Positions 1-64,000 of a stretch of DNA of 64,000 bases are shown piece after piece. The first letter of the stretch is position 1, and each line of letters starts with the position of its first letter. The notes beneath the pieces were generated by a model. That model saw only the letters and a program-made list of their open reading frames with translations, searched no databases and was not told the DNA's origin. The translations under genes were made by a program, and so were the position numbers. The stretch is from Leisingera caerulea DSM 24564 (GTDB lineage: Bacteria > Pseudomonadota > Alphaproteobacteria > Rhodobacterales > Rhodobacteraceae), in assembly GCF_000473325.1 (NCBI RefSeq), contig NZ_AXBI01000019.1, forward strand, positions 1 to 64,000. Direction: 5' to 3'.

Positions 1-1385
1 TGCATATTGGCCAGGATCGCCTCATGCATGCGGGTGATCTCCAGCCAGCCGTCGCGGGAAAACCGCAGCTCCTTCTTGCGCATCTCGCCGGCCAGCACCG
101 TCAGGCGGCGGGCCACCACATCGCCCGCGGTCTCCAGCCGGATGGCGTATTCCATCAGGCTGCGGGCGGTCTTCAGCTGCTCCTCGCTGAACGCCTCCTC
201 CGGAACCGCCGCCACATACTGGCGGATGCCCGACAGGCAGGCGTTGACCTCTTCGTCCATCTGCTGCACCGCGCGGATCTGCTCCTTGCTGCCGCCCTCG
301 TACAGCTCCAGCACCGGGCGGAACATGGCGCCCACCTGGTCGGCCATCCGCAGCAGCTCGCGCTTGAGGTTGGCCACGGCCTGCGCGGGCGAGCCGTAGC
401 TGCCCTGCTCCAGCGCGCTGACCGGCCGCCCCGGCGGCTGCGCCCTGGGCGCCGCCGGGTCCGGGAACAGCCGCGCGAAGACACCGCCAAGCGGGGTGCA
501 GAGCGGCAGCGCCAGCAGCAAAAGCGCGGCGTTGAAGGCGAGATGCGCGCTGACCAGCATCTGGCCGCCCTGCGGATCGCCGAGCCAGCCCACCCGCAGC
601 GCCAGATTGGCGCCGAACAGGCACAGCACCGCCCAGGTGCCGCGCAGGGCCAGGTTGGCATAGGGAATGCGCCGCGCCCGCAGGTCCATGCCGCGGCTGA
701 GCCAGACCGGAATGAAGGCGGAGCCGAAATTCGCCCCCAGAACCAGCGACAGCCCGGCGGCAAAGGGAAGGGCGCCGATCTGCACCAGGGTGACGCACAT
801 CAGGATCGCCGCGACGGAGGAATGCATCACAAAGGCCAGCGCGCCGCCCGCCAGAAAGGCGGTGACATAGTCGCGCGCGAGGTAGCCCGCGATGGCGGGC
901 AGGAAGGCGCTGCCGCGGATCGGATCCATCGCCTCGCGCAGAAACCTGAGCGATATCAATATGAAGGCGACTCCCATCAGGATCCGCCCCAGCTGCCGCG
1001 CCTTTTTGGCCTCGGTCTTCACAAACAGGTAGCCGCCCGCCGCCAGCAGCACCGGCACCAGCCAGTCGAGCTTGAACGACAGGATCTGGATGATCAGCGC
1101 CGAGCCGAGATCGCCGCCCAGCACGATCGCCAGCCCGGTTGGAAAGGCGAGATAGCCGCTGGCGGCGAAGCCGGATGTGAGCAGCGCCACCGCGGCCGAG
1201 CTTTGCAGCACGATGGCGAGGATCAGCCCCATCAGGCCCGCCTGCAGATGGCTCTGCCGCCCGGTCAGCAGCCGCTGGAACGAGGCGCCATAGCTGCGCT
1301 CAATGCCGGTGCGCACCATCCGCACCGCATAAAGCAGCAGCATCGTCGCGCCCGCGAGGCTGATCAGAAATGTCAGTATCGCCAT
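1..1385 (-). CDS. Na/Pi cotransporter family protein with PhoU-like tail (partial)
   Basis: Likely sodium-dependent phosphate symporter of the inner membrane (NptA/PNaS type). About 461 codons are visible before the left edge cuts off the C-terminus. The N-terminus begins MAILTFLISLAGATMLLLYA and is followed by repeated hydrophobic segments. Two QSSAA/HSSVA-type motifs, one per half (LQSSAAVALLTSG and MHSSVAAILM), are the substrate-binding repeats typical of this family. After about residue 330 the chain turns hydrophilic and helical (ELLRMADQVGAMF, RLTVLAGEMRKKELRFS), as in PhoU domains fused to these carriers. The start ATG at 1385 lies three bases after the stop of the upstream phosphatase gene, so the two are probably one operon. 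The family is clear; the exact ion specificity is inferred. Confidence 0.88.
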   Translation of the reverse strand, partial: MAILTFLISLAGATMLLLYAVRMVRTGIERSYGASFQRLLTGRQSHLQAGLMGLILAIVLQSSAAVALLTSGFAASGYLAFPTGLAIVLGGDLGSALIIQILSFKLDWLVPVLLAAGGYLFVKTEAKKARQLGRILMGVAFILISLRFLREAMDPIRGSAFLPAIAGYLARDYVTAFLAGGALAFVMHSSVAAILMCVTLVQIGALPFAAGLSLVLGANFGSAFIPVWLSRGMDLRARRIPYANLALRGTWAVLCLFGANLALRVGWLGDPQGGQMLVSAHLAFNAALLLLALPLCTPLGGVFARLFPDPAAPRAQPPGRPVSALEQGSYGSPAQAVANLKRELLRMADQVGAMFRPVLELYEGGSKEQIRAVQQMDEEVNACLSGIRQYVAAVPEEAFSEEQLKTARSLMEYAIRLETAGDVVARRLTVLAGEMRKKELRFSRDGWLEITRMHEAILANM

Positions 1386-1388
1386 CCT

Positions 1389-2162
1389 TTACCCCGTGAT
1401 CAGTGCCAGCATGCTGCGGTGCAGCTCTGGTGTGGCCGCCGAAATCACCCGGCCGTCAGACTCCAGTCCCAGCGGCGCACCGTCCCAATCGGTGATGACC
1501 CCGCCGGCGGCGCTGACCACTGCCGAAACCGGCAGGTAATCATAGGGCTGCAGGCCGAAATCAATCACCGCATCCACATGGCCTGCCGCCAGCAAGGCGT
1601 GCGGGTAGCAGTCATAGGCAAAGCGGCGGGTCTGGCCGGACCGCATCAGCCGCGAAAACAGCTGCGGGTGGCCGCTGTGAATCTTGTCGCCTTCGTTGAC
1701 GTAGAGGACCGCCCGGTCCAGCCGGGTCTGGCCCGACACCCGGATCTGCGCCCCGTTCAGCCAGGCCCCCTGTCCCGGCAGGCCCAGAAAGGTCTCAGCC
1801 AGCGCGGGCATCCCGATCACCCCGAGTTGCGGCACGCCCGCTTGCAGATACCCGAGCAGAAAGCCGAACAGCGGATGGCCGGACAGAAAGGAGCGGGTGC
1901 CGTCGATCGGGTCGATGATCCACACATCCTCGCGGTCCCCGCCATCGAACCCATGCTCTTCGCCAAGAATTCCGTGATCGGGGAAGTGCTGCTGCAAATA
2001 GGCGCGCACCTGCGCCTCGATGGCCCTGTCGGCCTGAGTGACCGGGCTTTCATCCTCCTTGAACTCAACACCCAGCCGGCCGCGGAAAAAACTGCGGGCG
2101 GTTTCGGAGGCCATTTCAACGATCCGCAGGGCGTGATCGGCGTGATCCTGTGTCATCGGCAT
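1389..2162 (-). CDS. Inositol-monophosphatase family; histidinol-phosphatase-like (HisN type)
   Basis: A 257-residue Mg2+-dependent phosphatase, about the usual length for the family. The IMPase metal site is complete: a GEEHG motif and a WIIDPIDGTRSFLSG block in which the aspartates bind metal. The SPVTQADRAIE segment and the SFLSG wording resemble HisN histidinol-phosphatases (last dephosphorylation of histidine synthesis) more than inositol phosphatases. The reading frame stays open upstream to 2465, but that part is rich in Pro and Arg and unlike the family, so I start at the ATG at 2162; the ATG at 2156 is also possible. It precedes the Na/Pi carrier in the same direction. The substrate is inferred from motif wording only. 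Confidence 0.85.
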   Translation of the reverse strand: MPMTQDHADHALRIVEMASETARSFFRGRLGVEFKEDESPVTQADRAIEAQVRAYLQQHFPDHGILGEEHGFDGGDREDVWIIDPIDGTRSFLSGHPLFGFLLGYLQAGVPQLGVIGMPALAETFLGLPGQGAWLNGAQIRVSGQTRLDRAVLYVNEGDKIHSGHPQLFSRLMRSGQTRRFAYDCYPHALLAAGHVDAVIDFGLQPYDYLPVSAVVSAAGGVITDWDGAPLGLESDGRVISAATPELHRSMLALITG

Positions 2163-2471
2163 TGGTTCAGGCGCCCTCCCTGTGTGTTCTGCCCCGACAG
2201 CCGCGCGGCGGAGGGCTGGCCTGTCTGCTGCGGCACTTGCACCGGGGGCGGCGCCGGTCCCCGGGTTGTTTCTGTGCCGGACCGCGGCAGCCCCGAAACG
2301 GGCGCCGCAGATCCACGCTTGCCGGATAGATTTCGCGAAACTGTGGGCTTGGTCAACAAAAAAGTTGGGAAATGACCGAATGAAGGGCAATGGTTTCGCT
2401 AACTCGCACAGGTTTTCACCCGGCGGCGTGAACCTCTGACCGGTTCGAGGGGGTAAAAACCGCAAACGGGC
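2163..2471. other. Intergenic stretch, no gene recognised
   Basis: About 310 bases between the phosphatase gene and the LuxR-type regulator, both on the minus strand. It should hold the phosphatase promoter. I see no convincing hairpin terminator, tRNA or small gene; the open frames crossing it have unnatural composition. Confidence 0.5.
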
Positions 2472-3269
2472 CTACCCCGCCGCCAGATGCCGGGTGGCCA
2501 TGGAAAACAGTTCAGCTTGCGAGGAGATCCCCAGCTTGGAATAGGCATGGTGCCGGTGCACTTTCACCGTGCCCTCGGCAATGCCCAGATATGCCGCGGC
2601 TGATGGTGTCGAGTGCCCTTGCAGGATCAGCTGCACCACCTCCCGCTCGCGCGGGCTGAGCACGCCGGCGCCAAAGGTGAGCATCCGGTCCTCCCAGCCT
2701 TGCTGCTGGACCCCTTGCGCCGCGGTTTCCGCCTGCCCCCACTGCCGCCGGACCGAGGCGGAGATCACCTCGAACACAGCGTTCAGCCGATCCGTGTCCG
2801 CAGCCTCGAACCGCTGCTGGCGGGCAAAGCGGGCCAGCGAGACGATGAACCAGCGCTCTGCCCCGTCTTGCACCAGCACGCCGATTTCGTCGCTGATGTT
2901 TATCTTGCGATAGAAGGCGCGGTAGTATTCCGAGCGGTAAAAGGCCTCTGGCGCCAAGTCCATCAGCCGGTAGGCGCCGGGTGCGCAGCCATTGCGGCAG
3001 GCTTGATACAGCGGGTCCAGCAGGTAGGGGCCGCTGGCGTAGAACTCCACCGTGATCGCCGCCTGCAGCTCATCCAGATCCTGATACAGCGAGACCGGCG
3101 GCAGCGCGCCGTCATACCGCGAGACGATCATCGAATCGAAGCTGCAGCATTGGCCAAGGATCTGCCGCAGCGCACCGGGGAAACGCTCGGTAGCAACCGT
3201 ACCGGCCAGGGCCGCCATGGCTTCGGCCCAAAGGGCAGGCAGCGGAGAGAATGCGGTTCCTGTGCTCAT
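2472..3269 (-). CDS. LuxR-family transcriptional regulator
   Basis: A 265-residue DNA-binding regulator. The C-terminal 65 residues hold a LuxR/GerE helix-turn-helix (LSPREREVVQLILQG, then IAEGTVKVHRHHAYSKLGI). The N-terminal 190 residues are an uncharacterised sensor-like region with many aromatic residues (FYRSEYYRAFYRKINISDEIG) and show neither a response-regulator receiver nor a clear acyl-homoserine-lactone domain. It is transcribed away from the agmatinase gene, and 95 bases separate the two starts, so it probably controls the agmatinase/binding-protein pair. Its effector is unknown. Confidence 0.85.
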   Translation of the reverse strand: MSTGTAFSPLPALWAEAMAALAGTVATERFPGALRQILGQCCSFDSMIVSRYDGALPPVSLYQDLDELQAAITVEFYASGPYLLDPLYQACRNGCAPGAYRLMDLAPEAFYRSEYYRAFYRKINISDEIGVLVQDGAERWFIVSLARFARQQRFEAADTDRLNAVFEVISASVRRQWGQAETAAQGVQQQGWEDRMLTFGAGVLSPREREVVQLILQGHSTPSAAAYLGIAEGTVKVHRHHAYSKLGISSQAELFSMATRHLAAG

Positions 3270-3364
3270 CTATACCGAAAGTTATATATCCATTGCTCAG
3301 TTTACCGGCATAAGCACGGATTTCAAACTGGGGCCAAGCGTTTTCCAACCCTACGGAGCCCCAG

Positions 3365-4336
3365 ATGACCGATACTTCCAGTGTGAATCCCGTGCAGGGC
3401 GACCTGGCCTTTACCCGCGAGAGCGACCGCGGGGTCATTGCCGAGGCCAGCTATGCCGGCGCGCTCAGCTTTATGCGCCGCCGCTATACCCGCGACCTGA
3501 GCGGTGCGGATGTGGCGGTGATGGGCGTGCCGTTCGACCTGTCGGTCTCCAGCCGCTCCGGCACCCGGCTGGGCCCGCGCGCAGTGCGCTCGGGGTCCAG
3601 CCATATCGCCTGGTCGGCGCCATGGCCCTGGCAAGCCGACCCTTATGAAGCGCTCCGGGTGGTCGACTACGGCGATTGCGAGTTCGATTACGGCTACCCG
3701 CACAAAGTGCCGGGGCAGATCGCCCAGGCGGCGCGGGATGTGCTGGCGACGGACACCGCGCTGTTGTCCATCGGCGGCGACCACTTCATCACCTATCCGC
3801 TGCTGAAGGCGCATGCGGAAAAGCACGGCCCCCTTAGCCTGATCCAGTTCGACGCCCATTCCGACACCTGGGCGGACGAGGAAGGCCGCATCGACCACGG
3901 CACCATGCTGTGGCACGCGATCCGCGAGGGGCTGGTGGATCCGGCACGCTCAGTCCAGGTCGGCATCCGCACTCACAACCCCGATCCGATGGGCATGAAC
4001 ATTATTGACGCAATCGAGGTGCAGAAGACAGGGCCGGAGGCGGTGGCAGAGAAGATCCGTTGCATCGTCGGCGATCACAAAACCTATGTCACTTTTGACA
4101 TCGACGCGCTGGAGCCCGCCTCCGCCCCCGGCACCGGCACCCCGGTGATCGGCGGCCTCAGCCCCTACCAGGCGCAGGAGATCATCCGCGGGCTGACCGG
4201 CACCGATGTGATTGGTATGGACGTGGTTGAGGTCGCCCCGGCCTATGACATTTCCGAAATCACCGCCATCGCGGCGGCCACCATCGCCAACGATCTGCTC
4301 TGCCTTTACGCCGCCGGGGCCTCCGGCCAGCGCTGA
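3365..4336 (+). CDS. Agmatinase / ureohydrolase family protein
   Basis: A 323-residue arginase-fold enzyme that probably cleaves agmatine or a related guanidino compound to the amine plus urea in the cytoplasm. All manganese-binding motifs are present: GGDH (about residue 138), FDAHSDT (about 160) and FDIDALEPASAPGTGTP (about 243). The start is supported by a GGAG eight bases upstream. It is followed 24 bases later by a polyamine-type ABC binding protein, which suggests uptake and cleavage of a guanidino or polyamine compound. Agmatinase is the usual annotation; guanidinobutyrase or guanidinopropionase activity cannot be excluded from motifs. Confidence 0.9.
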   Translation: MTDTSSVNPVQGDLAFTRESDRGVIAEASYAGALSFMRRRYTRDLSGADVAVMGVPFDLSVSSRSGTRLGPRAVRSGSSHIAWSAPWPWQADPYEALRVVDYGDCEFDYGYPHKVPGQIAQAARDVLATDTALLSIGGDHFITYPLLKAHAEKHGPLSLIQFDAHSDTWADEEGRIDHGTMLWHAIREGLVDPARSVQVGIRTHNPDPMGMNIIDAIEVQKTGPEAVAEKIRCIVGDHKTYVTFDIDALEPASAPGTGTPVIGGLSPYQAQEIIRGLTGTDVIGMDVVEVAPAYDISEITAIAAATIANDLLCLYAAGASGQR

Positions 4337-4360
4337 GGCGCACACAACAGGGAGGAACAC

Positions 4361-5446
4361 ATGGTCAATTTTCAAACCATTTCCGCAACCGCGCTGGCTA
4401 CTGTTCTGGCAGTGCCGGCAACCGCCGGGGAGCTCGCCATTTACAACTGGGCGGATTACTTCGGCGAAACCACCGTCTCCGGCTACGAGACTGCGACCGG
4501 CACCAGAGTCACGCTGGACTATTTCGACAGCAATGAGGTGCTGGAGACCAAGTTGCTGGCAAGCGGCTCTGGCTATGATGTGGTCTTCCCAGCGGCCTCC
4601 AACGCCGAACGCCAGCTGCAGGCCGGGGCGCTGCATCCGATCGACACGTCGCGGCTGGAAAACTATGGCAACCTGCGCCCGGAAATCCTGGCCTCGCTCG
4701 ACAAGGTGCCGGGCGGGCGGAAGCTGGGCGTTCCCTATACCTGGGGCACCATCGGCATCGCCTACAACCCGGCGCTGGTGTCGCAGCGGCTGGGGGATTT
4801 GCCCGTCGACAGCTGGGAATTGCTGTTCAATCCGCAGTATGCCGCCAAGCTGAAGGACTGCGGCATCGGGATGCTGGACTCGCCGGTCGAAATGCTGTCG
4901 GTCACCCTGAACTTCCTCGGCGCAGACCCCTATTCGCAGGACCAGGCGGACATCACCCAGGCACAGGACCTGCTGGCGGGGGCAGCTCAGAGCATCCGCT
5001 ATTTCAGCAATCAGAAGCCGTCCACCGATCTGCCGGCCGGGAACCTCTGCCTGGCGGTGATGTATTCCGGCGACGCGGGCATCGCCCAGGCGCGGGCGGC
5101 GGAAGCCGGAAAGGGTGTGGAGATTTTCTATTCCATTCCCAAGGAAGGCACCCTGATGTGGATCGACCTGATGGCGATTCCGGAAGATGCCGCCAACAAG
5201 GCAGAGGCCTATGAGTTCATCGACTACATGCTGCGGCCCGAGGTGATTGCCGAGGTCTCCAACACTGTTTTCTTTGCCAATGCAAATGCGGCAGCGGACC
5301 CGCATGTTTTGCCAGAGATCCTGTCCGATCCAGGCATCTACCCGGACGCGGCCACCCTTGCCCGCCTGTTCCCGGACAAAAGCCTGGGCGCCAAGGCGCT
5401 GCGCCAGCGCACCCGCGCCTGGACCAAGGTGAAGTCGGGGATCTGA
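4361..5446 (+). CDS. Polyamine-type ABC transporter substrate-binding protein
   Basis: A 361-residue periplasmic binding protein of the PotD/PotF family. It has a signal peptide ending near AVPATAG, then the typical opening ELAIYNWADYFGE and the conserved VVFPA and VPYTWGT segments. A strong GGGAGGA ribosome site precedes the ATG. It has no membrane or ATPase genes of its own; the nearest set begins at 6380 and has a second binding protein at 9226. It may therefore be an additional receptor for that transporter. Polyamine or a similar cationic amine is the expected ligand. Confidence 0.88.
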   Translation: MVNFQTISATALATVLAVPATAGELAIYNWADYFGETTVSGYETATGTRVTLDYFDSNEVLETKLLASGSGYDVVFPAASNAERQLQAGALHPIDTSRLENYGNLRPEILASLDKVPGGRKLGVPYTWGTIGIAYNPALVSQRLGDLPVDSWELLFNPQYAAKLKDCGIGMLDSPVEMLSVTLNFLGADPYSQDQADITQAQDLLAGAAQSIRYFSNQKPSTDLPAGNLCLAVMYSGDAGIAQARAAEAGKGVEIFYSIPKEGTLMWIDLMAIPEDAANKAEAYEFIDYMLRPEVIAEVSNTVFFANANAAADPHVLPEILSDPGIYPDAATLARLFPDKSLGAKALRQRTRAWTKVKSGI

Positions 5447-5450
5447 AACA

Positions 5451-5473
5451 CAGGGGCCTGCCGCCGGCCCCTG
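5451..5473. terminator. GC-rich hairpin between convergent genes
   Basis: Eight-base arms CAGGGGCC and GGCCCCTG around a seven-base loop, five bases after the binding-protein stop and before the end of the convergent TetR gene. There is no T-tract, so terminator function is only probable. Confidence 0.5.
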
Positions 5474-5488
5474 CGCCCCTTGCGGGTG

Positions 5489-6130
5489 CTATTTCGCGAC
5501 GATGGCACCTTGCAGCGAAAAGTGTGCGGGGAACATCGCTGCCAGAAAACGGAAGATGATCCGCGCCGCTTCCTCCCTGTCGAACCGGTCGGGATGCAGC
5601 AGAAAGTCGGTCCACATCCCTTCCAGCAGCGCCAGCGTGCCATGGGTTGCATCCCGCGCTGCCGCCGGAGCGTCCGGGGTGGCCGCCTCCCGCACGATCC
5701 GGGAAAAGGCGTTGTGGACCATGCCCCGCAGCCGCCCGTCGCGGGTGTCCGAATGCTCGGCGATGGCCTTGCGGTTCCTGGACTCGCCGCGGAAGGCGTA
5801 CCAGATGCTGACATTGCGGCGGTTCAGCACGCGCTCGCTGAGGTCGCCGCGCACGATCATCTCGATCCGTTCCTGCGGGCTGTCGCCTGCGGTTTGAAGC
5901 AGCGCCTCCAGCCCGTCGTAATATTCCTCCGACGAGTGGTGCGCCGCCGCCTGAACCAGGTTGTCCTTGCCGCCGAAATGCAGGTGGATCATGCCGCGCG
6001 ACAGGCCCGCGCGCTGGATGATCTCGCTGACGGAGGTTTCCGAGATCCCCTTTTCCGCCACCGAATCCAGCACTGCCTCAATCAGCGCATGGCGGTTCTG
6101 TTCGCGGTTCTGTTCCCTTTTTCCGGTCAT
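5489..6130 (-). CDS. TetR/AcrR-family transcriptional repressor (BetI-like)
   Basis: A 213-residue repressor. The N-terminal HTH reads ALIEAVLDSVAEKGISETSV then IIQRAGLSRGMIHLHFGGKD, the pattern of BetI-like TetR proteins. The C-terminal half is a BetI-type ligand domain (RRNVSIWYAFRGESRN). The frame is open to 6331, but the extra sequence runs through the operator region, so the ATG at 6130 is chosen. It is divergent from the ABC transporter operon, with two operator-like inverted repeats between them, and probably represses that operon until a substrate amine binds. Confidence 0.87.
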   Translation of the reverse strand: MTGKREQNREQNRHALIEAVLDSVAEKGISETSVSEIIQRAGLSRGMIHLHFGGKDNLVQAAAHHSSEEYYDGLEALLQTAGDSPQERIEMIVRGDLSERVLNRRNVSIWYAFRGESRNRKAIAEHSDTRDGRLRGMVHNAFSRIVREAATPDAPAAARDATHGTLALLEGMWTDFLLHPDRFDREEAARIIFRFLAAMFPAHFSLQGAIVAK

Positions 6131-6250
6131 CCGGCCCCATTTATCCAAGCACTTGCGCAGAATAACCCTGCTGTTACGCGGGTCTGCCTGCTGCGGCAAG
6201 CTGTGGTGATTTGCCCATCTAGCCATATTGCGGGAAATTCTCCAAGCAAA

Positions 6251-6331
6251 ATGGACGCTTGTACATTTTTTAAAGAAACCTGTTGACAGAACGCCCCGCC
6301 GGGCCGCAGATTTTGATGGACGATTGTCCAT
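6251..6331. promoter_or_regulatory. Two operator-like inverted repeats in the TetR/ABC divergent promoter
   Basis: ATGGACgcttGTACAT at 6251-6266 and ATGGACgattGTCCAT at 6316-6331 share arms and the four-base spacer; the second is a perfect inverted repeat and the first has one mismatch. Centres are 65 bases apart. A TTGACA box sits between them at 6283. They are the natural binding sites of the TetR protein at 5489-6130. Confidence 0.65.
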
Positions 6332-6379
6332 TTAAGGTGACAGCGCCACGCCCGCAGATCAAGCAAGCAACGGAGTCTC

Positions 6380-7243
6380 ATGGCCGGATTTCTCAGAACC
6401 GAGGCTGGCAAAGGCCTGGCGCTCAGCGCTCCGGCATCGCTTTATGTGGGGCTGCTGGTGGCGGCGCCGCTTGGAATCCTGGTGGCCTACAGCTTCTGGA
6501 CCCAGACTTATGTCGAGATCGACAGGACGCTGACCTGGGCCAACTACCTGGAGGCTGCCACTGACCCGCTGGTGCGCCATCTGATGCTGCGGTCCATCCT
6601 GATCGCCGGGGCGGTCACCGCGGCCACCGTGGCGCTGGCCTACCCGATTGCCTATTTCATCGCTTTCCGCACCCGCAAGAAAACCCTGTGGCTTTTGCTG
6701 ATCACCATCCCGTTCTGGTCCAGCTACCTGCTGCGGGTGTTCAGCTGGAAGCTGATCCTGGGGTTTAACGGGGTAATGAATTCGGCACTGATCTCATTGG
6801 GGCTGATCAAAGAGCCGCTGACCTTCCTTCTGTATAACGAATTCGCCGTGGTGCTGACCCTGGCACACGCCTGGGCGCCCTTTGCGATCCTGCCGATCTA
6901 TGTCTCGCTGCAGAAAATCGACCGCTCGCTGCTGGAAGCGGCGACCGATCTCGGCTGCTCCAAGCTGGAGCGGTTCATCCGTGTCACCCTGCCCCTCACG
7001 GTGCCGGGCATTATCGCGGCCAGCCTGATCATATTCATCCCAACCGTGGGCGACTATGTAACCCCGTCACTGGTCGGGGGCTCGCAAGGCAAAATGGTGG
7101 CGAACCTCATCCAGGTGCAGTTCGGCCCGGCCAACAACTGGCCGCTGGGGGCAACCCTGTCGCTGGTCGCCATGGCTTCGGTCGGCTTTGTTGCGGTTCT
7201 GTTCGTCATCCTGGCCACCGCTTTGGGGAGGAGGATCCGTTGA
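6380..7243 (+). CDS. ABC transporter permease (PotB-like)
   Basis: A 287-residue inner-membrane permease with about six hydrophobic segments. The cytoplasmic coupling loop for the ATPase is present (EAATDLGCSKLERFIRVTLP, around residue 190). It forms the first gene of a four-gene set: two permeases, ATPase and binding protein. The order and sequences match spermidine/putrescine-type importers. It overlaps the next permease by four bases, which implies translational coupling. Confidence 0.92.
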   Translation: MAGFLRTEAGKGLALSAPASLYVGLLVAAPLGILVAYSFWTQTYVEIDRTLTWANYLEAATDPLVRHLMLRSILIAGAVTAATVALAYPIAYFIAFRTRKKTLWLLLITIPFWSSYLLRVFSWKLILGFNGVMNSALISLGLIKEPLTFLLYNEFAVVLTLAHAWAPFAILPIYVSLQKIDRSLLEAATDLGCSKLERFIRVTLPLTVPGIIAASLIIFIPTVGDYVTPSLVGGSQGKMVANLIQVQFGPANNWPLGATLSLVAMASVGFVAVLFVILATALGRRIR

Positions 7244-8091
7244 GCACTCCGGTGAGCGATCCGCTGAACAAACCCCTCACCGCGCCGTTGAGCAAACCGC
7301 TGCGCAAACCAGTCCGCTTTCCCTGGCTCCTGGCCTATGCCATTGGCTACCTGATCTTCCTGTATCTGCCGGTGCTGCTGCTGCCGCTGTTTTCTTTCAA
7401 TGACGGCACCATCGTCGCCTTTCCGATGAAGGGCTTTACCCTCAAATGGTACGCCCAGCTGGGCGCGCAGGACACGCTGCTGCAAGCGATGGCCAACTCG
7501 CTGATCGTCGGCGCGGTGACCGCGCTGGTGGCCACCTCGCTGGGGCTGTTCGCCGCCCGCGCCTATGTGCGGTACCGGTTCAAGGGGCGCGAAGTGTCGG
7601 AGGGGCTGGTGATGCTGCCCTTGGTCATTCCCGGCATCATTGTGGCGTCTTCAATGCTGGTTTTGTTCATCTCTCTGGGGTTGAAGCCGTCGCTCACAAC
7701 GGTGATCCTGGGTCATGTGTTTGTCGCCCTGCCCTTTGCGGTCTCGATCATGAAATCCGCCTTTGACGACTTCGACCAATCGCTGGAGGAAGCCGCTTTT
7801 GACCTTGGTGAAACCGTCATCGGCACCTTCCGCCGGGTGACCCTGCCGATTGTGGCGCCGGGGATCGTTGCCAGCCTGCTGGTCACATTCACCGTGTCCT
7901 TCGACGAATTCGTTCTGGCCTTCTTCCTGTCCGGCAACCAGCCCACCCTGCCGGTCTATATCTGGAGCCAGATCCGTTTCCCGGCCAAGCTGCCGAACAC
8001 ACTGGCGCTTGGCTCGCTCCTGTTGCTCGCCTCGGTGCTCCTGCTGCTGACCGCCGAATACTTCCGCCGCCGTTCCACCAAATCCGCCTGA
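7240..8091 (+). CDS. ABC transporter permease (PotC-like)
   Basis: A 283-residue second permease of the polyamine-type importer. It starts with TTG overlapping the upstream stop (TTGA), preceded by GGGGAGGAGG, so the start is well supported. The coupling loop EEAAFDLGETVIGTFRRVTL lies near residue 180. The first 20 residues contain an odd short repeat, PLNKPLTAPLSKPLRKP, a proline/lysine-rich cytoplasmic extension before the first membrane helix. Confidence 0.92.
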   Translation: MSTPVSDPLNKPLTAPLSKPLRKPVRFPWLLAYAIGYLIFLYLPVLLLPLFSFNDGTIVAFPMKGFTLKWYAQLGAQDTLLQAMANSLIVGAVTALVATSLGLFAARAYVRYRFKGREVSEGLVMLPLVIPGIIVASSMLVLFISLGLKPSLTTVILGHVFVALPFAVSIMKSAFDDFDQSLEEAAFDLGETVIGTFRRVTLPIVAPGIVASLLVTFTVSFDEFVLAFFLSGNQPTLPVYIWSQIRFPAKLPNTLALGSLLLLASVLLLLTAEYFRRRSTKSA

Positions 8092-8105
8092 GGAAGGACC
8101 CGCAG

Positions 8106-9206
8106 ATGACAAGTCAGAACATCATCGAAATCTCCGGGGTGGAAAAACGCTTTGGCACCTTTGTGGCGGTGCGCGACCTGAACCTGGAGCTGAAAGAAGG
8201 CGAGTTCTTCTCCCTTCTCGGCCCGTCCGGCTGCGGCAAGACAACAGCTCTGCGGATGATTGCGGGTTTTCAGGACCATGACGCGGGCACCATCCGCATC
8301 GCGGGTCAGGAAATGGCGCATATTCCGGCCAACAAGCGCCCCACCAACATGGTGTTCCAGTCCTATGCGATCTTCCCGCACCTGAACGTCGGCGACAACG
8401 TGGCCTTTGGCCTGCGCAAGCTGAACCTGGGCAAGGCTGAGGTAAAGGAGCGTGTTGCCGAAGCGCTGGAGATGGTCGAGCTGGGCGGGCTGCAATCGCG
8501 CAAAGCGGATGAGCTGTCGGGCGGCCAGCGCCAGCGGGTGGCCCTGGCCCGCGCGCTGGTGATGCGGCCCAAGGTGCTCTTGCTGGATGAGCCTTTGTCA
8601 GCTCTGGACAAAAACCTGCGCGAGGCGATGCAGCTGGAAATGCGCCGGCTGCAGCAGAAGCTGGGCATAACTTTCGTGATGGTCACCCACGACCAGTATG
8701 AGGCGATGACCATGTCCGACCGCATCGGCGTGATGTTCGCCGGCAAGCTGGAGCAGGTCGACCGCCCCGAAGTGCTGTACTCCCGCCCCTGCAACCGCCG
8801 GGTCGCGTCCTTCATCGGCGGCATGAATTTCCTGGATGCGCGGCTGACCGCGGACAATGGCCAGTCAGTGAATGTCGACCTGCAGGGTTTTGGCCCGCTT
8901 ACGATCGAGGTGAACCCCAACGCACTGGCCCGCAGCCCCGACCTGCTGGCGGGCATCCGCCCCGAACAGCTGGAAATCAGCGCCACTCAGCCGCCGGGCT
9001 ATGACGCCTGCCTGCAAGGCAGCGTCAGCGACATCGCCTTCTACGGCGAGAGCGTCCACTACTACGTGCGCGCCGACGGGGTGGAGGAGCCGATCTCCGT
9101 GGCCGTTCCCAACTACTTCCACACGGTGGATCACAAGCGCGGCGACCGTGTCTGGCTGGGGGTGCAGAACGCCTCGGTCATCGACCTCGGCGCGCGGGAA
9201 GCATGA
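8106..9206 (+). CDS. ABC transporter ATP-binding protein (PotA-like)
   Basis: A 366-residue ATPase that powers the importer. Walker A is GPSGCGKTT (about residue 39), the signature LSGGQRQRVALARAL, Walker B VLLLDEPLSALD, and the H-loop VTHDQYEAM. The last 110 residues form a TOBE domain, as in PotA, with the usual length. It lies 14 bases after the second permease and 19 bases before the cognate binding protein. Confidence 0.93.
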   Translation: MTSQNIIEISGVEKRFGTFVAVRDLNLELKEGEFFSLLGPSGCGKTTALRMIAGFQDHDAGTIRIAGQEMAHIPANKRPTNMVFQSYAIFPHLNVGDNVAFGLRKLNLGKAEVKERVAEALEMVELGGLQSRKADELSGGQRQRVALARALVMRPKVLLLDEPLSALDKNLREAMQLEMRRLQQKLGITFVMVTHDQYEAMTMSDRIGVMFAGKLEQVDRPEVLYSRPCNRRVASFIGGMNFLDARLTADNGQSVNVDLQGFGPLTIEVNPNALARSPDLLAGIRPEQLEISATQPPGYDACLQGSVSDIAFYGESVHYYVRADGVEEPISVAVPNYFHTVDHKRGDRVWLGVQNASVIDLGAREA

Positions 9207-9225
9207 GAATAAAGGGAGGAAAACA

Positions 9226-10296
9226 ATGAAACATTTTGCTTTGGGACTGACGGGGGCGCTGGCCGCCGCCACAGCCTTGACCGTCCCGACCGGCATCGCC
9301 CAGGCTGAGGCCGGCAGCCTGTCGGTCTTCGACTGGTCCGGCTACGAGGACCAGGGGTTTTACGGCGGCTACGTCGAGAAATACGGCGGTGCGCCCAGCT
9401 ACACTTACTTCGGCAGTGTCGAGGAGGCCTTTACCAAGCTGCAATCGGGCTTTGCCGCCGATCTCGCCCATCCTTGCACCGATGCGTTGCGCAAATGGGT
9501 GGCCGCGGATCTGATCAAGCCGATCGACACCTCCAGGATCGACAACTGGGACAAGCTTTTGCCGCAGATCAAGGATGTCGACGGCGTCACCATCGACGGC
9601 CAGACCTACATGGTTCCGTTTGAGTGGGGCAACACCGGGCTGATCTACCGCACCGACCAGATCGCCGAAGAGGACGTCTCGCTGCAATTGCTGGCCGACC
9701 CCGCCTATCAGGGCAAGATCGCCATCCCCGACGCTGCCTCCTCGGCCTATGCGATGGCAGCGCTGGCCACCGGTGCCTCCAGCTATACCGATATGTCGGA
9801 CGAAGAATTCCAGAAGGCGTCGGATTTCCTGCGCCGGATTCATCCCAACGTGCGGTTTTACTGGTCCGACGCGGGCCAGCTGGACCAGGCGATTGCCAGC
9901 GGTGAGGTGCTGCTGGGCTGGGGCTGGAACCAGTCGGAGCTGAACCTGATCTGGAACGAAACGCCGGCCAAGATGATGCGCGACGTGGACAAGGGCATTG
10001 CCACCTGGGTCTGCGGCTATGTGCATCTGAACTCCTCGACCCAGAGTGACGAGCAGGTCTATGACATGCTGAACGCGCTGAGCGCCGAGGACAGCGGCAA
10101 ATACATCATCGAGAACTGGGGCTATGCCCATTCCAACGCCGAGGCCTTCAAATCCGCAGATCAGGAACTGATCAAGACCTATGGCTTTGCCGATGTGGAC
10201 AGCTTCTTTGAAAACAGCCTGTTCTTCGACGCGGTCACGCCTGAGCTTGAAGGCCGGATGCTGAAGGAATTCGAACGCATCAAGGCCGGCTTCTGA
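9226..10296 (+). CDS. Polyamine-type ABC transporter substrate-binding protein
   Basis: A 356-residue periplasmic binding protein with a signal peptide (MKHFALGLTGALAAATALTV, cleavage near AQA). The mature part opens SLSVFDWSGYED and carries YMVPFEWGNTGLIYRTD, as in PotD relatives. The ATG at 9226 follows a strong AAGGGAGGA site; the longer open frame upstream overlaps the ATPase gene and is not used. It completes the importer operon and resembles the binding protein at 4361 only at family level. Confidence 0.92.
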   Translation: MKHFALGLTGALAAATALTVPTGIAQAEAGSLSVFDWSGYEDQGFYGGYVEKYGGAPSYTYFGSVEEAFTKLQSGFAADLAHPCTDALRKWVAADLIKPIDTSRIDNWDKLLPQIKDVDGVTIDGQTYMVPFEWGNTGLIYRTDQIAEEDVSLQLLADPAYQGKIAIPDAASSAYAMAALATGASSYTDMSDEEFQKASDFLRRIHPNVRFYWSDAGQLDQAIASGEVLLGWGWNQSELNLIWNETPAKMMRDVDKGIATWVCGYVHLNSSTQSDEQVYDMLNALSAEDSGKYIIENWGYAHSNAEAFKSADQELIKTYGFADVDSFFENSLFFDAVTPELEGRMLKEFERIKAGF

Positions 10297-10303
10297 TCCT
10301 GAC

Positions 10304-10327
10304 GCGGCGGGCCCCGCGGCCCGCCGC
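10304..10327. terminator. GC-rich hairpin after the ABC operon
   Basis: Ten-base perfect arms GCGGCGGGCC and GGCCCGCCGC around a CCGC loop, eight bases after the binding-protein stop. There is no T-run. It may weaken read-through into the flavoprotein gene or stabilise the upstream mRNA. Confidence 0.45.
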
Positions 10328-10367
10328 CACCCCTACCGACAATCTTAGAATAAAAGGATGTGCCAAT

Positions 10368-12443
10368 ATGCCAGGCGCAAATGGGTATTCCATTCTGTTT
10401 GAACCGGTGAAGATCGGTCCTGTCACCGCGCGGAACCGGTTTTACCAGGTGCCCCATTGCAACGGCATGGGGCATGTGCGCCCGCAGGCCGAGGCCGCCA
10501 TGCGCGGCATGAAGGCCGAAGGCGGCTGGGCCGTGGTTTCCACCCAGGAGACCGAGATCCACCCGACCTCTGACCTGGGGCCGTATGCCGAAAACCGGCT
10601 GTGGGATGAGCACGACATTCCCGCCCTGCGGTTGATGACCGAGAAGGTGCACCAGCACGGCGCGCTGGCGGCAATCCAGCTGGCCCACAACGGCCACCAC
10701 GCCACCAACCACCTGACCCGCGCGCCGGTGCTGGGACCCTGCGACGGGCCGATTGACACGGTCTTTCCCAAACAGGCCCGCGCCATGGACAAGGAGGACA
10801 TCCGCAACCTGCGCCGCTGGCACCGCGCCGCCGCCCGCCGCGCCAAGGAGGCCGGGTTCGACATCGTCTATATCTATGCCGGCCATCAGATGACCCTGGC
10901 GCATCACTTCCTGCTGCCGCAATTCAATGGCCGCAGCGATGAGTACGGCGGCTCTTTGGAAAACCGCGTCCGCTTGACCCGCGAGCTCTTGGAGGAAACC
11001 CGCGAGGAACTGGACGGCCAGTGCGCCGTCGCCCTCCGGATTGCAGTCGACCAGATGAAGGGCGCGGACGGAATGCAGGCGCAGGAGGAAGGCCGCGCCG
11101 TGGTTGAGATGCTGGCCGAGCTTCCCGATCTCTGGGACGTCAACGTCGCCGATTGGAGCAATGACAGCCAGACCACCCGCTTCCAGCCGCAGGACGGCTT
11201 TCAGATTCCTTACGTCGATTTCGTCAAACAGGTGACCAACAAGCCGGTGGTCGGTGTCGGCCGCTTCACCTCGCCGGACCTGATGACCTCGCTGGTCAGC
11301 AAGGGCGTGCTGGACCTGATCGGCGCCGCCCGCCCCTCCATCGCCGACCCGTTCCTGCCGAAGAAAATCGAGGAAGGCCGCATCGAAGAGATCCGTGAAT
11401 GCATCGGCTGCAACATCTGTGTGTCAGCTGACAATTTAGGCGTGCCGATCCGCTGCACACAGAATCCTACCATGGGCGAGGAATGGCGCCGCGGCTGGCA
11501 CCCCGAGAAAATCGCCCCAAAGCGCAATGAAACCAATGCTTTGGTGATCGGCTCCGGTCCGGCGGGCCTGGAATGCGCGCTGCAGTTGTCAAACCGCGGC
11601 TATGACGTGACCCTCGCCGAGGCCGCGCCGGAATTCGGCGGCCGCGCCCTGCGCGAATCCCGCCTGTCCGGGCTGGCCGCCTGGAAACGGGTGGCCGACA
11701 ACCGGCTGTGGCAGCTGCAGCAGCGCGCCAATGTGCAGATGTTCACCGACAGCCCGATAACCGCGGCCGAGGTCGCCGATTTGGAGATCCCCAATGTCTT
11801 TGCTGCCACCGGCAGCCGCTGGCTGCGCGACGGCAGCGGCCGCTCCAGCCACGCGCCGCTGCCGGTTGAGGGCCTGCCGGTCTTCACTCCGGACGACATC
11901 ATGGCGGGCGAACTGCCCCCAGCCGACGGTCCGGTGCTGATCTATGACGACGACCAAGCCTACATCGCGGGGGTCATAGCGCACCATCTGGCCGCGGCCG
12001 GCCGCCAGGTGATCCTGGCCACCCCTGGCGCCGTGGTCTCAGCCTTTACTGAGCTGACGCTGGAACAGGCGCGGGTGCAGACCAGCCTGATCGAGGCCGG
12101 GGTGGAGATCATCCCGCTGCATCTGCTGCAATCAGCCGGTGCGGGTGGCGCCACCCTGGGCTGCGCCTACACCGGCCGTCCGCGCGCGGTCCCCTGCGCC
12201 AGCCTGCTGATGGTGACCGCCCGCCAGCGCGACGCGGCCCTTTATGAAGAGCTGAAGGCAAACCACGCGCACCGCTTCACCACGCTGGAGCTGATCGGCG
12301 ATGCCGCATCCCCCGGGCTGATTGCCGATGCGGTCTATGCCGGCCACATGGCGGCGCGCAATTTCGAACGCGACCCGGCGGCGGCCGATGCGGACTGGTT
12401 CCGCCGCGAATTGATCTCTCTGAACGGTATGGGAGGCAGCTGA
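10368..12443 (+). CDS. Trimethylamine/dimethylamine-dehydrogenase-like iron-sulfur flavoprotein
   Basis: A 691-residue protein with an N-terminal FMN (old-yellow-enzyme) barrel, a 4Fe-4S motif CIGCNICV followed by RCTQN (about 345-365), and a C-terminal FAD/NADH-type Rossmann domain (ALVIGSGPAGLECALQL, about 390). The layout is that of trimethylamine dehydrogenase. Cys31 in FYQVPHCNGMG aligns with the cysteine that binds FMN covalently there. By eye, the TMA-cage tyrosine (Tyr60 of TMADH) is replaced by glutamate (VSTQETEIHP), so the substrate is probably not TMA itself. It likely demethylates or deaminates a secondary amine and passes electrons to ETF, which is not encoded here. Its stop overlaps the Rieske start (TGATG). 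Confidence 0.87.
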   Translation: MPGANGYSILFEPVKIGPVTARNRFYQVPHCNGMGHVRPQAEAAMRGMKAEGGWAVVSTQETEIHPTSDLGPYAENRLWDEHDIPALRLMTEKVHQHGALAAIQLAHNGHHATNHLTRAPVLGPCDGPIDTVFPKQARAMDKEDIRNLRRWHRAAARRAKEAGFDIVYIYAGHQMTLAHHFLLPQFNGRSDEYGGSLENRVRLTRELLEETREELDGQCAVALRIAVDQMKGADGMQAQEEGRAVVEMLAELPDLWDVNVADWSNDSQTTRFQPQDGFQIPYVDFVKQVTNKPVVGVGRFTSPDLMTSLVSKGVLDLIGAARPSIADPFLPKKIEEGRIEEIRECIGCNICVSADNLGVPIRCTQNPTMGEEWRRGWHPEKIAPKRNETNALVIGSGPAGLECALQLSNRGYDVTLAEAAPEFGGRALRESRLSGLAAWKRVADNRLWQLQQRANVQMFTDSPITAAEVADLEIPNVFAATGSRWLRDGSGRSSHAPLPVEGLPVFTPDDIMAGELPPADGPVLIYDDDQAYIAGVIAHHLAAAGRQVILATPGAVVSAFTELTLEQARVQTSLIEAGVEIIPLHLLQSAGAGGATLGCAYTGRPRAVPCASLLMVTARQRDAALYEELKANHAHRFTTLELIGDAASPGLIADAVYAGHMAARNFERDPAAADADWFRRELISLNGMGGS

Positions 12444-13642
12444 TGCCCAAAGACGACCTGCAAGTGATGCGCGAGCTGATGGAGAGCCACCGCGAGGGCT
12501 TTGCGCTGGAGCGGCATTTCTATACCTCCCAAGCGGTTTACGACCACGACATCAAGATGTTCTGGAACCGCAACTGGATCTGGGTGGGCCACGTCAGCCA
12601 GATCGCGGAACCCGGAGACTATTTCCTGTTCGATTACGGCCCGGAATCGGTGATCGTGGTGCGCGACCGCGACGGAGACGTCCGCGCGCATCTGAACGTC
12701 TGCCGCCACCGCGGCTCCCGCGTCTGTCTGGAAAAAAAAGGCACCGCGCGGGTGTTCTCCTGCCCCTACCACGCCTGGACATTCGGCCTCGACGGACGGT
12801 TGCGCGGGGGCCGCGCCATGGGGCCGGATTTCGACCCCGCCGACTACGGGCTGTTCCCTGTGCAGGTGCAGATCTTTCAGGGGCTGATCTTCATCTGCGC
12901 CGATGAAAACCCGCCGCCGCTGGCCGAAAGCCTGGACCGCCTCGCGCCGCTGTCGGCACCGATGAGCCTGGAGAACCTGAAACTGGCGCATGAGGCCTCC
13001 TACCCGGTGCCCGCAAACTGGAAGCTGGCGCTGGAAAACTACTTGGAGTGCTACCACTGTGCGCCGTCGCATCAGGAGTTTTCCCGCAGCCATTCGCTCA
13101 AGGACCCGGCGGATGTGGAGAAATACGGCGCGGCCCTGCGCGAGCGCTCCGCTGCCATCGGCCTGCCGGTGGAGGAGCTGGACCTGACCGGTCCCAACGC
13201 ACAGGCACCCGGCGCCGACGTCTACTGGCGCCGCTACCCGCTGTTTCCCGGCTACCAGACCGGCAGCAGGGACGGCGGGCCGCTGGCACCGCCGTTGGGT
13301 CAGCTCACCGGCCATGACGGCGGCGCCACCGATCTGGCCGTTGGCACACTGAATTACTTCCTGATCTATGCCGACCATCTGGTGGGCTACCGCTTTGTCC
13401 CGCGCGGTTTGCAGGAGACCGACATCCAGATTGCCTGGTACGTGCGCGGCGATGCCGAAGAAGGGCGCGACTATGATAAGGAAGCCCTCACATGGCTGTG
13501 GCATGTCACCTCGCTCGATGATGAACGCATCATCCGCCACAATCAGGAAGGCGTGAATTCGCACCGTTTTGCGCCCGGCCCGCTGTCCGAGATGGAATGG
13601 AGCCTGCCGGGCTTCTACCGCAGCTATTTCAGGATGCTCTGA
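12443..13642 (+). CDS. Rieske non-heme iron oxygenase, betaine/carnitine demethylase-like
   Basis: A 399-residue aromatic-ring-hydroxylase-type alpha subunit. The Rieske cluster ligands are CRH (in LNVCRHRGSR) and CPYH. The mononuclear iron site is ENYLECYHCAPSH (about residue 194), with a glutamate before the first histidine as in GbcA, Stc2 and CntA. Those relatives oxidatively remove a methyl group from, or cleave, quaternary amines. Overlap with the TMADH-like gene suggests the two act on one substrate in sequence. No ferredoxin-reductase partner is encoded nearby, which is unusual for the family. Confidence 0.88.
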   Translation: MPKDDLQVMRELMESHREGFALERHFYTSQAVYDHDIKMFWNRNWIWVGHVSQIAEPGDYFLFDYGPESVIVVRDRDGDVRAHLNVCRHRGSRVCLEKKGTARVFSCPYHAWTFGLDGRLRGGRAMGPDFDPADYGLFPVQVQIFQGLIFICADENPPPLAESLDRLAPLSAPMSLENLKLAHEASYPVPANWKLALENYLECYHCAPSHQEFSRSHSLKDPADVEKYGAALRERSAAIGLPVEELDLTGPNAQAPGADVYWRRYPLFPGYQTGSRDGGPLAPPLGQLTGHDGGATDLAVGTLNYFLIYADHLVGYRFVPRGLQETDIQIAWYVRGDAEEGRDYDKEALTWLWHVTSLDDERIIRHNQEGVNSHRFAPGPLSEMEWSLPGFYRSYFRML

Positions 13643-13713
13643 CCCGCCGCGGTCCAATTCTTTACTGCAGGCCGCCCCCGTGGCCCGCCCTGCCCTAACC
13701 CGGAGACCGCTAT

Positions 13714-15285
13714 ATGGTTGACGTCACCAAGACCCGGCCCCGCCGCCGCAGCGGCGGCCGCGATGCCCGCGCCGCGGCCCGCACGCAAGCCTCCGCCAGC
13801 CAGGCGATCTGGCCCGGCCTCTCCGGCGGCCGTTACCGGCCGCTGTCGGATGCGGACATGCAAAAGATCCACCACGCCGCGCTGACCATTCTGGAACGCA
13901 CCGGCATCGGCGACCCGACAGAGGAACTGCTGGACCTGGTGCTGCCCAAGGGCGCCACCCTCAGCGTGCATGGCCGTCTTTGTTTCCCGCGCGCGCTGAT
14001 GGAGGACCTGCTGGCCGGCGCGGCCAATGAGTTTTACGTTCACGCCCGCGGCAGCCGTGCGGGCAAGGACGACATGCACTGCACCAAGGACAAGGTCTAT
14101 TACGCCAACTCCGGCACCGCGGTGACGACCTTTGACGCCGCCAGCCGCAGCTACCGCCCCTCCACCATCCGCGACGTCTATGACTTCACCCGGCTGGTGG
14201 ACCGGCTCGACAACATCCATATGACAGGCGACACCGTGCTGGGCACCGACGTGCCGCAGGATTTCGAGCATGACATGTCGATGCTCTATTCCATCCTGGC
14301 AGGCAGCGAGAAGCCATCCTGCCTCACCTTTCGCGACCGGTCTCATATCAAGCCGGCGATTGAGATGTTTGATATTGCGTCGGGCGGTGAGGGCAAGTTC
14401 CTGCAAAAACCCTCGGTGATATTCGGCGGCTGTCCGATCGTGTCGCCGCTGCGGCTGGGGCGCGAAAACCTGGAGATCATGATCGACACCGCTAAGCTGG
14501 GCCTGACCTGCGACCTGGCGGTGCCGCCGCAGGCCGGTGCGACCTCCCCTGCGCCGCTGGCCGGCACGCTGGCGCAGGCGGTGGCTGAGACGCTTTCCTG
14601 CGTGGCCATCGTCAACCTGATCAACCCCGGCACGCCGGTTGTATTTGCCGCCTGGCCCTTCATCACCGATCTGCGCACCGGCTCCTTCACCGGCGGATCG
14701 GGCGAGCAGGCGCTGATCGGCGCTGCCGCGATCCAGATGGGCAATTTCTACAACCTGCCCAATTCTGTCGGCTGCGGCATGACCGATTCCAAGATACCCG
14801 ATGCCCAGTACGGGTTGGAAAAGGCGCTGACATTCAGCCTTGCCGCCCATGCCGGCGCCAACCGTCTGTGCGAGTTCGGCGGCATGGTCGGCTCGCTGAT
14901 GGGATGCTCGTTCGAGTCGATGGTGATCGACAACGAGGCCGCGGGCATGATCTCCCGCACCCTGCGCGGGATCGAGGTCAGCGACGAGACCCTCTCGGTC
15001 GATGTGATCCACGACTGTGCCACCGGCCCCGGCCATTTTCTCGGCAACACCCAGACGCTGCAGTATATGGAGACGGAATATGTCTACCCCGACCTGATGG
15101 ACCGCGAATTGACGGACACTTGGGAAAAGGCGGGCAAGCAAACCATGTTCGACCGCGCCCGCGAGGTTTCGGACCGGATCCTGGGCGAGCATTTCCCGAA
15201 CTACTTCGGCAGCAAGCTCGACGCCGAGGTCCGCGCCAAGTTCCCGGTCAAGCTGCCGCCGGAGGCCATGCGCCCCGGCAAGTAA
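13714..15285 (+). CDS. MttB-family (trimethylamine methyltransferase-like) protein, no pyrrolysine
   Basis: A 523-residue protein of the MttB superfamily with an open frame and no internal amber codon. It is therefore a non-pyrrolysine member, a group that includes glycine-betaine and proline-betaine methyltransferases (MtgB, MtpB). Recognisable segments are ADMQKIHHAALTILERTGIG near the N-terminus and GGCPIVSPLRLG and VGCGMTDSKIPDAQYGLEK further on. The first 40 residues are basic and disordered-looking, as in many roseobacter copies. It should transfer a methyl group from a quaternary amine to a corrinoid protein, but no corrinoid protein or activator gene is in the window. It is 72 bases downstream of the Rieske gene. 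Confidence 0.88.
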   Translation: MVDVTKTRPRRRSGGRDARAAARTQASASQAIWPGLSGGRYRPLSDADMQKIHHAALTILERTGIGDPTEELLDLVLPKGATLSVHGRLCFPRALMEDLLAGAANEFYVHARGSRAGKDDMHCTKDKVYYANSGTAVTTFDAASRSYRPSTIRDVYDFTRLVDRLDNIHMTGDTVLGTDVPQDFEHDMSMLYSILAGSEKPSCLTFRDRSHIKPAIEMFDIASGGEGKFLQKPSVIFGGCPIVSPLRLGRENLEIMIDTAKLGLTCDLAVPPQAGATSPAPLAGTLAQAVAETLSCVAIVNLINPGTPVVFAAWPFITDLRTGSFTGGSGEQALIGAAAIQMGNFYNLPNSVGCGMTDSKIPDAQYGLEKALTFSLAAHAGANRLCEFGGMVGSLMGCSFESMVIDNEAAGMISRTLRGIEVSDETLSVDVIHDCATGPGHFLGNTQTLQYMETEYVYPDLMDRELTDTWEKAGKQTMFDRAREVSDRILGEHFPNYFGSKLDAEVRAKFPVKLPPEAMRPGK

Positions 15286-15300
15286 AGCCGGGGCTCCCGC

Positions 15301-16509
15301 TTACTGAACCACTGGTTCCTGCGCCAGCTCCAGATGCAGCTCGCTGCCGGTATAGGGGCTGGCGGCGATGGCTTCATCATCCAGCTCCACCCCCAGACCC
15401 GGTTCCCTGGACGGGATCACATAGCCGTCTTCCCAAGTGATCTTGGATTTCAGGCAGGACATGTAGGGGCCTTGGAAGGTGCCGATGCTTTCGAGGATCA
15501 GGAAATTCGGGCTGCAGGCGGAGATCTGGATGTTCGCCGCCGCCACCACCGGCCCGCAATAAAGATGCGGCGCGATCTGCGCCTGCCGTGTCTCGGCCAT
15601 GGATGCGATCTTCTTGGCCTCCAGCAGGCCGCCGACCCGCCCCAGGTCCATCTGCAGGATCGAGGCCGCCCCGGCCTCCAGCACCCGCGCGAATTCATGC
15701 TTGGTGCAAAGCCGCTCACCGGTTGAGATCGGCACCGACGTAAACCGCGCCACTTCAGCCATATCGGCGGGGTTCTCGGGCGTGGTGGGTTCCTCGAACC
15801 ACAAGGGCTCATAGGGTTCCAACCGCCGCGCCATCCTTTTGGCGCCTGAAACGGTGAACTGCCCATGGGTGCCGAACAACAGGTCTGCGCGGGTTCCGAC
15901 AGCCTCGCGGATGCGCTTCACGAACATCTCGCTGCGCTCCAGGTCCTCCAGCCGCGGCTGATGGCCGTCATAGATCGTATACGGCCCGGCGGGGTCGAAT
16001 TTCACCGCGGTAAATCCCTGTTCCACCCGTTGCAGCGCCACCTCTGCCGCCATGTCCGGGTCGTTGTAGACGTTGGGCGTGTCCGGGTCCGGATACACAT
16101 CGCCTTCCGGCGGATACAGATAGGTGTAGCTGCGCAGCCGCTCATGCACCTGGCCGCCCATCAGCTCGTAAACCGGCTTGCCCGCCGCCTTGCCGATGAT
16201 GTCCCAGCAGGCCATTTCCAGACCGCTCAGCACCCCCATCACCGTCACATCGGGCCGCAGCGTGTAACCGGCACCGTAGGATTTCCGCCACAGCTTCTCG
16301 ATATGATGCGGGTCACAGCCCGCAAACTGGCGGGCAAACATCTCTTGAGCCATGGCACAGCACAGATCGGGGCCGAAGGTCGCGTTGTAAATCTCCCCCA
16401 CTCCGGTGATGCCGCAAGCGGTGGTGAGGCGCACAAAGATGAAATAGCGCCCGCCGTGGCGCGGTGGCGGATTGCCGAACACAAAGGTTTCGATGCTGTC
16501 GAGTTTCAT
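15301..16509 (-). CDS. Mandelate racemase/muconate lactonizing enzyme family dehydratase
   Basis: A 402-residue enolase-superfamily enzyme with N-terminal capping domain and C-terminal barrel. The metal and catalytic region shows VKFDPAG, LLFGTHGQF, WFEEPTTPEN and ISTGERLCTK, and a late histidine in APHLYCGP. The pattern resembles acid-sugar dehydratases such as galactonate or mannonate dehydratase. Given the amine context, a betaine-related epimerase is an alternative, since enolase-superfamily epimerases of hydroxyproline betaine exist. The ATG at 16509 is chosen because upstream residues lie in the intergenic gap. It lies 13 bases after the GMC gene in the same direction. Confidence 0.85.
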   Translation of the reverse strand: MKLDSIETFVFGNPPPRHGGRYFIFVRLTTACGITGVGEIYNATFGPDLCCAMAQEMFARQFAGCDPHHIEKLWRKSYGAGYTLRPDVTVMGVLSGLEMACWDIIGKAAGKPVYELMGGQVHERLRSYTYLYPPEGDVYPDPDTPNVYNDPDMAAEVALQRVEQGFTAVKFDPAGPYTIYDGHQPRLEDLERSEMFVKRIREAVGTRADLLFGTHGQFTVSGAKRMARRLEPYEPLWFEEPTTPENPADMAEVARFTSVPISTGERLCTKHEFARVLEAGAASILQMDLGRVGGLLEAKKIASMAETRQAQIAPHLYCGPVVAAANIQISACSPNFLILESIGTFQGPYMSCLKSKITWEDGYVIPSREPGLGVELDDEAIAASPYTGSELHLELAQEPVVQ

Positions 16510-16522
16510 CCGGTATTCCCTG

Positions 16523-18181
16523 TCATTCAGCCGCCAAGGGCCTGTTTTTATTGTCTTCAAGCACCAAATCCGCGGCCCGGGCCGCCAGCATCATGGTCGG
16601 CGCATTGGTGTTGCCGGAGGTAATGTTCGGAAATGCTGAGGCGTCAATCACCCGCAGGCCCGCCATGCCGTGCACCCGCAGCCGCGCATCCAGCACGGAG
16701 TCGCTGGCTTCACGGCCCATCCGGCAGGTGCAGGAGGCATGGAACACGCTGCCCGCGCGGTTGCGGAAGTTCTCCAGCAGCGCCGCGTCGTCCATCTCCA
16801 GAATGTCCGGCGCCCGCCGCTCCCGCGTGACGCGCTTGATGGCGGGGACCGCTGCCAGTGCCTGCAGCAAGCGGCTGGCGCGCACGGCAGTAGCCTTGTC
16901 TTCATCTGTCGCCAGCGAGTTCGGCTCGATCCGCGGCGGCTGCGCCGGGTCGGCGGATTGGATGGCGATCTGCCCCCGGCTGGTGGGCCGGCCCGGCTGC
17001 ACGCACAGCAGGAAACCATTGTCCCGGTCAATCTGCGGCTTGCCCGAGGGACGCGTCGAATAAGAGGCCGGATTGCAATAGACCTGCACGTCCGGCAGCG
17101 CTGCACCTTGGGTGCGGACGAAACCGCTGCACTGGTTGACCGGAACGCTCAGCGGCCCCTTGCGGGCCAGCACATATTGCAACCCCGCCTTCATCTGCCC
17201 GGCGAAACTGCCCAGCCTGTCGTTCAGTGTCGCGGTATTGGCCCAGAAGAAATGCGACACCGCCAGATGATCCTGCAACCCCAGGCCGACCTGCGGCAAA
17301 TCGTGTTTCACCGCGATCCCATGCCGCTGCAGCAGCGCCGCCGGCCCGATCCCCGACAGCTGCAGCAGCTGCGGAGAGTTCACCGCGCCCGCGCTCAGGA
17401 TCACCTCCCGCGCTGCCGTGGCCAGCTGCGTCTGCCCCTTCACCCGGTACGCCACCCCGGTGGCACGCCCGCCCGCGGTCAGCACTTTCTCCACCAGCGC
17501 GCCGCTCACCACGGTCAGGTTGCCGCGCCGCATCGCGGGCCGCAGGAACGCATCCGCCGAGGACCAGCGCCGCCCGCCCTTCACCGTGCTGCGGACATAC
17601 CCCATGCCCTCGCTGGGCAGCGTATTGGCTCCGGTATCAGCAGGGCCATTCATGTCCGGCAGGACCGGCCAGCCCATTTCCTGCCCCGCGGCCAGGAAGT
17701 TGCGGGTAAAGGGATGCATGCGCTCGCTCAGGTCGGTGACGCGCACCGGTCCGGTGCCGCGCAACCGGCGGCGGCCCTGCTGCCATTCGTCATTGCTCTC
17801 CAGCGCCTCATAGCCGCGGCGCACAGTCTCCCAGCCCCAGCCGGTGGCGCCTGCGGCCTCCCAATCGTCGAAATCACGCGGCAGCCCACGCACATAGGCC
17901 ATCGCGTTGATCGAACTTGATCCGCCCAGCACCTTGCCCCGCGGCCAATAGCCCTCGCGCCCGTTCAGCCCCGGGTCCGCCGCCGCCGAATAGCGCCAGT
18001 TCACAGCCGGGTTGGAGAAAGTGAAGCCATAGCCGACCGGAACCTTGATCCAAAACCTCCGGTCCGTGCCCCCGGCCTCGATCAGCAGTACCTTATAACG
18101 GCCGTTTGCCGTCAGCTTGTCCGCCAGCACACAGCCTGCCGATCCGGCCCCAACGATAATGAAATCAAATGTTTGCGCCAT
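16523..18181 (-). CDS. GMC-family FAD oxidoreductase (choline-dehydrogenase-like)
   Basis: A 552-residue FAD-dependent alcohol dehydrogenase. The ADP-binding motif FIIVGAGSAGCVLADKL is at the N-terminus, followed by GKVLGGSSSINAMAYVRG and AGAVNSPQLLQLSGIGP. The C-terminal catalytic part is FHASCTCRMG and GNTNAPTMMLAARAADLV. It oxidises an alcohol to an aldehyde; many roseobacter paralogues are mislabelled choline dehydrogenase. The ATG at 18181 starts the FAD domain directly. It is the first gene of an operon with the enolase-superfamily enzyme and is divergent from a LysR regulator. Confidence 0.9.
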   Translation of the reverse strand: MAQTFDFIIVGAGSAGCVLADKLTANGRYKVLLIEAGGTDRRFWIKVPVGYGFTFSNPAVNWRYSAAADPGLNGREGYWPRGKVLGGSSSINAMAYVRGLPRDFDDWEAAGATGWGWETVRRGYEALESNDEWQQGRRRLRGTGPVRVTDLSERMHPFTRNFLAAGQEMGWPVLPDMNGPADTGANTLPSEGMGYVRSTVKGGRRWSSADAFLRPAMRRGNLTVVSGALVEKVLTAGGRATGVAYRVKGQTQLATAAREVILSAGAVNSPQLLQLSGIGPAALLQRHGIAVKHDLPQVGLGLQDHLAVSHFFWANTATLNDRLGSFAGQMKAGLQYVLARKGPLSVPVNQCSGFVRTQGAALPDVQVYCNPASYSTRPSGKPQIDRDNGFLLCVQPGRPTSRGQIAIQSADPAQPPRIEPNSLATDEDKATAVRASRLLQALAAVPAIKRVTRERRAPDILEMDDAALLENFRNRAGSVFHASCTCRMGREASDSVLDARLRVHGMAGLRVIDASAFPNITSGNTNAPTMMLAARAADLVLEDNKNRPLAAE

Positions 18182-18222
18182 GGCCAGCCCGAGTCCTTCG
18201 ATCTCCCGCGACCTTGCACGGC

Positions 18223-18263
18223 GCCTTAGGTGCAAATCAAACAATGTGTTTTGCCCCTAAGGC
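18223..18263. promoter_or_regulatory. Long inverted repeat between GMC and LysR genes
   Basis: GCCTTAGGTGCAAA at 18223-18236 is repeated in inverse at 18250-18263 with one mismatch, arm centres 27 bases apart. It lies in the 105-base divergent promoter and is the likely binding site of the LysR protein at 18287. Confidence 0.6.
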
Positions 18264-18286
18264 TAAACTGTGCTTATAGCTAAGCC

Positions 18287-19177
18287 ATGACCGATCTGCC
18301 CCATGTCACCTGGCTCAAAGCCTTCGAGGCCTCCGCACGGCTCAACAGCTTCTCCGCCGCGGCAGAGGAGCTGGGCCTGACCCCTGCCGCTGTCAGCCAG
18401 CAGATCCGGCTGCTGGAGAAACACCTGGACACCCGGCTGTTCCGGCGCCTGCCCCGCGGCGTTGCCCTGACAGACACCGGTCAGGCCTACGCCCAGCCGA
18501 TCCGCAAATCCTTTGACGATATGCAGCGCGCCACCACCGGCCTGTTCAGCAAGAAACGCAAGCGTGTGGTGCGGCTGCGGGCAACGATCTCCTGCGCTGC
18601 CCTTGTGATCGCGCCGCAGCTGGCCCGGTTTCAGGCCGACCACCCCGACATCTTCGTACAGCTGTCCACCACGGTCTGGGCCAGCCGGTTCGACGAGGAG
18701 GCGCTGGACATCGACATCCGCTATGGCTCCGGCGACTGGCAGGAGGCGCAGATCCTGCACCTGGGCCACGAAAACGCCATTCCGGTCTGCAGCCCCGTCT
18801 ATGCCAAGGCCCTTGGCGGGAGCCCCGCCATTGAGGACCTGGCACGCGCCGATGTCGTGCAGATCATCGGCTCCGAAACCGACTGGGGCCGCCTGGCCGA
18901 CCTGCACGGGCTGACGCTGCAAGTGACCACCGACTGGCTCAAGGCCGATTCCTCTCTGCTCGCCTTGCAAACAGTGGCGGCGGGCCATGGGGTGACGATG
19001 GTGCTGGAAAGCTTTGCCCGGCAATACATTGAGCAGGGGCTGGTCATCGCCCCCACCGCGTTCAAACTGCCGAAACGCCGCTCGCACTACATGGTGATCA
19101 ACGACCGTGCGGGCCAGCGGGAGGAGGTGAAGGCGGTGGCCGGCTGGCTCACCTCACTCTATCAGGCGCTGATCTGA
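18287..19177 (+). CDS. LysR-family regulator (GcvA-like)
   Basis: A 296-residue regulator. The N-terminal HTH (WLKAFEASARLNSFSAAAEE then LTPAAVSQQIRLLEKHL) has the GcvA/AmpR-type wording, followed by a periplasmic-binding-fold effector domain (VVRLRATISCAALVIAPQL onward). It is divergent from the GMC/dehydratase operon across a strong inverted repeat and should regulate it. The inducer is unknown. Confidence 0.9.
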   Translation: MTDLPHVTWLKAFEASARLNSFSAAAEELGLTPAAVSQQIRLLEKHLDTRLFRRLPRGVALTDTGQAYAQPIRKSFDDMQRATTGLFSKKRKRVVRLRATISCAALVIAPQLARFQADHPDIFVQLSTTVWASRFDEEALDIDIRYGSGDWQEAQILHLGHENAIPVCSPVYAKALGGSPAIEDLARADVVQIIGSETDWGRLADLHGLTLQVTTDWLKADSSLLALQTVAAGHGVTMVLESFARQYIEQGLVIAPTAFKLPKRRSHYMVINDRAGQREEVKAVAGWLTSLYQALI

Positions 19178-19229
19178 TGCGGATTCCCTGCCTGTCCCTG
19201 CAGGGACAGCGGCGGGACCTCTGGCGGCC

Positions 19230-20345
19230 CTAGGTCTGCAGCGCGTCCAGCGAAGCTGCCATCGCGCTCCACAACTCCTCCGCCGGTTCGGTGCCGACGG
19301 AAATCCGCACGAAGCCCGGCGCCACGGCATCGCCCCAACGGGCGCGGCGCTCGGCCGAGGTATGCACGCCGCCAAAGGAGGTCGCCGCCCGGATCAGCGG
19401 GCAATTGTTGATGAAGGCATCGGCCTGCCCTGCACTGTCCAGAGTAATCGAGATCAGGAAGCCGAACCGTGCCATCTGCTGCTTGGCCAGTTCATGCGAG
19501 GGATCGGATTTCAGCCCCGGAAACCGGATCTTTTGCACCAGCGGATGCGCGGCCAGCCGCTCCGCCAGCACCTCCGCGGTGTTGCACATCCGGTCGAAAC
19601 GCACTTCCAGCGTCTCCAGACCGCGATGCGCCAGCCAGGCCTCCTGCGGGCCGGGGATGCCGCCGCCGATCATCCGCCAGTCCCGCGCCGCCTGCAGCAC
19701 ATCCTCGCTGCGCGTCGCCAAATGCCCCATCAGCACGTCGGAATGGCCGCCCGGTGCCTTGGTGTCGGAGGCGACAACCACATCCGCGCCGAGCTCCAGC
19801 GGGCGCTGGCCCAGCGGGGTCATGGTGGTGTTGTCAACGATCAGCAGCCCGCCTGCCGCATGAACCGCGTCCGAGACCGCGCGCAGGTCGCAGAGGTCCA
19901 GACCGGGATTCGACGGGGTCTCCGCAAAAACTACATCAAAGCCTTCAAATCCGCCCTCGGCAAAGCTGGCGGTGGGGCGCTGCTCAACCTCCACGCCAAG
20001 GTTCTGCAGAAAGCGCTCGCTAAGACGGCGGGTCACATAATAACCGTCGGACGGGATCAGGATCCGTGACCCGGCCTTGACCGTGGCAAACAGCGACGCC
20101 GTTATGGCCGCCATGCCAGAGGGGAAGGCCAGCACCGGTGCATCTTCCAGATACCCCAGCACGTGCTCCAGATGCTCCCAGGTTGCGTTGTCGGCGCGGC
20201 CATAGCTGGGGCCGCCGTTCCAATCGCCCGGCACGTGGTACATCGAGCTGTGAGTCAGCGGCAGCGCCACAGGGTCGCCCTCGGACAGCGTGTTGCCGCG
20301 CAGATGCAGCATGGCTCCGGGTTTGGGGGCGGTGGGTTTGTCCAT
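19230..20345 (-). CDS. Cys/Met metabolism PLP-dependent enzyme (cystathionine gamma-lyase-like)
   Basis: A 371-residue enzyme of the trans-sulfuration PLP family. Recognisable pieces are LAFPSGMAAITASLFATVK, ETPSNPGLDLCDL, LLIVDNTTMTPLGQRPLELG and the PLP lysine in SDTKAPGGHSDVLMG. The usual family N-terminus is somewhat shortened. It could be a gamma-lyase, a gamma-synthase or a related sulfur enzyme; the sequence does not decide. The ATG at 20345 is chosen as the first one inside the conserved region. Confidence 0.85.
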   Translation of the reverse strand: MDKPTAPKPGAMLHLRGNTLSEGDPVALPLTHSSMYHVPGDWNGGPSYGRADNATWEHLEHVLGYLEDAPVLAFPSGMAAITASLFATVKAGSRILIPSDGYYVTRRLSERFLQNLGVEVEQRPTASFAEGGFEGFDVVFAETPSNPGLDLCDLRAVSDAVHAAGGLLIVDNTTMTPLGQRPLELGADVVVASDTKAPGGHSDVLMGHLATRSEDVLQAARDWRMIGGGIPGPQEAWLAHRGLETLEVRFDRMCNTAEVLAERLAAHPLVQKIRFPGLKSDPSHELAKQQMARFGFLISITLDSAGQADAFINNCPLIRAATSFGGVHTSAERRARWGDAVAPGFVRISVGTEPAEELWSAMAASLDALQT

Positions 20346-20451
20346 GGTGCGGGCGCCTTTCCTGAGGGTGGTGTCCCCGGAGTGATAACCGGCCAGCACG
20401 GAAAAGAAAATCGGGAGCAGCAGGACTGGGGAAATTCGAAACCTGAAACAG

Positions 20452-20540
20452 AGGGCAGCGCCCGTCCGCGGGCGGAAGCGAAGCGCCCGCCCATGGGGGT
20501 GGACGGGCGCCGTCCGGCGGTGCTGCCGGGCGGCAGGTTG
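20452..20540. repeat. Dispersed intergenic palindromic repeat, copy 1
   Basis: Begins AGGGCAGCGCCCGTCC and continues through inverted GC-rich arms (GGGCGG...CCGCCC, GGACGGGCGCCGTCC) to GCTGCCGGGCGGCA. Copies 2 and 3 of the same family are at about 28946 and 45967. All are short GC hairpins between genes, like REP elements. Confidence 0.6.
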
Positions 20541-20550
20541 TTGCGAGTGT

Positions 20551-22242
20551 TTACCCCATCCAGCGGCGCACCGGCGCGGCGGCCTCTTCCAGCGCCTGGC
20601 AAACCACGTCGATCAGGGTCGGGCCGTCATGCGCAAAGGCTTCCTTGATCGCCTGGTCCAGGTCCTCCGGCTTCTCCACCCGCCATGCCTTGACGCCAAA
20701 CGCCTCGGCCACCGCCGCGTGGTCCGTGCGGTTGAAGTCCACGTTGTAGTAGCGCTTTTCGAAATTGTCGCGCTGGCTCGCCTTGATCCAGCCGAAATTG
20801 GCATTGGAGAACACCACATAGGTGATCGGCGCGTTGCAGCGCACCACGGTCTCCAGTTCGCCGCAGGTGAAGCTAAAGGAGCCGTCGCCCATCATCCCAA
20901 CGACCTTGGCCCCGGGCCGGCCGAACCAGGCACCAAGCGAGGCCGACAGCGCATACCCCAGCGCCCCATGCGCGCGGTTGGTGATGTACCGGCGGCCCGG
21001 GTGTTTCTGATGCGAATATGCGTTGTAATAGGGGCAGCTGGTGCCGGGATCGGAGACCACGATGGAGTCCTCCGGCAGGTTCCGGTTCAACGCATGGATG
21101 ATCTGCTCCGGCAGGACCTGACCGGTCTTGCTGGCCGCCAGCGCCTCGAACTTGGCGAACTTGCGCTGCTTGATATCGGCGATTTTGGCGGCAGCGCCGA
21201 AGGACGGCAAATCACCCCCACGCCCGTCCAGGTACGCATTCACCGCCTGCAGAGCCAGTTTCAGATCGGCGGCCACACCTACCTCCGCCGGGTAGTTCGC
21301 CCCGATCACCATCGGGTCGTTGTCGAAATGCACGATCCGCTGGCCGGGCTTCGGCGCCTCCCAGCGCGACGTCGTGGTGGACCCCGCCCGGCAGCCCATA
21401 AAGACCACCAGATCAGCGGCTTCCATCATCTCCCAGGTCTCATCGGTGCCGCCGTTGGAGCCGACCACACCCAGCGACTGCGGGTGGGTGTCGGCCAGTG
21501 ACCCTTTTCCGGAGATCGAGGTACCGACGGCTATGTCAAGGCGGGAGGCGAGCCTGCCCAGCTCCTCCATCGCACCGGATATCACCACCCCGCCGCCGCA
21601 GACGATCAGCGGCGACTTTGCGGACAGGATGGCCTCCGCCGCATCCTCCGCTGCGCCCGGCTCCGGCGCGGCGCGGTAGGCGGGGTAGCTTTGGTGCTTG
21701 GGATCGCCCCAGATGTCGTCGGCGGAAACATCATCGTACTGGATGTCATAAGGCAGCCCCAGATGGGCCGCGCCGGAGCGGCCGGTGGTCATCGCCCGGA
21801 ACGCCTGGCGCACCATCCGCGGAATGTGGCCGGCGCGCTTGATCACCGTATTGAACTTGGTCAGCGGCCCCATCAGGGTTTCCTGATCCACCTCGGTCAG
21901 CGGGTACTTCCCGTAGGAGCCGACCGGAATGTCCGTCGTGATCGCCAGCACCGCATAAGAGCTTTCGTTGGCCTCGATCAGCCCCGGCAGAATATAGGTG
22001 GCACCACCTCCGGATGGCCCCTCGCAGACCCCCACCCGCCCAGTCACGCGGGAGAAGCCGTCGGCCATATAGGCCGCGCTGCGCTCATCTCGGCTAAGGA
22101 CGTGGGTGATGCCATGGTCCAGCCGGTTCATCGCATCATAGAAAGGCAGCGTGGTGTCGCCGCAAAGGCCAAAGATATGGGTGACCCCATGCGCCTCCAA
22201 GGAGCGCACCATCGCCTCGGCGCCGTTTAGCGTGTTCATCAT
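20551..22242 (-). CDS. Thiamine-diphosphate-dependent enzyme (acetolactate-synthase-like)
   Basis: A 563-residue ThDP enzyme of the acetolactate synthase/pyruvate oxidase superfamily. The ThDP-activating glutamate is in SRDERSAAYMADGFSRVTG, the middle domain begins near LIVCGGGVVISGAM, and the cofactor motif is MGDGSFSFTCGELETVV with the expected asparagine downstream. It lacks features that would fix the reaction; a decarboxylase, synthase or sulfoacetaldehyde-type enzyme are options. The start is a double ATG (22242/22239) after GGGAG. The further upstream open frame crosses a palindrome and is not used. Confidence 0.85.
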   Translation of the reverse strand: MMNTLNGAEAMVRSLEAHGVTHIFGLCGDTTLPFYDAMNRLDHGITHVLSRDERSAAYMADGFSRVTGRVGVCEGPSGGGATYILPGLIEANESSYAVLAITTDIPVGSYGKYPLTEVDQETLMGPLTKFNTVIKRAGHIPRMVRQAFRAMTTGRSGAAHLGLPYDIQYDDVSADDIWGDPKHQSYPAYRAAPEPGAAEDAAEAILSAKSPLIVCGGGVVISGAMEELGRLASRLDIAVGTSISGKGSLADTHPQSLGVVGSNGGTDETWEMMEAADLVVFMGCRAGSTTTSRWEAPKPGQRIVHFDNDPMVIGANYPAEVGVAADLKLALQAVNAYLDGRGGDLPSFGAAAKIADIKQRKFAKFEALAASKTGQVLPEQIIHALNRNLPEDSIVVSDPGTSCPYYNAYSHQKHPGRRYITNRAHGALGYALSASLGAWFGRPGAKVVGMMGDGSFSFTCGELETVVRCNAPITYVVFSNANFGWIKASQRDNFEKRYYNVDFNRTDHAAVAEAFGVKAWRVEKPEDLDQAIKEAFAHDGPTLIDVVCQALEEAAAPVRRWMG

Positions 22243-22301
22243 GGGTGCTCCCTGACTCGTCGTAAAACCCGCCCGGGGCGCGGCCCGGGATTCGTACTCC
22301 A

Positions 22302-22315
22302 AACTGTATACAGTT
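22302..22315. promoter_or_regulatory. Perfect 14-base palindrome upstream of the ThDP gene
   Basis: AACTGTATACAGTT is a perfect palindrome about 60 bases upstream of the ThDP enzyme start, a good operator for a dimeric (for example GntR-type) repressor. A related TATACatacaGTATA element lies near 23483 in front of the TRAP operon. Confidence 0.5.
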
Positions 22316-22518
22316 ATGTAGATAGATGTGAAGACCAAAATAGAGGCAACTCAAAAACGGCCGGATTAATGCACCAAGCGCCCGCCCCGCCGGAGCACTG
22401 GGGCGCTACAGGGGCTGTGCCGGAGGCACTCCCCGGATGGTAAAGCGGGCGGGCGCGGGCCGGCAGAAAACGCCGCGGGCGCAGCTGGTGCGGGGCTCCG
22501 GATTTTCCCAGAATCCGG

Positions 22519-23442
22519 TTACCCGGCAGCTTCCGCCAGGATTTCCGTCACATACTCCCGCCAGGCTTTGGCGAAACTGGCGGCCAGCTGCGACAGGGGG
22601 CGCTCGCTAGGGGTCAGGATCGAATAGCCAAAAGAAATTTGCGGCTCAAACGGCAGGAACCGGATCCGCGCCTCGCCCGCGTTGCTGCGGCGGTAGCTTT
22701 CGGCGCTGAGCACATCGACCACAGCACAGGCCTGGCCCGCGGCGATGAAGTGGAACAGCGGCAGGAAATACTGCGCATCGTAGCGCAGGTTGAACTCGGC
22801 GCCGGCGGCCAGAAACGCCTGCGAGGTGGCCTGATAGGTGTTGTGATCCGGCTGTAAGGCCCCCATCGGCACACCGTTCAGATCGGCCGCCGTGACCGCC
22901 TCGCGTTCTGCCAGGGGGTGGCTGGCCGGCACGGCGCACAGGCAGTTGCTGGGCAACTCCTCCGCCGCGTACAGCTTGCGGTCGCCGCGGAACCGGGTCA
23001 TGTCGCAGAAGCCGATGTCGAAACTGTTGGCCGCAACCAGGCTGCGCACCTGCGGCGAAGACCGGGTGGCCAGCGTCACCCGCACCTCGGGCTTGCCGGC
23101 CACGAACCGGCTGATGAATTCCGGCAGCAGATAGGTCGACGGCCCCGGCATCGCCACGATACGGATCGAACCCTGCACCCGGTCGCGCATATTGGCCAGG
23201 TTCTGCTGCGCGGTTTCCAGCCGCGACAGGATTTCGGTCGCCTCCTCCATCAGATACTGCGCTTCGGGCACCGGCACCAGGCGGCGGCCTTCGCGCAGGA
23301 ACAGGGTCAGGCCCAGCTCCTCCTCCAGTGTCTTGATGGCAGCGCTGACCGCTGGCTGGGTGCGGTGCAGGTTGCGCGCCGCCTGGCTGACCGACCCGGT
23401 TTTCATGACCTCATGAAAGACCGCAAGCTGATGTGAGTTCAT
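22519..23442 (-). CDS. LysR-family transcriptional regulator
   Basis: A 307-residue LysR protein with HTH LAVFHEVMKTGSVSQAARN then RTQPAVSAAIKTLEEELGL and a standard effector domain. It is divergent from the TAXI-type TRAP operon with a 153-base AT-rich spacer, so it is the likely regulator of that operon. The effector is probably the transported substrate. Confidence 0.9.
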   Translation of the reverse strand: MNSHQLAVFHEVMKTGSVSQAARNLHRTQPAVSAAIKTLEEELGLTLFLREGRRLVPVPEAQYLMEEATEILSRLETAQQNLANMRDRVQGSIRIVAMPGPSTYLLPEFISRFVAGKPEVRVTLATRSSPQVRSLVAANSFDIGFCDMTRFRGDRKLYAAEELPSNCLCAVPASHPLAEREAVTAADLNGVPMGALQPDHNTYQATSQAFLAAGAEFNLRYDAQYFLPLFHFIAAGQACAVVDVLSAESYRRSNAGEARIRFLPFEPQISFGYSILTPSERPLSQLAASFAKAWREYVTEILAEAAG

Positions 23443-23595
23443 GTTCCGGATCCCTGGCGCAAAGCTATCATAAATTTGATCTATACATACAGTATAATTT
23501 TAAATTTGTACTTATGCTTCTCCTTTATCATGATGCAACAATCGGAGGAGAGAGCTGCCGGGCAAGGCCGCAGCCAATAACCAAGGGAAGAGACA

Positions 23596-24606
23596 ATGGG
23601 ATTTTTCAAGAAACTGACCGGGGCCGCGCTGGCCTGCACCATGCTGACCGGAGCTGCTGTGGCGCAGGACATGACGTTTTTCCGCATCGGAACCGGCGGC
23701 GCAGGCGGCACCTATTTCCCGATCGGCGGCATCATTGCCAATGCGATTTCCAACCCGCCCGGGTCACGCTCCTGTGACGAGGGCGGCAATTGCGGCGTTC
23801 CTGGACTGGTGGCGATGGCCCAGTCGACCAACGCCTCGGCCCATAACGTGAACGCAATCCAGGCAGGCCAGATGGAAGCGGGCCTGTCCGGTGCCGCAAC
23901 CCTGCATTTCGCCTATCACGGCAAGGGCAAGTTCGAGGGCAACGCCAAGCCCGACCTGCGGGTGATTGCCAACCTGTTCCCCGAAGACCTGCACCTGGTG
24001 CTGCCCGAGGGCCACAAGCTGGAGAGCCTTGCTGACCTTAAGGGCAAGCGCGTCGGCATTGCCCAGGCCGGTTCCGGCACCCAGATCGCGGTGGAGCTGA
24101 TCCTGAACGACCACGGCGTCAACCGCGATAACATCGACGAGGCTGAGCTGAACAACGCCCAGTCCGCCGAGCGCATCGCCGACGGCCAATTGGACGCCTA
24201 TTTCTATGCAGCCGGCACACCGGTTGCCGCAATGATCCAGCTCGACAACACCAAGGGCATGGAACTGCACAACTGGTCCGAGGCAGAGATCAAACAGGCC
24301 AACACCACCGTGCCTTACTACATCCCCTCGACCATTCCGGCAGGCACCTATCCGGGTGTGGACTATGACGTGAACACCGTGGCAGTCTCCGGCATGCTGG
24401 TCACCAATGCCAACATGGACGAAGAGCTGATCTATGAGATCACTAAGGCGATGTGGTCCGATACCGCCCGCAAGCTCTTGGACAACGGCCACCCCAAGGG
24501 CAAGGCGATTACCCTGGAAACCGCACTGGACGGCGTCGAGGGCATCGGTGTGCCGCTGCACCCGGGTGCTGAGCGCTTCTACCGCGAAATCGGCATGCTG
24601 AAGTAA
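23596..24606 (+). CDS. TAXI-family TRAP transporter solute-binding protein
   Basis: A 336-residue periplasmic binding protein. The signal peptide MGFFKKLTGAALACTMLTGA ends near AVAQ. The mature protein opens with FFRIGTGGAGGTYFPIGG, the TAXI hallmark, and has LKGKRVGIAQAGSGTQ in the second lobe. TAXI systems import acidic solutes such as glutamate or related acids. A hairpin with T-tract lies between this gene and the membrane component, which would allow the binding protein to be made in excess. Confidence 0.92.
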   Translation: MGFFKKLTGAALACTMLTGAAVAQDMTFFRIGTGGAGGTYFPIGGIIANAISNPPGSRSCDEGGNCGVPGLVAMAQSTNASAHNVNAIQAGQMEAGLSGAATLHFAYHGKGKFEGNAKPDLRVIANLFPEDLHLVLPEGHKLESLADLKGKRVGIAQAGSGTQIAVELILNDHGVNRDNIDEAELNNAQSAERIADGQLDAYFYAAGTPVAAMIQLDNTKGMELHNWSEAEIKQANTTVPYYIPSTIPAGTYPGVDYDVNTVAVSGMLVTNANMDEELIYEITKAMWSDTARKLLDNGHPKGKAITLETALDGVEGIGVPLHPGAERFYREIGMLK

Positions 24607-24623
24607 TTCCTCCCCCCTGAACT

Positions 24624-24660
24624 GCGGCAGCAGGGTGCGCTCTGCTGCCGCCTTTTGTTT
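24624..24660 (+). terminator. Intrinsic terminator/attenuator inside the TRAP operon
   Basis: Ten-base perfect arms GCGGCAGCAG and CTGCTGCCGC with an eight-base loop, followed by CTTTTGTTT. It sits between the binding-protein stop and the permease start and probably terminates part of the transcripts. Confidence 0.7.
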
Positions 24661-24727
24661 CCCGGCGCCCCTGTCCGCAGTGCGGATCAATGGCGCGCGC
24701 CGGCAAGGCCCCGGACTGGAGACCCCG

Positions 24728-26953
24728 ATGTCCCTGGACACCCATCTCGACAACAAGGCGCTTGAGGAGCTGGAGAAGCAGTACGACTCCGCCCTCAACA
24801 CTCGTAACAACGGCCCCAGGCTGACTGGCGTCATCTATTGGGCCAGCATCGCCTTTGCCCTCTATCATCTTTGGACGGCCGGCTTCGGCACGCCGGTGGA
24901 CCATGTGCATATGGGCATCCACCTGGCAGGGCTGTTCCTGTTCATCTTTGTGGGTTTCCCCATGATCCGGACCGCGCACAGCCTGGAATGGCGCGGCCCC
25001 AGCCTCCTGCGTCCCGGCAATGTGCCGCTCTATGACTGGGCGCTGACCGGCCTCAGCATGGCAGCGGCGCTGTTTCTCTGGGTCAGCTGGCGCGGCTTTG
25101 ACATGTTCGGCTTTGACATCAGCGAACAGGCACTGCGGCAGGGCAATCCCTCCAGCCTGGATGTATTCTTTGGCTCGGTGCTGATCCTGACGGTGCTGGA
25201 GATCGCGCGCCGCACCATCGGCTTTGTGCTGCCGCTGATCATTCTGGTGTTCATGGTCTATGCGCTGTTCGGCCCCTACATGCCCGCGCAGATCCTCAAG
25301 CACCCGGGCGTCAACTGGCAGCAGTTCGTCAACAACATGTACTTCCCGTCCGAAGGCATATTCGGCGTGACACTGTGGGTGGTCTCCACCGTGGTGTTCC
25401 ACTTTGTGCTGTTCGGCGTGGTGGCGCAGCGGATGGGCCTGGGGCAGTTCTTTGTCGACAATGCCATGCTGCTGGCGGGCCGCTACACCGGCGGCCCGGC
25501 CAAGGTGTCGGTGGTGTCGTCAGCCTTCTTCGGCACGATCTCCGGCTCGTCCATTGCCAACACGGTCTCCACCGGCTCGCTGACCATCCCGAACATGAAG
25601 AAAATGGGCTACCCCGGCCATTTCGCAGGCGGGGTTGAGGCCGCGGCCTCGGCGGGCGGGCAGATCACCCCGCCGATCATGGGGGCGGCTTCCTTCCTGA
25701 TGGCCGAGTATCTGGAGGTGCCCTACACCACCATCGTGATTGCGGCGATTGTGCCGGCGATGATGCACTATATCGGGGTGATCTCGATCGTGCACTTCAC
25801 CGCCAAGAAACTTGGCCTGACCGCCTACCCCAAGGATCAGCTGCCCAAGTTCCTGCAGGTCTGGAAGGACGGCTGGTACACAATCATTCCGCTGATCGCG
25901 CTTTTGCTGGTGCTGTTTTCCGGCTATTCGCCGAATATGGCGGCCTTTATCGGTCTCAGCCTCTGTGTGGTGGTGGGCTTCTGTGCCTTCAACAAGCCAG
26001 CCACCATGGTGATCCCGCTGGCCTTGCTGGGCTTCATCTTCTGGAAGGCATCGCCCTATTCCGGTGAAGGCTATACCCCGGTGATGGCGGGAATGCTGGC
26101 CGCGCTGACCCTGATCGGCTGCCTGCACAGGAATGAACGCCAGAACTTCCGCGACCTGTTCGACAGTTTCCACGTCGGCGTGCAATACGCGCTGGCCGTT
26201 GGCGCGGCGTCTGCCGCGGTGGGCATCGTGGTGGGTGTGATCAACACCACCGGCGTCGGCTTCCGCCTCGGCTTTATGGTCACCGGCGGCGCGGCGGATA
26301 TGGCGGCAGCGATTGCGCCGTTCCTCGACTGGACCTCCATCGAGGCGTTCAGCCAGCCGTCGATCCAGCAGTTCCTGTCGCTGGTGCTGATCGCCATGGC
26401 CTGCATCCTGATGGGGGCCGGCCTGCCGACCACCGCGCTCTACATCATGCTGGTGGCGGTTGCGACGCCTGCCCTCAGCCAGCTGGGCGTGCCGCCGCTA
26501 GCCACCCATATGTTCGTGCTCTACTACGGTGTGATTTCCGAGATCACCCCGCCGGTCTGCGCCTCGGCCTATGCGGCGGCCGGGATTGCGGGCTCCAACC
26601 CGTTCCGCACCGGCCTCAATGCCTTTACCCTGGGGCTGGGCAAGCTGATGGTGCCGATGGTGTTTGTCTATGCGCCGACCATGCTGATCGTGCTGCCGGA
26701 GCATTTCACGCTGCTGAGCTTCACTCAGGTCACCCTGACCTGCGCGGCGGGCGTCTTTGCCATCGCCACCGCTGTCTCGGCCTACTTCCTGGCCCCGCTC
26801 AACGGCATCTGGCGGCTGCTGATGGCCATTGGCGGCCTGCTGCTGGTGGCGCCGTCCGGCGGCTCCGACATCGCCGCGATGGTGGTCATGGCGCCGGTGC
26901 TGGTCCAGCAATTGGGCCAGCAGCGCAAGCTCCAGACCGAGGCCGCGCAATGA
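24728..26953 (+). CDS. TRAP transporter fused permease (4TM/12TM)
   Basis: A 741-residue polytopic inner-membrane protein. The first 220 residues carry the small-subunit-like helices and the rest is the large DctM-like channel, with GTISGSSIANTVSTGSLTIP, AAASAGGQITPPIMGAASF and GAGLPTTALYIM. Such fused permeases pair with TAXI binding proteins. The ATG at 24728 starts a plausible cytoplasmic N-terminus (MSLDTHLDNKALEELEKQYD). Its end overlaps the flavoprotein start by four bases (ATGA). Confidence 0.92.
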   Translation: MSLDTHLDNKALEELEKQYDSALNTRNNGPRLTGVIYWASIAFALYHLWTAGFGTPVDHVHMGIHLAGLFLFIFVGFPMIRTAHSLEWRGPSLLRPGNVPLYDWALTGLSMAAALFLWVSWRGFDMFGFDISEQALRQGNPSSLDVFFGSVLILTVLEIARRTIGFVLPLIILVFMVYALFGPYMPAQILKHPGVNWQQFVNNMYFPSEGIFGVTLWVVSTVVFHFVLFGVVAQRMGLGQFFVDNAMLLAGRYTGGPAKVSVVSSAFFGTISGSSIANTVSTGSLTIPNMKKMGYPGHFAGGVEAAASAGGQITPPIMGAASFLMAEYLEVPYTTIVIAAIVPAMMHYIGVISIVHFTAKKLGLTAYPKDQLPKFLQVWKDGWYTIIPLIALLLVLFSGYSPNMAAFIGLSLCVVVGFCAFNKPATMVIPLALLGFIFWKASPYSGEGYTPVMAGMLAALTLIGCLHRNERQNFRDLFDSFHVGVQYALAVGAASAAVGIVVGVINTTGVGFRLGFMVTGGAADMAAAIAPFLDWTSIEAFSQPSIQQFLSLVLIAMACILMGAGLPTTALYIMLVAVATPALSQLGVPPLATHMFVLYYGVISEITPPVCASAYAAAGIAGSNPFRTGLNAFTLGLGKLMVPMVFVYAPTMLIVLPEHFTLLSFTQVTLTCAAGVFAIATAVSAYFLAPLNGIWRLLMAIGGLLLVAPSGGSDIAAMVVMAPVLVQQLGQQRKLQTEAAQ

Positions 26954-28215
26954 GCGGCCGCGCCTCCCCTGATGTCACTGTCCTGGGCGCCGGGATCGTT
27001 GGCATCTGCTCGGCCCTCTCCCTGGCCGGGCGGGGCCTCAGGGTCCGGCTCATCGACCGGGATGCCCCCGGCCAGGCGACATCTTACGGCAATGCCGGCA
27101 TCATCTCCCCCTGGTCGGTGGTGCCGCAATCCATGCCCGGCCTGTGGAAGAAGGTGCCGGGCTGGCTGCTGGACCCGCTGGGGCCGGTCTCAGTGAAACC
27201 CGGCTACCTGCCAAAGGTCGCGCCCTGGGGACTGCGGTTCCTGTCCGAGGGGCGCGAGGGCCGGATTCAGCAGATCTCCGACGCGATGGACATGCTCAAC
27301 CGCAACTGCGTGGAGCTGTACCGCCAGCATCTGGCGGGCACCGGGCATGAGGAGCTGGTGCAGGACAGCTATTACGTCCACGCCTTCCGCAACGCGGACG
27401 CAGCCGATCTGAATTCGGTGGATTACCGGATGCGCGGCGACCGCGGGGCCGATATGGAGCGTATCGGCACGGCGGAGCTGCGCGATCTGGAACCGGCGCT
27501 GACGCCGGAATTCCAGGCTGCGATCCTGATCAAGGGCCAAGCCCGTGCAACCTCCCCGGGCCGGATCGGCACCGTTCTGGCGGAGAAGTTCCAAGCGATG
27601 GGCGGGGAAATCCTGCGGCAAACCGTGCGGGCGATCCAACCGTCCGGAACCGGCGGCTGGAGCTATACGACCGAGGCGGGCCAGGAATGGACGCCCAAGC
27701 TGGTGCTGGCCATGGGCGTCTGGTCCGGCGAACTGCTGAAACCCTTGGGCATCAGGATCCCGATGGAATCCGAACGCGGCTATCATGTGTCCTTCCGCTC
27801 CCCTGGCGTCGCGCTCAACAACTCGATCATGGATATGGACATGAAATTCGTGGCCTCCTCGATGGAGGAAGGACTGCGGGTTGCCGGCACCGCCGAGTTT
27901 GCAGGTCTCGACCAGCCCGTGAACCAGAAACGGCTCGACGGGCTGGTCAAGCTGGCCCGCGCGCTGCTGCCTGATCTGCGGGCAGACGATATGGACACCT
28001 GGTCAGGCCAGCGCCCCAGCCTGCCCGACAGCCTGCCCTGCATTGGCGAGGTCGAGGGCTTCCCCGATCTGATCGCCGCCTTCGGCCACAGCCACTATGG
28101 CCTGATGATGGCCCCGAAAACCGGGCGGCTGGTGGCGGATATCGTCAGCCACACCCCGGTGAACGAAGACCTCTCGCCATTCCGCACACGGCGCTATGAA
28201 AGGATCAAGGCATGA
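26950..28215 (+). CDS. FAD-dependent D-amino-acid dehydrogenase-like oxidoreductase
   Basis: A 421-residue DadA-like flavoprotein. The N-terminal dinucleotide motif is VTVLGAGIVGICSALSLAGR and the C-terminus carries WSGQRPSLPDSLPCIG and FGHSHYGLMMAPKTGRLVAD, typical of D-amino-acid dehydrogenases. It should oxidise an amino acid imported by the TRAP system to the 2-oxo acid and pass electrons to the respiratory chain. It is coupled by four-base overlaps both upstream and downstream. Confidence 0.9.
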   Translation: MSGRASPDVTVLGAGIVGICSALSLAGRGLRVRLIDRDAPGQATSYGNAGIISPWSVVPQSMPGLWKKVPGWLLDPLGPVSVKPGYLPKVAPWGLRFLSEGREGRIQQISDAMDMLNRNCVELYRQHLAGTGHEELVQDSYYVHAFRNADAADLNSVDYRMRGDRGADMERIGTAELRDLEPALTPEFQAAILIKGQARATSPGRIGTVLAEKFQAMGGEILRQTVRAIQPSGTGGWSYTTEAGQEWTPKLVLAMGVWSGELLKPLGIRIPMESERGYHVSFRSPGVALNNSIMDMDMKFVASSMEEGLRVAGTAEFAGLDQPVNQKRLDGLVKLARALLPDLRADDMDTWSGQRPSLPDSLPCIGEVEGFPDLIAAFGHSHYGLMMAPKTGRLVADIVSHTPVNEDLSPFRTRRYERIKA

Positions 28216-28940
28216 CCATCCACCCCGGCGGTCAAAACATCTGCGGCGCCTCCATCGGCGTGCTGGCGCTGGAGAGCTATTTCCCCAAGCCCCCTGGCCA
28301 CATCAAGAACCCCTCCAGCCTGCAGTTCACCACGCTGTATGAAATGCTGGACGGGATCACCGTGCCGAAACTGTTGGCCAATCCCACCGGTGAGATGAAG
28401 GACCGGCTGATCGACGCTGCCAAGCGGCTGGAGGCCAAGGGCGTGCGGGCGATCACCGGCTCCTGCGGGTTCCTGGCGATTTTCCAGAAGGAGATCGCGG
28501 CAGCGGTGAATGTGCCGGTGTTCGTCTCCTCGCTGATCCAGGTGCCGCTGGCGCATCAGATGACCGGGCGCACGGTGGGGGTGATCACCGCCTCCGCCGG
28601 CAGCCTGACGGAGGCGCACTTGCGCGGTGTCGGCGCTGAAAATACGCCCATCGTGGTTCAGGGGCTGGACGATGCGGAGGAGTTCTCCACCGTGGTCCTG
28701 CGCAACGAGCGCACCGCGATGGATCTGGCCAAGGTGGAGGCAGAGCTGCTGGCCGCCGCCCAGGACATGATTGCCCGCAACCCGGAAATCGGCCCGATCG
28801 TGCTGGAATGCACCGACCTGCCGCCCTATGCCCATGCGCTTCAGGCCGCGCTGAACCGTCCGGTGTTCGACATCATCACCCTGTCGGAGATGGTGCACCG
28901 GGCCGCCTTGCGTGTGCCGTTTTCGGGGTTTATCACCTGA
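28212..28940 (+). CDS. Aspartate/glutamate racemase-family protein
   Basis: A 242-residue protein of the Asp/Glu/hydantoin racemase fold. Catalytic cysteines are visible in TGSCGFLA (about residue 83) and VLECTDLPPY (about 200). It overlaps the upstream flavoprotein by four bases. Together with the D-amino-acid-dehydrogenase-like protein it suggests that the transported substrate is interconverted between L and D forms before oxidation. The exact substrate is unknown. Confidence 0.87.
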   Translation: MTIHPGGQNICGASIGVLALESYFPKPPGHIKNPSSLQFTTLYEMLDGITVPKLLANPTGEMKDRLIDAAKRLEAKGVRAITGSCGFLAIFQKEIAAAVNVPVFVSSLIQVPLAHQMTGRTVGVITASAGSLTEAHLRGVGAENTPIVVQGLDDAEEFSTVVLRNERTAMDLAKVEAELLAAAQDMIARNPEIGPIVLECTDLPPYAHALQAALNRPVFDIITLSEMVHRAALRVPFSGFIT

Positions 28941-28945
28941 CCCAG

Positions 28946-29035
28946 TGAGGGCAGCGCCCGCCCGTTTTGCCGGAGGCAAACCTTTGGTTTGACGGGGCGG
29001 ACGGGTGCTGACCGGCGTTCCTCCGGACGGTTCCT
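28946..29035. repeat. Dispersed intergenic palindromic repeat, copy 2
   Basis: Starts GAGGGCAGCGCCCGCCCG and ends near CGTTCCTCCGGACGG, with internal arms TTTGCCGGAGGCAAA and AAACC/GGTTT. Same opening block as copies at 20452 and 45967. Confidence 0.6.
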
Positions 29036-29137
29036 CACAAATATTTCCGGCGCTTAGCCCCGGATTTTTTTGGATGTACCCGCCCGGCAATCCCCCTAGT
29101 GTGACGGCAAATCAAACGCCTTCCGGTTGGACTTGCT

Positions 29138-30391
29138 ATGCCTCAGATCACTGACACCCTGTTGGACCAGATCCGCGCCCGTTTCGCCCAGGTGGACGAA
29201 TGCCCCCAGCAGGGGCCGCGCGTGTTTTTTGAGAACGCCGGCGGCGCGCTGACGCTGAACGCGGTGGTGGAGACCTCCGCCCGCTATGCTGCCATTCCCG
29301 ACAACCAGGGCCGCGACAATCCCGGCAGCCATGAACTGGTGCGGGTGATCGCCAAGGCCAAGGACGACATGCGCGTGATGATGAACGCCCCGGGCGGCCA
29401 GTTCTTCGTCGGCGAAAGCGGCACAGAGCTCTTGTTCCGCCTGATCATGAACGCCTGCCTCGGCACCGCGGAAGGCGGCACCGTACTGAGCTCGACGCTG
29501 GAGCACCCGGCCACCCGCTCCGCCTGCGCCCGCTGGGCCGGGGTGGCACGTCAGAAACACGTGCTGATCCCGCATGACGACGCCACTGGCACTATCTCCG
29601 CCGATGCCTATGCCCGTGCGGTCACGCCGGACACGGTGGTGGCAACCATCGTCCATACCTCTCCGGTCACTGGCATGGGTGTTGATCTGACCGCCTGCGC
29701 CGCCGCCATCCGCGCGGTGGCCCCAGACTGCCTGATCATCGTTGACGGCATCCAGCACGCGGCCCACGGGCGCATTGACCTGACTGCATACGGCGTCGAT
29801 GGCTATGTGATCTCGCCCTACAAGATGTTCTCGCGCCACGGTTACGGTCTCGCCTGGATCTCGGACCGGCTGACCAAACTGCCGCACAACGCGCTGATCG
29901 GCGGGCCGGAAGACAACTGGGAAATGGGCACCCGCGACACCGGCAGCTATGCGACGCTCTCGGATGTAGCCGGTTATCTGGAATGGCTCGGCGGCGAGGT
30001 CAGCGACGCAACGGACCGGCGCGCCAAGGTCGTGGCCGCGGGCGAGGCGATCCACGCCCACGAGAAAGCGCTGACCGACGCGATGATCCATGGCACCGGC
30101 AACCTGCCCGGCCTGGCAGAGATGGAGGGGGTTGCCATTCTGGGCGGTGCCGATAATCCCGCCAGGGAGGGGCTGGTCTCGCTGACCGTCGCAGGCGTGC
30201 CCTCGGTGGATGTGGTAAAGCGCCTGAACGAGCAGGGTATCCGCACCCACCTGCGCAAGGCGGACCATTACTCCGGCAACATCCTGGCGCCGCTTGGCAT
30301 GGACAGCTGTGTCCGCGTCTCCATGTGCCATTACAACAGTGTGGGCGAAGTGGCGAAGTTTCTGGGGGTGATGAAAGAGATTACCGGGTGA
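29138..30391 (+). CDS. Class V aminotransferase-fold PLP enzyme (cysteine desulfurase/IPN-epimerase-like)
   Basis: A 417-residue PLP enzyme. Family signs are FFENAGGALTLNAVVE at the N-terminus, STLEHPATRSACARWA, IVDGIQHAAHGRIDL and the PLP lysine in YVISPYKMFSRHGYG. It may be an aminotransferase, lyase or desulfurase; the lack of a cysteine loop near the C-terminus argues against a classic NifS. It ends EVAKFLGVMKEITG, and a diverged copy of this ending occurs about 13 kb away at 43324. It stands at the left border of the probable island. Confidence 0.87.
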   Translation: MPQITDTLLDQIRARFAQVDECPQQGPRVFFENAGGALTLNAVVETSARYAAIPDNQGRDNPGSHELVRVIAKAKDDMRVMMNAPGGQFFVGESGTELLFRLIMNACLGTAEGGTVLSSTLEHPATRSACARWAGVARQKHVLIPHDDATGTISADAYARAVTPDTVVATIVHTSPVTGMGVDLTACAAAIRAVAPDCLIIVDGIQHAAHGRIDLTAYGVDGYVISPYKMFSRHGYGLAWISDRLTKLPHNALIGGPEDNWEMGTRDTGSYATLSDVAGYLEWLGGEVSDATDRRAKVVAAGEAIHAHEKALTDAMIHGTGNLPGLAEMEGVAILGGADNPAREGLVSLTVAGVPSVDVVKRLNEQGIRTHLRKADHYSGNILAPLGMDSCVRVSMCHYNSVGEVAKFLGVMKEITG

Positions 30392-30431
30392 GAGAACTTT
30401 TTGACATCACACCCCCCTCATGCGCTGCTAG

Positions 30432-31301
30432 ATGACCAGGACTCATAGCCAATAGATGACGGTTGCAGCGAGTGCGATAGCCGACAGTAAGGCCTTCGGG
30501 CATCTGTCGTATCGGGTCGCTACGCGCCGCCAGTCTTTGAGCCTGCCGAACATGACCTCAATGCGGTTGCGCCGCTTGTAGCGGCGCTTGTCGTATTGCA
30601 CAGGCGTCTTGCGCTGTTTTCGACCCGGGTAGCAGGCGCGTATCCCTTTGTCTTTCAACGCCTCTCTGAACCAGTCAGCGTTGTAGCCACGGTCCCCGAG
30701 AAGCCATTCGACATCCGGAAGGCTGCTGCGCAAAGCCCGCGCGCCTATGTAGTCGCTGACCCGTTGCCTGGCAGGCGATGCTTGCATCGCCGAGAAGGAG
30801 CCCGGCAGTGACGAACAAGCTGAGTGGTCGGCCATGGCTGTCGCAGATCGCGTGCAGCTTCGTGTTCATGCCACCCTTGGTCCGGCCAATCAGGCGACCG
30901 CGCCTCCGTTTTTCATGCCCATGCTGGTCGCTGTCCGGTGGGCCTTGAGGTAGGTCGCGCGATCATCACGGTCTTCTCTTCGCCATGCCCGGCAGCCAAT
31001 CCAGCCATCATCTGCGCAAAGATGCCTTTGCCGCTCCACCGCTTCCACCGTTTATACGACGTCTTGTGGGGACCGTATTCAGCAGGAGCGTCGCGCCAGC
31101 GCAACCTATTACGATTGATGAAGATAATCCCACTCGACACGCGACGGTCATCGACACGCGGCTTGCCGTGCGACTTCGGAAAACAGGGCTCCAGGCGCGC
31201 CATCTGCGCGTCCGTAAGCCAGAAGAGATCCGACATGCTCACCGCTCGTTTCTCGAACCATGAACCACGCTGCCAGAAGGAAATCAATGGGTCTGGAGCC
31301 T
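30432..31301 (-). mobile_element. Decayed IS5-family insertion sequence
   Basis: About 870 bases, matching the size of IS427-subgroup IS5 elements. Possible ends are GACCAGGACTCATAGCC at the left and, reading inward, GGCTCCAGACCCATTG at the right, an imperfect match. CTAG and CTAA beside them fit the YTAR target of this subgroup. The transposase inside is broken in several places, so the element is immobile on its own. It marks the start of the region carrying the indigoidine cluster. Confidence 0.75.
30443..31236 (-). pseudogene. IS5-family transposase, multiply frameshifted
   Basis: Fragments in three frames: MSDLFWLTDAQMARLEPCFP to the YLKAHRTATSMG region, then MNTKLHAICDSHGRPLSLFV, then VSDYIGARALRSSLPDVEWL to the end. 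The pieces form one IS427-type DDE transposase. A base appears lost near VMID (reads VMIARPTS), a frame change follows at the GGRGRLIG region, and about 35-40 extra bases containing a GCGATGC/GCATCGC hairpin interrupt the FVTAG/VSDYIG junction. The product is not functional. Confidence 0.85.
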
Positions 31302-31475
31302 AACAGGACAGCAGGTTCAGCGCATGCCAGCCCATTGGGATCAAAGGCCGGAACCCTTTTCAGCACTTAGCCAGATCCAGTTGCATCGGGTACCGGTAGG
31401 AGTTGCTGATGTGTCCGCCACTGCTGCGCTCGATCACCTGCACAACATAGTTGCATGGATCTCTCTTCTGGCATA

Positions 31476-31499
31476 GTTCTGAAACATTCGGTACAGAAC
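31476..31499. promoter_or_regulatory. Inverted repeat upstream of the TetR gene
   Basis: GTTCTG and CAGAAC flank a 12-base spacer, 14 bases before the TetR start. The remaining bases from 31306 to 31475 hold no gene I recognise. It may be an autoregulatory site, but it resembles the 32131 palindrome only weakly. Confidence 0.35.
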
Positions 31500-31512
31500 G
31501 GTTGAGAGCACT

Positions 31513-32094
31513 ATGAGGCCTAGAGAATTTGATGAAGGCGCGGTGGTTGACGCAATCATGCGCACATTCTGGCGCAATGGCTATGCTGCGACCTCCATGA
31601 ATGATCTGGTGGAAGCAACCGGCCTGTCCCGCAGCACGATATATAACTCCTTTGGGGGCAAGAAAACGCTTTTTGCGCTTGCACTTAAAGAATACAGGCG
31701 GGTAACCACTGAGAATGTCGCGAAGATCTCCCGCACCGCAGATGTGCGCGGCAGCCTCCGGTCACTGCTGCTATCCATCGTTGACGACGAGTTGAGCGAC
31801 CACGAGGGCTTTGGCTGTTTCGCCGCCAACAGCAGCCTGGAGATTTCCGGCCGGGACCCTGAACTCAGCGCGCTGGTCGCACAGCATTTCAAGCGGTTGG
31901 AAAGTGGGTTGCTGCGCCTCCTGAAGCACGGCCAAAAGAGCGGCGAAATTTCGCCTGATCGGGACTGCAAAATGCTATCCCGTTACTTTGTTGCGATAAT
32001 ACAAGGCCTTAGAGTCATCAGCAAGGGCCTCCCAGCGGCCAGCCGCAAACCCTATCTGCACAGTATCGTCGAAGCCTCCATCGAAACGGTGTAA
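31513..32094 (+). CDS. TetR/AcrR-family regulator of the indigoidine-type cluster
   Basis: A 193-residue repressor. The HTH is AVVDAIMRTFWRNGYAATSM then LVEATGLSRSTIYNSFGGK. The C-terminal domain (GCFAANSSLEISGRDPEL) is of the AcuR/TetR_C type often found with small-molecule efflux or secondary-metabolite genes. It sits directly upstream of the five biosynthetic genes on the same strand, separated by a perfect operator-like palindrome. It is the natural local regulator of the cluster. Confidence 0.88.
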   Translation: MRPREFDEGAVVDAIMRTFWRNGYAATSMNDLVEATGLSRSTIYNSFGGKKTLFALALKEYRRVTTENVAKISRTADVRGSLRSLLLSIVDDELSDHEGFGCFAANSSLEISGRDPELSALVAQHFKRLESGLLRLLKHGQKSGEISPDRDCKMLSRYFVAIIQGLRVISKGLPAASRKPYLHSIVEASIETV

Positions 32095-32130
32095 CATCAG
32101 CATGAAGATCTCCTTTTGGTTGTTGACTGT

Positions 32131-32150
32131 TATGGAATGATTGTTCCATA
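32131..32150. promoter_or_regulatory. Perfect inverted repeat, probable TetR operator
   Basis: TATGGAAtgattgTTCCATA, seven-base perfect arms, lies between the TetR gene and the dehydrogenase gene about 80 bases before its start. It is preceded by TTGACT, a possible -35 box. A partial match occurs upstream of the NRPS gene. Confidence 0.6.
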
Positions 32151-32227
32151 AGCGGCTTCAGATGCCGGCCGCCCAAGTGGGCTTGGCGCCACAGCAGTCT
32201 CTTGGACCCGGAAAACAGAGGTTTAAC

Positions 32228-33121
32228 ATGACAACTGACACTATTTTGCCGCCATCCTGCCCATCCCTGCGGGTAGCAGTTCTGGGAGCCGGGCTGATGG
32301 GGGCGCCGATGGCCCGCAACATCGCTGCCGCCGGCTGCCAAGTCAGCGTATGGAACCGTTCCGCTGACAAGGCTTCAGCCTTGGCCGCACCGGGCATCAC
32401 CCCGGCGGCGGATCCTGCCGAGGCGGTTCTGAATGCCAGTGTCATTTTGACTATGCTTAAAGACGCCAACGCGATCGCAGAAGTCATGTCGGCGTTGCCG
32501 GACGCAGACAGCGCCCCCGCGGCACCCGTCAGCTGGCTCCAAATGAGCACAGTCGGGCCGGCCGACATGTCCGGGCTGGAGACGTTGGCGGCCCGCAAAG
32601 GGCTCACCCTGATCGACGCACCTGTGCTTGGCACCCGCCAACCCGCAGAGGCCGGCCAGCTTCTAGTGCTGGCTGCCGGTCCGGACAGCACTAAGGAAGC
32701 TGTGCAGCCGGTACTGGATGCTGTTGGCAAAGCCACACGCTGGCTTGACACCGCCCCCGGAATGGCGACCCGGCTGAAGCTGGCGCTGAACAGCTGGGTT
32801 TTCGCTCTGACCCATGGAGCGGCAGAGAGCCTGGCCTTGGCTCGCAGCTTGGGACTGGATCCGGAACTGGTGGCGGACACCGTGCGTGGCGGGCCACTGG
32901 ATACCCCATTCTTTCAATTGAAAGCCCAGGCTATGGCATCGGGGGATTTCACTCCGGCATTCACCATCGATAATGCGGTCAAGGACAGTGCTCTGATTGT
33001 TGAGGCCGCACTGGAGACCGGGGTGAAGCTGGATTTGGCCGAGGCAGGCCTGAACCGCTACAGGCGGGTGCAGGACCAAGGCCATGGCGGCGCCGATATG
33101 GCCGCAACGTTTCTTGCCTAG
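32228..33121 (+). CDS. NAD(P)-dependent beta-hydroxyacid dehydrogenase family protein
   Basis: A 297-residue enzyme of the 3-hydroxyisobutyrate/6-phosphogluconate dehydrogenase family. The nucleotide motif is VAVLGAGLMGAPMARNIAAA, the substrate motif is near LIDAPVLGTRQPAEAGQL, and the catalytic lysine lies in RLKLALNSWVFALTHG. Relatives include imine reductases as well as hydroxyacid dehydrogenases. The ATG at 32228 is used since the longer frame begins inside the operator region. In the indigoidine-producing roseobacter cluster igiBCDFE a gene upstream of igiD occupies this place; I do not assign the letter. Confidence 0.83.
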   Translation: MTTDTILPPSCPSLRVAVLGAGLMGAPMARNIAAAGCQVSVWNRSADKASALAAPGITPAADPAEAVLNASVILTMLKDANAIAEVMSALPDADSAPAAPVSWLQMSTVGPADMSGLETLAARKGLTLIDAPVLGTRQPAEAGQLLVLAAGPDSTKEAVQPVLDAVGKATRWLDTAPGMATRLKLALNSWVFALTHGAAESLALARSLGLDPELVADTVRGGPLDTPFFQLKAQAMASGDFTPAFTIDNAVKDSALIVEAALETGVKLDLAEAGLNRYRRVQDQGHGGADMAATFLA

Positions 33122-33178
33122 CAGCACAGCTGCGCCCCAAGCCATTGATCGAAAATTTCAAAATTACAGGATTTAATC

Positions 33179-33928
33179 ATGAGTAATTTTCTGGGAAAAC
33201 GGCTGCGCGTCGGTGTCGCCATTCCATCGACCAACACTTCGGCTCAGCCAGAGATGGAGGCCATGCGTCCCCTTGGCGTTACAAACCACATCGGCAGGAT
33301 GATCATCGACGATGATTCCCTGACCCATGAGGCGGGCTTCAATCGGGTCATTGAAAACATCCGCAGCTCCACCCCGGACGCCATACGCAGCCTGCGCCAT
33401 TGCGGCACCGGGGCGATTATTGTTGCGGTATCTCCAGATGGATATTGGGAAGGCCACTCTGCGCATGAGGCTTTGAATGGCCGCCTTGCGGAAGCAGCAG
33501 GCGGTGCAAAGATCATCATGAGCGCAGACGCAATCCTGGCAGCGCTAAAAGCGCTTGGCGGTATCCGGAGAATTGGCCTGATTTCTCCTTATCTGGAGCT
33601 GGGCGATGAACCGGTTTCGCGGTTCTTCACCGATAGCGGGATCGAGGTTGCGGCCATGCATGGTCTTGGCGGACGGACGCCGTCAAACATCTCCGACGTT
33701 ACCCCGGCAAACCTGCGTGACGCGGTGCTGGACGTTGACGGACCGGATGTGGAAGCCATTGTCCAAGTGGGAACCAATGTTCCCATGGCAGATTTTGCCG
33801 CCGCCGCGGAAACCTGGATTGGAAAACCGGTAATGTCTAATAATGCGGTTCTCTACTGGCACGCCTTGCGTAGCTGCGGTGTGACCGACCCGATTTCCGG
33901 CCGAGGTTTTCTCTACGAAAACCACTGA
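33179..33928 (+). CDS. Maleate isomerase/arylmalonate decarboxylase-fold protein, catalytic cysteines absent
   Basis: A 249-residue protein of the maleate cis-trans isomerase / AMDase branch of the Asp racemase superfamily. The opening VGVAIPSTNTSAQPEMEAM and GVTNHIGRM are typical. Aligned by eye to arylmalonate decarboxylase, the first site reads AVSPDGYWEG and the second QVGTNVPMA, so neither of the two nucleophilic cysteine positions of the family holds cysteine. It may therefore bind rather than turn over a carboxylate, or use other chemistry. It lies directly upstream of the NRPS gene. Confidence 0.78.
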   Translation: MSNFLGKRLRVGVAIPSTNTSAQPEMEAMRPLGVTNHIGRMIIDDDSLTHEAGFNRVIENIRSSTPDAIRSLRHCGTGAIIVAVSPDGYWEGHSAHEALNGRLAEAAGGAKIIMSADAILAALKALGGIRRIGLISPYLELGDEPVSRFFTDSGIEVAAMHGLGGRTPSNISDVTPANLRDAVLDVDGPDVEAIVQVGTNVPMADFAAAAETWIGKPVMSNNAVLYWHALRSCGVTDPISGRGFLYENH

Positions 33929-34021
33929 CTCATCCCGCAGCAGGCGTACCTGCTGCTGGCATTTTTCTGAATAGCAACTTACTCACTGCCGGCCTGCCGC
34001 GGCGGTGAGTGGCCGCCAGTT

Positions 34022-34039
34022 TTGTAATGACCATTCCAA
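34022..34039. promoter_or_regulatory. Degenerate copy of the TetR palindrome before the NRPS gene
   Basis: TTGTAATGACCATTCCAA matches the core of the 32131 palindrome at 12 of 18 positions, 18 bases before the NRPS start. It could give the synthetase gene its own regulated promoter. Confidence 0.4.
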
Positions 34040-34057
34040 TACTTGACAGGACATACC

Positions 34058-37000
34058 ATGAGCACCCCCAACTCGCTCCTTTCCAAACCCGTTACCGACC
34101 GGCCTCAGCAAACCGACATCACCCGCGCGCTGCTGCGCACTGCGTCGGAACGCACCTCGCTGGTAGATATGCTGATGCTGCAGGTGCGCTGCCGCGGTGA
34201 AGAAATCGCTGTATGCGACGATACCAGCGCGCTGCGCTATAGCGATCTGGCCGAATACGCCGCTCGCCTGGCCGCCCGTCTGAAACGCACAGGTGTCGGC
34301 GCGGGAAGCCGGGTGGGGCTGTTCGCGGACTCTTCCGCCGAGATGATGGCCGGCCTCTGGGGAATTCTGTTCTCAGGTGGTGCCTACCTGCCACTGGGCA
34401 CCGATTACCCAGTGGACCGGCTGAGCTATATGATCCGCGATGCGGGTATTGATGTGATTGTCACCCAGGACAAGCTGCGTGGCCGCCTGGCCGAGATGAT
34501 CCTGCCGGGAGTTACCGTGATCACCTTGGATGCGCTGGATGCGGTCCCTGGACGGGAAGACAGCGATTGCCTGTGCGGCCCTGCCCTGCTGGAGGACGAT
34601 CTGGCCTATATGATCTATACTTCCGGCACCACCGGTGCGCCCAAGGGCGTGGGCATTTCTCATGCTGCGATCCTCAACCAGCTGACCTGGCTGCAGACCG
34701 AGCAGAAGTTGCGGGTGGGTGAAGTTATCCTGCAGAAAACCCCGGTCAGCTTTGACGCCGCGCAATGGGAACTGCTGGCAGTCTGCTGCGGCGTTCAGGT
34801 CGTGATGGGCCGTCCCGGCGTTTACCGTGACCCGGAAGCTCTGATTGAACAGATCAAACAGCATGGGGTTACTATGCTGCAGGGGGTGCCAACCTTGCTG
34901 CAGGCACTGGTTGACCTTCCGGATTTCGAAACCTGCACAACTCTCACCAGCCTGTTCAGCGGCGGAGAGGCCTTGACCCGCAAGCTGGCCACCCGGATTT
35001 TCGAAGCCCGCCCCGGTTGCCGGCTGGTAAACCTTTATGGCCCGACCGAATGCACGATTAATGCCACCGCCCAGACTGTGGATCCGGCAGGGCTGGAAAA
35101 CGGCCCGGAAATGATCCCGATCGGCCAGCCCGCCGCGAACACCAGCTGTTGGGTACTGGATGAAAACCTGCAGCCGGTTGCCGATGGCGCTTCGGGCGAG
35201 CTGTATATTGGCGGCCGCCAGCTGGCCAATGGCTACCACAACCGCGACGAATTGACGGCCGAGCGCTTCATCACCTGGGTCAGCCCGGCTGACGGTTTGC
35301 CGCTGCGGCTTTATAAAACCGGAGACCTGGTGCGCCGCAATCCGGATGGCGGCTTGCAGTTTCAGGGCCGTGCCGACAATCAGGTCAAATTCCGGGGCTA
35401 CCGGATAGAACTGGATGAAATCCGCTTGGCCATCGAGAACCACGACTGGGTCAAAGCTGCCGGCGTGTTCATCAAACCCCATGCCCGCACCGGCCAGCCG
35501 GTGCTTGCTGCGGGTATTGAACTGAACACGCGCGAAGCGCCACTGATGGATCAGGGCAATGCCGGCGCCCACCACCACAGCAAAAAAAGCCGCTTGCAAG
35601 TGCGGGCCCAGCTGTCTGGCGCCGGGTTGCGCACGGACGCCGAAATCGAAGGGCGCAAGACCTATGCCCTTGCAGGCAAAGACGCGGACGCGGCTCAGCG
35701 GCGGCTTGCTTTTGCCCGTAAGACCTATCGTTTCTACGAGGGCGGAGAGGTCTCGGCCGAGGATGTCCTTTCGGTGCTCTCGCAACAGAAGCAGCCCGCC
35801 TCCGGCACCGGTGGGCTTGAAGAGCTCAGTGCGCAGGATCTGGGATATCTGCTCCGCTGGCTTGGCCAGTTCACCAGCGCGGAACGGCTGCTGCCGAAAC
35901 ACGCCTATGCCTCTCCCGGCGCGCTTAATGCAACGCAAGTCTATGTGGAGCTGGCCAATGTGGCAGGGTTTGAACCCGGCTACTACTACTATCACCCGGC
36001 CCGGCACGAACTGGTTCTGACCGCGCCGCGCCCGGCTTCAGACACACCTGTGATGCAGCTGCATTTTGTGGGCAAGATTCCGGCGATCGAACCGGTCTAC
36101 AAGAACAACATCCGTGAAGTGCTGGAGTTCGAGACCGGCCATATCCTGGGCCTGATGGATCACATCCTGCCGGCCCATGGCCTGGGTATCGGCGCAGGCA
36201 CGGACGTTCCGGATGCGCTGCCCCATCTGCACTGCGGCCCGGGCCACGTCTATATTGCCGGCTATGCGGTCACTGCACATGCAGACCGGCGGACCGAATT
36301 GCCGGTGGGTTTCTACGTCCAGGCCCATGGCAGCAAAATCTCCGGGCTGGCGCCGGGACATTATGCCTATCGCGATGGCGGGCTGCACCAGTTCTCGCGC
36401 CATATCATGGAACAGCGCCATGTGATCGCGATCAACCAGCGTGTCTATCAGCGCGCCAGCGGCATGATCTCGATGGTCAGCCGGGACGCAGAGCGCTGGC
36501 ACGCCTATATCGACCTGGGCCGCAGCCTGCAGCGGGTGCAGCAGAACAGCTGCCGGATCGGCACCATGTCCTCCGGCTACAGTTCCAAGTCCGGCAACGA
36601 CCTCGTCGCGGCCACCCGTCTCAAAGAGATCCTGAACGAGCATGGGCTTGCCTCTGGCGCCTGCTACAGCGCGGTATTCGGCAAGGTCAGCGTCGAGCAG
36701 ATTGCACATGAAGGCATGCATGAAGACAGCGTGCATATGGAAGGCCCGGCTGAACTGATACGCCGCGACCTGCAGTCACTGCTGCCCGACTACATGGTGC
36801 CCAGCAAACTGGCGCTGGTACCGTCGATGCCCTACAGCGCTTCGGGCAAAGTGGATGTGAATGCTCTCAAGGCATTCCCCGAGTTCGACGATGCCGCTGC
36901 CGAGCGTGAGGTCATTAAACCCCGCAACGATACGGAAACCACTCTGGCAGAGATCTGGTGCGCGCAAATCGGCCTTGAGGACGTCTCGGTACAGGATGAT

Positions 37001-37999
37001 TTCTTTGAAATCGGCGGCGACTCTCTGAAGGCCGTCAAACTGGTGCAGGGCATCAACCGCGCATTTGATACCAGCCTGCCGGTGCAGGTGCTGTTCGAGG
37101 ACACGACCATCGAAGCGCTGGCACGCCGCTTGACGGACGGCGGCACTGGCTCCAGCCTGTCGCGCGCAGTGCCGCTGAAGAAAGGTGCCGGCATCCCGGT
37201 GTTCTGCTGGCCCGGGCTTGGCGGCTATCCGATGAACCTGCGCCACCTCGCGCGGGAGCTCGACACGCCCCGTCCCGTCATCGGCATTCAGGCCTCCGGC
37301 GTGAACCCCGGCGAGCAGGTCTGCGGCTCAATCCAGGAAATGGCAGCGCGCGATGCCGAGCTGATCAGGGAGGCGCAACCGGAAGGCCCCTACACGCTTT
37401 GGGGATACTCCTTCGGAGCACGGGTGGCCTATGAGACCGCCTATCAGCTGGAACAGGCTGGCTGCGAGGTGGCGGAGCTGACCCTGATCGCGCCGGGCTC
37501 CCCGGAGCTGCCCGGCGGCGATCCGGTGCGCGCGGATGAGGCTTCGCTGTTCTGCGATGCGTCCTTTCTGACCATCCTCTATTCGGTGTTTTCCCAGACC
37601 ATCGCTCCAGAACGCGTGGCCCCGGTTATTGAAACGGTCTCGGATCTGGAAGGCTTCGTGGCGTACATCGCCGCTGAAAAGCCCGATCTGGACCCGGGCA
37701 CGATCTTGCGCATCACCCGGCTGGTGGCACAGACCTATGCGCCCGAATACGGGCTGCAAATCGAAGAACGGCAGGTGGCGGCGCCTGTGCGCCTGTTCAA
37801 GGCGGCGGGAGACAATCTTTCCTTCCTGGAGGAGGCCACACGCACTCTCGCCGCTCCGGCACCGGTCCACGCGCTGGCTGCCGACCACTACGAACTTCTG
37901 CAACCCGGCGGTGTTTCCGAGCTGGCCGCTGCAATCCGCTGCCACGTTCCAGCATGGCAGTCGGCCCAGCCTGAAACCCGTGACCTGCAAGAGGCCTGA
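34058..37999 (+). CDS. igiD: Indigoidine-synthetase-type NRPS (A-Ox-A-T-TE)
   Basis: A 1313-residue single-module synthetase that should convert two L-glutamines to the blue pigment indigoidine. The adenylation domain has YTSGTTGAPKGV (about 187), NLYGPTE (about 323) and YKTGDL (about 417). Its specificity residues, read by motif position, are D-A-W-Q-F-G-L-I-N-K, the glutamine code. A flavin oxidase domain (about 490-870) is inserted before the last adenylation motif SGKVDV, as in BpsA/IndC. The carrier serine is Ser989 in GGDSLKAV and the thioesterase serine is Ser1118 in GYSFGAR. Length and order match the family (about 1280). The ATG at 34058 follows AGGA. A phosphopantetheinyl transferase is needed from elsewhere. 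Known roseobacter igiD makes indigoidine in Phaeobacter sp. Y4I. Confidence 0.93.
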   Translation: MSTPNSLLSKPVTDRPQQTDITRALLRTASERTSLVDMLMLQVRCRGEEIAVCDDTSALRYSDLAEYAARLAARLKRTGVGAGSRVGLFADSSAEMMAGLWGILFSGGAYLPLGTDYPVDRLSYMIRDAGIDVIVTQDKLRGRLAEMILPGVTVITLDALDAVPGREDSDCLCGPALLEDDLAYMIYTSGTTGAPKGVGISHAAILNQLTWLQTEQKLRVGEVILQKTPVSFDAAQWELLAVCCGVQVVMGRPGVYRDPEALIEQIKQHGVTMLQGVPTLLQALVDLPDFETCTTLTSLFSGGEALTRKLATRIFEARPGCRLVNLYGPTECTINATAQTVDPAGLENGPEMIPIGQPAANTSCWVLDENLQPVADGASGELYIGGRQLANGYHNRDELTAERFITWVSPADGLPLRLYKTGDLVRRNPDGGLQFQGRADNQVKFRGYRIELDEIRLAIENHDWVKAAGVFIKPHARTGQPVLAAGIELNTREAPLMDQGNAGAHHHSKKSRLQVRAQLSGAGLRTDAEIEGRKTYALAGKDADAAQRRLAFARKTYRFYEGGEVSAEDVLSVLSQQKQPASGTGGLEELSAQDLGYLLRWLGQFTSAERLLPKHAYASPGALNATQVYVELANVAGFEPGYYYYHPARHELVLTAPRPASDTPVMQLHFVGKIPAIEPVYKNNIREVLEFETGHILGLMDHILPAHGLGIGAGTDVPDALPHLHCGPGHVYIAGYAVTAHADRRTELPVGFYVQAHGSKISGLAPGHYAYRDGGLHQFSRHIMEQRHVIAINQRVYQRASGMISMVSRDAERWHAYIDLGRSLQRVQQNSCRIGTMSSGYSSKSGNDLVAATRLKEILNEHGLASGACYSAVFGKVSVEQIAHEGMHEDSVHMEGPAELIRRDLQSLLPDYMVPSKLALVPSMPYSASGKVDVNALKAFPEFDDAAAEREVIKPRNDTETTLAEIWCAQIGLEDVSVQDDFFEIGGDSLKAVKLVQGINRAFDTSLPVQVLFEDTTIEALARRLTDGGTGSSLSRAVPLKKGAGIPVFCWPGLGGYPMNLRHLARELDTPRPVIGIQASGVNPGEQVCGSIQEMAARDAELIREAQPEGPYTLWGYSFGARVAYETAYQLEQAGCEVAELTLIAPGSPELPGGDPVRADEASLFCDASFLTILYSVFSQTIAPERVAPVIETVSDLEGFVAYIAAEKPDLDPGTILRITRLVAQTYAPEYGLQIEERQVAAPVRLFKAAGDNLSFLEEATRTLAAPAPVHALAADHYELLQPGGVSELAAAIRCHVPAWQSAQPETRDLQEA

Positions 38000-38003
38000 T
38001 CCC

Positions 38004-38237
38004 ATGCCCCATGTCATCATTAAGCATTTTGCCGCCACCCTGACAGTGGAACAGCACGCAACACTCTCCGAAGCCATCACCCAGTCGGTCACTCAGGCCT
38101 TTGGCTGCTCCCCGCACGCGGTTTCCATCGCATTGCGTCCCGTGGCGCCCGATGACTGGCACAGCAGCGTCTTTGTTCCAGACATCCAAAACCATCCGCA
38201 AGAATTGATCAAATCACCCGATTATTCAGCGGCTTAA
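38004..38237 (+). CDS. Tautomerase-superfamily protein (PptA/4-oxalocrotonate tautomerase type)
   Basis: A 77-residue tautomerase starting MPHVIIKHF, with the catalytic proline exposed after Met removal. The wording AVSIALRPVAPDDW is that of PptA (YdcE)-type tautomerases. It starts four bases after the NRPS stop, so it is cotranslated and belongs to the pigment cluster. A role in tautomerising a biosynthetic intermediate is inferred from position only. Confidence 0.87.
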   Translation: MPHVIIKHFAATLTVEQHATLSEAITQSVTQAFGCSPHAVSIALRPVAPDDWHSSVFVPDIQNHPQELIKSPDYSAA

Positions 38238-38269
38238 CCCCCGCATACCACCTCCTGAAAGGGTATCCC

Positions 38270-39508
38270 ATGACCACACGCATAGCCAAAGCGTCACCAG
38301 CGTTACTGCTGTTCGCAATATTCCTGATCTCATTGAACCTGCGCCCTGCAGTTGCCGCCATCGGCCCGCTAGTGTCGCAAATCCTGGGCGAAACCGGTGT
38401 AAACTCCACTATCATCGGCTTCCTGACCATGATCCCGGTGTTTCTGATGGGCATTGGCGCCATCTACGTGCGCCAGTTGCGCGCGGCATTGGGGGAGCGC
38501 GGCGGCATCACGCTGGGCGCGCTGATCATCACCCTGGCCTGCGCAGCCCGCCTGTGGCTGCCAACAGGTGCCGGCCTTCTTGTCACCGCCGCAGGGGCCG
38601 GGATCGGCATTGCCATTGTGCAATCGCTGATGCCGGGCTTCGCCAAGCGCAACTTCGGCGCTGCAACCGGCCGGGTGATCGGCCTCTACTCCACCGGGAT
38701 CGTGGCCGGTGCCTCCATCGCAGCGGGCACGGCTGCAGGGCTTGCGTCTTCGCTGGACTGGGAAGGCACGCTGGCGGCCTGGAGTCTGCCTGCGGTTCTT
38801 GCAGCGCTGATTTGGGTCATCGCCGCGCGCAACGCCGATAGTGAGCGCACCGCGCCTGCCCCCGCTGCCGGCACCACGCCGCCGCAGTTCTGGCGCAATG
38901 CACGCTGCTGGTCGCTGATGCTGTTTTTCGGGGTCGGCACCGGGGCGTTTATGCTCGTCATGGCCTGGATTCCGCCGTTCTATCTGGAACAGGGGCTTGA
39001 TCAAGGGGCTGCGGGCCTGCTGTTGTCTGCATTGACGGTGATCGAAGCCGTCACAGCCTTGGGCGTGGCAGCCTTCATCCACCATTTCCCGGACCGCCGC
39101 GGTCCGCTGGTCTTCGCGCTGATCATGACAGCCTTGGGGTTTGGCGTGCTCTACACCGCTCCGATTGACATGTCGTTCCTGGCAATGGCGCTGCTGGGTG
39201 TCGGCATCGGCATCCTGTTCCCGCTGTCGATCATCGTGGCCATCGACCACGTTGATGATCCCACCACCGCAGGCAATTTCACCTCTTTCGTGCAGGGCGG
39301 CGGCTATATCCTGGCAAGCTTCGTGCCCTTGTTTGCCGGCGCCGTCCGGGATGCGATGTCGGACCTCAGCAACGTCTGGCTGGGGATGGCGGCAGGCTCG
39401 CTTCTGATGATCTTCTTGGCTGTTCGCTACTCTCCTGAAAGCTACAAACGCTTCTCCACCATGCTGCGTAGCGTTTCCCTAGACCGCGGACTGCGCGCGG
39501 CCAGCTGA
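38270..39508 (+). CDS. MFS transporter (CynX/NimT type), probable exporter
   Basis: A 412-residue membrane protein with about 12 hydrophobic segments. The opening LLLFAIFLISLNLRPAVAAI is the CynX/NimT (YeaN) family hallmark. It lies 32 bases after the tautomerase gene and before a strong terminator, so it is the last gene of the pigment operon. It may export indigoidine or a precursor, or import a substrate. Confidence 0.88.
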   Translation: MTTRIAKASPALLLFAIFLISLNLRPAVAAIGPLVSQILGETGVNSTIIGFLTMIPVFLMGIGAIYVRQLRAALGERGGITLGALIITLACAARLWLPTGAGLLVTAAGAGIGIAIVQSLMPGFAKRNFGAATGRVIGLYSTGIVAGASIAAGTAAGLASSLDWEGTLAAWSLPAVLAALIWVIAARNADSERTAPAPAAGTTPPQFWRNARCWSLMLFFGVGTGAFMLVMAWIPPFYLEQGLDQGAAGLLLSALTVIEAVTALGVAAFIHHFPDRRGPLVFALIMTALGFGVLYTAPIDMSFLAMALLGVGIGILFPLSIIVAIDHVDDPTTAGNFTSFVQGGGYILASFVPLFAGAVRDAMSDLSNVWLGMAAGSLLMIFLAVRYSPESYKRFSTMLRSVSLDRGLRAAS

Positions 39509-39544
39509 AACCCGTTCCTCCCCAAGCAGGTTCTGTCCTGCCGC

Positions 39545-39582
39545 GCTATCCCTGTTGCAAAACGGGGATAGCATCAGTTTTT
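39545..39582 (+). terminator. Intrinsic terminator of the indigoidine-type operon
   Basis: Arms GCTATCCC and GGGATAGC with a 12-base loop, then ATCAGTTTTT, 36 bases after the MFS stop. Confidence 0.8.
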
Positions 39583-39930
39583 GCCAATGCTGAGACAAAG
39601 CCGCCCCGCGCAAAAAGGCCCGCTGATGGAAACACCAGAGGCGAACTTCCCTCCTTTTTCTGAAGCTGGCCGGCAATGGCACCGGCATCCGGGACCGATC
39701 CCGCCAGCCGGTCTGGTTCCGGTGCAACCAGCGTGCCGCCCTTCCTGCCAGCGGAAATGATCTGATCCAGACCCGGGCGGGCGCGATTTGCGCCGATTGC
39801 TCCATGAACCGTGCGAACGCGATCCGGGGCCGCAACGGGATTTTCCAGAGCCCGTTTTCGCGGTGAGGTCTTGGCTGCCGGCGGAGCATCCGGCTCAGCC
39901 GTCCGACTAGGTATCCAAAAGCCCGGAAAG
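39583..39930. other. Gap between converging operons, no gene recognised
   Basis: About 350 bases between two facing terminators. Open frames exist on the minus strand but have arginine-rich composition and no family resemblance. It may be debris of a lost gene. Confidence 0.4.
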
Positions 39931-39959
39931 AAAAAAGACCCGGCATTACCAGCCGGGTC
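39931..39959 (-). terminator. Intrinsic terminator of the permease operon
   Basis: Read on the minus strand: GACCCGGC, seven-base loop, GCCGGGTC, then six Ts. It is about 50 bases past the amino-acid permease stop. Confidence 0.85.
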
Positions 39960-40009
39960 CAGTTAGTGACGGAGAACGTCACTTCAGGAAGACTTCCAGG
40001 TGTTTTCCT

Positions 40010-41284
40010 TCAGCTCGTACTGCGCGGGCTGTTTCGAATGTTCGTCTTATTCATCCTGTTCTGGACTGCCCAAAGGACCCCTGCGGCAACGGACAAAAGC
40101 ACCGGGTACAACAGTGCTGCGTCCTGCTGTGCCAGCAGCACACCGACAGTACCCACCGCGATAAACGCCACCAGTTTTTCAAACAGGCTTGACGTCAGCG
40201 TCATCAAGCTGGCAGCCGCGACCGCGAAGAGGATGATGAAATTCTGACCGGCCAAAGACAGCATATCTTCAATCGCCAGGATGTTGAAAAGATCCAGGCA
40301 GAGCACGGCCAGCAGAACCGCCACGACCAGAAACACTGCCTTCAGCGGGCGACCGGTTTCGTCGGCGGAAAGGTCCAGCGGGACGACACTTTCCCTGGAA
40401 AGCGACAACAGCATCCGCGAAACGGCCCAGATCGCCCCCATCAAGTTGGCCACGATTATGACAACAGCCAGAACTGACATCAAATTGCCGCCCCAGACGC
40501 CAAGGTGGCGCTGCATAATAGAAGAAAATGCAGCCTCGTAATTGCTATCAACCGGCGTGAAATGGACGATCACAGCCATGCTGAAGTAGAGCATCATAGC
40601 GGCAAGGAACGACAAGCCCATCGCCAGCGGGAAGTCTCTCTTAGGGTTTCTGAACTCCTCGGACGTCCCTGCGGAGACTTCCCAGCCCGTGAAGGCGAAG
40701 AAGATCATCATGAACGGGACGCTCAGCTGTGAAAATCCGATGGTTGGACCGGTCAAGGCGCGGGCTTCACGCATTTCAGGTGAAATACCGGACAGTCCAA
40801 CCGCAACAATCAGCAGGAGCGAGAACAGAATTGCAGAGGCAACCATGGCCGAAATCCTTGACGCCGCCTCCGGTGAAGCAAGTTGTGTTCCGGTCGCGAT
40901 CAGCAGCAAGGCTATTGCCAGAATTGCAGGATCCACCGGGACCAGAACTGACAGATAATGGCCGCCGGTGAGTGCGATAGCGGGCAGGCCGAAAGATACC
41001 GCGCCAAGGAAGATAAAGGAGCTGGCTAGGTATGCATATTTGCCAAACGCCTTCTGCGCAAAGGCGGACACACCTCCGGCATCCGGAAATCTTGCTCCCA
41101 TTATGATAAAGACAGACAGAAGCGGCAGAGCCACAAGAGCGCACAAGGCCCAAACCCAGATCGCGTTCTCTGCGGCTTGCTGGTAGGCAAGCCCCGGCAA
41201 ACTCAGAAGCCCTGCACCAATGACAATATTGAGCATCAGGCCCGCCCCTTTCAGCGGGCCCAGCGTCTTTTTGAGATCTGTCAT
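40010..41284 (-). CDS. APC-superfamily amino-acid permease
   Basis: A 424-residue membrane protein with about 12 hydrophobic segments. The opening LKGAGLMLNIVIGAGLLSLP is the first helix of APC-type transporters, and FFAFTGWEVSAGTSEEFRNP is the conserved helix 6 region. It overlaps the cupin gene by four bases (ATGA) and is the last gene of a three-gene operon. In this context it may export or import an amino acid-like product or substrate of the YqcI/YcgG protein. Confidence 0.9.
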   Translation of the reverse strand: MTDLKKTLGPLKGAGLMLNIVIGAGLLSLPGLAYQQAAENAIWVWALCALVALPLLSVFIIMGARFPDAGGVSAFAQKAFGKYAYLASSFIFLGAVSFGLPAIALTGGHYLSVLVPVDPAILAIALLLIATGTQLASPEAASRISAMVASAILFSLLLIVAVGLSGISPEMREARALTGPTIGFSQLSVPFMMIFFAFTGWEVSAGTSEEFRNPKRDFPLAMGLSFLAAMMLYFSMAVIVHFTPVDSNYEAAFSSIMQRHLGVWGGNLMSVLAVVIIVANLMGAIWAVSRMLLSLSRESVVPLDLSADETGRPLKAVFLVVAVLLAVLCLDLFNILAIEDMLSLAGQNFIILFAVAAASLMTLTSSLFEKLVAFIAVGTVGVLLAQQDAALLYPVLLSVAAGVLWAVQNRMNKTNIRNSPRSTS

Positions 41285-41616
41285 CTTGCGAAATCCACAT
41301 TGGCAAAGGAAATCAGATACTGCACGTCCCCGAAACTTGCTTTCGAACCGTGCCTGACCCCTTTCGGAAGCTCGATCACATCCCCCGACTTGCAAACGGC
41401 TTCGCCGCCTTCCCAGTAAAACAGGAGCTGCCCGCTCAGCACGACAATGGTCTCGTCGGTATCGTGCTGGTGCCAGGGATGCTCCTTGTCTGACTGGTCA
41501 TTCTGGACTTCGACGCAACCCTGTTCAGGCATGCAGCGTTCAACAAGCCCTCTGAAGTCCGACAAATCAGCAGCGGCTGAGTGAACGACGACAGATTTTC
41601 CAGGTGATGAAATCAT
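41281..41616 (-). CDS. Small cupin-domain protein
   Basis: A 111-residue single cupin. Metal-binding residues are visible in HPWHQHDTDETIVVLSG (motif 1, with His, His and Glu) and in LPKGVRHGSKA (motif 2, His). Such small cupins act as sensors, isomerases or dioxygenases. It overlaps both neighbours by four bases, so its production is tied to the YqcI/YcgG protein and the permease. The function is unknown. Confidence 0.87.
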   Translation of the reverse strand: MISSPGKSVVVHSAAADLSDFRGLVERCMPEQGCVEVQNDQSDKEHPWHQHDTDETIVVLSGQLLFYWEGGEAVCKSGDVIELPKGVRHGSKASFGDVQYLISFANVDFAR

Positions 41617-42359
41617 GCCACCTTCTCCTCTTCATTTTGGTTTTTCTTGGTAAAGCTGTGAAACGGGCACGTGGCCGCGCGGTTTTCGTCATCTAGAAAA
41701 TACTGCGCGAACTCCCGGTTGTCGGGGTCGCCGTACAAGCCCAGATCCTCCGACGGATTGATCAGGTCGTATTGCAAGATGCGGGAACGGATTTTGGAGG
41801 TGGCTTTCTCGGCGGTCTCTCGTGTGTCCAGAATACCGTTAAAAACCCACCGCGGCTGGAACGTCAGCATGAAGCTCGAAAACCGCCGTGACTGCCGGTT
41901 GACATGCGCGGGCGTGTTGCAAACCACAAAGATTTGTTCGCCGCCGAAACACCACTCCCATCCCGCACTGTCGATCTCAGTCGGAATGCTCTCGGGCCAC
42001 TCTGTGTCATCGGTCTGGTGAATACCATCCAGGGTTGACCAGAAGCGCGCGCGGTAATGCTCCAGGCTCTGGATCGGACCCGGACGCGACAAGACGAGCA
42101 GGGAGGTATTCTTCCCGAACGATTTGGCGTCTTTCAGATAGCACTTCAGGGCTGAAGACACTTCGTCAGGGTCCATGTTTTCAGAAAAGGCAAACCGTAG
42201 CTGATCTGCTTCGAAACCGGCGACGCCAAAGGTGCAGGGGAAGAGCCGGGAGCGAGACCTGAAATTGGTCGCCAGCTCGTTGAAAATCTTTTTCTGCCAG
42301 GTAGTTGCATCGAATTCGCTGTCAATTTCAACCCGACTGTAGATAATCTTGGTGGTCAT
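41613..42359 (-). CDS. YqcI/YcgG-family protein, possible heme-dependent guanidine N-oxygenase
   Basis: A 248-residue cytosolic protein of the YqcI/YcgG family. The family pattern is present in order: RLFPCTFGVAGFE, LEHYRARFWSTLDGIHQTDD, AGWEWCFGGEQIFVV, NRQSRRFSSFMLTFQPRWVF, IRSRILQYDL, LGLYGD and a C-terminal CPFHSF. From memory, studied members hydroxylate the guanidine nitrogen of arginine-like amino acids using heme (for example GntA of guanitoxin synthesis and DcsA of D-cycloserine synthesis). The chemistry here is therefore an inference. It is first in an operon with a cupin and an amino-acid permease, divergent from an Lrp regulator. Confidence 0.82.
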   Translation of the reverse strand: MTTKIIYSRVEIDSEFDATTWQKKIFNELATNFRSRSRLFPCTFGVAGFEADQLRFAFSENMDPDEVSSALKCYLKDAKSFGKNTSLLVLSRPGPIQSLEHYRARFWSTLDGIHQTDDTEWPESIPTEIDSAGWEWCFGGEQIFVVCNTPAHVNRQSRRFSSFMLTFQPRWVFNGILDTRETAEKATSKIRSRILQYDLINPSEDLGLYGDPDNREFAQYFLDDENRAATCPFHSFTKKNQNEEEKVA

Positions 42360-42530
42360 AAACTGTCTCTCATATCTTTGCTTGGGCCTCGCGCAGGGCG
42401 GATAACCTCTGGCAGTTCGAGGCTTGCGTGTGATATGAACGCCCAGACTGTTCCCAGAAAGACGCTTATTGGGAAAAGACGTTTCAGATTGGGCTTAGGC
42501 ACAGTCAATTGCGCAAAAACTGTATGACTT
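42360..42530. promoter_or_regulatory. Divergent promoter region, YqcI/YcgG operon and Lrp gene
   Basis: 171 bases that are AT-richer towards the Lrp gene, with a TTGCGCAA palindrome at 42509-42516 just before its start. No good ribosome site precedes the Lrp ATG, so its mRNA may be leaderless. The region is the expected target of the Lrp protein. Confidence 0.4.
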
Positions 42531-43001
42531 ATGGATGGATTTCAGAGAAAGATCATTCGCCTCCTGAGCGAAAACAGCCGGGCCTCAGTCTCTGACATTG
42601 CCTCAGAGCTTGGTGCGTCTCGCAAGAAGGTCAAAGAGACGATCGACCGCCTGGTTGACAAGAAGATCATCAAACGGTTCACGATAGAGCTCGCGCAGGA
42701 AGCAGAATTCACCTCGCAACCTTTCAGAGCACTCTTCAATATCCGCCTGGTCGCGCCTAACTGCAGGCAGCTGTTTGCTGACTTGCAGAAGCACGACGAG
42801 ATCCTAGGCGCGTGGAGCATCTCATCCTCCGATATCGACATGATGGTGCTGGTGGAAGCCAAGGATGTGGAAGTTGTTGAGAACGTGCGGAACAGCGTTG
42901 CGAGGCACCCGTTGGTTCAGACAATGTACACAAATTCGATCCTGACAACGTGGCGCGATCCGCGATCCAATTCGCGGCGCGACGGTGAGGCGGACGTCTA
43001 A
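42531..43001 (+). CDS. Lrp/AsnC-family transcriptional regulator
   Basis: A 156-residue regulator. The N-terminal HTH is IIRLLSENSRASVSDIASEL then SRKKVKETIDRLVDKKIIKR, and the C-terminal part is an AsnC-type ligand domain (ILGAWSISSSDIDMMVLVEA, related to RAM domains). Lrp proteins respond to amino acids. Being divergent from the YqcI/YcgG operon, it probably controls it in response to an amino acid or its derivative. Confidence 0.88.
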   Translation: MDGFQRKIIRLLSENSRASVSDIASELGASRKKVKETIDRLVDKKIIKRFTIELAQEAEFTSQPFRALFNIRLVAPNCRQLFADLQKHDEILGAWSISSSDIDMMVLVEAKDVEVVENVRNSVARHPLVQTMYTNSILTTWRDPRSNSRRDGEADV

Positions 43002-43159
43002 CGGACATTTCATTGGCCGCATTCGAGCAAGAAACACCGAAGGTTCTGTTTTTGCTTGATCCAAAGGCTTTGACGTTGTTCACCCCGTCCAGCCTGAAAA
43101 GCGGTCAGAAGTATGTGTCTCCTTCAACGCTTTATGACTGGATCAAGACAACTAGGGCC

Positions 43160-43310
43160 CCTGAGCGGCGCGGCGTGAACCAATCCGCTTCCCAAACACC
43201 TGAACGTAGCTGACGCGCCCGCATGTTCTTGCCCCACCCCCGGCGGCCCGTCGAGAAGAACCGGAGGCAGGCGGAAGCCCTCCTCATCATGGCGGACTGA
43301 GCGCCGCATC
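43160..43310 (-). pseudogene. Remnant of an AAA-type ATPase around its Walker A
   Basis: On the minus strand HDEEGFRLPPVLLDGPPGVG continues in frame as QEHAGAS, but removing one G from a GGGG run restores GKNMRARQL, a normal Walker A continuation. Only about 50 codons are recognisable. No complete copy is nearby. I read this as debris of a larger ATPase gene. Confidence 0.5.
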
Positions 43311-43323
43311 GATTTCCAAAGGT

Positions 43324-43440
43324 CCGACAAATTCCTGGGCGTCATGAAAAAGATCACCGGGCAGCCGCCGGATGACCCAACAAATCCGGGGCCATTGGGT
43401 CTGAATTCTTCACGGGTCATCCAGCCCCGCCGCCGCTAGG
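43324..43440 (+). pseudogene. 3' remnant of a class V aminotransferase gene
   Basis: The frame reads DKFLGVMKKITG, which matches the C-terminal KFLGVMKEITG of the aminotransferase at 29138-30391 with mostly synonymous base changes. It then runs on for 25 codons to a TAG instead of stopping. It marks the right border of the 13-kb region that separates it from the intact gene. Bases 43002-43159 hold no gene I recognise. Confidence 0.55.
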
Positions 43441-43519
43441 GTCGCCCGGAAGGATTTGGCGGCCCGCCCCGGCCTGCAGGGCGCGCTGTTCCAGGCACGC
43501 AGGCAAGGGAACAAGACGC

Positions 43520-45937
43520 ATGAAAACCCATGCACAGGCAGTTGTCATCGGCGGCGGGCTGGTCGGCTGCTCGATCCTCTACCACCTGGCGAAACTCGGC
43601 TGGAAAGACGTGGTTCTGCTGGAACGCGATGAGCTGACCGCAGGCTCCACCTGGCATGCGGCGGCCAACATCCACGGGCTGCACGACAACAACAACGTGA
43701 CCCGCATCCAGCACTACACCATGAACCTCTACAAGGAGCTGGAGAAGGAAACCGGCCAAGGCTGCGGCGTGTTCCAGCCGGGGTCCCTCTATCTGGCCAA
43801 GACCGAGGAGCGCGAGCACCAGCTGCGCCTGCAGGAGGCGAAAGCGAAATACTACGGCCTGAACTTCCATGAGGTCAGCCGCGAACAGGCCAAGGAGCTG
43901 CACCCGCTGGCCCAGTTCGACGACATCCGCTGCATCATGTTCGAACCCGATGGCGGCAACGTCGACCCCTCGGGCGTGACCATGGCCTATGCCGCCGGCG
44001 CCCGCGCCATGGGGGCACAGATCGAACGCTTCTGCCCGGTGATCGGCACCGAACAGCAGCCCGACGGTTCCTGGATCGTGAAAACCGAAACGGGCGACAT
44101 CCACACCCAGTGGGTGGTGAACGCGGGTGGTCTCTGGGGCCGCGAGGTGGCGGCGATGGCGGGCCTCACCCTGCCCTTGCAGCCGACCGAGCACCAGTAT
44201 TTCGTGACGGAGTCTATTGACGAGGTCGCCAATCTGGGCCGCCGCCTGCCTTCGATCGCCGACCGCGACGGCGAATACTACTTCCGCCAGGAGGGCAACG
44301 GCTTCCTGATCGGCGCCTATGAGAAGGACATGCGGTTCTGGGCCGAAAACGGCACCCCGCTGGACTTTGCGCATGAGCTGTTCCCCGACGATCTGGACCG
44401 GATCATGGAAAACGTGATCCGCGCGACAGAGCGGGTGCCTTGCGCAGAGACCGCAGGCGTCAAGCGTGTCATCAACGGCCCGATGATCTGGTCGCCGGAT
44501 TCAAACGCCATCTGGGGCCCGGTGCCGGAGTTGAAAAACTACTTCTGCTGCACCGGCATCATCCCTGGCTTCTCGCAGTCCGGCGGCCTTGGTCTGCTGG
44601 CAGCCCAGTGGATGATCGAGGGCGAACCGCAGTACGACATGTTCGCCTGGGATCTGGCGCGGTTCGGCGACTGGGCCGACAAGACATTCACAAAGGCCCG
44701 CGTCGAAGACCAGTACGCGCACCGCTTCGCCATCCACTTCCCGAACGAGGAACGCAGCGCCGGCCGCCCGGCCCGTGTGCGCCCCGCATATGAGCTGCAA
44801 AAGGAAATGGGCTGCGTCTTTGGCCTCAACTGCGGCTGGGAGCATCCCCTGTGGTTCTCCGGCACCCCTGGCACCCGGGACACCAACAGCTTCACCCGCC
44901 AGAACTGGTGGGAACCGGTGGGCCGCGAAGTGAACATGCTGCGCGAGAACGTCGGCGTGATCGACATCTCGAACTTCGCCAACTACGTGATCAAGGGCCC
45001 CGGCGCGTTTGATTGGCTGGACAAGCTGGTCGCCAACAAGGTGCCAACCGAGGTGGGCCGCTCCTGCCTCACTCCGCTGATCTCGGTCCGCGGCGGCGTG
45101 GCCGGTGATTTCACCATCACCAAGGTGGCGGATGACGAGTACATGATGGTCGGCTCCGGCATGGCGGAACGCTACCACCAGCGGTTCTTCAACATGGTGG
45201 AGCTGCCGGAAGGCACCACCTTTGAAGTCGCCACCAACCGCATCGCGGGTTTCAACGTGGCCGGTCCGAAATCGCGCGAGATGCTGCAGCGGATGACCAA
45301 TGCGGATCTGTCGAACGAGGCCTTCCGCTTCATGCGCTCCCGAACCATCGACGTGGCTGGCGTCGAATGCCTGGCGATCCGCGTCTCCTTCACCGGCGAT
45401 CTGGGCTGGGAACTGCATTGCGCCGAAGAGGACCAGGTCAAACTGTACTCCGCCCTGCTGGCAGCCGCCGCAGAATTCGACGGCGGCCCGGTGGGCGGCC
45501 GTGCGCTCGGCAGCTTGCGGATCGAAAAGGGCTATGGCTCCTGGGGCCGCGAATACAGCCAGGAATACTGGCCGCAGGAGGTGGGCCTCGCTGGTCTCAT
45601 CAAGCTGGACAAGGATTTCCTCAACAAAGACGCCTATCTCAGGGTCAAGGACAACGCCCCGCGCGAGATGCTGTCTGCCTTTGAGATCGACGCGGTGAAT
45701 GATGCTGATGCCTCGGGCGGCGAGCCGATCTTCACCCCCGACGGCAAGCCGGTGGGCCGGGTCACCTCCGGCGCCTATGGCTATTCCGTCGGCAAATCGC
45801 TGGCGCTGGGATATGCCAACCCGGCAGTTGCCAAGCCGGGCGATGAGGTTGAGGTCTTCATCCTGGGCAAGCCGCACAAGGCGCGCATTCTGGAAGCGGC
45901 AGCTTTCGACCCCTCCGGCGCGCGTCTGCGGGCCTGA
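43520..45937 (+). CDS. Dimethylglycine/sarcosine dehydrogenase-like FAD protein with GcvT tail
   Basis: An 805-residue protein. The N-terminal DAO domain opens AVVIGGGLVGCSILYHLAKL, and STWHAAANIHG carries the histidine that binds FAD covalently in DMGDH. From about residue 430 it is a folate-binding GcvT-type domain (GREVNMLRENVGVIDISNFA, FTGDLGWELH, GSLRIEKGYGSWGREY). It should oxidatively demethylate an N-methyl amino acid and hand formaldehyde to tetrahydrofolate. It complements the MttB and Rieske genes elsewhere in the window. Substrate among dimethylglycine, sarcosine and related compounds is not decided by sequence. Confidence 0.9.
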   Translation: MKTHAQAVVIGGGLVGCSILYHLAKLGWKDVVLLERDELTAGSTWHAAANIHGLHDNNNVTRIQHYTMNLYKELEKETGQGCGVFQPGSLYLAKTEEREHQLRLQEAKAKYYGLNFHEVSREQAKELHPLAQFDDIRCIMFEPDGGNVDPSGVTMAYAAGARAMGAQIERFCPVIGTEQQPDGSWIVKTETGDIHTQWVVNAGGLWGREVAAMAGLTLPLQPTEHQYFVTESIDEVANLGRRLPSIADRDGEYYFRQEGNGFLIGAYEKDMRFWAENGTPLDFAHELFPDDLDRIMENVIRATERVPCAETAGVKRVINGPMIWSPDSNAIWGPVPELKNYFCCTGIIPGFSQSGGLGLLAAQWMIEGEPQYDMFAWDLARFGDWADKTFTKARVEDQYAHRFAIHFPNEERSAGRPARVRPAYELQKEMGCVFGLNCGWEHPLWFSGTPGTRDTNSFTRQNWWEPVGREVNMLRENVGVIDISNFANYVIKGPGAFDWLDKLVANKVPTEVGRSCLTPLISVRGGVAGDFTITKVADDEYMMVGSGMAERYHQRFFNMVELPEGTTFEVATNRIAGFNVAGPKSREMLQRMTNADLSNEAFRFMRSRTIDVAGVECLAIRVSFTGDLGWELHCAEEDQVKLYSALLAAAAEFDGGPVGGRALGSLRIEKGYGSWGREYSQEYWPQEVGLAGLIKLDKDFLNKDAYLRVKDNAPREMLSAFEIDAVNDADASGGEPIFTPDGKPVGRVTSGAYGYSVGKSLALGYANPAVAKPGDEVEVFILGKPHKARILEAAAFDPSGARLRA

Positions 45938-45966
45938 CTAAACGGTATGGCCGGACTGAAACACCA

Positions 45967-46050
45967 AGGGCAGCGCCCGACCCTGGGTGGGTGCGAAAGC
46001 GCCCTCCCGTGGGGAGGGTCGGGCGCTGCCCGGCCTTCGTCCGGGCGGAA
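45967..46050. repeat. Dispersed intergenic palindromic repeat, copy 3
   Basis: Opens AAGGGCAGCGCCCGACCCT and closes with the inverse, AGGGTCGGGCGCTGCCC, making one long stem, then CGGCCTTCGTCCGGGCGG. It is the most symmetric of the three copies. Confidence 0.65.
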
Positions 46051-46068
46051 CTTACCTGTGAGGCAGAG

Positions 46069-46455
46069 CTAGATCGGTTGCATCCCAGCCGTCAGCCACT
46101 CCGCAAATGCCCCCTCGCCCACATCACCAGTGGCGAGGTCCTCCATCATGCGCACGCCCTCCACCGGGTCCGGGCGGAACTGGTACCCGTTCAGACGCAG
46201 GAAGGTGACAGCGGTCACAAACGCCGTGCGCTTGTTGCCATCGACAAAGGCATGCGCCTTGGCAATGCCAAACGCATAAGCCGCGGCGACCTCCGCCACA
46301 CCCGCATCCGAATAGGCCGCAAGGTTGATCGCCCGCGCGCAACCCATTTCCAGCAATGCCCTGTCACGCATCCCCGCCGCGCCGCCGTGGCGGGCAATCT
46401 GCCGGTCATGAATGACAGTCACCGCCGCCAGTGGCACCCATTTATAAGTGCTCAC
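46069..46455 (-). CDS. Doc/Fic-type toxin (death-on-curing family)
   Basis: A 128-residue toxin. The Fic active-site motif is complete: HAFVDGNKRTA. Doc proteins phosphorylate elongation factor Tu and stop translation. The start codon overlaps the antitoxin stop by four bases. The position beside a repeat and its own palindromic promoter fit a standard plasmid- or chromosome-borne TA pair. Confidence 0.9.
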   Translation of the reverse strand: MSTYKWVPLAAVTVIHDRQIARHGGAAGMRDRALLEMGCARAINLAAYSDAGVAEVAAAYAFGIAKAHAFVDGNKRTAFVTAVTFLRLNGYQFRPDPVEGVRMMEDLATGDVGEGAFAEWLTAGMQPI

Positions 46456-46676
46456 GCAAGCGCCTGAAGCAGATCGCGGTTCTCATCCATCACGATCTCA
46501 GCCGCCTCCAGCGCCTCCGCCACCGAGGGGTCATGCGCCATCACCCTAAGGCTGCCATCATCGCCGCGCACCACAAACAGCGTATCGCCTTCCTTGGCGT
46601 CCAGCATTGTCAGCATCTCCGTCGTCAGCGTGATGACAGCGGAGTTTCCGACTTTCCTGATCTTGGTCTCAATCAT
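46452..46676 (-). CDS. AbrB/MazE-type antitoxin
   Basis: A 74-residue protein with an N-terminal swapped-hairpin DNA-binding domain (KIRKVGNSAVITLTTEMLTM) and an acidic C-terminal tail (ALEAAEIVMDENRDLLQALA) expected to cover the Doc active site. Doc is classically paired with Phd, but pairs with AbrB-type antitoxins are also found. It is first in the two-gene operon and likely represses it. Confidence 0.88.
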   Translation of the reverse strand: MIETKIRKVGNSAVITLTTEMLTMLDAKEGDTLFVVRGDDGSLRVMAHDPSVAEALEAAEIVMDENRDLLQALA

Positions 46677-46689
46677 TGGCAGGCCTCAT

Positions 46690-46709
46690 GTATATATACC
46701 CGTATATAC
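46690..46709. promoter_or_regulatory. Palindromic operator of the AbrB-Doc operon
   Basis: GTATATAtacccgTATATAC, seven-base perfect arms, 13 bases upstream of the antitoxin start. It overlaps the likely -10 region, as expected for autoregulation. Confidence 0.6.
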
Positions 46710-46757
46710 GGCAACAACCGCCGGCTTTCAATGCCCGTGGCAGAGACCGGTCCGGCC

Positions 46758-47645
46758 TTACAGCTCCATCTCCGCCGCAGCCTTCAGCAGCCAGGTCTTG
46801 AAATGCTTGACCGAGGGCGTCGCCGCCTTGTCCTTGAAGGTGGCGAAATAGGTCCAGGGGCAGTCGAGATCGAACGTGAACGGCTCAACCAGCCGCCCGC
46901 TGGCCACCTGCTGGCGCACCAGAGACTTCGGCAGCACCACGCACCCCAGCGCGTTGACCGCAAATTCCAGCCCCATGTTGGAGGAGTTGGTCTGCAGCCC
47001 GCCCTTATGCTCAATCCCGGTCAGCCCGAAGTGCCTGGCGATCTTCTCCCAATAAACCGGGCGGCCCAGAATGTGGATCAGCCTGGCCTCCGCCAGCTGT
47101 TCCGGCCGGGTCAGCGCCTCGCCGCCGACCCGGTACTCCGGCGCGCAGACCAGCGCCAGCTTCTCGTCCCACAGCTTCACCGCCGGTCCCATCACATCAT
47201 CCACATGGTTGATGGTGATCGAGATGTCGGAGACATTAGTCTCCACATCCACCCAGATGGTGCTGTGAATGGTCAGGTCGATGTCCGGATGCGCCTTGGT
47301 GAAATCCTCCACCACATTTATCAGCCATTTCTCCGCCAGGCTGACCGGGCAGGAAATCACCACCTCCCGCTTATGGCTTTGCGAAATCAGCAGCTGCGTT
47401 GCTGAATCAATCTCCTGCAGCGCGTGGCGGACCGAGGGCAGATAGGCCTCCCCCACATCCGTCAGCGACAGGGACCGCGGGTGGCGCACGAACAGCGGTC
47501 GCCCGATGAACTCCTCCAGGCTGCGCACATGGTTTGAGACAGCAGACTGGGTGCAGTTCAGCTCATCCGCCGCTGAGGTAAAGCTGAGATAACGCGCGGC
47601 GGCCTCGAACGAACGCAGGAAAGTCAGGTGGGGGAGATTCTTCAT
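46758..47645 (-). CDS. LysR-family regulator (GcvA-like)
   Basis: A 295-residue regulator with HTH FLRSFEAAARYLSFTSAADE then CTQSAVSNHVRSLEEFIGR. Homologues start just before LPHLTFLRSFEAA, so the ATG at 47645 is preferred over those at 47675 and 47687. It is divergent from the MmgE/PrpD-MttB operon with a 210-base spacer and is the likely regulator. Confidence 0.88.
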   Translation of the reverse strand: MKNLPHLTFLRSFEAAARYLSFTSAADELNCTQSAVSNHVRSLEEFIGRPLFVRHPRSLSLTDVGEAYLPSVRHALQEIDSATQLLISQSHKREVVISCPVSLAEKWLINVVEDFTKAHPDIDLTIHSTIWVDVETNVSDISITINHVDDVMGPAVKLWDEKLALVCAPEYRVGGEALTRPEQLAEARLIHILGRPVYWEKIARHFGLTGIEHKGGLQTNSSNMGLEFAVNALGCVVLPKSLVRQQVASGRLVEPFTFDLDCPWTYFATFKDKAATPSVKHFKTWLLKAAAEMEL

Positions 47646-47855
47646 AAGGCGGTCCGCTGGCGGTTTCGGGGCCATGTTCACATGCATTGAAAGGCGCCGC
47701 AATTCCCAAGGGTTAGCGGCCCGGACTGGTCTGAAAACGACGTCTAGCACGCATTTCACGAAATATCCCACCCCTATGGCCCCGGTTTATTTGCGGGTCA
47801 CCGGCCCCCGGACACCCTAGCCTGACGCCGAAACCGCCCCTGCAAGAGTTCCGCC

Positions 47856-49208
47856 ATGACCGCCACCTTCGACCGCGCCGCCGACTTCACCTTCGGCTTC
47901 ACCGCCGCCGCCCTGCCGGACACCACCCGCGAGGCGGCATCGCTGATGTTTCTCGACACCCTGGGCATCACCATCGGCGCCACCCCGATGGAGGCCGGCC
48001 GCATCGCCCGCGAAACCGCCGTGGCGCTTTACGGCTGCGGCGCGCAGGGATTGGCGGCGCGCGTGATGTTCGACGGCCGCAAGGTGAGCGTTGCAGGGGC
48101 CGCCTATGCCGCTGCAACCGCCACCGACAACCTGGACGGCCACGACGGCTATGCTCCGACCAAGGGCCATATCGGCGTGGTGGTGATCCCGGCCATCGCG
48201 GCGCTGGCGGAAACCGTGCCGGACTTTTCGGGCCCCGAGGCGCTGGCCATCACAACACTGGGGTATGAACTGGCAGGCCGCGCGGCCCTGTCACTGCACG
48301 CCACCGTCAGCGATTACCACACCTCCGGCGCCTGGAACGCGCTGGGGGTGGCGGCAATTGCGGCCCGGATGCGCGGCCTGTCCCGCGCCCAGCTGCGCGA
48401 GGCGCTGGGGATCGCCGAATTCCACGGCCCCCGCAGCCAGATGATGCGCGAGATCGCCAGCCCCTCGATGCTGCATGACGGCTCCGGCTGGGGCGCGATG
48501 GCCGGGATGTCGGCTGCGGTTCTGGCGGAGAAAGGCTTTACCGGCGCCCCGGCGATCACGCTTGAGGAAGACCGGGTGGCGGGACACTGGGAGGATCTCG
48601 GCAGCTTCTGGCAGATGGAACACCAATACGTGAAGCCCTACCCGATCTGCCGCTGGGCCCACGCCCCGATCGACGCTCTGCGGCAGGTGATGCTGGAGCA
48701 CGGCCTGACCCATGAGCAGCTTGCCCGGATCCGCATCAACACCTTCTACGAAAGCGCCTGCCTCTACCCGGGTATCCCTGCGACCACCAGCCAGGCGCAG
48801 TATTCGCTGGGCTTTGCGGTGGCGGTGCAGGCGGCCTATGGCCGGATCGGGGTGGAGCATATCTCGGGCGAGGGCCTGGCGGACCCGCTTGTGGCCTCGA
48901 TCCACGAGCGGATCTCGGTCGCGGAGGCCGCGCGCCATTCGGTCCGCTTCCCCGCCTGCAGGGTGGCCGATGTTGTGGTCACCCTGACCGACGGGCGGGT
49001 GATCGAGTCCGGCGATGTCCACGCCCGCGGCGGCCCCGAGGCGCCGTTTTCTCAGGAAGACGTGGTGCGCAAATTCATGGAATTCGCCGCCCCCGTGCTG
49101 GGCGAGGCCCGCGCCGGCGCAATCCGCGATGCGGTGCTGGGGTTCACCCGCGCAGACAGCAAATTCTCCGATCTGGGCCGTCTGATCTATGACGCGCCCG
49201 CACCCTGA
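47856..49208 (+). CDS. MmgE/PrpD family protein
   Basis: A 450-residue protein of the MmgE/PrpD (2-methylcitrate dehydratase-like) fold. Family segments include LMFLDTLGITIGA, ATDNLDGHDGYAPTKGHIG and QYVKPYPICRWAHAPIDA. Many roseobacter members have unknown substrates, and the fold also covers immune-responsive decarboxylases. It precedes an MttB-family gene by 17 bases, which suggests work on a methylated amine acid or its product. Confidence 0.88.
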   Translation: MTATFDRAADFTFGFTAAALPDTTREAASLMFLDTLGITIGATPMEAGRIARETAVALYGCGAQGLAARVMFDGRKVSVAGAAYAAATATDNLDGHDGYAPTKGHIGVVVIPAIAALAETVPDFSGPEALAITTLGYELAGRAALSLHATVSDYHTSGAWNALGVAAIAARMRGLSRAQLREALGIAEFHGPRSQMMREIASPSMLHDGSGWGAMAGMSAAVLAEKGFTGAPAITLEEDRVAGHWEDLGSFWQMEHQYVKPYPICRWAHAPIDALRQVMLEHGLTHEQLARIRINTFYESACLYPGIPATTSQAQYSLGFAVAVQAAYGRIGVEHISGEGLADPLVASIHERISVAEAARHSVRFPACRVADVVVTLTDGRVIESGDVHARGGPEAPFSQEDVVRKFMEFAAPVLGEARAGAIRDAVLGFTRADSKFSDLGRLIYDAPAP

Positions 49209-49225
49209 ACAGAAAGACAGATGAC

Positions 49226-50764
49226 ATGGCACGCGAAAGGCGCAGCGGCGGACGCCGCGGCAAATCCTCCCGCTCCGGCGGCAGTATCGAGCAACTGCCC
49301 TGGAGCCAGGTGAAGAACACCTGCCCTCCGTTTGAGCTCTTGAACCCGGAGCAGATGGACCAGCTGCACGCCACCTCGATGCGGATCCTGTCGGAAGCGG
49401 GCATCCGGGTGATGGGCGAAAACGTGATGGAGATTTTCGAAGCTGCGGGCGCCATCGTCGACCGTGATAACAAGACCATCCGCATCGACGAAAGCATCGT
49501 TGCCGCGGCGCTGGAAACGGTGCCGCGCACGTTCACCCTGACCGCCCGCAACCGCGCAAAGCGGATCACCCTGGGCGGCGACAACGTGACCTTCGGACTG
49601 GTGGCCGGGCCGCCCAATGTCCATGACTGCGTCAACGGGCGGCGGCAGGGCAACCTCACCGACTACCAGAACTTCATCAAGCTGGCGCATCATTTCAACG
49701 CCATCCACCTGATCGGCAACCAGGTCACCGCGCCGCTGGAACTGCCTGCCAACAACCGCCATCTGGACACCTATCTGGCCAACCTGACCTATTCGGATCT
49801 GTCCTTCCACTGCTCTGCCATCGGCCGCGGCCGGGCGCTGGACGGAATAAACATGATGGCCATTTCCCGCGGCCAGGCGCCGGAGCAGCTGAAGGGCGAC
49901 CCCGGCGTGATCACCATCATCTCAGTGAACTCGCCGCGGCTGTTTGACGATGCGATGGGCGACGGGCTGATCGCCATGGCCGAATACGGCCAGCCGGTGA
50001 CGGTGACACCCTTCACCCTGATGGGCGCAATGACCCCGGTCACCCTGCCGGCGGCACTGGCCCAGCAGAACGCCGAAGCGCTGTTCGGGGTGGTGCTGAC
50101 CCAGCTTGTGACCCCTGGCACGCCGGTGATGTATGGCTCCTTCACCTCGAACGTGGATATGCGCAGCGGTGCGCCCGCATTCGGCACGCCGGAAAATGCC
50201 AAGGCCAATATCGCCGGCGGCCAGCTGGCGCGGCGCTATGGCATCCCCTACCGGACCTCCAACGCCAATGCCTCCAATGCAGTGGACCTGCAGGCGGCTT
50301 ATGAAACCATGATGGCGACCTGGGGCGCGGTGCTGGGCGGCGCCAATACCGTCTATCACGCGGCCGGATGGCTGGAGGGCGGCCTGACGGCGTCTTATGA
50401 GAAGTTCATCCTGGATGTGGAGATCATCCAGAACATGATCGAATTCCTGAAGCCGATGAAATTCGATGCGGACGAGCTGGGCTTTGACGCCATCCAGTCG
50501 GTGCCCAGCGGCGGCCATTTCTTTGGCGCCGAACACACGATGGCGCGCTATGAGAGCGCGTTTTACCGGCCGATGCTGTCGGACTGGCAGAACTATGAGA
50601 ACTGGGAAGCCGCAGGCGCAAAGGACGCGCTGCAGCGTGCCACCGGGCTCTGGCAGCAGGCGCTGCGCGATTACGAGGAACCGGCGATGGACCCCGCCAT
50701 CCGCGAGGAGCTGGACGCCTACGCGGCGCGGCGGCGGGAGGAAATCGGCGCCGGCGAGCCTTAA
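49226..50764 (+). CDS. MttB-family (trimethylamine methyltransferase-like) protein, second copy
   Basis: A 512-residue MttB-superfamily protein without an internal amber codon, so non-pyrrolysine. Characteristic segments are PEQMDQLHATSMRILSEAGI, FGLVAGPPNVHDCVNGRRQG, GTPVMYGSFTSNVDMRSGAP and AAGWLEGGLTASYEKFILD. It differs clearly from the copy at 13714 and probably has another substrate. As there, no corrinoid protein gene is nearby. It forms an operon with MmgE/PrpD. Confidence 0.9.
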   Translation: MARERRSGGRRGKSSRSGGSIEQLPWSQVKNTCPPFELLNPEQMDQLHATSMRILSEAGIRVMGENVMEIFEAAGAIVDRDNKTIRIDESIVAAALETVPRTFTLTARNRAKRITLGGDNVTFGLVAGPPNVHDCVNGRRQGNLTDYQNFIKLAHHFNAIHLIGNQVTAPLELPANNRHLDTYLANLTYSDLSFHCSAIGRGRALDGINMMAISRGQAPEQLKGDPGVITIISVNSPRLFDDAMGDGLIAMAEYGQPVTVTPFTLMGAMTPVTLPAALAQQNAEALFGVVLTQLVTPGTPVMYGSFTSNVDMRSGAPAFGTPENAKANIAGGQLARRYGIPYRTSNANASNAVDLQAAYETMMATWGAVLGGANTVYHAAGWLEGGLTASYEKFILDVEIIQNMIEFLKPMKFDADELGFDAIQSVPSGGHFFGAEHTMARYESAFYRPMLSDWQNYENWEAAGAKDALQRATGLWQQALRDYEEPAMDPAIREELDAYAARRREEIGAGEP

Positions 50765-50774
50765 GAGCGAAAGT

Positions 50775-50835
50775 GCGAGGGGCCAGCCCCTCGCGCTCCC
50801 CGGAGTATTTCCGGAAAGATGAGCCCCGGCGCGCC
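50775..50835. repeat. Intergenic hairpin with conserved tail between convergent genes
   Basis: GCGAGGGGCcaGCCCCTCGC forms a nine-base-pair stem, followed by CCGGAGTATTTCCGGAAAGA, itself an inverted repeat (CCGGA...TCCGG). It sits between the MttB and aldehyde dehydrogenase stops and may act as a bidirectional terminator. A similar AATATTTCCGG block lies near 29040. Confidence 0.5.
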
Positions 50836-52257
50836 TCAGCCGAAGTGCAGGGTTTTGACTTCCTGGTAGTCCTCCAGCCCCAGCATGCCGCCTTCGCGGC
50901 CATTGCCGGACTGCTTGTAGCCGCCGAAGGGAGAGCCGTAGTTGAAGCCGCCGCCGTTGATGTGCACTGCGCCAGCACGCAACCGGGCGGCCACCCGCTC
51001 AGCCCGCTCCGGATCGCCGGTCTGCAGATAGGCCGCCAGACCGTAAGGCGTGTCATTAGCGATGCGGATGGCGTCTTCCTCGTCCTCAAACGGGATAATC
51101 ACCAGCACCGGGCCAAAGATCTCTTGCCTTGCGATGGCCATATCGTTGGTCACATCGGCAAAGACAGTGGGGCGCACATACCAGCCCTTGTCCAGACCCT
51201 CGGGCCTGCCAGGGCCGCCCGCCAGCAGGGTGGCGCCTTCGTCTATGCCGGTCTGGATCATGCTCTGCACCCGGTCGAACTGGATCCGATCGAACATCGG
51301 GCCGATGTGATCGCCCTCCTCCTCCGGGTCGCCCACCGCCTGGCCCTCTGCCGCCGCCCTGGCGATCTCCAGCACCTGGTCATAGCAGCTTTGCTCCACC
51401 AGCATCCGGGTCGGCGCGTCGCAGCTCTGGCCGGTATTGTACATGCACTCCAGCACCGAGGCGGTGACCTTCTCCTCCAGGTCGGCATCGGCAAACACCA
51501 GGTTCGGGGACTTGCCGCCCAGCTCCAGCGTTACCCTCTTGACGGTGTCGGCGGCGTCCTTAGAGACTGCGATGCCCGCCCGGGTCGAGCCGGTGAAGGA
51601 CATCATGTCCACGTCAGGATGCCGCGACAGGCCGGCGCCGACGGTTGGCCCGTCGCCGTGGATCAGGTTGAACACGCCCGCCGGATAGCCCGCATCATGG
51701 ATCATCTGGGCATAGACGGCGGCCGACATCGGCGTGTGCTCCGACGGTTTCAGCACGCAGGTGCAGCCGGTGGCCAGCGCCGGCAGCACCTTGAGCGCGA
51801 TCTGGTTCACCGGCCAGTTCCACGGCGTGATCAGGCCGCAGACGCCGATCGGCTCGCGCACCAGGGTGTCGCCGTTCGGCAGCGTCTCGCGCAGCTCCTG
51901 GGCTTTCAGCGCCTCCAGGATGGCTTCCAGATGGCCGATCCCCGAATCGGCCTGCGCGTCGCGCGCCATGGAAATCGGCGCGCCCATCTCGGCGCGCATC
52001 GCCTGCGCCAGCACTTCGCGCCGCTCTATGCTGATCTCCAGCAGCCGCTCCAGCAGCGCAATCCGCTCCTCCCGCGTGGTCCGGGAGTAACTGCCGAAGG
52101 CGCCCTTGGCCGCGGCCACCGCAGCATCCACATCCATATCTCCGCCGAGGATGATCGTGCCGATCTGCTCCTCTGTTGCCGGGTTCAGAACCGGGAATTC
52201 CCGGGTCGCATGCGGCGTCACCCAGTCGCCGCCGATATAGAATTTTTGCAGGTCCAT
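50836..52257 (-). CDS. NAD(P)-dependent aldehyde dehydrogenase
   Basis: A 473-residue aldehyde dehydrogenase. The cofactor/active-site elements are ITPWNWPVNQIALKVLPALA, the glutamate in VTLELGGKSPN and the catalytic cysteine in NTGQSCDAPTRM. The ATG at 52257 gives the normal family length; the longer frame adds an unrelated N-terminus. It converges on the MttB gene. Possible substrates include aminoaldehydes or betaine aldehyde, which is not decidable here. Confidence 0.9.
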   Translation of the reverse strand: MDLQKFYIGGDWVTPHATREFPVLNPATEEQIGTIILGGDMDVDAAVAAAKGAFGSYSRTTREERIALLERLLEISIERREVLAQAMRAEMGAPISMARDAQADSGIGHLEAILEALKAQELRETLPNGDTLVREPIGVCGLITPWNWPVNQIALKVLPALATGCTCVLKPSEHTPMSAAVYAQMIHDAGYPAGVFNLIHGDGPTVGAGLSRHPDVDMMSFTGSTRAGIAVSKDAADTVKRVTLELGGKSPNLVFADADLEEKVTASVLECMYNTGQSCDAPTRMLVEQSCYDQVLEIARAAAEGQAVGDPEEEGDHIGPMFDRIQFDRVQSMIQTGIDEGATLLAGGPGRPEGLDKGWYVRPTVFADVTNDMAIARQEIFGPVLVIIPFEDEEDAIRIANDTPYGLAAYLQTGDPERAERVAARLRAGAVHINGGGFNYGSPFGGYKQSGNGREGGMLGLEDYQEVKTLHFG

Positions 52258-52645
52258 CAGGTTGTTCTCACTTTCACGTCGCGGTTGCGGTTCAGCTGTC
52301 CGGAAGGGCCGCTGGCGGGGCGCTTTGGCTGGAGGCCGGCCCGCGCCCTGGCAAACAGTGGACGGGCCCTCTGCCTGCGTCAAGCACAGGTGCAAGCTGG
52401 CTGGCCGTCTCCTTATGTCCAGCAGAGCGTTGCTCACAGGGCTGGCAGAATGACCCGCCCTTGCCCTGCCGGAGGGGTCAAAACCGGCAGAATGGCCCGG
52501 TTTTCCGCAGCTGCCGCCCTGTGGGCCGCGCGCATCAGTACCCTGCAATCTCCCCATTTGCGGCACGAAGGTGTTCCCTGCGCAAGCAGGGGCTGACTAA
52601 GATTCCGGTAATGCCCGCATCAGACAGGGCGCCCAGAGGCAAGCC
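52258..52645. other. Divergent intergenic region with a short direct repeat
   Basis: 388 bases between the aldehyde dehydrogenase and the efflux lipoprotein starts, so it should hold both promoters. GGCAGAATGACCCG (about 52442) is repeated as GGCAGAATGGCCCG (about 52489). No gene is recognised. Confidence 0.4.
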
Positions 52646-54073
52646 ATGAGCAGATCCAATTGGACAGCCCGTTCCGTGCTGCTGGCCGGAACTCTCCTGT
52701 GCAGCTGCACCGTCGCGGGCCGGGATTACCAGCGTCCCGCCTTCGCGGTGCCGGCCAGCTACTACCAGACCCGCACCTATGCCACCGCGCAGGGCGCGGC
52801 AGAGACATGGTGGCAGGGACTGAACGATGCCACCCTGGACCGGCTGGTGGCGGCAGGGCTGGCGCAGAACCTGAACATAAAGTCTGCCCGCCAGCGCCTG
52901 AAGGCCGCCGAGGCCGTGCGCCGCGCCAGCGGCCGCCCGGAACAGGTGCGCGGCGATCTGGAAGGCAGCTCGATCTTCTCGCGCCGGGAATCGCAGGACG
53001 GCTCAACCAGCCTCGATTCCGCCGAGATCGGCGCCACGTATGTGTTCGACCTGTTCGGCGGCTTCCAGCGCCGCTCAGAACGGGCCGTTGCTGAACGCGA
53101 CGCGCAATTCTACCAGATGGCCACCACCCGGCTGGCGATCGTCGACGCGATTACCCGCACCTATATCGAGGCGCGGTTCTTTCAGCGCGGCGCAGCGGTC
53201 ACCCGCAAGACGATCCAGCTGCGCCAGCAGATCCTGGCCACGGTGGAGGAGCTGAAGGCCGCCCGCGCGGTCCTGGCGCTGGATCTGGAGCGCACCAAAC
53301 TGCAGGTCGCCAGCGCCAAGGCGGATCTGCCGGGCTTCATCTCCGGCTATGAGGCCGCGGTCTTTGCCCTCGCGACACTGCTGGACCGCGACGCATCCGA
53401 GGTCTTTGCGATGATGCAGCGCGGTTCCGGCCAGCCCTATCCATCGACCCAGCCCGAACTGGGGGTGCCTGCCAGCCTGCTGCGCAACCGCCCCGATGTG
53501 CTGCTGGCCGAGGCCCAGCTGCGCAGCGCCACCGCCGATATCGGTGTCACCGACGCTGAGCTGTATCCGTCGCTGGAGGTGACCGGCTCCATCGAGGCGT
53601 TCCGCGGCTTGCCAGATCTTTACCAGATCGGCCCGTCGCTGCGGTTGCCGCTGTTCAACCGCCCGGTTCTGCGCGCCTTTCACGAACGCGCCATCGCCGA
53701 GGCCAAGGCCACCGAATACGATTACCGCGCGGCAGTGCGCGGCGCAGTAGAAGAGGTGCAGGCGCAGCAAAGCGCGCTGAAGTCTGCCCGCCAGCGCACA
53801 GCTGCACAGGCGCGGGCAGTCAATCTTGGCACCAAGGTTGCCGATCTTGCACGCGAGACCTTCCGGGCCAATGAAATCACCCTGTTCGATCTCTTGAACA
53901 CCGAAGAGGCGCTGCGCGACAATGAGCTGAACCTGATCGCAGCCCGGCGCGACCTGGCGCTGGCCTGGTCCCGCCTGCAGATCGCATTGGGCAAGGGCTG
54001 GGCGCCGGATCAAAGCCCGGCCAGCGCAGCGGCGGCCTTGGCGGCGGCAGGGTCAAACCCTGAGACTGAGTAA
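52646..54073 (+). CDS. NodT-family outer-membrane efflux lipoprotein (TolC-like)
   Basis: A 475-residue outer-membrane channel for a tripartite efflux pump. The signal sequence ends in a lipobox LLCSC, and the mature protein starts CTVAGRDYQRPAFAVP, typical of OprM/NodT. Two OEP repeats form the rest (NIKSARQRLKAAEAVRRASG and LRNRPDVLLAEAQLRSATAD mark the repeats). No RND pump or adaptor gene is adjacent, so it must serve a system encoded elsewhere. Confidence 0.9.
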   Translation: MSRSNWTARSVLLAGTLLCSCTVAGRDYQRPAFAVPASYYQTRTYATAQGAAETWWQGLNDATLDRLVAAGLAQNLNIKSARQRLKAAEAVRRASGRPEQVRGDLEGSSIFSRRESQDGSTSLDSAEIGATYVFDLFGGFQRRSERAVAERDAQFYQMATTRLAIVDAITRTYIEARFFQRGAAVTRKTIQLRQQILATVEELKAARAVLALDLERTKLQVASAKADLPGFISGYEAAVFALATLLDRDASEVFAMMQRGSGQPYPSTQPELGVPASLLRNRPDVLLAEAQLRSATADIGVTDAELYPSLEVTGSIEAFRGLPDLYQIGPSLRLPLFNRPVLRAFHERAIAEAKATEYDYRAAVRGAVEEVQAQQSALKSARQRTAAQARAVNLGTKVADLARETFRANEITLFDLLNTEEALRDNELNLIAARRDLALAWSRLQIALGKGWAPDQSPASAAAALAAAGSNPETE

Positions 54074-54157
54074 GATAAAACCGTTCTCCGCGCGCCGCAG
54101 ACCCGCACACCCATTTCGCAGCGCGGAAGTCGTCCGCGCCGTGCCGCAGCGCGGGCC

Positions 54158-54397
54158 TCAGGCTTGTTCCTGCTGCATCTGCTCGACCATCTGCCGGGCG
54201 CGCTTGCACTGCAGCTTGTCGCGCAGCGGGCTGTCGGGGTCGATGTCCTTGGAGCAGACGACGCATTTGTCGGCCCCGGAAATCGCGTTCAAGCCCCCGC
54301 AGCTGCCCTTGATCTTCTTGCCCATCAGCATCACCCCCAGCGACATGCCCAGGGTCACGATCAGCAGAAGGATAAAGGCCAAAAGAAAGGTGCTCAT
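54158..54397 (-). CDS. nqrM: NQR maturation factor NqrM
   Basis: A 79-residue protein with one N-terminal membrane helix and four conserved cysteines (SCGGLNAISGADKCVVC and a later LQC). This is the NqrM (DUF539) pattern; the protein supplies iron to the cysteine site of Na+-NQR. It lies 33 bases downstream of apbE in the same direction, as in other NQR loci. The rest of the nqr operon begins only at the right edge, about 9 kb away. Confidence 0.92.
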   Translation of the reverse strand: MSTFLLAFILLLIVTLGMSLGVMLMGKKIKGSCGGLNAISGADKCVVCSKDIDPDSPLRDKLQCKRARQMVEQMQQEQA

Positions 54398-54430
54398 AGG
54401 GGTCCCTCGCAGTATTGCTCAGTACGCGGC

Positions 54431-55465
54431 TCAGTTTCCGGTCAGCGCTTCGAAGGCGCTGCTGGCAGACGTCATATAGGCATCTTCGCCGGCTTGCACG
54501 TCCCGATCTATGAAAAACACGGCAAGTTTATGCTGCTCGGCAAGCTTCAGCCCCTCCGCGCTGCCCAGAACTAGCATCGCGGTCGCCCAGGCATCCGCCA
54601 GCATCGCGTTCTCCGCAATCACCGTGACCGAGGCGGTACGGTGCGTCACCGGCCGCCCCGCCACGGGGTCAAGGATGTGGGAATACCGCTGGCCCTCATG
54701 CTCGAAATAGTTCCGGTAATCGCCGGAGGTCGCCAGCCCAAGGTCGCTCACGGGCACGATCAGCTGCACTGTCTGCGCCGCCGCATCCGGTTTCTCGATG
54801 CCGATGCGCCAGGCCTCGCCCTTGGCGTTTTGCCCCTTGGTCACCAGATCGCCGCCGATCTCCACCATATAGTTCTCAACCCCAAAGCCCTGCAGCGTCT
54901 TCGCCACCGCATCGACGCCATAGCCCTTGGCGATGGCGGACAGGTTGATGCCGGTCTCCGGCGCGGATTTCTTCAGGGTGCCAGCCTCTTGATCCAGCGT
55001 CAGCAGCCGCGCCTGCCCGACTCCCTCCAGCGCTTCAGCAATAGCCGCATCCGATGGCACCGGGTCCTCCGGCTTGCGCGGGCCGAACCCCCACAGCTCG
55101 ATCAGCGGGCCCAGGGTCACGTCGAACTTGCCGCCGGTCTTCTCATGCACGTCGTTGGCCGCGGCCAGCACGTGCGCAAACTCCGGCGACACCCGCACCG
55201 GCGCGGTGCTGCGCGCGGCGGAAAAGGTGGAGACCTCCGAGGCTGGATCCCAGTTCGACATCTTGGCATTAACCGCCGCCAGGGTGGCGTCCACCTCCGC
55301 CGCCAGCGCCTCCTGGTCCAGATCCACGCCGATGGCGATCACGCTGTAGGTGGTGCCCATTGTCTGGCCCGACAAGCGGACCTCCTCAGGCTCGCTGCCG
55401 AACCAGCAGCCGGTCACCAGCAGCACCGCGGGCAGGATCAGGGCAAGCAGAAACCGTCTGGGCAT
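54431..55465 (-). CDS. apbE: FAD:protein FMN transferase ApbE
   Basis: A 344-residue lipoprotein (lipobox LLVTGC) that attaches FMN to threonines of NqrB and NqrC. Conserved segments are GQTMGTTYSV, FDVTLGPLIELWGFGP, GINLSAIAKGYGVDAV, MVEIGGDLVTKG and YSHILDPVAGRPV. The start follows a GGAGG site. It is normally directly downstream of nqrF; here about 8 kb intervenes. Confidence 0.93.
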   Translation of the reverse strand: MPRRFLLALILPAVLLVTGCWFGSEPEEVRLSGQTMGTTYSVIAIGVDLDQEALAAEVDATLAAVNAKMSNWDPASEVSTFSAARSTAPVRVSPEFAHVLAAANDVHEKTGGKFDVTLGPLIELWGFGPRKPEDPVPSDAAIAEALEGVGQARLLTLDQEAGTLKKSAPETGINLSAIAKGYGVDAVAKTLQGFGVENYMVEIGGDLVTKGQNAKGEAWRIGIEKPDAAAQTVQLIVPVSDLGLATSGDYRNYFEHEGQRYSHILDPVAGRPVTHRTASVTVIAENAMLADAWATAMLVLGSAEGLKLAEQHKLAVFFIDRDVQAGEDAYMTSASSAFEALTGN

Positions 55466-55532
55466 CGGTCAACCTCCGGGCAAAAAACTGGCGCTGCTAT
55501 GCCCCTGCCCCGCGCCAGAGTCAAATGCAGCC

Positions 55533-55721
55533 TCAGAACTTCAGCGGCACAAAGGCCAGCGCCAAGAGGCCAATCGCAGCCGGCACGCCGTAAAGCCACG
55601 CCCTCAGCCGCGCGTCCGGTGCCTCAGACTTCCAGTTCTGCCGGTACAGATGGCCGCAGACCACCACCAGGAACACAGTCAGCGCGCCGGTCACGGGGGT
55701 CAGGTAGAGGGAATCGAACAT
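55533..55721 (-). CDS. Small membrane protein of unknown function
   Basis: A 62-residue frame with two hydrophobic segments (YLTPVTGALTVFLVVVCGHL and AWLYGVPAAIGLLALAFVPL) separated by a charged loop. Composition is that of a real small inner-membrane protein. It is 67 bases upstream of apbE in the same direction and may be part of that operon. No family recognised. Confidence 0.6.
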   Translation of the reverse strand: MFDSLYLTPVTGALTVFLVVVCGHLYRQNWKSEAPDARLRAWLYGVPAAIGLLALAFVPLKF

Positions 55722-55831
55722 ATTGTTTTCCGGCCTTTGTTAGCGCTCGCGTCATTTCGCCCCTTTCCGGATCGCAATCCGCCGTTAAGATGGGGGGTAT
55801 GACCTGATGCAGGATAGGAGGAGACCCGCGC

Positions 55832-56356
55832 ATGGCACCGTTCTCATACCAGCCTCCGACCCGGGGCGACAAGGCCGGCCAGGAAAGCCACAGCCAGTCG
55901 CCCGAGTCGAATTTGTCGCACGGCCAGTCGACCGTTGCGAAACTACTGGAGGCCAAGGGCGACGCGGTTTTTGCAATCCGCCCGAATGACACCGTCGGCC
56001 ATGCGGTGGAGGCCCTGCGCGACAAGCGCATCGGCGCGCTGGTGGTGACCGATCAGAACGGTGCGCTGCAGGGCATCCTGTCGGAGCGCGACATCGTGCG
56101 GCGGCTGGCGGAAACGCCGGGCCACACCCTGCCGCAGCTGGTCGAGGACATCATGACCCGCGACGTCAAGACCTGCGCTCCGGACGACCTGCTGATCGAC
56201 GTCGCCAAGGTAATGAACGAGGGCCGCTTCCGCCACCTGCCGGTGGTCAAGGACGACCGCCTTTGCGGTATGATCACCGTAGGCGACGTGGTGAACTTCC
56301 GCCTGCAGGAGCTGGAATACGAAGCCCTGCGCATGAAGCAGATGATTGTCGGCTGA
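55832..56356 (+). CDS. CBS-domain pair protein
   Basis: A 174-residue protein. After a 40-residue polar N-terminus come two CBS motifs (AVFAIRPNDTVGHAVEAL and VKTCAPDDLLIDVAKVMNE) with the usual HLPVV and GMITVGDVV segments. Such stand-alone pairs bind adenosyl ligands or nucleotides and modulate other proteins. It is divergent from the small membrane protein. The partner is unknown. Confidence 0.88.
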   Translation: MAPFSYQPPTRGDKAGQESHSQSPESNLSHGQSTVAKLLEAKGDAVFAIRPNDTVGHAVEALRDKRIGALVVTDQNGALQGILSERDIVRRLAETPGHTLPQLVEDIMTRDVKTCAPDDLLIDVAKVMNEGRFRHLPVVKDDRLCGMITVGDVVNFRLQELEYEALRMKQMIVG

Positions 56357-56913
56357 GCTGAACGCATCAGCGGCTGCCACCGGCATCTGCACCGGCCCGG
56401 GAAGCTGACCAAAGCCCGGGCCTGCGTCGCATCGTGCGGGAGGGCCCGGGCGATGCCTGAAAACCGCCGTTCCGCCGTGCGATGGCCGGGCGGCGGACGA
56501 TGGACAGAGTATTCCACACTTTACGCACCAGCACGCCCTGGCGCGGCCTTGGAATGCAGTTATTTATCTAATTTCAATGTTTTAACAGACCCCCCCCGGA
56601 TGCGTGGCCCTTATCATCACATCCATCACCCGCGTTCATCAGGACGCGCCGTGCGGTCCAAAGGCGGCCGGGATCACGCCAAAGGCTCTGCTCCAAGCGG
56701 GTTGGCTGCCAAGACCCGCGCGGTTGCGGTCAAGCCGGGCCTCCCGGTCCGGTAGGCGCTCAGCCCCGGCCAGTCCCTCGGCAAGGCCGCCGCGCCCGGC
56801 GTGACCGGCAGCCAGCCCAGGCTTGCGAATCCGCCGCCCGGCCCCCCCGTTTCCGCCGCCCATGTCCGGGCTTTCTGTTTCTGGCGACTCACGTGCATGT
56901 GCTAAAGTGACGT
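56357..56913. other. Long intergenic region before the protease module
   Basis: 557 bases. It starts with a GC-rich stem, GCCCGGGCC at 56414-56422 and its inverse at 56443-56451, a likely CBS-gene terminator or repeat element. Around 56560-56590 is an AT-rich dip (TTATTTATCTAATTTCAATG) in otherwise GC-rich DNA, a candidate promoter. Open frames over the rest look non-coding. Confidence 0.45.
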
Positions 56914-58746
56914 ATGATAAAGGTAGAATATTTCGCCGGAGGTGAACTGCGCGCAGGGCAACGTTTGAGATCCGCCATGGTTGTCCCCGTCGATCCCGAA
57001 CGCGGCGCAGTGTCGCTGCCAGGCTGGCGCACCGTGCCCCTGAGCAGCAACCGCTTCCAATTGGTCGTCAACGGCGAATTGATCGACGAACGCGCCACAG
57101 AGCTGCGGCGGATTGAGGACCTGATCCCCATCCTGCGCGAAGCCGAGGCCAAACTCGAAACAGAGGACGAAAACCGTGCTGAGCGCTCGCTCCGGGCCGC
57201 GTTTGGCGGGCGGGCCTTCTCAGCGGTGCTGGACGAGACGGGGGCGCTCTTGCTGCCCACCGGCGAGGTCGCGGTGGGGTTCGAGACGGACATCACCGAA
57301 GACGCCGCCCTGGCCACCCTGGCCCGCTACGGCGCCAGGATCCTGCGGCGGCTGCCCCTTTCGGCCCCCGCATGGCTTGTCACAATACCCGAAGAGGACG
57401 GAGTTGCGCTTGCTTTGGCTCTGGCCGGCGAACCCGGCGTGCGCTTTGCGTCGCCCAATTTCATAGAAGAGGTCCCCGAGCGCCGCGCCGAGGCACCGCC
57501 CAATGCCCTTTTCGCCGAACAATGGCACCTCGAAAATACCGGCCAGGGAGGCGGTTTGCCAGGCGCGGATGTCAACGCGCGCGCCGCTTGGCGTTTCACC
57601 CGCGGCGCGCCCGAAATCGTTGTATGCATCATAGACAGCGGCGTTGAGCTTGCTCATCCTTCGTTTTCCGCGCCGGGCAAGATCGTGGCCCCCTTTGACG
57701 CCGCCGATGGCGACACTGATCCAGCCCCCATGGCATCGTCCCATGGCACCTCTTGCGCGGGCGTGGCAGTGGCCGGATGGGGCACGGGCGATGTGGTGGG
57801 CATTGCGCCCAATTGCCGGCTGATGCCCATTCGCCGGGCCGGTATCAGCGAGCATGTCAGGATGGCGGAGGCGTTTTCCTGGGCCTGGCAGCAGGGGGCC
57901 GATGTGATTTCCTGCAGTTTCGGCTATGACGGGCGGCCCTGGATCCTGCCCGACGTGGTGCGCGCGGCGATGGAAGAAGCCATCGCGCTCGGCCGGCAGG
58001 GGCGCGGCGCGGTGATAGTGTGGGCGGCAGGCAACGGCAATGAGGCGGTCTCAGACGATGAATGGGCGAGCCACCCCGAGACGCTGGCCGTCGCCGCCTC
58101 GACCGATATCGACAAACGCGCCGGCTACAGCGATTTCGGCCCCGAGATCGACGTCTGCGCCCCGAGCAGCGGCGGTTTCCGGTCGATCACCACGTCGTCC
58201 AACGGGGGCTATACCAGCTTTTTCGGCGGAACGTCGTCGGCCGCGCCGCTGGTGGCGGGTGTCGCCGCGCTTATGCTGTCGGTCTGCCCTGCGCTGACCG
58301 GCGCCGAAGTCCGCGCCATCCTGCGCTCAACTGCTGTCCAGATAGATGTGGAAGAAGGCGAGTACGACAATACCGGCCACAGCCGGTTCTACGGATACGG
58401 CAGGGTCGATGCGGCCCGCGCGCTGGAGGGTATTTCGCCTCTTATCGAAGCGCTGCGCGGCAGCCCCGCCCTTGCCGACATCGGCCTGATTGATGATTTC
58501 ACCGCCGCCTACCTTGCGCCCAGTGCCGCGGGTCAGGCCATCCTCGCATATTTAAACACCCGGCGTTTCATTATCCTTTCGCTGCTCAAGAGCGACATCG
58601 CGTTCCGGCAAAGGGCGCAGACCGTTCTCGAAACGATCATTCAATTCATGAAAGGAGGAGAACATCCAGACGACATCACAGACGCCGCAGTGCTTGCTCT
58701 GACAGGTGCAGCGCAAGACCTCATCGGCGCGTCCATACCTAGTTGA
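56914..58746 (+). CDS. Cytoplasmic subtilisin-like (S8) protease, first gene of a three-gene module
   Basis: A 610-residue serine protease with no signal peptide. Residues about 1-110 are a charged region of unknown type. About 115-200 resemble a subtilisin propeptide (GEVAVGFETDITEDAALATL, GVRFASPNFIEEVPE). The catalytic domain has Asp241 in IIDSGVELAHPS, His277 in SSHGTSCAG, the oxyanion Asn374 in WAAGNGNE and Ser441 in GGTSSAAPLVAG. The last 100 residues are helical. The complete triad means it is active. It is followed 33 bases later by two small membrane-anchored proteins, so the likely target is membrane-proximal. The role is unknown; proteolytic signalling or defence is a hypothesis. 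Confidence 0.9.
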   Translation: MIKVEYFAGGELRAGQRLRSAMVVPVDPERGAVSLPGWRTVPLSSNRFQLVVNGELIDERATELRRIEDLIPILREAEAKLETEDENRAERSLRAAFGGRAFSAVLDETGALLLPTGEVAVGFETDITEDAALATLARYGARILRRLPLSAPAWLVTIPEEDGVALALALAGEPGVRFASPNFIEEVPERRAEAPPNALFAEQWHLENTGQGGGLPGADVNARAAWRFTRGAPEIVVCIIDSGVELAHPSFSAPGKIVAPFDAADGDTDPAPMASSHGTSCAGVAVAGWGTGDVVGIAPNCRLMPIRRAGISEHVRMAEAFSWAWQQGADVISCSFGYDGRPWILPDVVRAAMEEAIALGRQGRGAVIVWAAGNGNEAVSDDEWASHPETLAVAASTDIDKRAGYSDFGPEIDVCAPSSGGFRSITTSSNGGYTSFFGGTSSAAPLVAGVAALMLSVCPALTGAEVRAILRSTAVQIDVEEGEYDNTGHSRFYGYGRVDAARALEGISPLIEALRGSPALADIGLIDDFTAAYLAPSAAGQAILAYLNTRRFIILSLLKSDIAFRQRAQTVLETIIQFMKGGEHPDDITDAAVLALTGAAQDLIGASIPS

Positions 58747-58779
58747 AGTTTAAAACTCCAAGCAAAGGGAGGTCTATTC

Positions 58780-59487
58780 ATGTCGAAAACATATTCAGAT
58801 CCGCGCGGAAAGCGCAGCACAAGAACCAAACCTTCCCCGGATGAGCGGTCGCAAACAGGCGAACGCTCGGTTGAGGATGTATTGTCGGAATTGGTAGCCA
58901 TGCTGGAAAATTCCGGCGCCGTTTCGGGGGCGGGCACGGGCAGCAGCAGCACACGCGGCACGCCGGAAACCGGCAATGGCACAGCTCCGGCCGCGGCCGC
59001 ATCGGGAAACCGGTCCAGCCGAACGATGGGCGATACCAAAGCCCCGCCGCTCGATGCGCTGTCCATGGCTGGTCTTGACCGCGGGTGCATTCTGCTGCCC
59101 GATTGGCTGAAAAACCTTCAAAAGATGCCTTATGCACAAGGGCAGATCGACAAGGCGATCGCAGGAGCAGGCGAGCCCGGAAGCTTGCCCAACGCTGACG
59201 AGCGCGCCGTCTGGTTTCTGGCGCCCTGGGTGGTTGCCGGCGGCGTCTGGCTGGCCGGAGAGCTGATCGAAGACGATGAGGATGACAATCGCGCCTTCCT
59301 TCCGCCCTTTCCCATCATCCTGCCGATCATCATCCAGAATGCCATTATCGAAAAGCTGATCGAAAAATTCTCTTCCGATGACGGCGAACGCTTTGTCCCT
59401 GCGTTCATTGCCGTCACCGGGCTGTTCGCGGCGGGCCTCGCCACGGGCAGCACCGGCAAGAAGCTGTGGAAGAAATACGTCGATTAA
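58780..59487 (+). CDS. Membrane protein of unknown family in the protease module
   Basis: A 235-residue protein. The first 100 residues are polar and low-complexity (Ser/Thr/Gly/Ala-rich), with one helix SVEDVLSELVAMLENSG. Hydrophobic segments follow at about 145-162 (AVWFLAPWVVAGGVWLAG), 171-195 (LPPFPIILPIIIQNAIIEKL) and 208-225 (VPAFIAVTGLFAAGLATG), ending in KKLWKKYVD. There is no signal peptide. A GGGAGG site precedes the start. No family is recognised. The flexible N-terminus could be a protease substrate. Confidence 0.8.
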   Translation: MSKTYSDPRGKRSTRTKPSPDERSQTGERSVEDVLSELVAMLENSGAVSGAGTGSSSTRGTPETGNGTAPAAAASGNRSSRTMGDTKAPPLDALSMAGLDRGCILLPDWLKNLQKMPYAQGQIDKAIAGAGEPGSLPNADERAVWFLAPWVVAGGVWLAGELIEDDEDDNRAFLPPFPIILPIIIQNAIIEKLIEKFSSDDGERFVPAFIAVTGLFAAGLATGSTGKKLWKKYVD

Positions 59488-59511
59488 CTCAATCCGATCC
59501 GGAGAAAAGCA

Positions 59512-59976
59512 ATGCCTGCGAAACTCGACCCGACCAAGACCATCTTTGTCCCTCCGCCAACCTTTCCGCCCTTTCCCGATCCCTTCGACCCCTGGCCCGG
59601 CGGCCCGTTCGGTCCGCCGCCGATCACGACCGCGCCGCGCACGACCCACGGCAGAGGCGAGCGCGCCGCCAGCGATCCTGCTGCGCTCGACGCGCTTATA
59701 GCCCGGCTTGTCGAAATGCTGTCCGATGCGCTTGAGCGGCAGGATTACGATGCCGTCATCAAGGCCTATGGCCCGGTGATCCAGAAGCAGCTTGAAAGCG
59801 ACCCAGACGCCATGGCCGCTTTTCGAGCGCTTTTTGAGCGTTACGGGATCGACCTTGATCAGTTCACCCTGCCCGCCACCGATGAGCGTGAGCCTGTGAC
59901 AATCGGCATTTCCGTGACGGTGGCGCTGATCGCCTTTGGCAGCGGTGCGGTCATCGGCTGGCTGGCCGAAGACTAA
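59512..59976 (+). CDS. Tail-anchored protein of unknown family in the protease module
   Basis: A 154-residue protein. The N-terminus is strikingly rich in Pro and Phe (FVPPPTFPPFPDPFDPWPGG). A helical middle follows (ALIARLVEMLSDALERQDYD, then KAYGPVIQKQLESDP), and one C-terminal membrane helix (ISVTVALIAFGSGAVIGWLA) ends two residues before the stop. That is a tail-anchor layout with the body in the cytoplasm. GGAG lies 8 bases before the ATG. The LVEML helix resembles the LVAML helix of the previous protein. No family is recognised. Confidence 0.8.
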   Translation: MPAKLDPTKTIFVPPPTFPPFPDPFDPWPGGPFGPPPITTAPRTTHGRGERAASDPAALDALIARLVEMLSDALERQDYDAVIKAYGPVIQKQLESDPDAMAAFRALFERYGIDLDQFTLPATDEREPVTIGISVTVALIAFGSGAVIGWLAED

Positions 59977-60195
59977 GCAATGTCCGGACTGGGCCGCCCG
60001 GCCTCCTGGCCCAGCCCGTCAGCGCGCCTGTCATCGCGGACGAACAAACCATGGATCGCTGAGAAGGCCGGATTCTTCAGCCCAGCCTGAGCGGCTGCTC
60101 TGTGTTGGAGTGTGCCCTCATTGCTGCCCCATCCCCCTGCACGGCCACCCCGGCGCGCCGCCTCAGGTGCTAAGGGCCCGCAGTGGCGGGCGGTG

Positions 60196-61077
60196 TCAGC
60201 GCCCGGCAGCCCCGATCCTGTGCCAAAGCTCATCCGCCACGGCGCCGGGCGGCTGATCTCTGCGTCTCATTTTGAAAATCATCGTGCGCCGCACCGGAAA
60301 CCTTTCCACGCTGAGGGACAGCAAGGCCCCGGTTCGCCGCTCGTCCTGGGTCATGTGGTCAGGCAGACCGCCCCAGCCGAGACCGGCGAGGATCACCTTT
60401 TTCTTGGCGGTGAGATCGGAGACCGTCCATTTCAGCCCGCCGGGCAGCAGATCGCGGCTTTGTTCGTGCGCCGCGCCGCCCGTGCCGGCGGCGACCACCT
60501 GCACATGGCCTTGCATCTCCGAAACCGAGAGCACACGGGAGCCGGCGGGCAGGTTCAAGGCAGGGCTGGCCACCGGCCGGATTATCACCTCCGCAACCGG
60601 CTCCGCCTCCACGTCATCCAGGGCCACCCCGTCCAGGGACGCAAGCGCAATATCCGCCTTGCCTTCCATCAGCCGGGCAATCGGGCCGCCCATCATCTCC
60701 ATCCGCAGCCGGAGATGGGTAGCCGGGTGGCGCCGCCCGGTGGCCGCCAGCACCGGCAGCAAAGGATCCAGATCCATGGTTGCGCTGACAGCTACTGTCA
60801 GCTCCGGCTCTTCGCGGGCACGCAGCCGGGCTGCGGTGCTGCGCAGCCCTTGCATCTGCCGCAGCACCCGCGACGCCTCGCGGTAGAAAATCTCACCCGC
60901 CGGTGTAAGCACGGGCCGGTAGGCCGCCCGGCTGAACAGCTCCAATTCCAGTTCCTCTTCCAGCTGGCGGATTGTGTGGCTGATGGCGGACTGCGATTTG
61001 TGCAGCCGCTCGGCCGCGCCGCGGAACGTGCCGGTTGAGACAATGGCCTCCAGGGCAATGAGCTGGTCGTGTTTCAT
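60196..61077 (-). CDS. LysR-family transcriptional regulator
   Basis: A 293-residue regulator with HTH LIALEAIVSTGTFRGAAER then KSQSAISHTIRQLEEELEL and a standard effector domain. It is divergent from the GST operon across 109 AT-rich bases and is its probable activator. The inducer is unknown. Bases 59977-60195, between the protease module and this gene, hold nothing I recognise. Confidence 0.9.
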   Translation of the reverse strand: MKHDQLIALEAIVSTGTFRGAAERLHKSQSAISHTIRQLEEELELELFSRAAYRPVLTPAGEIFYREASRVLRQMQGLRSTAARLRAREEPELTVAVSATMDLDPLLPVLAATGRRHPATHLRLRMEMMGGPIARLMEGKADIALASLDGVALDDVEAEPVAEVIIRPVASPALNLPAGSRVLSVSEMQGHVQVVAAGTGGAAHEQSRDLLPGGLKWTVSDLTAKKKVILAGLGWGGLPDHMTQDERRTGALLSLSVERFPVRRTMIFKMRRRDQPPGAVADELWHRIGAAGR

Positions 61078-61186
61078 CGGGCTGCAACTTGTTCATTTTT
61101 TCTAATCATATCGCTGAAAACATAATATTATCAATCTATCATTTCGGCGGGTAGTCAGGACGTATCAATCAACACAGGAGATTGTT

Positions 61187-61798
61187 ATGAAACTGTACTA
61201 CAAACCCGGCGCCTGCCCGCTGGCCAGCCACATCGCCCTGCAGGAAACCGGCCGCCCGTTTGAAATCGAGGCCGTCGATACCGCGGCGGGCCGCACCGAA
61301 AGCGGCGCAGATTACTGCGCGATCAACCCCAAAGGCTATGTGCCGGCCCTGCATCTGGACGACGGCAGCGTTCTGACCGAAGGGGCGGCGGTTCTGCAGT
61401 ATATCGCCGACAGCAGCCCGGAGGCAGGCCTGGCGCCCGCCGCCGGAACAATGGACCGGGCCCGGATGCAGGAACAGCTCAACTGGATCGGAACCGAATT
61501 GCACAAGGCATTCGGCCCGCTGTTCCGCGAGGGCACATCCGAGGCCGGCAAAGATGCGGCCCGCACCGCTGTTGCAGGCAAGTTCGATATCATCGAGGCG
61601 CAGCTGGAGGATGGCCGCGTGTGGCTGGTTGCGGACCGCTTCTCCGTCGCTGATGCCTATCTGTTTGTGGTCTCGAACTGGGCCAATTTCACCGGCATCG
61701 ACCTGGGCCGCTGGCCCCGGCTGGCTGCATTTGTAAGCCGCTGCGCTGCCCGCCCGTCGGCGCAGGCGGCGATGCGCGCCGAGGGGCTGATCCAATGA
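61187..61798 (+). CDS. Glutathione S-transferase
   Basis: A 203-residue GST, bacterial beta-class-like. The thioredoxin-fold N-terminus is MKLYYKPGACPLASHIALQE with the characteristic cysteine at position 10, and the C-terminal helical domain has VADRFSVADAYLFVVSNWA. It is first of four overlapping or adjacent genes. It may conjugate or isomerise an electrophilic intermediate made by the downstream enzymes. An AGGAG site supports the start. Confidence 0.9.
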   Translation: MKLYYKPGACPLASHIALQETGRPFEIEAVDTAAGRTESGADYCAINPKGYVPALHLDDGSVLTEGAAVLQYIADSSPEAGLAPAAGTMDRARMQEQLNWIGTELHKAFGPLFREGTSEAGKDAARTAVAGKFDIIEAQLEDGRVWLVADRFSVADAYLFVVSNWANFTGIDLGRWPRLAAFVSRCAARPSAQAAMRAEGLIQ

Positions 61799-62175
61799 CG
61801 CCCGCAGACCACAAAAAGGTCGGCGGCCTGATGGAGGCCTATTTCGAAGGCCTGCATCAGGCCGACAGCACCATGCTGCGCCAGGTGTTTCACCCGCAGC
61901 TGGCCTATGTCTGCGCCACCGAAGGCGATGAGCTGTATCTGGATCTTGAAACCTACATGGGCCGCGTGGACGGGCGCGAGCCGCCGGCCAGGCGCGGCGA
62001 CCCGCGCCAGGAGGAGATCCTGGAGATTGCCTTTGCCGGCAGCAGGCTGGCCCGTGTCAGCGCCCGCATGACCATGATGGGGCGGGAGTTTCACGATCTG
62101 CTGACCCTTGTCCGCGACGGCGCCGAATGGCGCATCGTTGCAAAAGTGTTCTCATATGCCCCGCGGAAGGACTGA
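61795..62175 (+). CDS. NTF2-like (SnoaL/lumazine-binding type) protein
   Basis: A 126-residue small alpha+beta barrel protein. The pattern KVGGLMEAYFEGLHQADSTM, then LRQVFHPQ, and a late DLLTLVRDGAEWRIVAKVF is that of NTF2-like proteins annotated as lumazine-binding or SnoaL-like. Members are isomerases, dehydratases or binding proteins. It overlaps the GST gene by four bases. Confidence 0.82.
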   Translation: MTPADHKKVGGLMEAYFEGLHQADSTMLRQVFHPQLAYVCATEGDELYLDLETYMGRVDGREPPARRGDPRQEEILEIAFAGSRLARVSARMTMMGREFHDLLTLVRDGAEWRIVAKVFSYAPRKD

Positions 62176-62178
62176 CCG

Positions 62179-62400
62179 ATGCCCTATGTGAATATTAAAG
62201 TGACGCGCGAAGGCGGCCCCGAGGGCACCGGCCCGAGTGCAGACCAGAAGGCGCAGCTGATCGCTGGTGTCACCGGCCTGTTGCACGATGTTCTGGGCAA
62301 GAACCCTGCGACGACCTTTGTGGTGATCGACGAGGTCCCGCTGGAGGATTGGGGCATCGGCGGCCTGCCGGTGCAGGAGCACAGGGCCCAGGCGCAATGA
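62179..62400 (+). CDS. 4-oxalocrotonate tautomerase family protein
   Basis: A 73-residue tautomerase starting MPYVNIKVTREGG with the catalytic N-terminal proline. It starts three bases after the NTF2-like stop and overlaps the next gene by four bases. Proteins of this family isomerise enols in aromatic or halo-acid breakdown, in line with the neighbouring GST and monooxygenase. Confidence 0.88.
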   Translation: MPYVNIKVTREGGPEGTGPSADQKAQLIAGVTGLLHDVLGKNPATTFVVIDEVPLEDWGIGGLPVQEHRAQAQ

Positions 62401-63368
62401 AGACCCGGCTGACAGAGGCGCTGGGGATCGCCTGTCCGGTGATCCAGGCGCCGATGGCCTTTGCTGCGGGCGGCGCGCTGGCCAGCGCCGTCACGGATGC
62501 CGGCGGGCTGGGCATGATCGGGGGCGCCTACGGCGATGCCGCGTGGATCAATCAGCAGTTCGATATCGCCGCCGGCACGCGCGCGGGCTGCGGACTGATC
62601 ACCTGGAAGCTTGCGCAACAGCCGCATCTGCTGGATCAGGTGCTGGCGCGCGATCCGGCGGCGCTGTTTTTGTCCTTCGGCAATCCGGCACCCTTTGCAC
62701 CGGCGGTCCGGGACGCCGGCGTGCCGTTGATCTGCCAAGTCCAGACCCTGCGCGATGCGCGGCAGGCACTGGACTGCGGCGCGGACATCGTTGTCGCCCA
62801 GGGGGCGGATGCCGGCGGCCACGGCGAGGCCCGCGGCACCTTTGCCCTGGTGCCCGAAATCGCTGACGAGATCGCGCGCCGGAACAGCAAGGCGCTGCTG
62901 TGCGCGGCCGGGGGCATCACCGACGGGCGCGGTCTGGCTGCGGCCCTGATGCTGGGGGCGGACGGTGCGGTGATCGGCACCCGGTTCTGGGCCTCGCGCG
63001 AGGCGCTGGTGCACCCGCGCATTCTGGCGCGCGCGCTGTCGGCGACGGGGGACGACACCATCCGCACGCGGGTGGTGGACGTGGTCCGCGGTTTTGACTG
63101 GCCCGGCCGCTACAACGGCCGGGTGCTGCGCAACCCGTTTATCCGGAAATGGCACGGCTCCGAAGACGCCTTGAAGCTGGGAACGGGTGCCGAAGCTGCA
63201 CAATGGGCGGCGGCTCAGGATGCCGGGGATCCGGATGTCGCGACCGCCTTTGCCGGCGAAGGTATCGGGCTGATCCGCTCTGCGCCGCCTGCCGGCGAAA
63301 TCCTGGTCAGCCTCGCTGCAGATGCACAGCGGTGCCTGGGGGCAGCGGCGTCCGTTGCCGGCGGCTGA
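62397..63368 (+). CDS. Nitronate monooxygenase family (NPD-type) flavoprotein
   Basis: A 323-residue FMN barrel enzyme. Family segments are ACPVIQAPMAFAAGGALASA, GADAGGHGEARGTFALVPEI with the conserved histidine, and AAGGITDGRGLAAALMLGAD. It oxidises nitronates or related nitroalkanes, though many members are of unknown substrate. The ATG overlaps the upstream stop (ATGA), which fixes the start. It ends the LysR-controlled operon. Confidence 0.88.
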   Translation: MKTRLTEALGIACPVIQAPMAFAAGGALASAVTDAGGLGMIGGAYGDAAWINQQFDIAAGTRAGCGLITWKLAQQPHLLDQVLARDPAALFLSFGNPAPFAPAVRDAGVPLICQVQTLRDARQALDCGADIVVAQGADAGGHGEARGTFALVPEIADEIARRNSKALLCAAGGITDGRGLAAALMLGADGAVIGTRFWASREALVHPRILARALSATGDDTIRTRVVDVVRGFDWPGRYNGRVLRNPFIRKWHGSEDALKLGTGAEAAQWAAAQDAGDPDVATAFAGEGIGLIRSAPPAGEILVSLAADAQRCLGAAASVAGG

Positions 63369-63516
63369 ATGACACGCTGTGCCCCGCGGCACGGATCTGA
63401 ACGGGCTTGGCTGCCTGATATGCCAAGTGGTCCAGGCCGCAGCACAGGCGGTGCACGCACGGTGCACAGGGGGTGTACGCAAGGCACCCCCTTCCCTGCT
63501 TTCGCCTGAAGACGTG

Positions 63517-63549
63517 AAAAAGCCCCGGATGTTTCCATCCGGGGCTTTT
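63517..63549. terminator. Strong bidirectional intrinsic terminator
   Basis: AAAGCCCCGGATG and CATCCGGGGCTTT form a 13-base perfect stem with a TTTC loop, with A- and T-tracts on both sides. It ends nqrF transcription 24 bases after its stop and may also terminate the facing operon. Confidence 0.9.
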
Positions 63550-63572
63550 GGTTTTCCTCTGCGCACTCCGGC

Positions 63573-64000
63573 TCAGCCGCCGAAGTCGTCGAGCATGATG
63601 TCCTCGCGGTCGACGCCCAGGTCCAGCAGCATGTTGATCACCGACTGGTTCATGATCGGCGGGCCGCACATGTAGAATTCGCAGTCTTCCGGCGCCGGGT
63701 GATCCTTGAGGTACTCCTCGTACAGAACGTTATGGATGAAGCCGGTGTAGCCTTTCCAGTCATCCTCCGGCTGCGCGTCGGACAGCGCCACGTGCCATTC
63801 GAAGTTGTCGAACTCCTCGGCCAGCTGGTCGAAGTCCTCGACAAAGAACATCTCCTTCTTCGAGCGCGCGCCGTACCAGAAGCTGATCTTGCGGTCCCGG
63901 TTCTCCAGGCGCTTCAGCTGGTCAAAGATGTGGCTGCGCATCGGCGCCATGCCGGCACCGCCGCCGATGAAGACCATTTCCTTCTGGGTGTCGCGGGCAA
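63573..64000 (-). CDS. nqrF: Na+-NQR subunit F, C-terminal part (partial)
   Basis: The last 142 residues of the NADH-oxidising FAD subunit of the sodium-pumping NADH:quinone reductase; the rest lies beyond the right edge. Visible are [20 protein letters not shown] (NADH-binding), [15 protein letters not shown] and the terminal [19 protein letters not shown] with the conserved cysteine. It is followed by a strong terminator, so here it is the last gene of its transcript and apbE/nqrM are transcribed separately. Confidence 0.95.

Follow-up and report, generated by a model that had tools for sequence, protein, structure and literature searches.

The kexin-group subtilase ASP of Aeromonas sobria has a partner protein, ORF2, that acts both as its chaperone and as a temporary inhibitor, according to the accessible portion of PMC5638518. 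In Myxococcus xanthus, the protease PopC and PopD associate in a complex, and PopD inhibits secretion of the protease, as described in the part of PMC6434023 available to us. The locus analyzed here, consisting of genes for an S8 subtilase and two small proteins, P2 and P3, lies in a 64,000-nucleotide stretch of DNA from Leisingera caerulea DSM 24564, hereafter the window. It can be likened to ASP-ORF2 in layout, as in both a small partner gene comes immediately after a bacterial subtilase gene, of the kexin group in ASP. As far as the accessible text on ASP goes, the differences are that ASP is secreted whereas the window protease has no visible signal peptide, and that the window partner, unlike ORF2, contains hydrophobic segments and in relatives forms one protein with the protease. 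The likeness to PopC-PopD is one of description: a subtilisin-like protease without a recognised signal peptide is controlled by a partner. PopC, however, is secreted by starving cells, and nothing in the available part of the source presents PopD as membrane-bound (PMC6434023). Gasdermin-protease pairs similarly combine a protease gene with a neighbouring gene for a possible substrate that acts on membranes (PMC9612521), but no Pfam gasdermin match was obtained for P2, P3 or the members of our alignment A4, and subtilisin is never mentioned in the accessible text of that paper. The Hachiman and AVAST nuclease-protease pairs, as covered by the available part of PMC12799240, share with the window the activation of a partner by proteolytic cutting, which is only proposed here; they combine a trypsin-like protease with a nuclease, whereas the window combines a subtilase with a membrane-type protein. 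What the present analysis adds is a gene fusion that links an unnamed family of membrane-type proteins to a clade of proteases.

The initial annotation described three tightly spaced genes with ribosome sites, and this description was confirmed (Table 1). P2 lies in the reading frame of the subtilase, with only the stop codon and 33 bases between them, and 24 bases separate P2 from P3. The ribosome site of P2 is AAAGGGAGG at 58764-58772 and that of P3 is CGGAG, each with 7 bases from its end to the start of the gene. Relative to one L. caerulea copy, omega is 0.05, 0.07 and 0.07 for the subtilase, P2 and P3, values that derive from few changes (37, 11 and 11). The relatives of the contig that carries the trio are Leisingera plasmids. 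No exporter, modifying enzyme, immunity gene or sensor gene was found in the operon among the ORFs of the window and its plasmid relatives. The host is a marine bacterium.

Table 1. Features of the subtilase-P2-P3 locus, in positions of the window.
Feature	Positions	Strand	Remarks
S8 subtilase	56914..58746	+	610 aa; triad D241/H277/S441; no visible signal peptide
Clade-specific N-terminal domain, residues ~1-115	56914..57258	+	Clade-built profile
Fervidolysin-type prodomain, residues 116-182	57259..57459	+	PF22148, 24.4 bits vs cut-off 21, 3.8e-5
Arg190 codon, candidate P1 of prodomain self-cleavage	57481..57483	+	R in 33/33
Catalytic domain (Peptidase_S8), residues 234-496	57613..58401	+	Pfam PF00082, 4.1e-43
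S8 stop codon and 33-base gap including P2 ribosome site	58744..58779	+	
P2	58780..59487	+	235 aa; stand-alone counterpart of protease-fused tail in relatives
P2 Glu141-Arg142, candidate cleavage site 1	59200..59205	+	R 16/17, E 13/17 P2/tail rows
P2 hydrophobic segment 1, residues ~143-163	59206..59268	+	Hydropathy
P2 hydrophobic segment 2, residues ~172-195	59293..59364	+	Hydropathy
P2 Glu203-Arg204, candidate cleavage site 2	59386..59391	+	ER 17/17 P2/tail rows
P2 C-terminal hydrophobic segment, window 204-224	59389..59451	+	Hydropathy
P3	59512..59976	+	154 aa; Pro-rich N-terminus, C-terminal hydrophobic segment
P3 hydrophobic segment, residues 127-153	59890-59970	+	Hydropathy

The first gene had been read as a full-triad S8 protease with a propeptide-like segment and no signal peptide, and all three points held. 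Pfam assigns both the S8 domain and a fervidolysin-type prodomain, residues 1-195 are free of hydrophobic windows, and Asp241, His277 and Ser441 are invariant in the 33 rows of our clade set (19/19 in an earlier alignment). Also invariant in these rows are Arg190, at the junction of prodomain and mature enzyme, and Asp339 and Asp382. In a profile alignment, Asp382 coincides with the Asp of the kexin D-G-Y stretch, which we take to line the P1-Arg pocket in kexin and furin, and Asp339 falls in the neighbouring loop, with a two-residue gap. These residues may point to a kexin-like arginine specificity. Among 87 relatives from outside the clade, 62 have Asp382 and 61 have a basic residue at position 190, and therefore neither feature is peculiar to the clade. 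The nearest solved chains by profile are Mirolase, then kexin, AK.1 protease, furin and thermitase. The protease resembles the S8 subtilases with a fervidolysin prodomain in catalytic domain sequence, triad and prodomain, and kexin in the acidic residues at or near pocket positions. It differs from these enzymes in having its own N-terminal domain, no visible signal peptide and a membrane module, present as a tail or separate gene. It also lacks the P-domain (PF01483) that marks kexin/furin proprotein convertases behind their catalytic domain and that was found neither in the window protease by Pfam nor in the precomputed domains of clusters P0006-P0038.

Judged by sequence, the protease is a member of a distinct clade, the recognition of which is new; no paper describing it was found among open-licence PubMed Central papers. 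The protein search scored at least 7993 candidates, and among the best 120 of 561 matches the clade comprises at least 32 clusters plus the window, almost exclusively from environmental assemblies (a truncated cluster of 363 aa, P0038, was left out of the 33 rows). At least 92% of the protease is covered by 27 of the 32 clusters, and contigs of clade members reach at least 52 kb. A profile of the N-terminal domain matches 31 of them, P0032 at only 1.5e-4, and P0022 is without the region; outside the clade it matches P0040 (5.6e-13) and, weakly, P0103, and among the ORFs of 157 fetched loci it matches only those of the window and Leisingera. With an S8 profile, one of 394 family genomes and one of 398 phylum genomes held a clade member, in both cases the window's own; G755 and G119, also from these searches, match over about residues 102-514 only, without the N-terminal domain. 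With the subtilase alone, the only clade member in 289 genomes of the class was that of the window, and no further one came from genome contigs (80 of 139 relatives kept), where the best relative by E-value had 38% identity over residues 37-504. Nor was a further member found with the S8 profile in the 50 genomes behind earlier loci, 15 of which match at 1e-90 (best 2.6e-117) over parts within residues 76-522, or, at 1e-120 and without a positive control, in two other phyla (77 and 70 genomes). Searches with P2 gave no further clade locus in 195 genomes, only two weak matches containing stops, and nothing beyond the window's own in genome contigs; a profile of the fused tail described below matched only the window's own among 398 genomes. 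Searched plasmids yielded Leisingera matches only, phages distant S8 proteins only, and viral contigs one distant S8 protein and no clade member. Leisingera is a cultured host for a clade otherwise known almost solely from environmental assemblies.

The three hydrophobic segments ascribed to P2 are borne out by hydropathy, and a low-confidence model gives the protein an N-terminal helix, a Gly/Ser/Thr-rich linker and a helical part ahead of them. Neither P2 nor P3 scores above cut-off in Pfam, and the statement that they belong to no recognised family holds in the libraries searched. In 14 of the 33 clade rows the protease bears a C-terminal tail homologous to P2. A tail profile built without P2 recovers P2 at 1.4e-13 and its homologues P0002 and P0003 at 5e-15 and 9e-15, all E-values for a small test set; the best of 600 shuffled controls reached 0.39. 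Profile-profile comparison of P2 with the tail gives a probability of 97.9 (E 4e-13). By eye, a Met stands at the would-be P2 start in 14/14 tails, and in tblastn the fused protein P0014 runs through the subtilase into P2 on 5/5 L. caerulea plasmids. P2 bears both marks of the P2/tail family: kinship to the fused tails, and Glu-Arg before the C-terminal hydrophobic segment. The tails themselves have no convincing match in Pfam (best 0.0012, DEC-1_N) or the PDB (best 0.39).

Since P2 is homologous to the tail and shares the frame of the subtilase, the two constitute one unit, and because P2 is the tail of the same enzyme in relatives, the two very probably function together. The remaining clade rows include 11/33 without a tail and 5/33 with a different tail (B). 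On the tree, the fused state requires 6 changes, at least 3 of them forced by well-supported branches, against a shuffled mean of 10.9; some of the rows without a P2-like tail may be truncated where a contig stops, and the count would then be lower. Two clusters, P0006 and P0007, are labelled as having a split P2 because separate P2 clusters share their sources, and not from one contig on which both were seen. Diverged homologues exist for P2 (55%) and P3 (63%), the longest contig being 5840 in each case. The proposal of a three-gene module is thus strongly upheld for the subtilase and P2, but for P3 it has only operon position and the closest relatives. The LVxML helix suggested as a shared contact motif was rejected, as it is not conserved (LAAML in P0003, LPDML in P0005). 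The idea of a trio beside other subtilases was likewise rejected: of the 80 genome-contig loci, none of which is a clade member by the N-domain profile, the 17 inspected by eye showed no P2- or P3-like neighbour.

P3 has the proline-rich N-terminus and C-terminal hydrophobic segment previously reported, with a helical middle in a low-confidence model. Directly before the segment stand D124-E125-R126, or D-D-R in P0005. Known occurrences of P3 are confined to Leisingera and two clusters of the protein search. Although one profile search related P3 to the tails at E 0.0018, the profile-profile probability is only 8, and its sequence indicates no convincing kinship to P2 or the tails. Tail and P3 profiles run against the ORFs of the 157 loci had no match outside Leisingera except for a single P3 match. 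This match has an E of 0.37 and was seen in two overlapping loci.

The Glu-Arg pair directly before the last hydrophobic segment is invariant in the P2/tail rows, two of which are P2s 86% alike, and was present in 11/11 rows of A4. Site 1 lies ahead of a hydrophobic stretch in P2 but of a polar one in most tails. More generally, Arg is preceded by Glu in 20% of cases in the clade N-regions, 22% in A tails, 36% in P2s and 38% in P3s, and in 2% and 5% in the clade catalytic domains and C-terminal helical part (P0022 and P0024 being left out of the counts for the parts of the subtilase). The share is 6% in the N-regions of 86 non-clade relatives, where Glu-Arg and Arg-Glu are equally frequent; this comparison used 86 of 87 non-clade proteins and the 31 clade proteins in which the start of the mature enzyme could be recognised. 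Arg-Glu is raised as well in A tails (26/210 Arg) and P3s (4/24). Taken singly, the Glu-Arg excess misses p<0.05 in 7/14 A tails, 4/5 B tails, P0005 and residues 1-195 of the window subtilase. Glu precedes Arg190 in only 8/33 rows, and is therefore not required by the presumed self-cleavage. The pair may serve something other than cleavage, such as binding or linker make-up.

These observations led us to a tentative model, to which we give somewhat less than an even chance, in which an Arg-specific, self-maturing cytoplasmic subtilase cuts its own membrane module after Glu-Arg sites and so switches the complex. The protease would shed its prodomain by a cut after Arg190. P2, in effect the protease's own C-terminal membrane module, covalently attached in many relatives and in the Leisingera lineage a separate in-frame gene, would reside in the inner membrane by its hydrophobic segments, as probably would P3, and there hold or receive the protease. 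Cutting after the conserved Glu-Arg sites, chiefly the invariant one before the last hydrophobic segment, would part the soluble portion from a membrane peptide, so that either the protease and the P2 domain become free in the cytoplasm or the membrane receives a hydrophobic peptide. Cleavage of the partner would fit the invariant Glu-Arg and the junction Arg190, and perhaps the enzyme trims its own membrane anchor; arginine specificity, membrane location, cleavage, switching and the participation of P3 are all steps that we infer. If the cut is real, the locus would be a small, self-contained proteolytic membrane switch. The analysis singles out S441, R190, R142 and R204 as the residues for tests. 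The wider proposal, that this is a new type of bacterial switch found in many uncultured lineages, with interchangeable A and B tails, releasing a soluble protease complex or membrane-disrupting peptides, we consider doubtful.

P2 and P3 could instead be chaperones, inhibitors or docking partners that keep the protease folded, silent and membrane-held until a signal arrives, without being substrates. The ASP-ORF2 layout (PMC5638518) and the PopC-PopD complex (PMC6434023), in so far as the accessible parts of both sources describe them, agree with such a role, and a protease-partner fusion fits a built-in regulator equally well. This role alone does not account for the invariant Glu-Arg that precedes the hydrophobic tail, however; the subtilase already has a prodomain of its own, and P2 with its three hydrophobic segments does not look like a soluble inhibitor. 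We regard it as unlikely, if a serious contender. A quite different role for P3, as an unrelated gene that merely comes next in this lineage, is suggested by its two clusters and the lack of shown kinship to P2, but the 24-base spacing, its retention in the diverged relative (63%) and its P2-like layout of a helix and an Arg-preceded hydrophobic tail make this explanation distinctly improbable.

Two further explanations, like our model, have the protease cut its partners. In a cell-killing device for phage defence or stress, a triggered protease would free membrane-damaging segments of P2 and P3, gasdermin-like in principle. The adjoining partner with membrane-type segments, the patchy distribution (single finds in the 394 family and 398 phylum genomes, both the window's own) and the plasmid location in L. 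caerulea would suit this, and bacterial gasdermins often lie beside the proteases that cut them, according to the accessible portion of PMC9612521. Yet there is no gasdermin match and no sensor gene in the operon, the PADLOC match is restricted to the catalytic domain, and the scanned spot genes of relatives include no defence system; we consider such a device improbable. Excision of hydrophobic core peptides, as bacteriocins or signal peptides, is suggested by the Glu-Arg or Asn-Arg before all three hydrophobic stretches of P2 and the one of P3. The NCBIfam models of peptide-maturation subtilases also match the catalytic domain, though far below their cut-offs (PatA/PatG, 37 bits of 421; QhpE, 30 of 165). 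The operon lacks an exporter, a modifying enzyme and an immunity gene, and many relatives have the "precursor" built into the protease, so that each enzyme would yield one peptide. Peptide maturation is accordingly the explanation we find very hard to credit.

The trio lies between nqrM-apbE-hyp-CBS on one flank and a LysR-gstA cassette with nqrF on the other, and 20/20 relatives examined lack it. CBS and nqrF were both seen in 15/20 relative stretches, 0.8-10.7 kb apart, and their interval varies within the genus. The site is a variable cargo spot. The initial annotation's acquired cargo in a split nqr locus stands as to setting, and the variable interval and the absence from relatives agree with it; but relatives likewise have CBS and nqrF separated, so it was not the module that broke up a compact locus. 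The suggestion of phage defence was not sustained, as no defence partner lies alongside, and a defence role is possible but unsupported. IetAS consists of an AAA ATPase, IetA, beside a protease, IetS; membership was rejected, as no such neighbour occurs in the window or its plasmid relatives and the IetS model gave the window protease only 17 bits. A defence island was rejected as well. By eye, the spot in 16/20 relatives holds mostly metabolic or regulatory genes (the other four are L131 and L132, which carry the LysR cassette, and L139 and L150), and no defence system was present in the scanned part, seven ORFs against PADLOC and seven against Pfam. The 1844-aa spot ORF of L148 had no Pfam match. 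PADLOC gave short matches to mad1 (L137) and CasR (L140) and none in the other five ORFs; the two matching ORFs are small, and their starts resemble transcription regulators. Pfam identified Ig, cadherin and RTX repeats, a glycosyltransferase with polysaccharide deacetylase, DUF3131, CpXC, YceI and glutamine synthetase.

The subtilase S8 and the first protein encoded after it, P2, form a unit that is real and rare, to which the next protein, P3, may belong. Among approximately 5.8 billion clustered proteins, a search that requires shared short words returned three P2 clusters and two P3 clusters, and across 195 genomes P2 gave the window's own match only, plus two weak matches containing stops. 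The trio was absent from all 20 relatives in which the region of the nqr-linked CBS gene was fetched. Apparently, a unit of protease and membrane proteins of this kind has been undescribed so far, and no description of the S8 clade was found among the open-licence PubMed Central papers listed.

Coordinates of the features described, in the window unless a fetched locus (L) is named
Feature	Location	Strand	Description
S8	56914..58746	+	610-aa protease, triad D241/H277/S441
P2	58780..59487	+	235 aa, three hydrophobic segments
P3	59512..59976	+	154 aa, Pro-rich
CBS-nqrF interval	56357-63572		variable cargo spot in genus
Cassette	60196-63368		LysR-gstA-NTF2-like-tautomerase-nitronate monooxygenase
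Methyltransferase gene	49226-50764		trimethylamine methyltransferase family
Acidobacterial MAG locus	L015:7665-14521		large subtilase, then 969-aa ORF
Pantoea agglomerans plasmid locus	L086:3856-7455		subtilase 35% identical to window S8
Same spot in relative G019	L148:5096-11357		1844-aa ORF adjoining CpXC-domain protein

The initial annotation's three open reading frames were confirmed from the sequence, with their coordinates, tight spacing and ribosome sites. The S8 triad is complete, a fervidolysin-type prodomain was found with Pfam where a propeptide had been proposed, and residues 1-195 contain no hydrophobic window, in keeping with the claimed lack of a signal peptide. P2 and P3 were rightly left without a family, as nothing in Pfam or NCBIfam scored above cut-off; PADLOC models gave no meaningful match to either, and their predicted structures had too little confidence to be informative (mean pLDDT 37.8 and 50.6, respectively). 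The window sits on contig C4 of its assembly, and S8 is 98.5-99.2% identical on five plasmids of Leisingera caerulea, each around 250 kb in size; one of these plasmids annotates an 'S8 family serine peptidase' followed by two 'hypothetical proteins'. Replacement changes are few in S8, P2 and P3 alike when compared with one copy from L. caerulea (omega 0.05-0.07, resting on only 37, 11 and 11 changes in S8, P2 and P3).

Searching with whole S8 at an E-value limit of 1e-40 recovered at least 561 proteins. Among the best 120 of 561 that were listed, 32 clusters (P0006-P0037; 43-91% identical, E 1.5e-110 or better) are set apart from the others, and P0038, which is truncated, borders on this group; every one of these 32 rows lacks an NCBI organism name among the matches listed. 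A profile of the clade's N-terminal domain matched 31 of the 32, P0032 weakly, the region being missing in P0022. Beyond the clade it found P0040, from an Actinomycetota MAG, then P0103 weakly, and in the ORFs of 157 fetched loci it had no match outside Leisingera. In the tree, the clade plus P0040 is split from three outsiders with support of 100/99.

In part of the clade a P2-like tail is fused to the protease, which is evidence that S8 and P2 act together. Counting the window S8, 14 of 33 rows run on for 173-239 residues past its end in the alignment (A tails), five extend by 89-173 residues of a different kind (B tails), and 14, window included, stop at the S8 end or within 19 residues of it. 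By eye, all 14 A tails have Met at the expected P2 start. A profile built from A tails alone matched P2 (1.4e-13) and its homologues P0002 (5e-15) and P0003 (9e-15), as against 0.39 for the best of 600 shuffled sequences, E-values that apply to this small test set; profile-profile comparison of A tails with P2 gave a probability of 97.9 (E 4e-13). With tblastn, the alignment of clade protein P0014 passes through S8 into P2 on all five plasmids, and the two genes share one reading frame, separated by TGA plus 33 bases. On the tree the fused state requires six changes, of which at least three are forced, whereas shuffling gave a mean of 10.9; it is clustered yet has switched several times, with the reservation that contig ends may have truncated some of the rows without a tail. 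The proposed module is well supported for S8 and P2 by fusion, and weakly for P3, which scored 0.0018 in the profile search and a probability of 8 in the profile-profile test, both weak. The B tails (P0010, P0019, P0020, P0021, P0035) close with a few hydrophobic residues, LPIIVGLIFRP being one example, and profile comparisons showed no kinship of theirs to P2 or P3.

At position 190, where the prodomain meets the mature protein, all 33 clade rows have Arg; of 87 non-clade relatives, 61 have Arg or Lys there. The clade also keeps Asp339 and Asp382 without exception; in a profile alignment Asp382 falls on the Asp of the kexin D-G-Y stretch, a residue with a role in binding the P1 Arg. Among P2 and A-tail rows, Glu-Arg (ER) occupies P2 positions 203-204 in 17/17, and R142 is kept in 16. 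Glu precedes Arg in 120/613 cases in clade N-regions, 47/210 in A tails, 16/73 in B tails, 14/39 in P2s and 9/24 in P3s, as against 12/528 in clade catalytic domains and 16/316 in the helical part at the C-terminus. For 86 relatives outside the clade, the N-region count is 84/1400, with the reverse pair RE equally common (92); in A tails RE is raised as well as ER (26/210). Tested singly, the ER excess is significant for P2, P0003 and P3, and not for 7/14 A tails, 4/5 B tails, the P3 homologue P0005 or the window S8 N-region. ER motifs are likely candidate cleavage sites, as we infer from these patterns, and they stay candidates because Glu precedes Arg190 in only 8/33 clade rows.

The best reading, plausible and directly testable, is that S8 cuts a membrane module. 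S8 would be a cytoplasmic, Arg-specific subtilase that matures by a cut after Arg190; P2 would hold it at the membrane, a link that is covalent in relatives; and S8 would cut P2, perhaps also P3, ahead of the last hydrophobic segment, thereby switching the complex. By analogy with ASP-ORF2 (PMC5638518) or PopC-PopD (PMC6434023), P2 and P3 could instead be chaperone or inhibitor partners of S8. The trio might also be a protease-armed killing device, modelled on gasdermin-protease pairs (PMC9612521), or S8 might mature a peptide.

The trio might have a role in defence. Of the 20 relatives, 19 share the gene order nqrM-apbE-hyp-CBS, and in the 15 stretches where both CBS and nqrF were seen they lie 0.8-10.7 kb apart with differing contents, which marks this as a variable spot. 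No result here suggests a defence island: among the relatives' scanned spot ORFs no defence system was found beyond two short regulator-type matches, and the spot contents in relatives besides G010 and G014 look, from translated starts, mostly metabolic or regulatory. The two closest relatives by CBS identity (G010 and G014) lack the trio and carry there a LysR-gstA-NTF2-tautomerase-monooxygenase cassette in opposite order.

The window's own cassette is 85-94% identical to the G010/G014 copies at the same site, and in G002, G003 and G005 its LysR lies on another contig than the nqr-linked CBS gene. The 1844-aa ORF at this spot in G019 had no Pfam or PADLOC match. Elsewhere, the acidobacterial subtilase starts without a signal peptide by eye, and the ORF after it resembles an M14 carboxypeptidase by eye; the Pantoea subtilase is preceded by genes for an N-acetylmuramoyl-L-alanine amidase and a hypothetical protein. 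The window's methyltransferase gene adjoins MmgE/PrpD and aldehyde dehydrogenase genes according to the L. caerulea annotation.
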